In this document: positions 1-39,586 of the stretch, in pieces
Position numbering within the stretch: position 1 is the stretch's first letter
Layout: every line of letters starts with the position of its first letter
Assembly: GCA_937951625.1 (NCBI GenBank)
Contig: CALFBP010000090.1
Span: forward strand, 1-39,586
Reading direction: 5' to 3'
Origin: an uncultured Thermoguttaceae bacterium
GTDB taxonomy: Bacteria > Planctomycetota > Planctomycetia > Pirellulales > Thermoguttaceae
DNA length: 39,586 bases
Notes under the pieces: generated by a model
Seen by the model: the letters and a program-made list of their open reading frames with translations, nothing else
Databases searched by the model: none
Told to the model about the DNA's origin: nothing
Translations under genes and position numbers: made by a program

Positions 1-2835
1 TATTTTCCTGGGATCGACGATTTTCCCCGCGTCGAAGCCATCCTCGCCGAAGATGCGGACGCAGAGCGACATTTCGAGGCCACGCGCTTGGCTGGGATTT
101 CTGACGAAGCCTGGAAAGCTTCCGTGCGTGGCGAGGCGTCAGCCGCGCCTCGTGCGGCGACGGGCGACGCAACCCTTGCGCCGATGGCTCGCGTTGCCGA
201 CAGCGTGGTCTATCGTCGCCTCGTCCGGCAGGCGCAAGAGGCGGCTGGCCGGGGCAATTTGGTGCGAGCAGCCATATTGCGGGCAAGAGCCGAACAGATC
301 GCCTCGCCCGAATTGGCTGCTAAAGCCCAAGCAGCGCTCAAACGCGACGTCGACCGCATGGCCCGACGACTTCAGGTGGCGCTGGAGATCGAGGACGAAG
401 ATCCTCAGCCTTGGCAGGAGGTGCTTCTTGCCTTGGCGCGGCAAACGACGCGTACGGGTTGGACCGCCGAGGCGCGGCTGCTGTACGACTTGCAGAAGGC
501 CTGCCTGGCTCACGAACGCAAGGCCTACCGTGTGGACGTCGCGCGTTGGATCGCCTCGCTCGGCCGGGAGCCGATCCAACGTCCCCTGCCTGCCCAACGC
601 GATGTGGCCCTCGCCAAGCGATTGCGGAGCGCCTCGCGGCGGACCGCGGCCTTGGCTCTGCCGGACTCCATGCGGCAAAAACTGACTTCCCTGCTGGAAA
701 CCGCGACCCACCACGCGGAACAGCGGCTTCGCACGCGGTTCCGGCCCCTGGTGAGCAGGGCCTTGGACGAAGCTGGACTGAGACCCGCCAACCTGGTCGA
801 GCGCGTGGCGTGGAAAAAGCTGGTCGAGGAGCTGCTGGACCGCATTGTCGAGTCGGGCCACCTGACGATGGGCGATTTGCGCGACGCGATTTCGCGGAAC
901 AACCTGAAACTGGCCGATTTCTCTTGGAAGGCCGACGGGCTGCGCGGCGATGCCTTGCTTCGCGCCGATCAACGGTTGGCCCGATCGTTGGACGGGGTCC
1001 ACCGCCGCGGCGAGTTCTACCTCCGCTGGATGCAACGTCTCAGCTCGTTGGCTTTCGGAACGCCGTTGGGCCGCTTTATCACGCGGTTTCTGGCAATTCC
1101 CTTTGGCGGCACCTTTCTGGTGGTCTCCTTTCTCGACCACGTGTTCGAGAAGCTCGTTTCTCTCTTCACCGGCGAAAGCATGACGGAGCCCTCGGCCGGC
1201 TGGTCCGCTGCGAGAGTGCTTGTGATCGGGACCTTCGTGCTGGGCTTGGTCAATGTCGATTGGTTTCGCCGTAGCACGTGGCGCGTCCTCAAGGGGACTT
1301 GGCAGAAGCTCCGCGATGCGATCTCGGGCTTGGTCAGTTTTCTTCGCCAAATCGAGTGGCTTGCCCAACTGTTGAAGAGCCGCGCCGTGCGGCTCGCCTA
1401 TCGCTTTTTGCTGAAGCCGCTGGTTTTCACAGCGTTGGTTTGGCTTGCCTTGCCGATGCAAACCGTGGGGCGAACTAACGCCCTGACGGCAGGTCTGGCC
1501 CTCTTCGCGGCTTTCACCGCCTTCCTCAATTCGCGTCTCGGGCGCGAGGTGGAAGAACTGCTCGCCGACGCCGCGATGCAGGCTTGGCGACGTTTGGGCC
1601 TACCGATCTTGACCGGCCTGTTCTATTTTGTGGTCGACTTGTTCCACGGGATTGTGGAGGCGGCCGAGCGACTGATCTACATGGTGGACGAGTGGCTGCA
1701 ATTCCGCACTGGCGAAACCCGGCTGAAGTTTTTCGCCAAGGCGCTGCTGGTTCCCCTCTGGCTATTGGCGGCTTATGTCCTGCGCTTTTGCATCAACCTC
1801 TTGATCGAGCCCCAAATCAACCCCATCAAACACTTTCCCGTGGTCACGGTCTCCCACAAACTGCTGCTGCCGTTTATTCCCGCCTTCGGGGCCTTGCTCT
1901 CGCAGACCATGGAAAAAGAGCTGGCCTACACGGTGGCCGGTTTGATCATCACGGGGATACCGGGCATTTTCGGTTTCCTGGTTTGGGAGTTGAAAGAGAA
2001 CTGGCGGTTGTACGCGGCGAACCGGGCCCGAGGCTTGCCGCCCGCGGTGGTGGGCCACCACGGCGAAACGATGGGGCGGCTGTTTCGGCCGGGGATCCAC
2101 TCCGGCACGATTCCCAAACTGTTTGCTAAACTTCGCCGGGCGGCGCGCCGCACCCCGCCGGGGACCGACGGCCGCGCCGTGCTCCTTCGCCTCCGGGCCA
2201 TCCGCCGCGTGCAGGGCGCCATTCGGGAATTCGTGGAGCGCGAATTGGTGGAGCTTTTGCACCAGGTGCCGCAGTCGCTCCAGATCCAACTCCACGTAGG
2301 AGGCGTCCACATCAGCACGAACCGGGCGAGAATCCTCCTTGAACGCACGGCCGAGCCAGGAATGCCTCTGGAATTGGCATTCGAGATGCGCTCCGGCTGG
2401 CTTGTGGCTCGCGTCGTTGACGCGGGTTTCGCCGCCCAACTACGACCCAGCGAACGGGTAGTTCTCGAGACCGCCTTGGCCGGCCTCTGCCAACTGGCCG
2501 GGGTGGAACTGCTCGATGAGCAGCTCCGGCGACTCCTACCCGGCGCGATGCACTGGGGCTACACGGCCGAGGGCTTGGCCGTGGATTTTCAGAACGGGGC
2601 GCGCCACCGCGCCTGGTATCGTTTGCGATCCGACGACGGACCGATTGTCCCGCAAATTTCACCGAATGGACCACCGCTGGCCGGGCCCGAACTGGATCCC
2701 CATCACGTTTTTTTCGGCCGGTCGGTGGTCAGGTGGGAAAGTTGGGTAGATTTTTGGGAGCAAGCACGCCGCGCGGAGGGAGCTGCGCCCCGGCCGATCC
2801 TGTCGGTCCGCATACTGCCCGATACGGTCCGCTGA
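1..2835 (+). CDS. Large multi-pass membrane protein, 5'-truncated, function unknown
   Basis: The reading frame is open from base 1 with no stop, so the gene begins left of the window; 944 residues are visible. The first ~340 visible residues are charged, helical and Arg/Glu-rich with no obvious membrane segment. About seven or eight hydrophobic stretches follow, near visible residues 359-382, 407-423, 474-487, 494-510, 534-552, 581-602, 621-635 and 643-664, and then a ~280-residue Arg-rich soluble C-terminus. This suggests an inner-membrane protein with two large cytosolic flanks. I recognise no catalytic motif and no named family. It ends in TGA at 2833-2835. An internal TTG at 88 could be taken as a start, but the uninterrupted upstream frame with the same codon use argues against it. 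Coding is well supported by length and GC3 bias; function is open. Confidence 0.8.
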   Translation, partial: YFPGIDDFPRVEAILAEDADAERHFEATRLAGISDEAWKASVRGEASAAPRAATGDATLAPMARVADSVVYRRLVRQAQEAAGRGNLVRAAILRARAEQIASPELAAKAQAALKRDVDRMARRLQVALEIEDEDPQPWQEVLLALARQTTRTGWTAEARLLYDLQKACLAHERKAYRVDVARWIASLGREPIQRPLPAQRDVALAKRLRSASRRTAALALPDSMRQKLTSLLETATHHAEQRLRTRFRPLVSRALDEAGLRPANLVERVAWKKLVEELLDRIVESGHLTMGDLRDAISRNNLKLADFSWKADGLRGDALLRADQRLARSLDGVHRRGEFYLRWMQRLSSLAFGTPLGRFITRFLAIPFGGTFLVVSFLDHVFEKLVSLFTGESMTEPSAGWSAARVLVIGTFVLGLVNVDWFRRSTWRVLKGTWQKLRDAISGLVSFLRQIEWLAQLLKSRAVRLAYRFLLKPLVFTALVWLALPMQTVGRTNALTAGLALFAAFTAFLNSRLGREVEELLADAAMQAWRRLGLPILTGLFYFVVDLFHGIVEAAERLIYMVDEWLQFRTGETRLKFFAKALLVPLWLLAAYVLRFCINLLIEPQINPIKHFPVVTVSHKLLLPFIPAFGALLSQTMEKELAYTVAGLIITGIPGIFGFLVWELKENWRLYAANRARGLPPAVVGHHGETMGRLFRPGIHSGTIPKLFAKLRRAARRTPPGTDGRAVLLRLRAIRRVQGAIREFVERELVELLHQVPQSLQIQLHVGGVHISTNRARILLERTAEPGMPLELAFEMRSGWLVARVVDAGFAAQLRPSERVVLETALAGLCQLAGVELLDEQLRRLLPGAMHWGYTAEGLAVDFQNGARHRAWYRLRSDDGPIVPQISPNGPPLAGPELDPHHVFFGRSVVRWESWVDFWEQARRAEGAAPRPILSVRILPDTVR

Positions 2836-3229
2836 GCCGATTCGCCCTCGGATGCATGGGTTCGCGCCCGTGGCCCTCCGCCAAGCCAACTCCTCAAACC
2901 CAGAGCGCCGTTTTGAGTTCCCTCTATCGGCATGGAACGAGGCGGCCAGCCACGGATGCTTGGTTCTCGCGGCGTTGGCGGCGCTTCCTGGACTACTTGG
3001 CATTCATCGGAAAGGCTTGGTAGAATATGATTCTGGATGCCCGCCAACCGGCCTGCCAAGGAAACGCGACTGCCCGTTCTCCCCAGACATTGCCACGTTG
3101 AGAACCGTGGCAAACAGGAGCGGAAAAGCGGTTTTCCGTATTACTTGACGCCGTATTCTTGGTTCAACTTTCGACGCGATTGAGCACTGCCGTACAGCGA
3201 CGGTTTACGCGAATCCATTGGAAGCTTCG
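2836..3229. other. Intergenic spacer with a small hairpin
   Basis: This 394-bp gap separates the membrane protein from the S1 gene. The short open frames in it (for example 2852-3148) show no family resemblance and no ribosome site, and I do not call them. It holds a perfect 7-bp stem (CGGAAAA/TTTTCCG) around the four-base loop GCGG at 3121-3138. The stem is not followed by a T-run, so it is only a weak terminator candidate. A TTGACG at 3145-3150 could be a -35 element, but no good -10 lies at the right spacing. Confidence 0.4.
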
Positions 3230-5029
3230 ATGAATCTCGACGCCAACCAACCCTCCAACCCACCTGAGCAGCCACCCGAGGCCAATCCTGCGGACGTTGG
3301 CAATCCGCAGGCCAGCGATGCCTCGCCCCCGCCGCGGCGGAAAATCCTCATTGGCTCCCAGCGCGACCCCGACGCCTACAAGCCGAAGCCGAAGCGGGAC
3401 TGGGTCTCGCCGCGGAAGGAAAAAACCAAGCGGCGCGAGGCGGAATCGCCAGCCGTTGCCGGCCCCCAGGAGGGGAAAACCCAACCGCAGTCCGAGGCGA
3501 TCACGGTTTCCTCGGCGTTGAGCGTGGCGACGGAAGTCCCGCAGCTTGCCGAGGTCGCGGACGTTGTAGAGGATTCGACGGCTTTTCCCGCGATCTCGGT
3601 TCTCGCCGCGCCCCAACCGGACCTCCCGTTGGTGGCGGAAACGCTCGAGCCTCAAGGGACGACGTCGTCCGTGGGCGAGGAGACGATCGAGGGCCTGGTC
3701 GCTGCCACAAGCACCGAGGCGGCGCTGGCCGAGGCGGCGCTGCCCGAGATGGCGGTGGCAACGCCCGCCTTGCCGACGGCGCCGAGCGGGAAGATTCAGC
3801 CCCCGAGCATTCGTGGCGCGCTTTCCGCGGACCTCGAACAGGAATTCCAGGCCGCGTTGGCCGACGTGTCTCTGGACGCTTTGATCTCGGGCAGCGAGGT
3901 AGTCGGCGCTCAAGCTGTTTTGGAACCGGAGTCGCGTCACATGGCCCGGGTAGCGGCCGTGGGCCGCGACGACGTCTTCCTGGAGTTGGGCGGACGTGAT
4001 CAGGCGGTGATTCCCCTGAAGGTCTTCTCCGAGCCGCCCCAGCTCGGCGCCGTGCTCGAAGTGGTCATCGTTCGCTACAACCAGGAGGACGGCTTTTATG
4101 AGGCCACGCTTCCCCTGGCCGCCGCCGAGATCGGCGACTGGTCGCAGATTGCCGAAGGGATGCTGGTCGAGGCCCGGATCACCGGCCACAACACCGGCGG
4201 TCTGGAATGCGAGGTGAATCGGCTCCGCGGATTCATTCCCGTCAGCCAGATTTCGCTCTACCGCGTGGAAAACCTGGAAGAATTCGTGGGCCAGAAGTTG
4301 ACCTGCCTGGTTACCGAGGCCAACCCGCAGCGGCGCAATTTGGTGCTGAGCCGTCGGGCGGTGCTGGAGCGCGAGCGAGAAGAGGCCCGCCGCGCGATCC
4401 TCGAATCGCTGGCCCCCGGCCAGGTTCGCGAAGGCGTGGTCCGGAAAATCCTCGATTTCGGGGCGTTTGTCGACCTGGGCAGCGGCGTCGATGGTTTGCT
4501 CCACGTCAGCCAATTGGGTTGGGGACGGGTCAAGCATCCCAGCGAAGTGGTGCAGGAAGGACAGAAGATCCGAGTCCGGGTGGACAAGGTGGACCCGGCG
4601 ACCAAGAAAATCAGCCTTTCCTACAAGGACCTGCTCGAAAATCCCTGGAAAGACGCGGATCGCAAGTACACGCCGAACATGGTCGTTCGGGGCAAAGTGG
4701 TCAAGATCATGGAGTTCGGGGCGTTTGTCGAGTTGGAGCCGGGCGTGGAGGGCCTGGTCCACATTTCGGAGCTTTCGCACAAGCGCGTGGCCCGGGTGAG
4801 CGACGTCGTGAAGGAGGGGGACGAGGTCGACGTGACGGTTCTCTCGGTAGACACCAACAGTCAACGGATCAGCCTTTCGATGAAGAGCGTCGGTCCGCCG
4901 CCCGAGCCTGAAACCCCAGCCGCCGCCCCGGAACCTCCCAAGGCCAAGCCCTCGAAGCAGCCCACCCAGCCTTTGCTGGGCGGCTTGGGCCGATCCCCGA
5001 AGGGATCGAAATTCGGATTGAAGTGGTGA
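3230..5029 (+). CDS. Ribosomal protein S1-like RNA-binding protein, four S1 domains
   Basis: The 599-residue protein carries four S1 (OB-fold) RNA-binding repeats at about residues 235-300, 308-375, 396-465 and 482-553. The last two are the most canonical (DFGAFVDL and EFGAFVEL, each followed by GLxHxSxL). By family it should bind mRNA at the 30S subunit and help initiation. A ~235-residue N-terminal region rich in Pro, Ala, Glu and Lys looks disordered, unlike the six-repeat proteobacterial RpsA. The ATG at 3230 is preferred over a TTG at 3218, which adds only four residues. The gene ends 16 bp before the HtrA-like protease, so the two may be co-transcribed. It could be the main S1 or a secondary S1 protein; I leave out rpsA because the architecture is not the standard one. 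Confidence 0.9.
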
Positions 5030-5045
5030 GCGGGCGCCAAAAGCC

Positions 5046-6467
5046 ATGTCCCGCAGCGCGAGGCATCTAAGCGAGGCATTGACGACGCTCGGCTTGGTTT
5101 GTCAAGGCGGGACGCTGCGAACAGGTTCCAGGGCAACGGCCCTGGTGGGGTTGCTCTGGCTGGCGTCGTTCGCGCACCCCGCCGAGGTCCCCTCCGACAC
5201 CCGCCCTTTGCGCCGCACTCCCGTCGTCGAGGTCTTCGAGAACTGGAAAGAGTCGGTGGTCTTCGTCACGGGGCCGCTAGCACGTGCCGAAAAGCAGTCC
5301 CCCGCCGAGTTCTTCGTCACTGATCCGAAACGGCCGTTGGAAAACAGCATGGGCACGGGCTTTGTCATCCACGAGTCGGGGTATGTGGTGACGAACGCCC
5401 ACAGCGTGGAAAAGACGCTCGCCACGGTGGTGACTCTTGCCGATCGCAGACAAGCGCCTGCGGACGTGGTGGCCGTGCGACACGATCAGGATTTGGCCCT
5501 CTTGAGAGTCGAAGGCAGTGGTCCGCTGAAGGCGGTCCGGCTTGCGCGATCCGACGATTTCCTAGTCGGCGAGACGGTCGTCGTCATTGCCAATCCCCAC
5601 GGCTTGCTTCACACATGCACCAGTGGGGTGCTTAGCGCCATCGGCCGGGCGACGCACCTTGCCGACGTACCCGGCGTAACCCTGCAAGACATGATTCAGT
5701 CCGACGCGGGCATCAATCCTGGAAGTTCTGGGGGCCCGTGGTTCAACGTGGCGGGAGAGGTGATGGGCATGACCGCTTCCATGAAGAAGGACGCGGAAAA
5801 CATCGCCTTCGCGATCTCCACGACCACGCTCCGCAGGTTCCTCCCCGCCATGCTCGACGTGGAACGGCGATACCGCATCGTCAGCGGCCTGGCGATCGCT
5901 GGCGATGGGGCATGCGCGGTGCAAAAGGTCTTACCCGACTCCCCAGCCGCCCGGGCTGGCTTGCGTCCCGGCGACACGATCGTTCAATTGGCCGACCGCC
6001 GCACGCCAACCAGCCTGGACTTGCATCTGGCCTTGGTGGGCCGCAAACCGGGCGAGGCGTTGGCTGTGCAGTTCACCCGCGAAGGCACTACGCAAACCAC
6101 CTCGCTGGTCCTTGCCGAGCGTCCCAAACTCGACGCCAAGAGAGTGCTCCAAGAGAAGTTGGGCATCGAGGGCACGGTCCTCGATCCGAATCAGGCGAAG
6201 GCGATGGGCCTGCTCTCGGCCCGAGCCGTCCTCGTGGCGGCGGTGAATGACGCCTTCTACGGCAAAGTGCAACACAAGCCGCAGCCGGGCGACGTCTTGG
6301 CGCGGATCGGCCCGATGCGTCCCCGCAATCCAGAACACGCGGCCGAATTGGTGGAGACGCTTCAGCCGGGCGAGGCCGTGGACCTGGTGTACCTCCGCCG
6401 CCGCGAAAACACTGCCACGCGGATCGACGTCCACCTTGTGCTGCCTGCCGCGCCTGACTCGCCCTGA
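5046..6467 (+). CDS. Secreted HtrA/Deg-like trypsin-family serine protease with PDZ domain
   Basis: This is a 473-residue S1C-family protease. A hydrophobic segment near residues 32-46, ending in an Ala-rich cleavage-like site before EVPS, suggests export. The catalytic triad is visible: H119 in VVTNAHSV, D149 in HDQDLALL and S228 in NPGSSGGP. A PDZ domain begins near residue 283, with the LPDSPAARAGLRPGD signature at about 296-310. A second, weaker PDZ-like stretch lies at the C-terminus (about 405-465, QPGDVLARI). The expected role is quality control or regulated cleavage of misfolded proteins outside the cytoplasm. The 31-residue stretch before the hydrophobic core is long for a signal n-region, so translation may begin downstream of 5046. 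The gene follows the S1 gene by 16 bp and probably shares its transcript. Confidence 0.9.
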   Translation: MSRSARHLSEALTTLGLVCQGGTLRTGSRATALVGLLWLASFAHPAEVPSDTRPLRRTPVVEVFENWKESVVFVTGPLARAEKQSPAEFFVTDPKRPLENSMGTGFVIHESGYVVTNAHSVEKTLATVVTLADRRQAPADVVAVRHDQDLALLRVEGSGPLKAVRLARSDDFLVGETVVVIANPHGLLHTCTSGVLSAIGRATHLADVPGVTLQDMIQSDAGINPGSSGGPWFNVAGEVMGMTASMKKDAENIAFAISTTTLRRFLPAMLDVERRYRIVSGLAIAGDGACAVQKVLPDSPAARAGLRPGDTIVQLADRRTPTSLDLHLALVGRKPGEALAVQFTREGTTQTTSLVLAERPKLDAKRVLQEKLGIEGTVLDPNQAKAMGLLSARAVLVAAVNDAFYGKVQHKPQPGDVLARIGPMRPRNPEHAAELVETLQPGEAVDLVYLRRRENTATRIDVHLVLPAAPDSP

Positions 6468-6497
6468 GCAAATCTTCACGATCGACGTGGATGGCAC

Positions 6498-6527
6498 TTG
6501 ACGCCGCGGGCGGCAAGTGGGTAGAGT
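6498..6527 (+). promoter_or_regulatory. Candidate sigma70-type promoter of the GntR gene
   Basis: TTGACG at 6498-6503 is followed after 18 bp by TAGAGT at 6522-6527, which matches 5/6 and 4/6 of the -35 and -10 consensus. It sits about 40 bp upstream of the GTG start at 6568 and its -10 lies inside the inverted repeat at 6520-6549. Planctomycete promoters are not well defined, so this is a pattern match only. Confidence 0.4.
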
Positions 6528-6549
6528 GAACTGGTCATATCACCTTACC
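6520..6549. promoter_or_regulatory. Inverted repeat, candidate GntR/FadR operator
   Basis: GGTAGAGTGA and TCACCTTACC form an inverted repeat with 8 of 10 positions matching, separated by 10 bp (6530-6539). The inner spacer also contains TGGTC, which resembles the half-site of FadR-type operators. The repeat overlaps the proposed -10 and ends 18 bp before the regulator start, a typical layout for autorepression. No binding data can be read from sequence. Confidence 0.45.
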
Positions 6550-6567
6550 TGTTGAGGACCACGCCCC

Positions 6568-7260
6568 GTGCCCCTCGCCCATTTCCCCGCCATCCGTCGC
6601 TCCACGATCGTCGAGGCCATCGCCCAGGGCCTGATCCGCTACATCGCCGAGAACCGCCTCCAGCCGGGCGACCGCTTGCCCTCGGAACGCAAGCTCGCCG
6701 AGATGGTCGGCGCCAGCCGCCTCCCTTTGCGCGAGGCCGTGTGCGTGCTCAAGGGGCTGGGCCTCGTCGAGGCCAAACATGGCAAGGGCGTGTTCGTCAA
6801 GCGTTTGGACCTGGGCACGCTGTTCGGCATGTTGTCCCCTTTGTTGAAAACGCAAGCCGACGTCGATCTGGATCATCTGTTCCAGGCAAGGCTGTATTTG
6901 GAAAAAAGCATCGCCGAAGTCGCCGCGGCGCATCGAACCGAGGACAACCTTCAGGCCCTGGGCCACGCCCTGGAAGGGATGCGCCGCAATCTTCACAACC
7001 GCCGGGCCTACGTCCGGCATGATCTGGATTTCCATCAGGAACTCGCGCGGAGCTCGGGCAATCCGATCTTCCACGTCTTCATGGCCTCCATCCTGGACCT
7101 GTTACGGGAACTTCAATTCCTCTATCAGGATTCCGTCGAGTTCCGTGAAGCGGCAATTGCTGAACACCAGGCCGTTTTCGACGCCGTGGCCCTCGCGGAT
7201 GGCCCGCGGGCGAGCGACGCGATGCGTCAACATATTCTCAATGCCATGCGGCGGACCTAG
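6568..7260 (+). CDS. GntR-family (FadR/FCD subfamily) transcriptional regulator
   Basis: The protein has 230 residues and starts at GTG 6568. The N-terminal winged helix-turn-helix spans about residues 10-80, with the GntR signature LQPGDRLPSERKLAE at 31-45 and SRLPLREAV at 50-58. The C-terminal FCD ligand-binding domain spans about 100-225. The usual metal-binding set Asp-x3-His plus two His appears as D152, H156, H200 and H222, so a metal-assisted small organic acid ligand is likely by family. The gene lies 18 bp upstream of the LamG/heme protein on the same strand, which makes that protein the likely target together with autoregulation through the repeat at 6520-6549. The effector is unknown. 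Confidence 0.92.
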   Translation: MPLAHFPAIRRSTIVEAIAQGLIRYIAENRLQPGDRLPSERKLAEMVGASRLPLREAVCVLKGLGLVEAKHGKGVFVKRLDLGTLFGMLSPLLKTQADVDLDHLFQARLYLEKSIAEVAAAHRTEDNLQALGHALEGMRRNLHNRRAYVRHDLDFHQELARSSGNPIFHVFMASILDLLRELQFLYQDSVEFREAAIAEHQAVFDAVALADGPRASDAMRQHILNAMRRT

Positions 7261-7278
7261 CCAGAGGAGATTCGTCCG

Positions 7279-10200
7279 ATGTTTACCCTACGACGCGCGT
7301 TGTGCAAAGGCTTCGCGTGGATCGCGATGGTCACGGTGGCAACGGTCGGCGTTTGCGCCGCGGCTGAACAATCGGTCCAACATCCGCAGCCCCTGAAGAT
7401 CGAGAAGCCTCTGATTGCTTATTGGACTTTCGACGAAGAATCGGGGCCGAAGTGCCTGGATTCCAGCGGCGGGGGGCATGACGCGACCGCGGACGCCTCG
7501 GCTTCGTTGGAACGCGTGCCGGGGGTGTTCGGCAGCGCCATGAGCTTCTCGGGGAGGCACATGCTCCACGTGCCCGGAAAGCCCGCCTTCGGCACGCTGC
7601 AAAAAATTTCCTTCAGCGCCTGGACGCTGCCTACGGATTTGAGCGACTACCGGGAGATTTTCCGCAAGGAAGACGGCGACCAACGGGTGTTGTTCTCGTT
7701 TCAGAACAACGGCACGATCCTTTCGCTGGGACTGAACATCCAAGGCTATGTGGAGTGCGACGCCACGATCGACCCGGTCCTAGTCATGGACGGGCGATGG
7801 CATCATTGCGCGGCGACGTTCGACGGAGAAACCATGCGCGTCTATTTGGACGGCAAGGAGATCGGCTCGCTTCTCCGGCCCGGCCCCATTACCGCCGGCG
7901 GCGCGGCGCCGGGGTGCCTCGGCTCGTCCAACGGCAACGAGTGCTTCCAGGGCTTGATGGACGACTTGAGGATCTATGCCGATGCCCTCTCCGCGGAGGA
8001 GATCGCGGCGCTCTATCGGAGCGGCATGGCCGCGGTGGAACAGGCCGCAAAGGAAGTTCAGCAGGCCGTGGATGCCATCTACACGCCGGGCAAGACCTTT
8101 GCCGAAACCCTGGCGGCGGTCCGCAAGAGGATCTTGGAATTGAATCCAACAGAGAAGAATGTGCGGTTGGATCGTGGCGTGGCCGGGGCCGTGCTAGCAC
8201 GGCTGAAGTCGGCCTTCCCCGACGAATACGATCGGTTCGTGACCGCGGCCGGTTCCCGTCCCGCGGAATATTTGACCGCACGCGGCAACGAGTTTCATCT
8301 TCGGGTGGTGGGGCGTTTGGTGGAGTTGATGCAGGAGTACAGGCCGCTGACGGACGATCAGTGGAAGAAGCTATCGGCTGCTGAGCGTCGCCAATGGGAC
8401 GAAGCGGATGCCTTGGCCCAGCGCTTCGAGGCCCTCAAGGCCCAGGGCGACGCCGCGGCGTTCTCGCCGGAGTGGATCGAGGTCTTGCTCGCGGCCTTCC
8501 CGCGGATCCAATTCCGGCCAGTCGTCCAGGAGGCCGTCGCTCCCTACGTTCGGCCGCAAACGCCGCCGCTGCAACAATTGACTCCCGACGAGGCCCTCGC
8601 GGCGATCCGCAGCGATTGGCTCCACCAGGCCGATCAGAATCCCACGCCGCAGCGGATTCTGAACGAGATCGGCTGGGCCCGCGAGCTGGCCGAGCGGATC
8701 GCGGCCTCGCATCCCGGGCGAGTCGATTTCATGCCAGAATTGGCCGAACTGCGGGATTTGGAGAAGCAGCTCGCTTCCTCCCTTGCGGCAGCTCCCGCGT
8801 ACGCTGCCAACAACACGCCGTCGGCGGCGGAATCGAACCGCGAGTTGTACTTCCGGGTTCGGGCAGTGAAACGGGCGATCGCGTTCAAGAACCCCGTGAT
8901 CGATTTCAATAAGGTCCTGTTCATCGACAGCCCCTATCCGCAAGGCTCGGAGTGGCAGCACGAGACACGGCACCGGCTGGGCTACATGGCGGTGCCTGGC
9001 GGGCGGTTATTGGTGCTGGAAGGGCTTTCGCCTGGCGGCAAGCTTACGCAGCTTGCCCCCCGGCCTCCCTTGCACGGCTCCTTTTGGCGGCCGGACCTGT
9101 CCTACGACGCCCAGCGCGTTGTGTTTTGTTTCAAGCCGCACAATGAGAAATCGTTCCATCTTTACGAGGTCAACGTGGACGGGTCGGGCCTGACCCAATT
9201 GACGGACGGGATCTACGACGATCTGGATCCGATCTATTTGCCGGACGATCACATCCTGTTTTCCACCACACGGGCCCATACCTACGTCCGCTGCATGCCC
9301 CCGACCAACGCCTTCGTCCTGGCCCGCTGCGACCGCGACGGCAAGAACATCTATCTCGTGTCGTCGAACAACGAGCCGGACTACCTGCCCTCGGTGATGA
9401 ACGATGGCCGGGTCATTTACACCCGCTGGGAATACACCGACAAGCCGCTGTGGCGGGCGCAGAAGCTATGGACGATGAACCCGGACGGGACCCAGGTGCT
9501 GATGTATTGGGGCAACCAGAGCGTCTGGCCTGATCTGGTGAAGGACGCCCGGGCGATTCCCAACAGCCGCCGGGTGATGTGTACCGGCAGCGCCCACCAC
9601 AACTGGTTCGCCGGCTCGGTGGCGATCATCGACCCTGATCGAGGCTTCAATTTTCCCCACGGTTTGACCAAAGTCACGGCCGACGTGCCCTGGCCGGAAT
9701 GCGGCAATGGGCCAATCGACCCGATCGAATCGCCTCGGTATCATGCCAGCGGCGCCTACCCGGCCTATTATTCCCCCTACCCGCTGAGTGAAAAGGATTT
9801 TCTCGTCTCGGCGCAGCGCGGCGGGAAGTTCATGCTGTATTTGATGGACGTGGACGGCAATCGGGAATTGATCTACGAAGGCGTCTACAACGTGTTCCAT
9901 GCCCAGCCCGTGAGGCCACGGCCCAAGCCGCCGGTAATCGCCGACCGGGTCGTCTGGCCGGAGCGCAAGGATCGCTCGGACCCGAAACCGGGAGTGATTT
10001 TCAGCGCCGACGTGTACGACGGCGCCCCGCCAGAACTGAAAGGCAAGGCCAAGTATCTTCGCGTGCTGCACATCGACCCGAAGACATACACGTTCTGGCA
10101 CAAACGGCCATATATTTCGACCGGGCCGGTCGTTTCCGCGGTGCAGTCGGAGGGCGTGAAACGGATCCTGGGCACGGTGCCGATCGAACCTGACGGCTCG

Positions 10201-10947
10201 GTGGCCTTCTACGCCCCACCGGTCAAGGCCCTGCATTTCCAACTCCTCGACGAGCAGTTCCGGGCGTTGCAGACGATGCGGAGTTTCGTGGGCGTGATGC
10301 CTGGCGAGCGGCGCGGGTGTCTGGGCTGCCACGAGTCGCACAGCCGCGCGCCACAAACGTCGACCGCGACCCTGGCCTTGACGAAAGAGCCTCGCGCGAT
10401 CACTCCGCCGCCCTGGAGCGACGACACGGTGAGCTATGCCCGGTACGTCCGGCCCGTGCTCGATAAGTATTGCAGCAAATGCCACGAAGGGGACGGGGAG
10501 GGCCGCAAGGTGTTCGATACCACCGAGCGGCCGGCTCCGCCAGTTTTCAGCGAGCCGTATTTGACGCTCATCGGACGGCCCACGTGGGGCGCGCCGTATG
10601 TCCCTCCGCCGTCGCCGATCCCCGGGTTCGGAATCGCCAACGTGCTCATGGTCGAGGCCTACGGCACGCTCGATCCGCAAGCTTACCTCACGCCGAAGCC
10701 GATGACCTATCTGTCTTACAAGAGCCCACTCATCGAGCTGGCCGCCAGCGGCAAACACTATCATGTCCAAGTCGACGCGATTAGCCTCCAACGCCTGATT
10801 GCCTGGATCGACGCGATGTGTCCGTATCTAGGCGACGACGAAATCCGCCAAATCGACGATCCGGTTTTCCAAGGCGTGGATTGGTTGGCGATACGGCCGA
10901 GGGTCAAGACCGCGCCGCGTATCGTGCGGCCAGGACCGGTGGATTGA
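7279..10947 (+). CDS. Exported LamG / propeller / diheme protein related to hydrazine synthase alpha middle domain
   Basis: This 1222-residue protein has an N-terminal signal peptide (about residues 1-31, ending CAAAEQ) and a LamG/concanavalin-like domain at about 45-250 (IAYWTFDEESG, DDLRIYADALS). A helical linker follows to about 500, and then a TolB-like propeller with YEVNVDGSGLTQLT and TMNPDGTQ repeats from about 550 to 900. The HZS-alpha-type region runs into two c-type heme motifs, C1014-LG-C1017-H1018 and C1065-SK-C1068-H1069. Similar proteins occur widely in non-anammox planctomycetes, so I infer an extracytoplasmic redox or sugar-linked role but not hydrazine synthesis. A clear ribosome site (AGAGGAG) precedes ATG 7279. 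The gene follows the GntR regulator closely. It is homologous to the gene at 37262, which lacks LamG. The substrate is unknown. Confidence 0.88.
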   Translation: MFTLRRALCKGFAWIAMVTVATVGVCAAAEQSVQHPQPLKIEKPLIAYWTFDEESGPKCLDSSGGGHDATADASASLERVPGVFGSAMSFSGRHMLHVPGKPAFGTLQKISFSAWTLPTDLSDYREIFRKEDGDQRVLFSFQNNGTILSLGLNIQGYVECDATIDPVLVMDGRWHHCAATFDGETMRVYLDGKEIGSLLRPGPITAGGAAPGCLGSSNGNECFQGLMDDLRIYADALSAEEIAALYRSGMAAVEQAAKEVQQAVDAIYTPGKTFAETLAAVRKRILELNPTEKNVRLDRGVAGAVLARLKSAFPDEYDRFVTAAGSRPAEYLTARGNEFHLRVVGRLVELMQEYRPLTDDQWKKLSAAERRQWDEADALAQRFEALKAQGDAAAFSPEWIEVLLAAFPRIQFRPVVQEAVAPYVRPQTPPLQQLTPDEALAAIRSDWLHQADQNPTPQRILNEIGWARELAERIAASHPGRVDFMPELAELRDLEKQLASSLAAAPAYAANNTPSAAESNRELYFRVRAVKRAIAFKNPVIDFNKVLFIDSPYPQGSEWQHETRHRLGYMAVPGGRLLVLEGLSPGGKLTQLAPRPPLHGSFWRPDLSYDAQRVVFCFKPHNEKSFHLYEVNVDGSGLTQLTDGIYDDLDPIYLPDDHILFSTTRAHTYVRCMPPTNAFVLARCDRDGKNIYLVSSNNEPDYLPSVMNDGRVIYTRWEYTDKPLWRAQKLWTMNPDGTQVLMYWGNQSVWPDLVKDARAIPNSRRVMCTGSAHHNWFAGSVAIIDPDRGFNFPHGLTKVTADVPWPECGNGPIDPIESPRYHASGAYPAYYSPYPLSEKDFLVSAQRGGKFMLYLMDVDGNRELIYEGVYNVFHAQPVRPRPKPPVIADRVVWPERKDRSDPKPGVIFSADVYDGAPPELKGKAKYLRVLHIDPKTYTFWHKRPYISTGPVVSAVQSEGVKRILGTVPIEPDGSVAFYAPPVKALHFQLLDEQFRALQTMRSFVGVMPGERRGCLGCHESHSRAPQTSTATLALTKEPRAITPPPWSDDTVSYARYVRPVLDKYCSKCHEGDGEGRKVFDTTERPAPPVFSEPYLTLIGRPTWGAPYVPPPSPIPGFGIANVLMVEAYGTLDPQAYLTPKPMTYLSYKSPLIELAASGKHYHVQVDAISLQRLIAWIDAMCPYLGDDEIRQIDDPVFQGVDWLAIRPRVKTAPRIVRPGPVD

Positions 10948-11027
10948 GGGACGTGTCGGCGTCCGGCCTGCGCGCGACCGCCGCCCTCGGAAACGCCCTT
11001 TCTCCTCGATTTGCAAAGGACGCCGGC

Positions 11028-11369
11028 ATGGAACTCGATGTTTCCGACGAAGTGGGTTATGTTTGGGCAGCAACTAAGGGGGCGATCGACGATTCAGCCG
11101 CCTTCAAGTTCAAGGAACACCTGTTTCCGTTGGTGGGGCGACCCGGCATGAAATTGGTGTTGGATCTCTCTGGCTCGAATTACATCACTTCGTCCGGATT
11201 GGGAACGTTGATGTCGTTGGTGGCCCATGCCAACACGAACTCCAGTCCGGTCGTGTTGGCGGCGGCCACACCATTTGTTTCCGTGGTCTTCGAGCGGACC
11301 AAAGTGCATCTGTTTTTCGCCTTGGCCCGCTCAGTCGCCGAGGCCGTGCAAATGCTCGGCATTCGTTGA
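11028..11369 (+). CDS. STAS-domain protein (anti-anti-sigma factor-like)
   Basis: This 113-residue single STAS domain resembles SpoIIAA/RsbV. The conserved strand-loop-helix reads LVLDLSGSNYITSSGLGTL (residues 43-61). Ser55 or Ser56 in TSSGLG is at the position phosphorylated in the family. The ATG at 11028 is chosen because AAAGGA lies seven bases upstream; the frame itself stays open much further upstream into the previous gene's 3' end. By family it would bind an anti-sigma kinase and release a sigma factor, but no such kinase is encoded in the window. It lies 80 bp after the LamG/heme gene on the same strand, so read-through is possible. Confidence 0.85.
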   Translation: MELDVSDEVGYVWAATKGAIDDSAAFKFKEHLFPLVGRPGMKLVLDLSGSNYITSSGLGTLMSLVAHANTNSSPVVLAAATPFVSVVFERTKVHLFFALARSVAEAVQMLGIR

Positions 11370-11554
11370 GCTGAGCGGACTACACGTTTTTGGCAGTGTC
11401 TCGGGAAAGATGTATTGGGGTAACCTTCGCGCTTCATGGCGACGCATTTTTGTCGCTAAACTTTGTGAAATCTGATTATCCTATTCGAATTGATAGTTTT
11501 GCCCATTCTTTCAAGGCCAAGCAAGCCATTTTCGCAATTCTACAAAGTTGAGAT

Positions 11555-11570
11555 TGGCAAAGGCTTTGCG
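11555..11570 (+). promoter_or_regulatory. Sigma54-like -24/-12 element (candidate)
   Basis: TGGCA and TTGC lie with GG (11556-11557) and GC (11568-11569) in the exact -24/-12 spacing. Two of the less conserved positions differ from consensus. The same bases form a near-perfect dyad, GCAAAG-G-CTTTGC (11557-11569), so a repressor site is an equal reading. It points toward the gene at 11933, about 360 bp away. Confidence 0.3.
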
Positions 11571-11678
11571 ATGATTTGAAGGGATAGTTTGCAAACATCT
11601 ATTAAGTGTTTGGTCACGGAATCTCCCACCCATCCGAAAGCCCCCAATCGGCAAAAACAAGACCTCCTACGTTGGGGA

Positions 11679-11708
11679 TTGACGGTTTGCTAACCGATGT
11701 TGAACAAT
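11679..11708 (+). promoter_or_regulatory. Sigma70-like promoter candidate for the small gene at 11933
   Basis: TTGACG (11679-11684) and AACAAT (11703-11708) are separated by 18 bp in an A/T-rich stretch. If used, it would give a leader of roughly 215 nt before the gene at 11933. Confidence 0.3.
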
Positions 11709-11932
11709 AGCTACGCGACGAGTTCACGTCTTCTGAAAAGTCCATGGCGGAAAAACCTAGAAAGGAGAAGGATTCTCGCGGAACGGTCGGTTATCCGCAC
11801 TCAGGAGGGTGCATTCGCGTGATACCGAAATCCGCACTCGTGGCCGTCGTGAGCCAAGCGGCAAGCGTTGATGAAAAAACGTGACGTGAGCCGGATTGCA
11901 GGCCCACCTTAACAACGGGTCGGAGGAAAGAA

Positions 11933-12157
11933 ATGGAGTATCGGGAAGGCGAACGTGTGATGGTGAACCTCGCTCCGTTCATCGGGGCACATCGTCGCAG
12001 CAAACAGAGCGTGCCTTGCGTGATCAAGGCCGTGCGGGCGGATATGGTTCAAGTGACCACCATGCATCCGTATCGCAGTGTCACCCTTTGGGTTTCCTCG
12101 CGCTGGATCGAGGCGGCCCGTTCCCGGAGTCTCGAAGAGGAATTGGTGGCGTTCTGA
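11933..12157 (+). CDS. Small protein of unknown function, 74 aa
   Basis: A strong ribosome site (GGAGGAAAG) directly precedes ATG 11933, which is the main reason to call this short frame. The product is a compact basic protein without a signal peptide or membrane segment. Residues 6-14 (GERVMVNLA) and a later run of alternating hydrophobic residues suggest a small beta-barrel fold, but I recognise no family. It stands alone between the AT-rich spacer and a convergent gene. The long upstream region with promoter-like elements suggests it is regulated. Confidence 0.65.
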   Translation: MEYREGERVMVNLAPFIGAHRRSKQSVPCVIKAVRADMVQVTTMHPYRSVTLWVSSRWIEAARSRSLEEELVAF

Positions 12158-12243
12158 TCGCCGGTTCTCACAAAAAAACGGCGGGCTTTCGTAGGCACGC
12201 GCTGCCAGGCGTAACGTAAGGCTAGGAGCCTTCCACGCCGCGA

Positions 12244-12267
12244 AGGGGGCCAGACAGCGGGCCCTCT
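12244..12267. terminator. Hairpin between convergent genes
   Basis: AGGGGGCC pairs with GGCCCTCT as an 8-bp stem with one G-T wobble around an 8-nt loop. It lies between the convergent 3' ends at 12157 and 12355. No T-run follows on either strand, so it is not a classical intrinsic terminator. Confidence 0.35.
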
Positions 12268-12354
12268 GCCTCAATTCCACACGTCCACACGTCGTCCTGG
12301 CCTCAGTTTGGCCTGTGGGCAAGGGGAGCAAGGGGCAAGAAGTCTTAACGCGAC

Positions 12355-13320
12355 CTAGCGCTTTTTGAGCGTGATGCTCAGCCCGCCGGCCTCGTTGTAG
12401 AAGAGCGTCTCCAAGTCCGGGTTGGTGGTGATCGCCTTGACGAAGGCCGGATCGGCCATCTGGGGAGTGATGTTGTGGGCGAGGATCAACCCACCCGGCC
12501 GCACCAATGGCAAGAGTTTGTTCAAGTAGTCGAGATAGCCTTCCTTGTCGGCGTCGAGAAAAACGAGGTCGATCGGACCCTTGAGTTTGCTGACCGTCTC
12601 ATGGGCGTCGCCTTCGACGATGGTCACCCGATCCGCTAATCTTGCGGCGGCGAAGTTTTCCCTCGCCAAGGCCGCCCGCTGGGGATCGATCTCGTGCGTG
12701 AGCAGCTTTCCCCCGGTCTTTCGCAGCGCTATGCCGAACCAAATCCCGGAAATGCCGTTGGAGGTGCCGATCTCGACCACGGTCTTGGCGTCGACGGCCT
12801 CGGCGAGCAACCGCAACATGCGGCCGTCTTGAACAGGCACGTTCAACATGCGGCCTTGCTTGCGGGTAATGTCCTCGATCAACTGAAGGAGCTTCTTTTC
12901 GTCATCATCTTTGGGTTGAATCGAGGACTCGATCGAGACCGCGGGGCGAGCGCCTGGAGCTCCGCGGATTCCTCGTCCCGCGCCGGCTTTGCCGCCCGGC
13001 CCGGCTCCCTCGCCGGGACCGCGCGTCCCGAATCCCGGCCCGATTTGCGGCCGCCACTCCTCGCGCGAAAGTTTGCCGTCGCCGTCCTTGTCGAGTTTCT
13101 TCAGGGCCTCCGCGGCCTTGGCGATTTCATCGGCCGAGAGTTCGCCATCGCTGTTGGCGTCCAAAGCCGTCATGATGGGAATCTGAGGAAATCCGAACGG
13201 ACCGCCTGGCGGCCCACCGCGCTGTTCTGGTTTGTCTCCAAAAGGAGGTTGAGCCCACGCCAGTTCCGCCGCAACGATCCAACCTAATGAAAAGACTAAC
13301 CAAACGAATTCGCGTCGCAT
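12355..13320 (-). CDS. Exported EF-hand / class I O-methyltransferase fusion
   Basis: The protein has 321 residues. A signal peptide is evident (hydrophobic core about residues 6-21, then AWAQ). Two EF-hand calcium loops follow: D54-N56-D58 to E65, and D77-D79-D81 to E88. A Gly/Pro-rich linker (about 92-127) leads to a SAM-dependent methyltransferase domain (about 140-320) of the caffeoyl-CoA/catechol O-methyltransferase type. Motif I is VVEIGTSNG (181-189), E210 is the ribose-binding acid in HEIDP, and LDADKEGY (255-262) matches the metal/substrate site. By family the domain methylates a catechol-like hydroxyl using SAM and Mg2+. The odd point is export: SAM is cytoplasmic. The signal-like segment could be an anchor or the protein could be noncatalytic. 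The gene is monocistronic, converging on the small gene at 11933. Confidence 0.85.
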
Positions 13321-13633
13321 CGCCTTTTCCCCCCTCTACCCAGGAACAAGTCGGTTTGGTCCATGCGGCATCTCACGGTGTGTGCCAGCCCCACACATTT
13401 TATGGAAACATCTGGCGATTGTCGCCGTCCGGTTGCATCTTCTTTCGCGAGATTGCTGATTTTGCGTGAATGCAAGTTCATGCCGTTTCTCGTCGGGACG
13501 CCAAGCAAAAAGCCATGGGGGCTTCGCTGCATTGAAACCCGAGGCTTGCGATCGCCGCCACGTTCCTTTACGATCACGCAGTGGGCGGATGGCGCCCTGG
13601 GAAGCGGACAGTGTTCCCGGAAAAGGAGTACTT

Positions 13634-14089
13634 GTGGCCGACACTTGGGAGTATTCGAAAGGCGGGCAGTGCGCGTGCCCGTTTTGCGGGGCTGCCTCGG
13701 TGGTGGACCTGGCGAGGATCGACGAGGATGCGCCGTGTCCGAGCTGCGGACGGCTGTTATGGTTCGTGCGCAAACCGCACGACGAGGCGGCGGTCCTAAT
13801 CTTCTTGCCAGGGCTGATCACTGGCTCGGAGAGTTTGTCTAGGGTGGGCGAAGTGCTTTCCGCCGTCGCCGGCTCGCCGCGCGTGGCCGCGGACCTCTCG
13901 CGTCTCCGCGTCATCACCAGCATGTTCTTGGGGATGCTCGTGTCGTTGCAACGCAAGCTGGCGGCCGCGCAAGGCAAGTTGAAGGTCTTCGGCGTGCCCC
14001 CCGCCCAGCGATCCGCGTTCGAAGCCACCAGGCTCGACACGGTGCTCGACATCCACCCGGACGAAGCAAGCGCCTTGGCGAGTTTTTGA
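13634..14089 (+). CDS. Zinc-ribbon STAS-like protein
   Basis: This 151-residue protein has an N-terminal zinc ribbon with CPFC (C15, C18) and CPSC (C35, C38). A STAS-like domain occupies about residues 50-150 (RLRVITSMFLGMLVSLQ, then KLKVFGVPP). It lacks the exact SSGLG loop; Thr and Ser of ITSMFLG take that place. GTG 13634 is chosen because AAAGGAG sits six bases upstream; the frame continues upstream without another clear start signal. An anti-anti-sigma or signalling adaptor role is inferred. It converges on the Gfo/Idh/MocA gene, 75 bp apart. Confidence 0.75.
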   Translation: MADTWEYSKGGQCACPFCGAASVVDLARIDEDAPCPSCGRLLWFVRKPHDEAAVLIFLPGLITGSESLSRVGEVLSAVAGSPRVAADLSRLRVITSMFLGMLVSLQRKLAAAQGKLKVFGVPPAQRSAFEATRLDTVLDIHPDEASALASF

Positions 14090-14102
14090 GCGTTTTTGGC
14101 AC

Positions 14103-14131
14103 TGGCCCCAGGATGAGGTTTCCTGGAGCCA
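14103..14131. terminator. Bidirectional hairpin between convergent genes
   Basis: TGGCCCCAGG and CCTGGAGCCA form a 10-bp stem with one mismatch around a 9-nt loop, centred between the stop codons of the zinc-ribbon STAS gene and the oxidoreductase gene. No T-run follows directly. Its position makes a termination role plausible. Confidence 0.45.
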
Positions 14132-14164
14132 GAAGGCCGCACGGCTCGATCGTCGCGGCGGCGA

Positions 14165-15481
14165 CTACAGTAATTTCGTGATGCCCGGCAGGGGCAAGGG
14201 GTAGTTGCCGGTCGCGTCCGGCTTGGTCGGCGGCGGCATGTCGGCAGTCACTTCCTCCGGCTTGGGGCCGAAATGGAAGTTCGACTTCGACGCCTCCTCG
14301 AACGTGATCGGCTTGCCCGTGTAGCACGCCAACTGCCCCATCACGGCGAACAGCGTACTCTGGGCCATGTGGTAGCCGCTGTTGATCGGCTTGCCTTGAA
14401 GCACCGAGTCGATGAGGGCCTTCTGCTCGTCGAGGTAGGGGTTGTTGTGCTTGCCTTCGAAACGCCACTTGGTTTCCCCCTCGATGCGGCATTCGCCCAG
14501 GTAACAGCGGCCCTTCGTGCCCAGGATGACGTCGGTCGCGTTATCGTAGCAGCCGGCCTGGGTGCGGCAGAGGGCGTAGATCCGCGCCCCGTTGGCGTAT
14601 TCGTAGACCACGGTGTGGTGGTCGAACATGTCGCCATAGACCTCGCCGAACGACGAGGACCGGCCGCCCAGTCCGAAGCACCACTTGGGCAGCTCTTCCT
14701 TCATGATCCAGGCGATGCGGTCGAGGTTGTGGACCAAGGACTGGGTCACATCGTCGCCCGATAGCCAGCAGAAGTGATACCAGTTGCTGAACTGGTAGTG
14801 CAATTCGGAGAGCTTGGGATCGCGGCTGACCACGCCGTAGGGCGCGCGGAGGAACATCGACTGGGCGGCCACCACGTCGCCGATGGCGCCGTCATGGATC
14901 CGCTTGATGCACTCTTGATATCCGTGGTGGAACCGACTCTGGAGCCCGGAGACCAGACTCAGATTCTTCTGCTTGGCCAGCTCGCAGGCCTCCTGCATTT
15001 GGCGGCACCCGAGCGGGTCGATGGCGTGGGGCTTCTCGACGAAGACGTGCTTGCCCGCCTGGATGGCGGCCAAGGCGTACATGGGATGGAACTTCGAGGC
15101 GCAGGCGATGAGCACCACGTCGGCGGCCTCGATCACCTTTTTGTACCCATCCAGGCCGTAGCAGGCGTGGTCGTCGTCGACCATCATTTGCTTGGGGAAC
15201 TGGGCCTGGAAGTATTTGCGTTTGGCTTCCATGCGTTGTTTGAAGAAATCGGTCATGGCCACCAGCTTGACCATTTCTCCGGCATGAAGACTCTCGGTCG
15301 CCGCTCCCGAGCAGCGCCCACCGCAACCGATCATGCCGATTTTGATCACCTCGTTGCCGGCGGCGTGGGCCCCTCGGGCGATGGAAAGCCCACTTACGGC
15401 CACCGTCCCGGCCACGGCGGCTTTCAGGAATTCACGTCGAGAGGGCGTGGAGGGTTTCTGAGTTCCGTTTCGATGCGACAT
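14165..15481 (-). CDS. Tat-exported Gfo/Idh/MocA-family oxidoreductase
   Basis: The protein has 438 residues. A twin-arginine motif SRREFLK (14-20) and hydrophobic region ending AHA (38-40) predict Tat export with the cofactor already bound. The Rossmann fold begins near 46 with GMIGCGGR (49-56), and the family signature EKPHAIDP (149-156) contains the catalytic-region K150. The C-terminal substrate domain runs to the end. Planctomycetes carry many such exported NAD(P)-dependent sugar or inositol oxidoreductases; the substrate cannot be read here. ATG 15481 is preferred over an upstream start because GGAGGA lies just before it and the Tat motif then sits at the N-terminus. It appears to be a single-gene unit. 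Confidence 0.9.
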   Translation of the reverse strand: MSHRNGTQKPSTPSRREFLKAAVAGTVAVSGLSIARGAHAAGNEVIKIGMIGCGGRCSGAATESLHAGEMVKLVAMTDFFKQRMEAKRKYFQAQFPKQMMVDDDHACYGLDGYKKVIEAADVVLIACASKFHPMYALAAIQAGKHVFVEKPHAIDPLGCRQMQEACELAKQKNLSLVSGLQSRFHHGYQECIKRIHDGAIGDVVAAQSMFLRAPYGVVSRDPKLSELHYQFSNWYHFCWLSGDDVTQSLVHNLDRIAWIMKEELPKWCFGLGGRSSSFGEVYGDMFDHHTVVYEYANGARIYALCRTQAGCYDNATDVILGTKGRCYLGECRIEGETKWRFEGKHNNPYLDEQKALIDSVLQGKPINSGYHMAQSTLFAVMGQLACYTGKPITFEEASKSNFHFGPKPEEVTADMPPPTKPDATGNYPLPLPGITKLL

Positions 15482-15620
15482 GTTCGTTCCTCCGGTGGGA
15501 GAATCTTGGTTGAGAAATCGTTGGGCAGGCCGACCGAGGCAAGATGATTTGCCAAGCCCCAAACGCGCGGAACCCCGTGGTCGCACGTCGTTATGAAAGT
15601 AACACGGTCCGTGCTGCGCG

Positions 15621-16478
15621 TCAAACCTTGCCTTTCTGGCCGCGGAGCCGAGTGACCAGGACCGAGATCAAATACAACCCGGCGGCCGCCAGCACGATGG
15701 CCGCCTCGGGAGTCAATGCCGTTCCATAGGCCGCCATGCGGGGCACGGTGGTGAGCACGCAGCAGATTCCCGTGGAGGCGAGAATCAGCGGGCCCATCCG
15801 CGAAACATGATGGGCCGCGGTGGCCGCCGGCAGGCTCAACAGCGCGATGACCAGGATCAGGCCCACGACCTGCGTCAACACGATCACGGTCAACGCCACC
15901 ACGCACAGCAAGGCGATGTTGGTCTGCAAAAGAGGGATGCCCTGCAACTGGGCCTGTTCCTCATCCAGGCATACGGCCAAAAACCGTTTATGAAACAACA
16001 GTACGATCGCCAGGATCACCACGTCGAGCAGCCCCATCAACCGCACTTCATTCCAATTGACGAACACGATGTTGCCGAACAGGTAGCTCATCAGCTCGGT
16101 GTGGTAGCCGGGGGTGAGCTTCACCAAGAGGATTCCCACGGCCATGCCAACCGACCAGAGGGCGCCGATCAGGGTGTCCATGCGTTCGGCCACCCGCTGG
16201 TGAATCAGGCCGATAACGACCGCTCCGGCGAGGGCAGCCAGCGTGGCCCCGTGGATCGGCTCCACAGCGGCGAAAGCTTGAGGGAACATCGCCCGCAGAA
16301 AGATCGCCGCCCCCACGCCCCCCACCGCCATGTGAGCGATGGCCCCGCTCAAAAACACGATCCGCCGCGTGATCACATAGGGACCGATCACGCCGCAAGC
16401 CACGCTCGCCAGCAGCCCTGCCACCAGGCCCGTGAGCAGAAACTCATTTTCGCCAAGATCGCGAAAAAATTGGATCAT
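15621..16478 (-). CDS. Metal ABC transporter permease (ZnuB/MntB family)
   Basis: The 285-residue protein is hydrophobic almost throughout, with about eight or nine membrane segments. It matches the ABC-3 family of Zn/Mn/Fe permeases, for example the DEEQAQLQGI stretch in a loop near the middle and the VVGLILVIALLSLPAA segment near the end. It should form the membrane channel of a divalent metal importer with the neighbouring ATPase. Its ATG overlaps the 3' end of the ATPase gene by four bases (16475-16478), the usual sign of coupled translation. The transported metal is not certain. Confidence 0.9.
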   Translation of the reverse strand: MIQFFRDLGENEFLLTGLVAGLLASVACGVIGPYVITRRIVFLSGAIAHMAVGGVGAAIFLRAMFPQAFAAVEPIHGATLAALAGAVVIGLIHQRVAERMDTLIGALWSVGMAVGILLVKLTPGYHTELMSYLFGNIVFVNWNEVRLMGLLDVVILAIVLLFHKRFLAVCLDEEQAQLQGIPLLQTNIALLCVVALTVIVLTQVVGLILVIALLSLPAATAAHHVSRMGPLILASTGICCVLTTVPRMAAYGTALTPEAAIVLAAAGLYLISVLVTRLRGQKGKV

Positions 16479-17362
16479 GGGGTTGAAGGGCTCGAGTCGG
16501 AAGTTGTTTTCGGTTGGCGATCGGGCCTTGATTCGGGCGGTGATTCCGCGGCCTCGGCCCGGAACACCGAGCCTTGCGGCCCGCAGCCCTGCTGGCAGCC
16601 GTGATCCGAGAGCGGGCAGGCCTCTTCGTGCCGCACCACCCGGATCGGCGTGTGATACATTTCCGCGATGACCTCGCGGGTAATCTCCCGGGCGTCGTGA
16701 CAGATCAGCCGCCGGTTCAGGCAGGCTACCCGCTGCAAATGGGTGGAGACAAACGACACGTCATGGCTGACGATCACGATCGGCAAACGTTGATTCAATC
16801 GGTGCAGCAAGTCGGTGAGGCTTTGTTCCATGTGGGGATCGACCCCGGCCGTCGGCTCGTCCAAGAGCAACAATTCGGCATCGGACGCCAAGGCCCTGGC
16901 GATCAACACGCGCTGCCGTTGTCCGCCGGACAGGGTGGCCATGGTACGATGGGCCAAGGCGGCCATCCCGGTCTGCTCCAGTGCGGACATCGCCGCTTGG
17001 ATGTGCTCACGCCCATAACGAAACCCCCATGACGAGCGGGCCAGACGCCCGGTGAGCACCACGTCGAGGACGCTGGCCGGCACCCCGGGATCGACGCGGG
17101 CGTGCTGCGGCACGTAGCCGATCCGGGTGCGGACCTTCTGCGGCGCTTGGCCCAACACCCGCACCAACCCGCGCTGTGGCTCCAGCAGGCCGAGGATGAT
17201 GCGCAAGAGCGTGGTCTTTCCGCCGCCATTCGGCCCGATCAACCCGAGAAAATCCCGCGGACCAATCGTAAGCGAAACGTCCTCCAAGACCCACTCCGAG
17301 CCGTGAGGCGGGTACGCGAAAAAGACACGCTCGATCTGCACCACGGAAGATGGGTCGCTCAT
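16475..17362 (-). CDS. Metal ABC transporter ATP-binding protein (ZnuC/MntA-like)
   Basis: This is a 295-residue ABC ATPase with Walker A GPNGGGKTT (43-51), Q-loop region YVPQ (83-86), signature LSGGQRQR (144-151), Walker B LLLLDE (164-169) and switch H200. It powers the permease encoded next. The tail after residue ~240 contains a His/Cys cluster (RHEEACPLSDHGCQQGC) that could bind metal and so sense it, though this is inference. ATG 17362 is used because the only longer option is a TTG at 17434. No periplasmic metal-binding protein (ZnuA) gene and no metal regulator gene lie in the window. Confidence 0.9.
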   Translation of the reverse strand: MSDPSSVVQIERVFFAYPPHGSEWVLEDVSLTIGPRDFLGLIGPNGGGKTTLLRIILGLLEPQRGLVRVLGQAPQKVRTRIGYVPQHARVDPGVPASVLDVVLTGRLARSSWGFRYGREHIQAAMSALEQTGMAALAHRTMATLSGGQRQRVLIARALASDAELLLLDEPTAGVDPHMEQSLTDLLHRLNQRLPIVIVSHDVSFVSTHLQRVACLNRRLICHDAREITREVIAEMYHTPIRVVRHEEACPLSDHGCQQGCGPQGSVFRAEAAESPPESRPDRQPKTTSDSSPSTP

Positions 17363-17698
17363 GACGAAGCAGGCAAGGAAGGGAGCCGTGACTGAATCAG
17401 CATCCGGCCGCGGCGAAGGTTGAGCAAGCTCCAAGCTCCAGGGTTACGCGGCGGTGATCACTGCCATCACTGTCCCGCCTAGCTCTCGGCGATTTCGCCT
17501 AAGCTACTCATTATGACGCATACCCCGAGCGGGTCAAGCGTGGGGCTCCACCGGCACGCACGCTTCGAGCTGGGTACAAGCGCCGATGGGCGACGCGGCC
17601 ATTCCCCGGCCGAAATTTTGCCCCTCGTCGTGACGGCGAACAGCGGCGAGCGTTCCTCTCTTAGGCCAAGAGGCTTGGCACCAGTGGGTCCGCAAAAC
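17363..17698. other. Intergenic region upstream of the metal transporter
   Basis: This 336-bp gap lies between the 3' end of queD and the 5' end of the ABC ATPase gene. I see no credible gene. The only clear structure is the dyad at 17451-17464. No recognisable Fur or Zur consensus box is present. Confidence 0.5.
17451..17464. promoter_or_regulatory. Dyad upstream of the metal transporter, candidate operator
   Basis: GCGGTGATCACTGC is a 14-bp palindrome with one mismatched pair, 89-102 bp upstream of the transporter start codon at 17362. It could be a site for a metal-responsive repressor, but it matches no consensus that I can name with confidence. Confidence 0.3.
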
Positions 17699-18121
17699 CT
17701 AGCGCGGGCCTGGGGGCGTTTCCGGGCAATACCACGCCGAGCACTGGGGCGTCTCCCAAAGTCGCACGCTCACCACTGGCAGCCCCTGCGACTTGGCCCG
17801 ATCATAAATCAGCCGCGCGAGGTTTTCGGCGGTCGGATTGAAATCCACCAGAAACAGCGGCTCGCCCAACTGAAGCAAGGCGGGTACGGCGGGATCCTCC
17901 CGATGCAGGATCATGCGATGGTCGAGCGTCTCGTCGATCCAGGCGGCCAGCGACCGCTTGATCTCCGAAAAATCGAGCACCATCCCCTGCCAGTTCAAAT
18001 CGTCGGTTTGCAAAGTGATTTCCACCTTGCCGTTGTGCCCGTGAAGGTGACGGCACTTGCCTTCATAGTGAAGCAGCCGGTGGCCGTAACAGAAATGGAT
18101 TTCGCGGGTGACTTGAAACAT
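17699..18121 (-). CDS. queD: 6-carboxy-5,6,7,8-tetrahydropterin synthase (QueD/PTPS family)
   Basis: The protein has 140 residues, the normal length for QueD. Zinc ligands H14 (YGHRL), H27 and H29 (HLHGHNG) are in place, with catalytic Cys C23 just before them. The DH pair at D67-H68, PTAENLA (96-102) and the substrate-anchoring E123 in LWETP complete the active site. It converts dihydroneopterin triphosphate to 6-carboxytetrahydropterin in the synthesis of 7-deazapurines (queuosine precursor). It lies 38 bp downstream of queC, so the two form a short operon. No queE or folE gene is in the window. PTPS paralogues exist, but pairing with queC and the C-x3-HxH motif favour QueD. Confidence 0.92.
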   Translation of the reverse strand: MFQVTREIHFCYGHRLLHYEGKCRHLHGHNGKVEITLQTDDLNWQGMVLDFSEIKRSLAAWIDETLDHRMILHREDPAVPALLQLGEPLFLVDFNPTAENLARLIYDRAKSQGLPVVSVRLWETPQCSAWYCPETPPGPR

Positions 18122-18159
18122 GGGTTCGCGAGGTCTCCACGACGTTGGAGAGCATTGTT

Positions 18160-18855
18160 TTATGGACTGGCGGATGAAAGCGGCGGCTGGGCATAGGGTG
18201 TTGGATCAGGCCATCCCATGACGCGAAACGCCGCCCGACGCTCCGCACACTTGTTGCACTGACCACAATGCATTCCAGCCACTGGTGCAATGCAAGAAAA
18301 AGTTAGTTCCAAAGGCAGCGTCTTGCCCTGTTCCATGACTTGCTGTTTGGTCCATCCGGCGAACGGGCGGAGGACGCGTACGCGCGGCCCCCGGCCCGCG
18401 TTCACCACGGTTTCAAACGCCTGAAAAAAATCCGCCTTCGCATCGGCAAAGGGATTGGTGGCCAGCACGCCAATCGCCAGCACTTCGATGCCGCGGAGCT
18501 GACACCACAGCGCCGCCTTGAGCAGCAAAAGGGCGTTACGGCCGGGCAGATACACGGCGTCGTCACTGCTTGCCTCGTCGGGGATGTTGTTTCCCGTCAG
18601 GCTCCAGTGATCCCCGTAGAGGTCGGCCAGCGGGAGGTCCAGCACCACCAGCGGGTCCAACGAGGGGAAGCGCTCGCCAATTCGCTGTAAGAACCGTTGG
18701 GCCGCGAGCAGCTCGACCGCTTCCCAGCAAAGTCCTGAACGGACGTAGAACGGCTGCACGTGGCGCCCGCTTCCCAGGAGATACCCCACAAGGATCCCGC
18801 TGTCCAGCCCGCCGCTCAGCAGCACCCCGACCGTTGACTGTTCGGTTCGACTCAT
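18160..18855 (-). CDS. queC: 7-cyano-7-deazaguanine synthase
   Basis: The protein has 231 residues. The PP-loop ATP-pyrophosphatase motif SGGLDSG is at 14-20, and the C-terminal zinc site is C188, C197, C200 and C203 (C-x8-C-x2-C-x2-C). QueC turns 7-carboxy-7-deazaguanine, ammonia and ATP into preQ0. ATG 18855 is chosen because it puts the PP-loop at the usual distance from the N-terminus and has GAAGG upstream. A TACAAT on the minus strand at 18877-18882 could be a -10 element. queD follows 38 bp later. Confidence 0.92.
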   Translation of the reverse strand: MSRTEQSTVGVLLSGGLDSGILVGYLLGSGRHVQPFYVRSGLCWEAVELLAAQRFLQRIGERFPSLDPLVVLDLPLADLYGDHWSLTGNNIPDEASSDDAVYLPGRNALLLLKAALWCQLRGIEVLAIGVLATNPFADAKADFFQAFETVVNAGRGPRVRVLRPFAGWTKQQVMEQGKTLPLELTFSCIAPVAGMHCGQCNKCAERRAAFRVMGWPDPTPYAQPPLSSASP

Positions 18856-19035
18856 TCGTTCGACCTTCAAGCGTGTATTGTAGAACGTGACGGGCGCCGG
18901 GCCTAGAGCCGATGCTTGGGAACGACTTGGCCCTAAGCTCTGGGGAAGCCTGACGGCGACGAATCCAAAGCACCAAATGCTGCTTGGCACATGCTCTGGC
19001 CAAATCGTTTTGAGCAGTCCAGCCTCGATTTTCGT

Positions 19036-19824
19036 TCAGCCGATGCCCGCGCTGGCATTCGGGCGGATGCGCATGGTAGCGAGGTCGAGTTCGGGCACAA
19101 GCAAAAACCGGTCAAGCTGGGCCGCGGCGTAGAGGTCGTCCTCCATGCCGATGGCCACGAGCTTTTGCCCGGCCAGGCTTTTCCGCAACTGATCGGCAAG
19201 CAGGCCGGGCGGGATTTTCTCGCCGCCGCTGGCCATGGAGGGAGGAATCGCGTCGATCCAGCATTGGCGGGCGTCGATGGCCTGGCCGTTCAGCCGGTAC
19301 GCGTTGCGCGAGCCGCGTTGAAGCCGGTCCACCAAAAGGCCCGCAAGAAGCACATCGTCGCGCGTCACTTCATCATTGGACCCGGCGCAGATCAGCGCGA
19401 TGCGTTGGCGCGACATCAGTCGGCTCGTCAATGCGGCGGCATTGACAAAGGCCCCGAGAAGGACTTCCTCGGCAGCGTGGCAGCGGGTCATCGCCCGGGT
19501 GCCGTTGGTCGTGGTCATCACCACCGTCTTGCCCGCCACGGCCGGGGCGTCGTACTCCAAGGGCGAATTGCCCAAATCGAAGCCCTCGATCCGCAGCCCG
19601 CCGCGCTCGCCGCCGAGCACGACCTGCGCACGCGGATAGCCCGCGGCCGCCGCCAACGCGTCGTCAATCTCAAGGCAAGGAATCACCTCCGCCGCCCCCG
19701 CGTCCAAGGCGTATAAAATCGTGGTCGTGGCCCGCAATACGTCGATCACCACCGCCGTGGTTCCGGACAGTTCCTCCGGTTCGAACTGCGTGGGCAACTC
19801 GAAGACATTCAACTTGGGTTGCAT
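19036..19824 (-). CDS. comB: 2-phosphosulfolactate phosphatase (ComB family)
   Basis: The 262-residue product resembles ComB throughout, including VVIDVLRATTTI near the N-terminus (about residues 25-36), VVLGGERGG, the GNSPLEY stretch and TTTNGTRAM. ComB hydrolyses 2-phosphosulfolactate to sulfolactate with Mg2+. The reaction belongs to coenzyme M synthesis in methanogens, but the family is common in bacteria without coenzyme M, where sulfolactate or a related product is presumed. ATG 19824 gives the standard N-terminus and has AAGGA upstream. It diverges from the KaiC-like ATPase gene across a 262-bp spacer. No comA or comC is nearby. Confidence 0.88.
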   Translation of the reverse strand: MQPKLNVFELPTQFEPEELSGTTAVVIDVLRATTTILYALDAGAAEVIPCLEIDDALAAAAGYPRAQVVLGGERGGLRIEGFDLGNSPLEYDAPAVAGKTVVMTTTNGTRAMTRCHAAEEVLLGAFVNAAALTSRLMSRQRIALICAGSNDEVTRDDVLLAGLLVDRLQRGSRNAYRLNGQAIDARQCWIDAIPPSMASGGEKIPPGLLADQLRKSLAGQKLVAIGMEDDLYAAAQLDRFLLVPELDLATMRIRPNASAGIG

Positions 19825-20086
19825 GAGGCTGTTTTCCTTGCGGCGGACGGGGCCACCCAAACCATTCAATCTTAAGGTGGTGAAGCGAACGCCGCAACGG
19901 TCTGACCGTCTTACGCAATAGTGCCGAATTGGTGTTGCGGGCGACGATGCGGGAGCAACCACGCTGGCACCGGTGCTCACGCGGCCGTACAATCGAGCCT
20001 TTCGGCCCAGAGGCGTTCACGCGAAAAGCGATCCACGTTGCTGCGGCTTTCCGCTGCATGTCGGGGAGCCGCCGTGGATCGTCCCC

Positions 20087-20992
20087 ATGGTTCGACTTTT
20101 TCAACACATGATGGCGATGCGACTTTCTACGGGCATTGTGGCCCTCGACGAGGTGCTCGGCGGCGGGTTGCTGCCGGGGACACTGACCGTGGTGGTCGGT
20201 TCGGCGGGCATCGGCAAGACGCAGCTTGGACTTCAGTTTTTGCACGCGGGCAAGCGACAGGAGGGCCGCGCGGGAATTGTTTTCGACATGAGCTCCCGCG
20301 GCGACTCGCAACACCACGCCGAGTACGCCCGGCGAATGTTCGGCTGGGAATTGGAGACGATGGATCCCCAGCCCCACGTGCCGCTAACGGACTTCTTTTC
20401 GCCCCAGCGGCGGCACGGCGATTATTTGCACGTCTTCGACCTGAGCGGGCGGCGTGTGACCCGCAGGGATCTGGATTTCGATGCCCAGCTCGATTGGCAG
20501 GCCGAGATCACGCGGCGTTTGAATTGCGCGATCGCCTTTTTCTACGGGAACTTCATCCGCGGCGTACGGCGCGCGGTCATCGATGGAATCGAGCCGGTCG
20601 AGCGGCCTAGCGACTCGATCCAACTGGAACTCTTCGAATACGTCTACCACCAGATTCTTCGCAAAGACGCCGAATGGGTCGCACGCGACTTATTCCGCGA
20701 AAACTTTCGCCAAAACGCCGAGCAAGTGACGGCGCACGTTTACGACCCCGCCACGATCGGCTGCATGTTGCTTCAGACTGCCCAGGAAACCTCGCTCGAC
20801 GCTCTTTTGGAACGACCGCTCGACGAGGGCGACCTGTTGAGCAATGCCAACACGGTGCTTTACATGGGCAAGGTCCGCGAGGGGACGAAATTCCGCCGGG
20901 CCTTGTACGTGGCCAAGCACCGCGGCAGCGCCTGCGCGGACGAGATCATCCTTTACACGATTGGCGATCGCGGCATTCAGTTGGAAGCCTGA
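20087..20992 (+). CDS. KaiC-like single-domain RecA-superfamily ATPase
   Basis: The 301-residue product has one RecA-type ATPase domain. It opens with [19 protein letters not shown] (14-32), followed by Walker A GSAGIGKT (38-45); AVIDGIEP further on is the likely Walker B strand. KaiC and its archaeal relatives share this start. Here only one ATPase module is present, so a circadian function is not implied. The exact start is unclear. ATG 20087 is used, with ATG 20108, 20111 and 20117 as alternatives just before the conserved region, and no strong ribosome site at any of them. The gene converges on the small basic gene at 21023-21115. Confidence 0.8.
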
Positions 20993-21022
20993 GCCGCCTT
21001 TCGGCGACATCTTCGCGAAACG

Positions 21023-21115
21023 CTACTTGCTGCTGCGGGCGCAGCGCGAACCAGCCGCTTTCTTCTTGGCGACCTTTTTGGGAGCGGCTTTCTTGACGGT
21101 CTTCTTGACGGCCAC
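21023..21115 (-). CDS. 30-residue lysine/alanine-rich basic peptide
   Basis: On the minus strand AAAGGAGGTGA stands six bases or fewer before GTG 21115, about as good a ribosome site as exists in this window. The short frame encodes MAVKKTVKKAAPKKVAKKK followed by eleven more residues, ending in TAG at 21023-21025. Eleven of 30 residues are Lys and two are Arg. The PKK/AKK pattern resembles the tails of histone H1-like and HU-type DNA-binding proteins. A nucleic-acid-binding or nucleoid role is inferred from charge alone. It lies 97 bp downstream of dgkA on the same strand. Confidence 0.65.
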   Translation of the reverse strand: MAVKKTVKKAAPKKVAKKKAAGSRCARSSK

Positions 21116-21212
21116 GGTTTTCACCTCCTTTGCGAATACAACTCGTGCCTGAGATAGAAACGTTTGACTGGCAGTATACCGGTCTTGCTTTGCACGTCAA
21201 GAGTTTTTTGAC

Positions 21213-21596
21213 TCACTTCGCCACTCGAGCGGCGAGGGCCGGACCGAACACCAAAATCGCGATCACTGCCGCGCCCACCGCCGCGATCAGCACCGCGCCA
21301 GCCGAGACGTCTTTGGATTTTTCCACCAAGGGATGAAAATCAGGCGAGGCAGCGTCGGCCAGAAACTCGAAGGCGGTGTTCAATGCCTCGGCGGTCCATA
21401 CAGCCACGATCGCCAAAACGATCCAGCACCACTGCGCCGACGAAATGCCCAGCCACCAGCCCGTCAGACACACCAGCAACGTGGCCAAAGCATGAATCCA
21501 GGCGTTGTGCTGCGAGGCCAGCATCACGCCGATGCCGCGAAAGGCGTACTTGAACGAGCGAATCCGCCCGCGCAGCGTGAATGGACGTCGGCGCAT
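21213..21596 (-). CDS. dgkA: Diacylglycerol kinase / undecaprenol kinase (DgkA family)
   Basis: This 127-residue protein has the size and three membrane segments of prokaryotic DgkA. The two family signatures are present: EALNTAFEFLAD (about residues 70-81) and KSKDVSAGAVLIAA (about 93-106). It phosphorylates a lipid alcohol at the inner membrane; in many bacteria outside the Enterobacteria the substrate is undecaprenol rather than diacylglycerol. Its ATG starts immediately after the TAG of the HEAT-repeat gene with no spacer, so translation is probably coupled. Confidence 0.92.
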   Translation of the reverse strand: MRRRPFTLRGRIRSFKYAFRGIGVMLASQHNAWIHALATLLVCLTGWWLGISSAQWCWIVLAIVAVWTAEALNTAFEFLADAASPDFHPLVEKSKDVSAGAVLIAAVGAAVIAILVFGPALAARVAK

Positions 21597-24137
21597 CTAG
21601 GGCTCCCCGGGAGTTACCATGACGCCGCTCAATGGTTTGCCGTCCGCAGCGCGGAGCCGGCAGCAGACCGACCATGCGCCGCCACCCTGGGTGATTTTCA
21701 GCAACAACACGTTAAGTCCCTGCCTGAGTTTGACCTTGACCTTGTCCTGGTCGGGCGAAGTGGCGCGGACCGCGTTGTTGGCGTGGACCACCTGTCCGTT
21801 GAGCCACACCTTCACCCCGTCGTCGCTGCCGATCTCCAGCAAGGCGTCTTGCTCTTTGGTCGAGGCAATCGCAGTCTTCAAATAGCAGACGCGGTTGTTG
21901 CCACCGAGGATCTTATCCAATTCGACGAGCCGCGGTCCACTCCCATTCGGCGCCAACAAGGGGTGCCACTCGGCCTGCGCGCCTGGCGTCTCGGGTGCAA
22001 AGGGGATATCGAACAAAGCGCGGCCGTCTTTACCATCCTGGGTATAAGGGCCGGAGAGCATCCAGGCGAGGATGTAGCCGTCGGGCGACTGGCCAGCGTT
22101 CTTGAGCGACTCCAAGGCCTCCTCGGCCTCCTTGGCGACCTCGGCGGTCGTGGCATGGGCCTTGATCTCTTCGAGTGCGGCCTTGGCTTGTTTGGGATAA
22201 ACCGCTCCGATTTGCCGGGCCAGGCGGATCATGGCGGAGTTCGCCTCATTGGTCAACGCGGGATCTTTTGCGCACTGTTGGAGCAATTCCAGCGCCTCCA
22301 AGGCGGGCAATTGGGCCAAACCGGCAATGGCCTGTTTCTTCTCCTCTGCGCGTTGGGCTGTCTCCAGCACCGCGCGGTAGATCGCCACGCGCTCCGGCAA
22401 CGCGATCTCCCTCCGATTCGCCAATCGGAGGCAGCCGTCGCGCAGGGCCAGGACGGCATGCGCCGGTTTTTTTGCGGATTTCGCCAGCGCGATTAAGTGG
22501 GGTACCGCGGCGACCTCGGGCCAGGCAACCAGGGTGCGGACGGCCGCCTCGCGGACTTCTTCGTCGGCATCGTCGATCGCCTTGCGGACCACCTCCAAGG
22601 CTTCTTCACCGCCCGTGTGAACCAGTAAGCGAAGGATCGCACTCCGCGCGGCGGGATTCGAGGCCTTGTCCAGTGCGGTCAGGAGAGCCATCGCCGCTTC
22701 CCGTTTGTCTGAAGCGCTCTTGCAGATCCTCTCTACGGCTTCGGCCGCCGCCGCTTGCACCTGCGGGCTTCCGGACTCGATCACCTCGGCGGCCAGCAAT
22801 GGCAACTGCTCGGTCGTGCCCATGGCCCCCAAGGCTTTGGCGGCCACCACCGCCACGCTCGCGTCCGGGGCCTTCAACAGCCGCACCAAGTGGGGAAGCA
22901 CGGACGTTACCCGACGGTTGGCCAGGGCGGCGAGCACCACCTCCCGGTCCGCAGCGCCGGCAGATTCCAGCATTCGCACGAGGGCCTCGTCAATTCCCGG
23001 TCTCGCCATGCGATCGAGCACTTTCTGCGCCCTCTCGGCAAGCGGCTTGTCGACGCCGCGGGCAAGGCGCACGAGGAGCGGTACATCGGCTGCTTCCCCG
23101 TGATGTTCCAAGCATTCCAACGCCGCCACTTGGACTTCCCAATCTTTGGTTTGATTAAGGATCGCCAAAGCCGAAGCGCGGAGCGGCGTCTGGAGATCAT
23201 CGGCCCAAACGCCAAGCAAAGCGCGCTGGGCCTCGGGGGCCAGGCTCGGCAATCGCTGGGCAACCGCGGCCTTAAATTCCTTGCTCTTGGACGCAGCACA
23301 CGCCGCGACGGCAGCCGTCCGCAGTGCGGCGTCGTCGCCCTGAGCCAAATCGCCAACGAGCGCGGCGGCCTCGTTCCCGGGCAGACTGCTCACCAATCCT
23401 TGGACCGCGGCGGTGCGGATCGCTTTGGGTTGCCCCGGCTCCAACAAAGCGCGAAACATCCGGACGGCTTCCGTCTTCTTGCCCGCCGCCGACAGATGGT
23501 TGGCGGCGGTGATTTGAGCGCGGGCGAGCGTGCGCGCCAACGAGGGCGACGTCGGGAGATTCTCCAAGGTCTTGGCCGCTTCCAGGGTTCCGATTTGTCC
23601 GAGGGCCAGGATTGCAGCCTCGGCCACAGCCGCGTCCTCATCGGCGGCGAGACGGCCTAACGCAGCGACGGCCTCCGCGTCGCGTCGCGATCCGATCGAC
23701 GAAATCACTCCCGCTAGCAGTTTTCCTTTGACCTTGGGCAAGGCGTTTCGTAGGGCCGCGGCCGCCGAGGGATCGGGATGCGATTCCAGGGCCATGCGGG
23801 CGGGATGCGACAGATCCTCGTCGGCAAGCAATTCCGCCACGGCTGGTACGCACGCCGCGGAACCCACCACGCCCAGCCACCGGCAGATGTAGCGCTTGGC
23901 GTCCTTGGTCGTCTGGGGCGATTGGAGCACGGCCAGGAGCCTCGTTTCGATTTCCTTGTAGCCCGAAGCGGGCGTCTTGCGAATCTCGGCCTCGATCTCC
24001 GCCAGCGGTTCACGGCTCTGACCAAACCGATACTTCGCCAACTCGTCGTAGGGATCGGCGACCGCCGGCATCGCCAGCAGCAGGAGCGCGAACAGACCAA
24101 GTGTCGGAATCAGGACGGAGGAAACGATCGGTTTCAT
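21597..24137 (-). CDS. Exported HEAT-repeat protein with C-terminal beta-sandwich-like domain
   Basis: The protein has 846 residues. A signal peptide is clear (hydrophobic residues 8-25, ending AVADP). From about 45 to 690 it consists of HEAT / PBS-lyase-like repeats, alpha-helical units with recurring DxxVxxAAxxALG patterns such as LAADEDAAVAEAAILALGQI. The last ~150 residues differ: ILAWMLSGPYTQDG and LLEIGSDDGVKVWLNGQVV resemble the galactose-binding/PA14-like domains often found at the end of planctomycete secreted proteins. A scaffold or binding role outside the cytoplasm is inferred. A GAGGGA ribosome site precedes ATG 24137. It lies 75 bp downstream of the PQQ lipoprotein gene and abuts dgkA. 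Confidence 0.88.
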   Translation of the reverse strand: MKPIVSSVLIPTLGLFALLLLAMPAVADPYDELAKYRFGQSREPLAEIEAEIRKTPASGYKEIETRLLAVLQSPQTTKDAKRYICRWLGVVGSAACVPAVAELLADEDLSHPARMALESHPDPSAAAALRNALPKVKGKLLAGVISSIGSRRDAEAVAALGRLAADEDAAVAEAAILALGQIGTLEAAKTLENLPTSPSLARTLARAQITAANHLSAAGKKTEAVRMFRALLEPGQPKAIRTAAVQGLVSSLPGNEAAALVGDLAQGDDAALRTAAVAACAASKSKEFKAAVAQRLPSLAPEAQRALLGVWADDLQTPLRASALAILNQTKDWEVQVAALECLEHHGEAADVPLLVRLARGVDKPLAERAQKVLDRMARPGIDEALVRMLESAGAADREVVLAALANRRVTSVLPHLVRLLKAPDASVAVVAAKALGAMGTTEQLPLLAAEVIESGSPQVQAAAAEAVERICKSASDKREAAMALLTALDKASNPAARSAILRLLVHTGGEEALEVVRKAIDDADEEVREAAVRTLVAWPEVAAVPHLIALAKSAKKPAHAVLALRDGCLRLANRREIALPERVAIYRAVLETAQRAEEKKQAIAGLAQLPALEALELLQQCAKDPALTNEANSAMIRLARQIGAVYPKQAKAALEEIKAHATTAEVAKEAEEALESLKNAGQSPDGYILAWMLSGPYTQDGKDGRALFDIPFAPETPGAQAEWHPLLAPNGSGPRLVELDKILGGNNRVCYLKTAIASTKEQDALLEIGSDDGVKVWLNGQVVHANNAVRATSPDQDKVKVKLRQGLNVLLLKITQGGGAWSVCCRLRAADGKPLSGVMVTPGEP

Positions 24138-24173
24138 GGTTCAGCGTCCCTCGTAAAGCAGGAGCCACATGAC

Positions 24174-24189
24174 GGTTTTCGCAAAAACC
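24174..24189. terminator. Small hairpin between the PQQ and HEAT genes
   Basis: GGTTTT and AAAACC form a perfect 6-bp stem around a 4-base loop in the 75-bp gap. There is no T-run on the minus strand after it. It may weaken read-through between the two genes, or be incidental. Confidence 0.25.
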
Positions 24190-24212
24190 ATTTTGACAGC
24201 GCGGGGCACCGT

Positions 24213-25607
24213 CTAATCTCGCTTGCGTACCTCGTAGGCATGGAGCTGGTCGCTATGCCGCACGTACAGCCGTCCCCCGATGACCACGGGATGGGCCCAC
24301 GAGGGGCCTTCGCCGCCCGAGGGCACCTTGAACCGACTGATGACCTTGTGGGCCTTAGGAGTAGCTTCCACCAGGCCCACGTCCCGCTGCTCGCTCAGCG
24401 TGTACAGCATGCCCTCGGCAAAAGTGAGCGATCCCTTGCCCACGCCACGCTCGGAGTACATCCTCTTTCCCGTCTTCCATTCCAGACACATCCATTGTCC
24501 TCGGTAGCTCGAGCCGTAAAGGTAGCCGTCCAAGAAGATCACGCCGCCGTGATGGTTGTCGAGGTCCTTGGTCTTCCACACTTGTTCGACCGAGGCCTTC
24601 CGGCCCTCTACGGTGAGCTTCAAGAGGACCGAACCGGTGCCGTAGCCGGAGCACAAAAACACATGGCCCTCGCGATAGATGGGCGAGGTGGCGTTGACAT
24701 CGTAGGCGGTTTCGTGCGGGTAGGTGCAAAGCAACTCGCCGGTGTCGGCGTTGACGGCGAGAAAGGCCTTCGCGTTCATGGTGAGGATCATGCGAAGCCC
24801 TTGGTCCTCGACCAACACGGGCGAGGCGTAGCTGGTCCTCACGTGGGTCGAGGGGGTGGTCCAGACGGTCTTGCCGGTCATCTTGTCCAAAGCGGCCACG
24901 CTCGCCTTGTCGCCGCCCGGACAGCAAATCACCCGCTCGCCATCAATCAATACCGACTCGGCCAATCCCCACGTGATGTTCTGGCCACCGAATTCCCGGA
25001 GAATGTTGACGCTCCAGATCTTCTTGCCTGTTTTGGCTTCGTAGCAGGTCAACTCGCCCAGCGGCGACTCATGATAGACGCGGTCGCCGTCGATGGTTGG
25101 GGTTCCCCGGGTCCCTGGATAGTCGTTGGTCCACGCCGGGCCGTTGTCGGCTTGCCACTGGAGCTTGCCGTCCAAATCCAGCGCACTGACCACGGTCTTG
25201 TTGTCGATGTTTCCCGCAGTATAGATCAGCCCGTTGGCCAACGTCACACTCGCGTAGCCGTGCCCTAGCCCCTTAGCGGTCCACAATAGGGGAGGCCCGG
25301 ACTTCGGCCATTCCTTCAACAGGCCGGTGTCGGGCGAAAGGTTATCACCGTTCGGTCCATGGAAACGCGGCCAAAGAGGACTGCCGGAGACAGCAGCGCT
25401 GGTCGATGTCGCGACGACATCGGAAACGACCTTTGGCTGGGCCGACGTCGTGGCGCCGACCGGCGAGGTGGCATGGACCGGCAGGGTAGCCTCGACCGGC
25501 AGGGCCTTGTCCGGCGTTTTCGCGGCAGGCGAGCCCTCTTTGCCCGCACAGCCAACCGCCATGGCGAGGAACAACCATAAACCGCCCCAAACTCGCCGCC
25601 AAGGCAT
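24213..25607 (-). CDS. PQQ-like beta-propeller lipoprotein
   Basis: This 464-residue protein has a lipoprotein signal with the modified Cys at C20 (AMAVGC), so it should be membrane-anchored outside the cytoplasm. After a Pro/Thr/Ala-rich linker the domain begins with WPRFHGPNGDN (about 79-89). It then runs through repeated propeller blades of the BamB/quinoprotein type, such as VVSALDLDGKLQWQ, LTCYEAKTGKKIWSV and VAALDKMTGKTVW. This class is abundant in planctomycetes and usually lacks proven quinone binding. A strong GGAGGAGG precedes ATG 25607. Confidence 0.9.
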   Translation of the reverse strand: MPWRRVWGGLWLFLAMAVGCAGKEGSPAAKTPDKALPVEATLPVHATSPVGATTSAQPKVVSDVVATSTSAAVSGSPLWPRFHGPNGDNLSPDTGLLKEWPKSGPPLLWTAKGLGHGYASVTLANGLIYTAGNIDNKTVVSALDLDGKLQWQADNGPAWTNDYPGTRGTPTIDGDRVYHESPLGELTCYEAKTGKKIWSVNILREFGGQNITWGLAESVLIDGERVICCPGGDKASVAALDKMTGKTVWTTPSTHVRTSYASPVLVEDQGLRMILTMNAKAFLAVNADTGELLCTYPHETAYDVNATSPIYREGHVFLCSGYGTGSVLLKLTVEGRKASVEQVWKTKDLDNHHGGVIFLDGYLYGSSYRGQWMCLEWKTGKRMYSERGVGKGSLTFAEGMLYTLSEQRDVGLVEATPKAHKVISRFKVPSGGEGPSWAHPVVIGGRLYVRHSDQLHAYEVRKRD

Positions 25608-25744
25608 AGAACCTTTCCTCCTCCGTTGTCAGCCCCTCAAACTCACCATCATGATCGTTCCGGGCATTCCCGGACTTGCCACCATACCACATCGCTTGGG
25701 ACGAAGCCAGAAGACCCCTGCGACAATGCGCGGCGGCGATGGCC

Positions 25745-26617
25745 TCAGTAATCCCCCAGCGGTTGGCCGTCGTTCCTGGCCGCGAGGCGTTGGAGCGTCT
25801 CCCCGTCGATCGTGTCCTTGATGAAGTGGATGGAAGCGTCGGCGAAGAGGAAATGCGCCCCGCCGGGGTGCCGACTGCTGAAGGCCTGATCGCCCGACCC
25901 GTTGATGCGGTACGCCGGATCGGCGTCGAGGAACCACATCGTATCGCTGATGTAAATCGACGTGCCTTGCGAGCCGCGCATCCCCGCCCACAACGCCCCC
26001 ACGTGTCCTTCGGCGAACGGGTCGAGCTGGCATTCCCCCACGGCGGCCGTGTTCGATGAGCCGTCGGGAATCGTTTCCAGCGAAATCGCGCTGTTCAAAA
26101 AAATCGTCCCGTTCTGGCGAGTCATGTCTTCGTAGGTGGTGGTCAGCAGCGGCGAGCTTCCGGTCACGCCTCGGTAATTCGACTTGGCATAAAATCCCTT
26201 GCGGTGGTTGAGGTCGGGGCCGGTGTCCGAGGGGCAGATAAACACGTCAAGCCGCGTCTGAGCCACCGCGGTGGGCGGAGCGAAGCTGACCCCGCCGGCA
26301 AACGGCTGCCGCACCACGTCCAACTCTTGATAAAGCGGCCCCTGCTCCAGATGCGGTAGGAGATAGGCCGACCAAGTCCAGTGTGGGCCCCGGTAGTCTT
26401 CCAACGTGCCAAGATACCCCGGCGGCAAGACTTGATGCACGCCGTGATACTGGTGCAAAGCGATGCCGAGTTGGCGAAGGTGGTTTGCGCAGCGGGCCCG
26501 CCGGGCCGATTCCCGCGCCGCCTGAACTGCCGGCAACAACAAGCCGACCAGGATGGCGATAATCGCCATCACGACCAATAGCTCGACCAATGTGAAGCCC
26601 AACGCCTTACGTCGCAT
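25745..26617 (-). CDS. DUF1559 pilin-like protein with prepilin leader
   Basis: The protein has 290 residues. The N-terminus [19 protein letters not shown] is a type II secretion/type IV pilin leader: a prepilin peptidase would cut after G7 and methylate F8, leaving a hydrophobic helix. The rest is the DUF1559 fold typical of planctomycetes, including [17 protein letters not shown] and the C-terminal [18 protein letters not shown] box. ATG 26617 gives the shortest leader; ATG 26632 is an alternative and neither has a clear ribosome site. DUF1559 genes are usually present in many copies and their function is unresolved; the protein is likely at the cell surface. Confidence 0.93.
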
Positions 26618-26983
26618 CGGCGACTCGCACATTGACTGGCCCAACCCGGCACCAAGACCACCACACGCGCAGGACCAACTCTTCCACTTTACCTGATGCC
26701 CAACCAAGCTGGGAACCGATTGTGCCGGTCGGGTACTAGAAAAAGCACGAAACAAATAGGTAAACTAGGAAAACAAGGCAGCCTGCCACGAAGCCCGGCG
26801 AGCATTCAGGATTTGACGATTGTACGCTTTGTGAGTCTGTCCGCGCGCCTCGCGGGACAGACGCATGGCAACATCGTTTACCTTCGAGAGAAGGCCAGAA
26901 CTACCGGGTGTGACCTAGGATAAAACTAGGCAAAGGCATTCCATGCACGCCAAAACGTTCAAGCTCAGCGCGAGGGGCGAACT

Positions 26984-27940
26984 GTGAAGGCACGCACCAT
27001 TCTATTTACTTGCGGAATCGCGGTAGGGCTCGTTGTGCCCGCGCTCGGTCAGTTTCGCGAGGCCGCCGAGAATCCTAAAGGGCCTAAGTTGGGCGAGGCG
27101 AAGGTCTTCAAATGGCAGGCCGGAGTGATCGTGACGGCGTCGAGCGGGCCGTGTAGCGGGATCGTCGGGTATGCCCCCCTACCGATCGCCTGGCCGGAAC
27201 AAGAACTTTCCGTGGCCGAGGAGGACATTTCCCCGGCCTGCAAGGTCAAAAACGAACTGGTCGAGGGGGCGGTGCGGGTGATGGTGGTCAGCATCCCATA
27301 CCTGCCAGCCGGGGAGGAGGCCCGCGCCCTGATTACCTTCGAAATCCGGCGTCACGCCCTGATCGCGCCAAAAAACACGGACATTTACAAGCTACCCGAC
27401 CCGAAGCGTTTACCGCGGGAAATTCGTCCTTACCTGGCCCCCAGCCCGAAAATCGAGAGCACCAGCCCGAAAATCAAGGCCCTTGCCAAGGAACTGACGG
27501 ACGGCAAGGAAAAGGCCTGGGAAGCCGTCGAAGCCATCTATGACTTCGTGCGCGCGAAAGTGAAACACCAGAAAGGACCGGTGAAAGGCGCGTTGGCCGC
27601 CTTGCGCGATGAATCGGGCGACGTGGAAGACATGACCTCGCTATTCATCGCCATTTGCCGTGCCGCCAACATCCCCGCCCGAACCGTCTGGGTGCCTGAT
27701 CATAACTACCCTGAGTTTTATCTCTTCGATGACGAAGGCAAAGGCCACTGGTTCCCCTGCGAGATGAAAGACGCCCGCTCGTTCGGGGGCATCAACGAAA
27801 CGCGGCCCATCCTGCAAAAAGGCGACAACTTCCGTCCGCCCTACAATCGCCACGACCGGCAACGCTTCCTCGCGGAATTCCTGACTGGTGCTGGCGGTAA
27901 ACCCCAGGCCAAGTTCGTGCGGCAACTGGCTGCGCCCTGA
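26984..27940 (+). CDS. Exported transglutaminase-like protein with catalytic Cys replaced
   Basis: The protein has 318 residues and starts at GTG 26984 with GCGAGGGG upstream. A signal peptide is visible (hydrophobic 5-21, ending ALGQ). The transglutaminase-like core covers about residues 165-290. Where the family has G-D-C-E-D, this protein reads GDVED (212-216), so the nucleophilic Cys is Val214 (codon GTG). H240 (PDHNYPEF) and an acidic residue (E260 or D263) are still present, as are IPARTVWVP and HWFPCEM. It is therefore probably a catalytically inactive member, perhaps a binding protein. The substitution lies in a clean reading frame, so it is not a frameshift artefact. Confidence 0.82.
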   Translation: MKARTILFTCGIAVGLVVPALGQFREAAENPKGPKLGEAKVFKWQAGVIVTASSGPCSGIVGYAPLPIAWPEQELSVAEEDISPACKVKNELVEGAVRVMVVSIPYLPAGEEARALITFEIRRHALIAPKNTDIYKLPDPKRLPREIRPYLAPSPKIESTSPKIKALAKELTDGKEKAWEAVEAIYDFVRAKVKHQKGPVKGALAALRDESGDVEDMTSLFIAICRAANIPARTVWVPDHNYPEFYLFDDEGKGHWFPCEMKDARSFGGINETRPILQKGDNFRPPYNRHDRQRFLAEFLTGAGGKPQAKFVRQLAAP

Positions 27941-27948
27941 AGAAGCGA

Positions 27949-27964
27949 TATCCTCCGCGGAGGA
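27949..27964. promoter_or_regulatory. Perfect 16-bp palindrome after the transglutaminase-like gene
   Basis: ATCCTCCGCGGAGGAT is a perfect inverted repeat starting 8 bp after the stop codon at 27940. As RNA it can fold as a 6-bp stem with a CGCG loop, but no T-run follows. It could be a weak terminator or a binding site for the gene at 28067. Confidence 0.4.
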
Positions 27965-28066
27965 TCGGGGGCCAAACGGTCGGGACACGTGGGGACATCT
28001 TCCCGACGACAAACCGCGGGCCCAAGTGCTGATGCCAAGAAGGTTCGCTTGAGGAAGGCATATCCC

Positions 28067-28417
28067 ATGAATGCACTTCGAGTGATCGTGCCGTACTGGT
28101 CCTGTGGGACCTGGGTGTTTGACGATGAGCGGGTGGGCCTTCAGCAGGAGCCATTTGTCGCCGGGATTCCGGAGATGATCGACGAACTGGTCAAGGACAT
28201 CCCGAATGCCAAGGCGGGATTCCGTTTGACCTTTTCCGGCGGTCCCTTTCCCGGTTACCAACGCGAGTTGATTTGGGTTCGGGAGGAGGCGGACGGGAAT
28301 TGGTATCAAACGGTCGATGAGCCGGTACGCGAAGGCTGGTTGTGCCCAGCGTTGTTTTGCTACTTCAGCGAGGCTCCTAAGCGGCTCTTCGTGAGAGCCG
28401 ACCCGTTGAACGATTGA
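28067..28417 (+). CDS. Small conserved planctomycete-type protein (DUF6717-like)
   Basis: The product has 116 residues, with GAGGAAGG eight bases before ATG 28067. It has no signal peptide or membrane segment. Stretches such as GTWVFDDERVGL, EPFVAGIPEMIDELV and EGWLCPALFCYF match a small domain I recall as DUF6717. That assignment is from memory and should be treated as moderate. Function unknown. It is 126 bp downstream of the transglutaminase-like gene on the same strand. Confidence 0.78.
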   Translation: MNALRVIVPYWSCGTWVFDDERVGLQQEPFVAGIPEMIDELVKDIPNAKAGFRLTFSGGPFPGYQRELIWVREEADGNWYQTVDEPVREGWLCPALFCYFSEAPKRLFVRADPLND

Positions 28418-29165
28418 GACACACGGACCACGTTCTTTTTCCCAACCGGCGCTTCCTGTCCCATTACGATCCGTTGATCTGATCGAATCGGGTGAAAGCG
28501 TCGAGTCCGAGCATTCTCGGCCAACGGAAACCGAAAAGGGATGAACGCATTGGAGCCAGGGGGATGAAACCATCTAGCCTCCCCGCCTTCGGTGACAAAC
28601 TGGCCCTAGCTCCTCTCGGTAAGAAGGAAAAGCCGCCGGAGGCAACGGTCGTTCCACGAGCCGCTTGCGGGGCTGCACGGCTGTTCGGTGGTTTCTTGTG
28701 CTCTGTGAGGACGTATTTTAGAATGCGTTAGATTTGGGTAAAGCAGTTTGAGTCAGCGGTCTGACCGCGGTGAACGGGCTTCCTCGATAAAATTCGTAGT
28801 GCTTTGCGGGCTTGGCCTGTGAAAGCCGCTGGCAGGGGCCGGAATTCCTGTAGACGGCGCGGCCTCGTTTGCTCGCTAGTCGATGCCATGGCGGTATCCA
28901 CTCCCATTCTGAGGGGGCGTTGATTTTATTGATTTGCTGCGGCAAAGGGATGTTGATCGTTTGGAGTATGGCCGTGCCGCAGGGGGAGTGAAACAGCGAC
29001 GCTCTGTCGAAAATCGGGGATTATTGGTAATAACTCGCAGTCGCGGATAAGTAACGCATCTGACCAGTTTGGCAACATCCTTGAATCATGGGGGAGAACT
29101 AAGCCGCGCGATGTCAAGAATTCGACCGTGACCGCGCGTCGGTAACCGGTCGGACGCCACGAGGA
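28418..29165. other. 748-bp region without a convincing gene
   Basis: No open frame here has a ribosome site plus recognisable protein features. A 79-codon frame at 28492-28731 starts at GTG and is basic and low in structure; I do not call it. The notable sequence is GCGGT-CTG-ACCGC at 28754-28766, a short perfect dyad. Near the end, GCGTC/GACGC (29136-29157) surrounds two small palindromes just before the kinase start. Composition is lower in GC than the flanking genes. It may hold the kinase promoter or decayed sequence. Confidence 0.45.
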
Positions 29166-30758
29166 ATGTTCTGCGCGATGGCCGTTTCCTTGGAGCAATT
29201 TGTTCGCTCGTTGGCGGATTGCGGATTGATGTCCGTGGAGGAATGCCGCGCCTTCATCGACTCGTTTCCTCACGAACTGCGCCCGAAAACGGCCGAGCAG
29301 CTCGCCCGAGAACTGGTCGCCCAAGGCCGTCTCACCAGGTTCCAGGCCCAGGCGATCTATCAGAACAAGGGCCAGCGACTGGTGATCGGGAACTACCTCT
29401 TGTTGGATCGGATCGGCCGGGGCGGGATGGGCGATGTGTTCAAGGCCAGGCACCAGAAAATGGACCGGATCGTGGCCTTGAAGATCTTGTCGACGGCGGC
29501 GATGCGGTCGCCCGATGCCTTGAAACGCTTCCATCGCGAGGCAAAGGCCGCGGCCAAGCTGGCGCATCCAAATATCGTCACTGCCCACGACTTCGACGAG
29601 GACCGCGGGACCCACTTCCTCGTCACGGAGTACGTCGACGGCGAGAATCTCTCGGCCATCGTCAAGCAGCGTGGGGCGCTTTCCCTGGGCAGGGCGGTGG
29701 ACTACATCCTCCAGGCTGCCCGGGGACTCGAATACGCGCACGCCAACGGCGTGATCCACCGCGACATCAAGCCGTCGAATCTGCTCTTGGACAAGAATGG
29801 AACGGTCAAAATCCTCGACATGGGCATCGCCCGGGTCAACGAGTTCGTCGGCCAAATGGCGTTTGGCTCGGCCGACGAGTTGAGTTCCAGCGGCGTGATC
29901 GTGGGCACGCCGGACTACATGTCGCCGGAGCAAAGCACCGATCTGCGGGTGGCCGACGCCCGATCCGACATCTACAGCCTGGGATGCACCCTTTACTTCT
30001 TGCTGACCGGCCAGCCGATGTTTGCGGGCGAAACGGTGCTCCAAAAGATCATCGCGCACCGCGAGAAGCCTCCGCCCTTTCTCCGTGAAGTCCGCGGCGA
30101 TGTGCCCGAATGCCTGGAAAAAATCTTCCAGAAAATGGTGGCCAAGCGGCCTCAGGACCGCCAGCGGTCCATGACCGAGGTCATCGCGGAGATTCAACAG
30201 TGCATTGCCAGTCGGCAGGAGATGACGGGCAGCACGGTGCAGGGGCCTTACGCGCTGGACGACACGGTGCGGTCCACCGCAGCGAAGCCCACGGAGGCTG
30301 CGACCTCGCAACCGGTGTCCCCCGTCGGCTCCCTCCTCGACGAGTGGCTGACCGCGGAACCTGAGCCTATTGGTCAGCCCTTGGTGCCCCCACGCCCCAG
30401 CTTCCTCACCCGCCGCATGAAGCGACGTTTGTTCTGGGGGGCGATCGCCTTCGTCGCAATCGTGGGAATCGCCCTGGGGGCGGCCTTCATGCTGTCGGGC
30501 CGATCGCCAGGCACTTTGGTGGTCGAGGTCGCCAGTTCGAACGCCGTCCTGGAAATTACGACGCTTCATGGCCGCCTGATGCTTCAATGTCCCGCATCGC
30601 CGGGAACCGTCGTGCTGCCCCTCAGGCCGGACAAGTACCGAGTCAAACTGTCGCGCGGTAACGTGGACCTCTTCGTGCGCGAGGTCAACGTGCGTCCCGG
30701 CGCCCGTGCCAGCATCGTGGTCAACACGGGCGAACCCACCCAACATCGCAACCCGTGA
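29166..30758 (+). CDS. Membrane Ser/Thr protein kinase (Hanks type, PknB-like)
   Basis: The protein has 530 residues. An N-terminal ~70-residue helical region (RLTRFQAQAIYQNKGQ) typical of planctomycete kinases precedes the kinase domain at about 76-345. Visible parts are the glycine loop IGRGGMGDV (83-91), ATP-site K106, E125, the catalytic loop HRDIKPSN (198-205, D200), metal-binding D218 and SPE (253-255). The usual DFG is DMG. One membrane segment at about 422-444 leads to a ~85-residue external domain resembling PEGA-type repeats (GTLVVEVASSNAVLEI). The kinase should therefore sense outside signals and phosphorylate cytosolic targets. ATG 29178 is a second possible start; GAGGA sits directly before 29166. 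Confidence 0.93.
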   Translation: MFCAMAVSLEQFVRSLADCGLMSVEECRAFIDSFPHELRPKTAEQLARELVAQGRLTRFQAQAIYQNKGQRLVIGNYLLLDRIGRGGMGDVFKARHQKMDRIVALKILSTAAMRSPDALKRFHREAKAAAKLAHPNIVTAHDFDEDRGTHFLVTEYVDGENLSAIVKQRGALSLGRAVDYILQAARGLEYAHANGVIHRDIKPSNLLLDKNGTVKILDMGIARVNEFVGQMAFGSADELSSSGVIVGTPDYMSPEQSTDLRVADARSDIYSLGCTLYFLLTGQPMFAGETVLQKIIAHREKPPPFLREVRGDVPECLEKIFQKMVAKRPQDRQRSMTEVIAEIQQCIASRQEMTGSTVQGPYALDDTVRSTAAKPTEAATSQPVSPVGSLLDEWLTAEPEPIGQPLVPPRPSFLTRRMKRRLFWGAIAFVAIVGIALGAAFMLSGRSPGTLVVEVASSNAVLEITTLHGRLMLQCPASPGTVVLPLRPDKYRVKLSRGNVDLFVREVNVRPGARASIVVNTGEPTQHRNP

Positions 30759-30763
30759 GTTTC

Positions 30764-30803
30764 GCTTCCGACAGCCCGTCGTTGACTCGACGGCGCCGGA
30801 AGC
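30764..30803. terminator. Two-tier stem-loop after the kinase gene
   Basis: An outer 7-bp stem (GCTTCCG / CGGAAGC) encloses an inner 6-bp stem (CCGTCG / CGACGG) with a 6-nt loop; the internal bulges are 5 and 3 nt. It starts 6 bp after the kinase stop and lies between convergent genes. It lacks a T-run, but position and strength favour a transcription end. Confidence 0.5.
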
Positions 30804-30897
30804 ACGTCTTCGATGCGTCACGGCTTGGGCACGGCGGGCAAACGTCTGCGTTCGCCACGGACAAACGTCCGATCTCACGGCTGGCACATATCGGTGG

Positions 30898-32646
30898 TCA
30901 CCCCACGCCTGCCGCGGAACCCCCCACCTCGCCGCTGGGCAGCACTTTTCCGATGTAGGCCTCGAACGGGGCAAGCTTCAAGCGTGCCGGGTTTTCTTCC
31001 GCGGCATCGCGCGGGTGGCTGGAAAAAATGGTGCGCAAACGGCACGGTCCGCCGAGTTCGAAGCGTCGGGTCAAGGCTTCCCCCGAAAAATTCAACGCCA
31101 CCAGGCAGCTTTCTTCGGGCGTGCAGCGCAGGAAAGCAAGGCACTCTTGGTCCTCGGGGTGGAGCGGGGTGTAGTCTCCCAGGTGCAACGCCGGCGTCGC
31201 TTGCCGCACTGCAATCAGCCGCCGGTAGAAATTCAGCATGGACTTGGGATCGCGCTCTTGGTCCGCGACCGTCACTCCCTGCGCGTAGTTGGGATGGACA
31301 GGCAGCCAAGGGGTCGCCCCGGCTGGGCAGAAGCCGGCATGGGGCGCGGGGGACCATTGGAAGGGCGTCCGGCTGCGGTCCCGACTCATGCTCGCCGCCT
31401 CGCGCATCGCTTCTTGTTCGGAGAAGCCCTGCCGGATCAACACGTGATACAGGTTGACCGCCTGGTTGTCGCGCAACTGGTCGAAGCGCTCCAGCAACAG
31501 ATCGGTCATCCCGATTTCTTCGCCATAGTAAAGCACCGGCGTGCCTTTGAGGGTCAGCAACAGGGCCGCGTGCAGTCGGGCCAAGGCGTCGTCGTGGATT
31601 CCATCGCCGAAGCTCGTCTTCATCCGGCCCACGTCGTGGTTTCCCAACGTATTGCAGGGCCACGCGCCCGGCGGCAGGGCCGCAAGCCGCTCGGTCTGGT
31701 TGGCCCGGACCCAGGCGGGCGTCAATCGGGAGGTACGCATCAGCGGAAAGTTGAACACCAGGTGCAATTCGTCATGGCCGTTGCCGTAAAAGGCGATCTT
31801 GTCGCACTCGCCGATCAGCACCCGCTCGCCCGGATACTCGTCGACCAAGGCCCTCAACTCTTTCATCAGCTCGTGCAGCCCCGGCTGGTGCCGCTGGTGG
31901 CGAAACATCTGCTCGAACCGCTGCCAAAGCTCCTTGGTCTGCTCCGGCGGGCGGTTCTTGCGCCACAAGCAGAGCATCTCGGATTCCGCCAGCGTGGATG
32001 TGTGCGGCGTCAGCCTGGGATCCTCGAAGATCGTGCTCACGGCGTCGAGGCGAAACCCATCGACCCCCCGATCCAACCAGAACCGCACGGCTTCCCACAT
32101 CGCGCGTTTGACTTCCGGATTGCGCCAGTTCAGGTCGGGCTGCTGCTTGAAAAAGAAGTGATAGTAATACTGTCCCGTCGCCTCGTCGAGCGTCCACGCC
32201 GAGCCGCCGAAGACGGATCGCCAGTTGTTGGGCGGGCCGCCATCGGGGGCTGGATCGCGCCAGACATACCAATCGCGTTTCGGGTTCTGCCGGCTGGCTC
32301 GCGACTGCTGGAACCAAGGGTGTTCCGCCGAGGTGTGGTTGAGCACCAAGTCCACAAGGACCCGAATCCCGCGGGCATGCGCACCGTCCAAAAATCGCTG
32401 GAAAAGCTCAAGCGTTCCGTACTCAGGCGCGACCCCCGTGTAATCGGAAACATCGTAGCCGCAATCCACGTTAGGCGATGGATAGTGCGGCGAGAGCCAT
32501 ACAGCGCCAATACCCAAGTCCTGCAAATAATCGAGCTTGTCGATCAAACCGTGGAAATCGCCGATGCCGTCTCCGTTGCCGTCGGCGAAGCTCCGCGGAT
32601 AAATCTGATAGAACACGGCGGTTTGCCACCAAGAGGCGGTTCGCAT
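30898..32646 (-). CDS. GH13 alpha-glucosidase / oligo-1,6-glucosidase
   Basis: The protein has 582 residues, the usual length for GH13 exo-glucosidases. The Ca2+-binding loop DGNGDGIGD is at 22-30. The catalytic residues are D201 (GFRLDAV, nucleophile), E280 (LIGE, acid/base) and D338 (GNHD, transition-state stabiliser); VLVDLVLNHTS (97-107) is conserved region I. No signal peptide is present, so it should act on alpha-glucosides such as isomaltose, maltose or sucrose in the cytoplasm. An AAGGA ribosome site precedes ATG 32646. It stands alone and converges on the kinase. A trehalose-related GH13 activity cannot be excluded from sequence. Confidence 0.93.
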   Translation of the reverse strand: MRTASWWQTAVFYQIYPRSFADGNGDGIGDFHGLIDKLDYLQDLGIGAVWLSPHYPSPNVDCGYDVSDYTGVAPEYGTLELFQRFLDGAHARGIRVLVDLVLNHTSAEHPWFQQSRASRQNPKRDWYVWRDPAPDGGPPNNWRSVFGGSAWTLDEATGQYYYHFFFKQQPDLNWRNPEVKRAMWEAVRFWLDRGVDGFRLDAVSTIFEDPRLTPHTSTLAESEMLCLWRKNRPPEQTKELWQRFEQMFRHQRHQPGLHELMKELRALVDEYPGERVLIGECDKIAFYGNGHDELHLVFNFPLMRTSRLTPAWVRANQTERLAALPPGAWPCNTLGNHDVGRMKTSFGDGIHDDALARLHAALLLTLKGTPVLYYGEEIGMTDLLLERFDQLRDNQAVNLYHVLIRQGFSEQEAMREAASMSRDRSRTPFQWSPAPHAGFCPAGATPWLPVHPNYAQGVTVADQERDPKSMLNFYRRLIAVRQATPALHLGDYTPLHPEDQECLAFLRCTPEESCLVALNFSGEALTRRFELGGPCRLRTIFSSHPRDAAEENPARLKLAPFEAYIGKVLPSGEVGGSAAGVG

Positions 32647-32772
32647 TCAGAATTTTTCCTTGTTTCAGCTCGTCCTGGAACAGCCGGGGTGATGGTTTCA
32701 AAGTGAGGGCCGCCTTAGCCGCCGATGAAGACCGATCCGATCCTGCGGCTGACCGACTTCCGAGACCTCGGA

Positions 32773-34695
32773 CTATTTCGCTTTTTGGAAACAGCGGGTG
32801 GGGGAAGAGGGCCTTGCGTCGACGAGATCCAGACAGGCGTTGAGCAATCCTGGGCGATCCAAGCCCAGGTCGGCCAAAAGCTCGCTGCGCTCGCCATGTT
32901 CGATGAAGCGATCGGGAATGCCCAGGCGGCGCACGTGTCGGGCGTCCAATCCAGCCTCGTTAGCGGCCTCGAGCACCGCACTGCCGAATCCACCGGCAAG
33001 GCAAGCCTCTTCCACGGTGACGACGGCGGACGCCTCGGCTACTGCGCGAAGAATGGTTTCCGTGTCCAAAGGCTTGGCGAAGCGGGCGTTGATCACGCCT
33101 GCGTCGATCCCACGGCCTCGCAACTCCTCGGCCACGGAAAGGCAGGTGCCCAGCAACGCCCCGCAGGCCACGAGCATCAGGTCCGCGCCCCAGTGCAGGA
33201 CCTCCGCGGTTCCCAGTTCGATGGGGGCGGGCTTCCGCTCCACGGAGACGGCGGCGGCCTTGGGATAGCGGATGGCCGCAGGATAGTCGTGCGTTAAGGC
33301 GAAAGCCAACATGGCCTCGAGGTCCCAGGCATCGCCCGGTGCCATGACCACCAGGTTCGGAAGGTGCCGCAAATAGGCCAGGTCGAACACACCGTGATGC
33401 GTCGGTCCGTCCGGGCCCACCAGGCCCGCCCGATCGAGCATCATCGTCACTGGCAGGTTCTGCAAGGCCACTTCCTGGAAAATCTGGTCGTAGCCGCGCT
33501 GGAGAAAGGTGCTGTAAATGTCGACGATCGGCCTCATGCCCGACCTTGCCAGCCCCGCGGCAAAGGCCACCGCGTGGGATTCGCAGATTCCCACATCGAA
33601 GAATCGGTCGGGGAACTTCTCGCGGACCGGCTCCAGCATGTTGCCCTGACACATCGCCGCCGTGATCACCGCCACGCGGGGATTGTTTTGCATCTGAAGC
33701 GCGATTGCGTCGCGGGCGACCTGCGTGTACGGCTTGGCCGATTCCTTGGTCTTGAACCGCACCTCCGAGCCGTTTTGACGTACAAACGGGGCGGGCGTGT
33801 GGAACACGGTCGGGTCTTGGGCAGCGGGCTGGAAGCCGTGGCCCTTCTCGGTGACCACGTGGAGGAGCACCGGCCGATCGAAATCCCGGGCCATGGTCAG
33901 GTATCGCTGGAGCTTTCTCAAGTCGTGCCCATCGACCGGGCCGAGGTAGCGGAACCCCAGCTCCTCGAAAAGCATCCCACCGAGAAATCCCGCCTTGATC
34001 GCGTCCCGAAGCTGGGCCAACGCCCGTTCCATCGACTCGCCGATCAAGGGCACGCTGCTGAGCACCCGTTGAATCTCGGCCTTCAACCCCGTGTAGAACG
34101 AAGTCATGCGGAGGCGGTCGAGATAGTCGGCCAGCCCGCCGACCCGGGGACAGATCGACATCTTGTTGTCATTTAAGACCACGATCAATGGCCGTTTCAC
34201 CCCGCCCGCGTGGTTCAACGCCTCGAACACCGTGCCGCACGGCAAGGCCCCGTCGCCCACCACGGCGACCACGTGCCGCTTTTCCTCAGGTCGCACCAGA
34301 TCATCGCCGCAGCGCATGCCCAAGGCCGTGGATACACTGCAACCGGCATGGCCGGTCAGGAACAAGTCGTAAGGGCTTTCGGCAGGATTCGGATAGCCCA
34401 TCAGGCCGCCCTTGGCGCGGATGGTATGGAAGGCCGGGTAGCGGCCCGTGACCATCTTATGCGCATACACCTGATGCCCCGTGTCCCAGATCAAGCGGTC
34501 GCGGCTGAAATCGAAAGTGGTGTGCAGGGCGAGCGTGAGTTCGACCACGCCCAGGTTCGAGGCGAAGTGCGCAGTCCGCGTGGCCGCGAGCTGGAATAGG
34601 GCTTCGCGGATCTCGGCTGCCAATTGTTCGAGCTGCGCGGTGGTCAGCGCTTTGAGATCCTGCGGTGAACGAATCGTCCGCAACAGCTTGTCCAT
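32773..34695 (-). CDS. dxs: 1-deoxy-D-xylulose-5-phosphate synthase
   Basis: This 640-residue protein fits DXS along its length. FASNLGVVELTLALH (44-58) and LIWDTGHQVYAHKMVTGR (68-85) match the N-terminal fold. The thiamine diphosphate motif begins GDG (147-149) and ends LNDN (174-177). FFDVGICESHAVAF in the transketolase-like middle domain carries the catalytic Glu. It condenses pyruvate and glyceraldehyde-3-phosphate in the first MEP-pathway step. Two family motifs differ from E. coli: GHSSTS is GHAGCS here, and AEQH is CESH; this looks like a lineage variant. Its ATG overlaps the TGA of the prenyl synthase gene by one base (TGATG). Confidence 0.95.
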   Translation of the reverse strand: MDKLLRTIRSPQDLKALTTAQLEQLAAEIREALFQLAATRTAHFASNLGVVELTLALHTTFDFSRDRLIWDTGHQVYAHKMVTGRYPAFHTIRAKGGLMGYPNPAESPYDLFLTGHAGCSVSTALGMRCGDDLVRPEEKRHVVAVVGDGALPCGTVFEALNHAGGVKRPLIVVLNDNKMSICPRVGGLADYLDRLRMTSFYTGLKAEIQRVLSSVPLIGESMERALAQLRDAIKAGFLGGMLFEELGFRYLGPVDGHDLRKLQRYLTMARDFDRPVLLHVVTEKGHGFQPAAQDPTVFHTPAPFVRQNGSEVRFKTKESAKPYTQVARDAIALQMQNNPRVAVITAAMCQGNMLEPVREKFPDRFFDVGICESHAVAFAAGLARSGMRPIVDIYSTFLQRGYDQIFQEVALQNLPVTMMLDRAGLVGPDGPTHHGVFDLAYLRHLPNLVVMAPGDAWDLEAMLAFALTHDYPAAIRYPKAAAVSVERKPAPIELGTAEVLHWGADLMLVACGALLGTCLSVAEELRGRGIDAGVINARFAKPLDTETILRAVAEASAVVTVEEACLAGGFGSAVLEAANEAGLDARHVRRLGIPDRFIEHGERSELLADLGLDRPGLLNACLDLVDARPSSPTRCFQKAK

Positions 34696-35585
34696 CAGCG
34701 ATTCCTTTCCAGGACATAGCCCGCCAAGGCGCGAAGCTCCCGCGCGCTGGAACCAAACGGTTCGAGGACCGCGCAGGCCTCGGCCACCAATTGTTCGGCG
34801 CGGCGACGGCTGGCCTCCACCCCGATCAGAGCGGGAAACGTGCGTTTTCCCTGTCGGGCGTCTTTTTGAAGGCGTTTGCCCACCGCGGCTTCGTTGCCTT
34901 GGACATCCAGCAAATCATCCACGATTTGGAAGGCCAGCCCCAAACGGCGACCGTAGTTGGCCAGCGCCTCGACCCGCGGCGGATCCGCCCCCGCGGTCTT
35001 TGCCCCCAACACCAGCGAAGCGGCGATCATGGCCCCCGTCTTCCGGCTGTGCATCGATTCGAGGTCGTCGATCGTGTTGACCGCGTTCGCCTCGATGTCC
35101 TCGGCCTGCCCTCCCACCAATTGCCCGGCGCCAGCGGCCTCGGCCAGGACCGCGCAGCACTCGGCTGCCAGGGCCGGCGGGCGGACCTCGTTGGCAAGCA
35201 CCTGGAAGGCCGCGGTCAACAAGGCGTCTCCGGCCAAAATCGCCAGGGCCTCGCCGAACACTTTGTGGCACGTGGGACGACCGCGACGAAGGTCATCGTT
35301 GTCCATCGCCGGAAGGTCGTCGTGAATCAGGGAATAAGCGTGAACCATTTCCACCGCGCAGGCCGCCGGCATGGCGGCCTCGATGCTGCCTCCGCACGCC
35401 CGGGCGGCCAACAACACCAACAGCGGCCGCAGCCGTTTCCCCGGTCCTAACAAGCTATAGCGCATCGCCTCGTGGAGTGCCTGGGGACATCCAACCACCC
35501 TCGCCGTCGCGGCATCCAAGGCGTATTCGATTCGCCGGAGCCAGTCCTCGGCATCGGGCAACGGCAAGGCACTCTGGGAAGTCAC
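34695..35585 (-). CDS. ispA: Polyprenyl (farnesyl/geranylgeranyl) diphosphate synthase
   Basis: The protein is a trans-prenyltransferase with the first Asp-rich motif in HAYSLIHDDLPAMDNDD and the second in FQIVDDLLDVQG. The first motif region is almost the same as in E. coli IspA, which favours farnesyl diphosphate as product, although chain length can differ. It adds isopentenyl units from the pathway begun by dxs, the next gene in the same transcript. I place the start at GTG 35585 (296 aa, the family's normal length). The ATG at 35705 would add 40 residues with AT-rich codons (AAA, AGT, AGA, CTA) unlike the rest. Neither start has a strong ribosome site. Confidence 0.88.
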   Translation of the reverse strand: MTSQSALPLPDAEDWLRRIEYALDAATARVVGCPQALHEAMRYSLLGPGKRLRPLLVLLAARACGGSIEAAMPAACAVEMVHAYSLIHDDLPAMDNDDLRRGRPTCHKVFGEALAILAGDALLTAAFQVLANEVRPPALAAECCAVLAEAAGAGQLVGGQAEDIEANAVNTIDDLESMHSRKTGAMIAASLVLGAKTAGADPPRVEALANYGRRLGLAFQIVDDLLDVQGNEAAVGKRLQKDARQGKRTFPALIGVEASRRRAEQLVAEACAVLEPFGSSARELRALAGYVLERNR

Positions 35586-36084
35586 GGGAAAATGCACAAA
35601 GTTGTAAGGAGGGTTGCCGTCTACGAAGAAAGGCCATGCGAATCTACTATCCGGCGCGCTGACTGCGGAATCGTTCGCAAAGCATTCTAGTCTACTACTT
35701 TTCATCCTACGATTGAAGTCAAGTAGATGGCATCTTTAGGGGGGATGGGATACCTTACCGGGGCGTCACTCGATACTTTTTTCAGTGACCAAACACAAAT
35801 TTGGAACTTGCGACACCAACCGTAAGCTGGTTTGCGCCTCGGAGGGGAATCAAACCACACGCATTGGTGGTGGCGTGGTTGGCGATTTCAACGCATGGAA
35901 ACGCATGGACCGGTTCTGAGTTTTTGGGTCAACCAAGCGAGCCCAAACACAATGAACAAGCCAAGCGAGAAATCCACATCAGCCACGCTGTTGCCTGGCA
36001 AGGCCGTGATCCCACCCTTCCGTCCGTGGAACACTTGCTCTAGAATCAGCAACGGCGATCGCAAGGCGTTAAAGGCGGATTTCG
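35586..36084. other. Divergent intergenic region between ispA and pyrB
   Basis: About 500 bp separate the two divergent genes. No gene is convincing in it, though small frames exist around 35801-36043. GTCACT and AGTGAC at 35765-35770 and 35784-35789 form a 6-bp inverted repeat across an AT-rich 13-bp spacer. A minus-strand TTGACT near 35717-35722 could be a -35 element for ispA, but no good -10 follows. Promoters for both genes presumably lie here. Confidence 0.4.
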
Positions 36085-37047
36085 ATGAGCACTGAAACGC
36101 TCGATCTGGGCACGGTAGGTTGCTGGACCAAGCGGCATCTGCTGGGGCTTGAAGACCTTTCCGCGGAAGAGATCACCTTGGTGCTCGACAAGGCCGAGGT
36201 GTTTCGCAAGGCCTTGGATGCAGGGCAACGTCGCTTCCCGTTGCTCGGCGGGAAGACGTGCGTGAACTTGTTTTTCGAGGATTCGACGCGCACCCGCACC
36301 AGCTTCGGATTGGCCGCCCGGCGTTTGGGAGCCGACATGGTCGATTTCTCCGCCGCCACCAGCAGTCTCTCCAAAGGCGAGACGGTGATCGACACGGCCA
36401 AGAATCTCCAGGCGATGAAGATCGACGTGGCCATCGTCCGCCACCGCACGCCGGGCACTCCGCACCTGTTGGCCCAAAACCTGCACTGTTCGGTCATCAA
36501 TGCCGGCGACGGTGCCCACGAGCATCCCACGCAGGGACTGCTGGACATCCTGACGATCCGCCAGCGGTGCGGTCGCGTGGCGGGGTTGACCGTGGCCTTG
36601 GTGGGCGACATTTTCCACAGCCGCACCGCCCGGTCCAATATCTGGGGACTCAAGAAGCTCGGGGCTCATGTGATCGTCTGCGGGCCTTCCACCTTGGTTT
36701 CGCCACGATGGCAGGAATTGGGCGTCGAGGTCAGTTACGACCTGGACGCCATCTTGCCCAGGGTCGACGTGTTGAACTTGCTGCGGATCCAGTTCGAGCG
36801 TCAGGCGACGCGACCGTTTCCCTCGGTCCGCGAGTATGTACTGCTCTATGCCATGGACGGCCGCCGCCTCGCCCAAACGAAAAAAGACATCCTGATCCTC
36901 GCCCCCGGTCCCATCAACCGTGGGGTTGAAGTCACGCCCGAGGTCGCCGACGGCCCCCACTCAGCGATCCTCGATCAGGTCACCAATGGGGTCGCGGTCC
37001 GCATGGCCGTGCTTTGGTTATTGACCCAGGCAACCCGAACAGGTTGA
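36085..37047 (+). CDS. pyrB: Aspartate carbamoyltransferase catalytic subunit
   Basis: The protein has 320 residues, the standard length. The carbamoyl-phosphate site STRTRTSF is at 67-74, K97 lies in the SSLSKGET loop, and [16 protein letters not shown] is the second signature. It makes carbamoyl-aspartate in de novo pyrimidine synthesis, in the cytosol. AAAGGCGGA precedes ATG 36085. No pyrC follows, so pyrB appears to be a single gene here, unlike the common pyrBC arrangement. No pyrI-like regulatory subunit gene is adjacent. Confidence 0.95.
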
Positions 37048-37261
37048 CGCGCCTGCGGCTGGTTTCGCCTCGCGCTGGGGAAGTCGGTCGCGCCCGTGCC
37101 GTGCGCTTGGCAGCCCACATCGACTGAGCGTAGCCGGAAACCGGTCCCAGAGTAGGGAATCCTGATTTTGTGCGTCACCTAACGGATTTACAATACGGCT
37201 GGGCGAACGGTCCTGTTAGAGTGCGAAGGCGGAAGGTCGAAGTCTGTGGGAGGGATGTGCC

Positions 37262-39586
37262 ATGAAACGATCGCTGGGCTTGTGGTTGGCCTCAGACGCG
37301 GTTGTGACGGTTCGGCCACGCATGGTGCCGCGAGGGGCGCAGTCTGCCTCGACGTGGCTCGGACGCGCGGCCTGGGCCCTGGTTTTGGCTGTTCTCACGG
37401 GGAGCGTCGGCCCAGCGCTAGCCGCCGAGCCCCAGGCCGAAGGCCCCACGGCGCCCAAGCCGACGCCAGGCTTTCACAGTGGGCCATTGCTGCAACGCTT
37501 TCTCAATGGACCCATGAAAGGCGTGGAGGAAATCGTCTTCGCCGTTCGCGTTCCCGGACGCGACCACTGGTACGTCACCTTTGGCAACTATGCCGATCAC
37601 TCGGAATATCCACGGACCTTGGGCCGGAAATTCGAGGAAGGGGTGTATTGGGGCTACGGCGAGGGCGGACGCCTCTGCCGTCTGAACCTCCGGACAGGTC
37701 AGCTCACGGTGCTCTTGGAGGACGCCAAGGGCGGGGTCCGCGATCCGCAGGTCCACTACGACGGCAAGAAGATCCTCTTTTCCTACCGCAAGGGCGGCAC
37801 CCATCCCTATCACCTCTACGAGATCAACATCGACGGCAGCGGGCTGCGGCAACTGACCGATGGGCCGGACGACGACATCGAGCCCACCTACTGCCCCGAC
37901 GGCAGCATCGTCTTCTGCTCCTCCCGCTGCCGACGGTTCGTGAATTGCTGGTATACGCGGGTGGCGACGTTGTACCGCTGCGACGGCGACGGCCGCAACA
38001 TCCGCATGATCTCCAGCAACAACGACCACGACAACACGCCCTGGATGCTGCCCGACGGCCGGGTGCTCTACATGCGATGGGAGTATGTGGACCGCAGCCA
38101 AGTCCATTTCCACCACCTGTGGACCATGAACCCCGACGGCACCAACCAGCAGATCTTTTTCGGCAACGAATTCGGCAACATCGCCATGCTCGACGCCAAA
38201 CCGATCCCCGGCAGCAACAAAGTCGTGGCGATCTTCTCGCCGGGACACGGAAGGCCTGAACACCTTGGGCCGGTCACGATCCTTGATCCGCGTCTCGGGC
38301 CCGATATCCTCTCGGCCGCCAAAAAAGTCAGTAAAGAGCCGGAATGGAGTGCGCCGTGGAAAGACCCCTGGGCGTTCAGCGAGGATTGCTTCCTGGTGGC
38401 CAGCGCCAAGGGCATTTGGGTCATGGACGGCCAAGGCAACACGGAGCTAATCTACGAGCTTCCGCGTAGCGATCGCGAGCTGGAGTGTCACGAGCCGCGC
38501 CCGATTGCGCCGCGGCCCCGCGAGCCGGTCCACGTCAACCGGGTGGACTTGTCCAAGCCCACCGCCCGTGTGGTCCTCTCGAATATCTACGAGGGCCGCA
38601 ACATGTCGGGCGTGAAGCGCGGCGAAATCAAAAAGCTCTTGGTGCTCCAGCAGATGCCCAAACCGGTGAACTTCTCCGGCGGGATGGAGCCGTTGACCAT
38701 TGGCGGCTCTTTCACCTTGGCGGGCATCGTGGGCACCGTGCCGGTCGATCCCGATGGTTCCGCGTTCATGGAATTGCCCGCCCTGAGGTCCTTGTTTTTC
38801 GTGGCCCTGGACGAGAACGACATCGCCGTCAAGCGGATGCACAGTTTCACGATCCTCCAACCGGGCGAGACGCTCGGCTGCGTCGGCTGCCACGAGCAGC
38901 GGAACCACGTGCCGGAGGTGATTCCCAACCAGACGGGTTTCCGCCGCAAGCCGACGCCCGTCGAACCGATCGCCGACGTCCCCGAGGTCCTCGACTACCC
39001 CCGCGACATCCAGCCCATCCTCGACCGCCACTGCGTGAAGTGCCACAACCCGGATCGTTACGAAGGCCGCGTGGATCTGACGGGCGACAAGACGCCCATG
39101 TACACCATCAGCTACTGGACGATGCTGACCCGCGGCCTGGTGGTCGATGGCCGCAACCAGCCTTTTGGCAACCGGCCGCCGCGTTCCTACGGCAGCGCGG
39201 CCAGCCGCCTGATGAAGCTGATCGACGGGAGCCACCACGAGGCCAAACTCTCGCCCCACGAAACGAAGCTCGTGCGGCTGTGGATCGAGACCAGCGCGAC
39301 TTATCCCGGCACGTATGCCGCGCTCGGCTGCGGCTACTACCCCGTTCACGTCCCGTACGGACCCTTGCGCGATCGCTGCGGCAAGTGCCATGGCCGGGAA
39401 GAGACGAACGAACGCGGCAAGCACGTGGTGCTCGATTTCCCCCGGGCCGGCGGGCCGCGGTCCGAGCCGGTCCTGAATATCTCCCGGCCTGAGAAGGCGT
39501 ATGTCCTGCTTGCCCCACTGGCTCAAGAGGCCGGTGGATTGCAGCTCTGCTCGGAACCGGTCTTCAAGAGCAAGGACGACCCGCTT
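37262..39586 (+). CDS. Exported triheme propeller protein related to hydrazine synthase alpha middle domain, 3'-truncated
   Basis: The frame is open from ATG 37262 to the window edge (775 codons, no stop), so the gene continues to the right. GGGAGG precedes the ATG. A signal-like segment at about residues 36-56 ends ALAAEP. A TolB-like propeller follows (YEINIDGSGLRQLTDG, LWTMNPDGT), then the HZS-alpha-type stretch GTVPVDPDGSAFMELP and three c-type heme motifs: C540-VG-C543-H544, C591-VK-C594-H595 and C706-GK-C709-H710. It is clearly homologous to 7279-10947 but lacks LamG and has one heme more. A role in extracytoplasmic electron transfer or oxidation is inferred; substrate unknown. Confidence 0.87.
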   Translation, partial: MKRSLGLWLASDAVVTVRPRMVPRGAQSASTWLGRAAWALVLAVLTGSVGPALAAEPQAEGPTAPKPTPGFHSGPLLQRFLNGPMKGVEEIVFAVRVPGRDHWYVTFGNYADHSEYPRTLGRKFEEGVYWGYGEGGRLCRLNLRTGQLTVLLEDAKGGVRDPQVHYDGKKILFSYRKGGTHPYHLYEINIDGSGLRQLTDGPDDDIEPTYCPDGSIVFCSSRCRRFVNCWYTRVATLYRCDGDGRNIRMISSNNDHDNTPWMLPDGRVLYMRWEYVDRSQVHFHHLWTMNPDGTNQQIFFGNEFGNIAMLDAKPIPGSNKVVAIFSPGHGRPEHLGPVTILDPRLGPDILSAAKKVSKEPEWSAPWKDPWAFSEDCFLVASAKGIWVMDGQGNTELIYELPRSDRELECHEPRPIAPRPREPVHVNRVDLSKPTARVVLSNIYEGRNMSGVKRGEIKKLLVLQQMPKPVNFSGGMEPLTIGGSFTLAGIVGTVPVDPDGSAFMELPALRSLFFVALDENDIAVKRMHSFTILQPGETLGCVGCHEQRNHVPEVIPNQTGFRRKPTPVEPIADVPEVLDYPRDIQPILDRHCVKCHNPDRYEGRVDLTGDKTPMYTISYWTMLTRGLVVDGRNQPFGNRPPRSYGSAASRLMKLIDGSHHEAKLSPHETKLVRLWIETSATYPGTYAALGCGYYPVHVPYGPLRDRCGKCHGREETNERGKHVVLDFPRAGGPRSEPVLNISRPEKAYVLLAPLAQEAGGLQLCSEPVFKSKDDPL

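Follow-up and report, generated by a model that had tools for sequence, protein, structure and literature searches.

The window, the whole 39,586-nucleotide stretch of contig CALFBP010000090.1 from an uncultured Thermoguttaceae bacterium, carries on its forward strand a GntR/FCD regulator and, 18 bp after the regulator's stop codon, the start of a gene for a protein that combines a LamG domain, a TolB-like β-propeller and a diheme core resembling the alpha subunit of hydrazine synthase (HZS) (Table 1). The position of an FCD-type regulator directly ahead of this gene, reported in the first-pass annotation, was confirmed from the ORF coordinates. Of the accompanying proposal, an inducible extracytoplasmic oxidation linked to a sugar-derived compound, one part stands as far as sequence reaches: an extracytoplasmic-type heme protein sharing a transcription unit with an FCD regulator. 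The putative unit would start from the promoter listed below.

Table 1. Features of the regulator–alpha locus, in window coordinates.
Feature	Position	Strand	Details and basis
Sigma-70-like promoter of the regulator–alpha unit, TTGACG-18 nt-TAGAGT	6498..6527	+	Consensus scan, 9/12 matches
Operator-like site AACTGGTCATATCACCTTACC	6529..6549	+	Leave-genus-out score 20.4
NanR-like GntR/FCD regulator	6568..7260	+	230 aa, GTG start; Pfam, NCBIfam, PDB
LamG/propeller/HZS-alpha-like diheme protein	7279..10947	+	ORF, 1222 aa
LamG domain	7414..8055	+	~aa 46-259; Pfam and clade profile
TolB-like β-propeller	8902..9921	+	~aa 542-881; VIA-align to TolB chains
HZS_alpha middle domain	10042..10335	+	aa 922-1019; PF18582
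First heme motif CLGCH (heme alphaI position)	10318..10332	+	aa 1014-1018
Second heme motif CSKCH (heme alphaII position)	10471..10485	+	aa 1065-1069

The co-occurrence of a LamG domain, a TolB-like propeller and two CxxCH motifs on one chain, claimed earlier from the letters of the sequence, was borne out by Pfam, fold comparison and alignment. Both profile searches gave matches above the Pfam cut-off: Laminin_G_3 at residues 104-243 (E = 9.5e-25, 87.9 bits versus a cut-off of 27.6) and HZS_alpha PF18582 (E = 1.2e-21, 77.5 bits versus 26.6), the latter profile matching in none of 14 well-known genomes used as a control set. Because 26 of 28 clade members carry LamG according to a clade profile, this domain is more than a chance match. 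Likeness to TolB was weak by sequence (TIGR02800, E = 0.006; TolB chains in the PDB, E = 0.0017-0.023) and clear by fold (Z of about 25 with VIA-align on the predicted model, in which model residue + 30 gives the protein residue). Among the 33 rows counted in the family alignment (35 rows, with two incomplete ones dropped), the first CxxCH was invariant and the second was found in 97%, and a histidine pair in the propeller recurred (H773 in 85%, H774 in 73%). The protein has a candidate signal peptide, judged by eye only.

The regulator had been labelled FadR-type. Its assignment to the GntR/FCD regulators held (Pfam FCD, E = 1.6e-23, 83.9 bits; GntR, E = 5.6e-17, 61.6 bits; both above cut-off), and the label can be narrowed, NanR being the best characterized match and Escherichia coli NanR the nearest relative in the PDB (E = 1.5e-28). 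With NanR (6on4) and FCD regulators it shares the GntR and FCD domains and the positions of the metal-site aspartate and three histidines; the corresponding residues (D152, H156, H200 and H222) align with those of NanR and are invariant in six relatives. The available text of PMC8012715 places the NanR operator downstream of the polymerase site, and the candidate operator of the window likewise lies downstream of its promoter. The regulator scored 149.2 bits with the NCBIfam NanR model, under the cut-off of 260, and in place of an operator of GGTATA repeats the conserved site here is AACTGGTCATATGAGYATAY. Unlike NanR, it is linked to heme proteins.

This linkage is real in one direction. We compared 16 loci, those of the regulator and of its relatives, in Planctomycetota, Lentisphaerota and Verrucomicrobiota. 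In 12 of them an HZS-alpha-like gene was found at most four genes downstream, and in 9 of those 12 directly after the regulator; the remaining four are on contigs that stop after 0-2 genes. Three of the regulator loci (L095, L097 and L098) show gene overlaps of 1-4 nt. Conversely, a relative of the regulator was absent from all 49 loci fetched for close relatives of alpha, some of which hold little upstream DNA, so that most of these alpha relatives must be controlled otherwise. The expectation that a neighbouring regulator is kept was therefore upheld from the side of the regulator and failed from the side of alpha. Gene order throughout was taken from a custom, non-standard gene caller.

Nearly every copy of the regulator has the conserved site AACTGGTCATATGAGYATAY upstream, usually behind a sigma-70-like promoter, and in 10 of the 16 loci a promoter with at least 9/12 matches immediately precedes the operator; the consensus scan returned 4 such promoter sites in 5.1 kb compared to 1.4 on average in shuffles. 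When the genus was left out of training, 14 of 16 regulator upstream regions scored above all 1000 random sequences, this held-out scoring having been applied after the motif was first spotted by eye in those same sequences; earlier, non-held-out scores were circular. No operator was seen at L087 by held-out scoring. The window site also exceeded all 1000 random sequences, but its left half is as in the relatives and its right half degenerate, which counts against the operon reading, and the exact core TCATATNAGYATAY does not match there. It matches a widened pattern exactly because that pattern was widened to fit it, and with up to three mismatches the widened pattern gave 3 matches versus 6 for the reversed control. 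The exact core matched 12 times in 11 genomes that have the regulator, with 8 of the matches at regulators and 2 at unlinked alphas, and its reversal did not match there; in 11 genomes lacking the regulator, the core and its reversal matched once each. Two unlinked HZS-alpha-like genes are preceded by regulator-type operators, at distances of 84 and 161 bp. Against a regulon, two of the four exact matches away from regulators (G015:C293 and G000:C2) are not at alphas, the other alpha genes of regulator genomes had no operator site at the threshold used, and within 600 bp upstream of alpha in loci L051-L070 no site exceeded 10 bits except at L054.

Catabolic genes were found in regulator loci L095, L096 and L097, the second of which shows no alpha before its contig ends and so counts against the operon reading. 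A specific pathway could not be assigned from these partners and was rejected, since the FAA hydrolases reached about 200 bits where the rhamnonate enzyme calls for 500, and neither the aldehyde dehydrogenase nor Ldh_2 attained the listed cut-offs; we kept 'small-acid catabolism' alone, which rests on the three loci and not on the window, where no sugar-acid breakdown enzyme adjoins the gene, a further point against the operon reading. Together with the kept metal-site residues, these catabolic genes make a sugar-derived inducer no more than plausible. Gfo/Idh/MocA sugar dehydrogenases were also seen near alpha paralogues on C2, C33, C38 and C73, and were dropped as evidence because the source genome holds 76 such genes and, over all fetched loci, they show no enrichment around alphas (5 of 285 genes near an alpha versus 3 of 265 others).

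Anammox bacteria belong to the same phylum as the source bacterium. The predicted model of the window protein, of moderate confidence (mean pLDDT 57.6), matched HZS alpha of Kuenenia stuttgartiensis (PDB 5c2v chain A) with a Z of 32.9 over 512 residues at 4.0 Å and 21% identity, so that the structure prediction proposed as a check returned an HZS-alpha fold. Both proteins have a six-bladed-type propeller, a middle domain and a C-terminal heme domain in identical order, as well as two CxxCH motifs, whereas the window protein has in addition a LamG domain and helical linker in front and a regulator of its own.

The fold and heme motifs would suit an unrecognised HZS alpha or a similar enzyme of NO, hydroxylamine or ammonia, as would the beta/gamma-like gene with two hemes that clade members L063 and L070 each have no more than 2-3 genes away and a beta/gamma-linked alpha (L011) in the source genome, yet we regard such nitrogen chemistry as extremely improbable. 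At the position of the proximal heme alphaI ligand Tyr591, the alignment has tyrosine in the true HZS-alpha L107 and serine in the window protein, which lacks a tyrosine four residues past its first heme motif, and none of the 32 non-anammox rows has one at the alphaI position. The NCBIfam equivalog model for HZS-alpha gave 41.9 bits against a cut-off of 800 (positive control L107, 1598.8). No beta/gamma-like gene was called in the window by gene cluster comparison, with the contig extending 7 kb before the alpha gene and 28 kb beyond it, and CxxCH occurs in no other called gene there except a second alpha at 37322. On the missing tyrosine, the equivalog score and the lack of a called beta/gamma-like gene we reject the protein as HZS alpha. 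In a FastTree tree of 95 of 99 alpha cores (short rows L083_9, L114_0, L082_0 and L051_0 left out), whose deep branches are soft because of long branches, L107 included, it falls outside the branch holding true HZS-alpha and on a different branch from L011. The available text of PMC12758564 describes non-anammox HZS_alpha homologues of clades I-IV, of the same domain and fold family, that likewise lack Tyr591, and reaches the same conclusion against nitrogen chemistry of this kind for those it studied; it follows genes adjoining beta/gamma homologues and, in that text, mentions neither LamG nor a regulator. We found no prior account of a regulator or LamG fusion for HZS-alpha-like proteins in the open-access literature searched.

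The HZS-alpha-like family is large, with 14 copies in the source genome by PF18582 profile search, and LamG, F5/8C or NPCBM domains occur on 8 of the 11 paralogues scanned; the joining of one core to these domains within a single genome links the family with glycans. In PVC bacteria the PSCyt/PSD cytochromes, whose function is given as unknown in the available part of PMC5615132, are similarly many-copy, exported and attached to the carbohydrate-binding modules LamG_3, NPCBM and F5/8C. Their core consists of PSCyt/PSD domains, whereas that of the window protein is a propeller with HZS_alpha, and Pfam found no PSCyt domain in the 1222-aa protein.

On balance we lean, by a modest degree, towards a self-repressed operon in which a NanR-like repressor, lifted by a sugar or hydroxy acid, governs a glycan-held diheme redox protein. 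The FCD repressor would bind the operator directly downstream of its own sigma-70-type promoter and hold down both its own gene and the alpha gene behind it, until a small carboxylate, of which a sugar acid or a hydroxy acid is the likeliest kind, chelated the metal of the regulator and lifted repression. The alpha product would then be exported and receive two c-type hemes, LamG may hold it on glycan, and the propeller and HZS-alpha core would perform or relay a redox reaction whose substrate is a carbohydrate or a compound derived from one.

Placed under the same regulon, the protein could instead serve electron transfer or surface anchoring, its hemes relaying for a separate enzyme or its LamG and propeller only positioning the chain. 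We give this a minor but appreciable chance: no catalytic residue is known, which also counts against our main reading, heme alphaI is without the tyrosine ligand of HZS, and in L083 and L084 the stretch from regulator to alpha encodes LamG/PEP-CTERM, dockerin/PEP-CTERM and pilin-like DUF1559 proteins (the last assigned by gene cluster in L084). However, the HZS-alpha arrangement is preserved in full in the core, and the H773/H774 pair is consistent with a site retained close to heme alphaI without proving one. A sensor or receptor, with propeller and LamG detecting glycan and the hemes reporting redox state, would account for binding-type domains making up most of the chain, but Pfam reported no transmembrane or signalling domain, and we judge it very improbable. 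The size of the family and the 49 regulator-free loci would also suit a protein that is just another exported cytochrome from a large PVC family and neighbours the regulator by chance or hitch-hiking. This is improbable given that about 1% is expected per locus (estimated from 14 alphas in 4.6 Mb, at most four genes and about 1 kb per gene) compared to the 12 of 16 seen, and that unlinked alphas share the operator.

Extending the self-repressed operon to a regulon across three PVC phyla, with a sugar-acid-responsive NanR-like repressor over lectin-tagged diheme oxidoreductases of HZS-alpha fold, is a tentative step that we would not yet favour. The role of HZS-alpha-like proteins outside anammox bacteria bears on the origin of hydrazine synthase, and a dedicated regulator whose operator is defined by sequence offers a handle on it, as the inducer would indicate what the heme proteins act on. 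If this wider reading were true, the non-anammox HZS-alpha family would be a class of heme enzymes that oxidise glycans outside the cell, from which hydrazine synthase alpha would be a branch recruited through gain of the tyrosine ligand.

The domains that the first-pass annotation had read from the sequence were borne out by Pfam: the window protein matches LamG_3 at aa 104–243 (E = 9.5e-25) and HZS_alpha (PF18582) at aa 922–1019 (E = 1.2e-21), has two CxxCH motifs (aa 1014–1018 and 1065–1069) and, judged by eye, a signal-peptide-like N-terminus. The adjoining regulator matches FCD and GntR, and the described adjacency of the two genes is correct. An AlphaFold2 model of aa 31–1222 (8-row alignment, mean pLDDT 57.6, LamG region poor) found its best structural match in hydrazine synthase (HZS) alpha of Kuenenia stuttgartiensis (5c2v; Foldseek E = 2.1e-23). 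VIA-align paired 512 residues at 4.0 Å and 21% identity (Z = 32.9; model 512–1154, that is, protein 542–1184, versus 5c2v chain 55–795), followed by TolB propellers (Z about 25). By these fold matches, the domains of the core follow each other as in HZS-alpha: propeller first, then the middle domain, then the heme domain.

Features of the window discussed in the text
Feature	Position	Strand	Remarks
Sigma-70-like promoter TTGACG-18-TAGAGT	6498–6527		consensus match
Operator-like site	6529–6549		right half degenerate
GntR/FCD regulator gene	6568–7260	+	230 aa; 18 bp gap to alpha gene downstream
LamG/HZS-alpha-like gene	7279–10947	+	1222 aa
STAS anti-sigma-antagonist-like gene	10818/11028–11369	+	E = 1.4e-10; shortly 3′ of alpha gene
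O-methyltransferase domain and EF-hands in one chain	12355–13320	-	signal-peptide-like start (by eye)
Second HZS-alpha-like gene	37322–39586	+	PF18582 E = 1e-17; PD40 repeats, three CxxCH, no LamG; continues past contig end

A position behind a signal-peptide-like start, as in the methyltransferase-domain protein, is odd for an S-adenosylmethionine enzyme.

By sequence and gene neighbourhood, the window protein is very probably not a hydrazine synthase. As positive control we used L107, a true HZS-alpha (1591.5 bits to 5c2v_A) adjoined by a gamma subunit gene. According to PMC12758564 and PMC12607021, a tyrosine is the proximal ligand of heme alphaI, the first CxxCH; the motif reads CSGCHDGSY in L107 versus CLGCHESHS in the window protein, and in the family alignment this tyrosine is absent from all 32 other rows having letters there, a loss that PMC12758564 likewise reports for its own set of homologues. 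In the propeller, H773 and H774 are present in 85% and 73% of 33 rows, whereas HZS-alpha has Tyr and Met there. On the HZS-alpha equivalog model the protein scored 41.9 bits against a cut-off of 800 (L107, 1598.8). A FastTree phylogeny of 95 cores grouped L107 with L011 and L128, apart from an 87-row set containing the window protein. No window gene belongs to the beta/gamma-like cluster, and the only other called window gene with CxxCH is the second alpha; pointing the other way, two clade members, L063 and L070, have a beta/gamma-like two-heme gene three and two genes away. The window's genome also holds a beta/gamma-linked paralogue, L011:2-5674 (-), on the branch nearest true HZS-alpha: a beta/gamma-like gene (eight CxxCH, cut by the stretch), one intervening gene, then an HZS-alpha-like gene.

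The alpha family appears, from domain composition, to be one in which lectin-like domains are exchanged between members. PF18582 matched 42/246 genomes of a phylum sample (highest counts at least 19 per genome) and 14 times in the window's genome, twice inside the window; the second window alpha has L127 (G024) and L139 (G560) as tree neighbours. Among 11 of these 14 paralogues (L011, L012 and L015 left out), extra domains were F5/8C (6), NPCBM (1), LamG (1), FGE-sulfatase (1) or none (2). LamG occurs in 26/28 members of the window protein's FastTree clade, drawn from both Planctomycetota and Verrucomicrobiota; the two exceptions are L134, without LamG, and L059, whose contig has a separate LamG match just upstream. 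The alphas of L089, L090 and L135 carry LamG at the C-terminus. Such modules are shared with the PSCyt cytochromes already published (PMC5615132). C-terminal FGE-sulfatase (formylglycine-generating-type) domains follow the core in L013:4678-8349, from the window's genome, and L098:13934-17818, from a Verrucomicrobiota MAG; tandem HZS-alpha-like genes, up to three consecutive, occur in L108, L109, L112, L090 and L098.

Whether the regulator is kept beside homologues depended on the direction of view. From the alpha side it was not: tblastn (E 1e-5) found regulator relatives in 0/49 loci of close alpha relatives (L022–L070), several of these being the same place cut twice and others having little upstream DNA, with at least 1.7 kb upstream in 19/20 of the wider cuts (L051–L070). 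The only exception, L088, was reached from the regulator side. From that side the linkage stood: in 12/16 loci an HZS-alpha-like gene follows the regulator in the same orientation, as the fourth gene at the latest. Regulator relatives at ≥50% identity occurred in 11/119 family genomes (12 loci including the window), in 10/396 genomes of an order-wide sample, every one from the window's family, and in four further MAGs from Lentisphaerae (L095), Planctomycetota (L096) and Verrucomicrobiota (L097, L098); L094 repeats the G023 contig. The alpha lies directly 3′ of the regulator in the window, L086, L088–L091, L095, L097 and L098, and fourth after it in L082–L084. Contigs of L082, L083 and L088 end ahead of the HZS_alpha domain, and these were assigned by 51–56% identity to L084, L086 and one another (L082, L083) or 62% across LamG (L088). 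The other four contigs stop early: after 0.1 kb (L085), 0.9 kb (L087), one ORF without alpha signs (L081) or FAA hydrolase and Ldh_2 genes (L096). Linked alphas fall in four tree branches (window clade; L084/L086/L095/L097/L098; L089/L090; L091), and L097 and L098 have, after regulator and second-branch alpha, a further downstream LamG alpha of the window clade. The regulator tracks the HZS-alpha-like family. Its copy at L088:1792-2480 (-) (G067:C41) is broken across two reading frames, which may reflect sequencing error or decay; a second copy lies on G067:C201.

Upstream of the regulators lies a conserved putative operator, AACTGGTCATATGAGYATAY. With the test genus excluded from training, 14/16 upstream regions scored above all 1000 first-order random sequences; L097 reached p = 0.03 and L087 gave nothing. 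A sigma-70-like promoter (≥9/12 matches; 12/12 in L095) ends 0–13 nt 5′ of the site in 10/16. The exact core TCATATNAGYATAY, which the sites of G053, G067 and the window do not match, has 12 matches across the 11 genomes that carry the regulator (reversed pattern, 0) and a single match across 11 family genomes lacking any close relative of it (reversed, 1). Eight of the 12 matches sit at regulators and two elsewhere than regulators or alphas. Of the remaining two, the match in G005 precedes a window-clade LamG alpha by 161 bp and the match in G057 precedes a 1085-aa alpha by 84 bp; in both genomes the regulator is on a separate contig. The regulatory link is stronger than the first-pass annotation could know from sequence alone, and no earlier description of the proposed repressor regulon appeared in the literature searched.

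Metal-site FCD regulators sense small carboxylates. The closest solved relative of the regulator is Escherichia coli NanR (E = 1.5e-28), with a score under the cut-off of the NanR model; D152, H156, H200 and H222, unchanged across six relatives, align with the NanR Asp and His. PMC8012715 describes NanR as a zinc-bearing protein that binds Neu5Ac and whose operator lies 3′ of the polymerase site. At family level only, the genes behind the regulator encode FAA hydrolase, 2-hydroxyacid dehydrogenase and aldehyde dehydrogenase in L097, FAA hydrolase and Ldh_2 in L096, and, directly after the regulator–alpha pair in L095, two PFL2-3-type glycyl radical enzymes (11240–15689). A sugar or hydroxy acid is a plausible inducer. 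The window protein is a novel variant within the already known HZS-alpha-like family, and we hypothesize that it oxidizes a sugar-derived compound.
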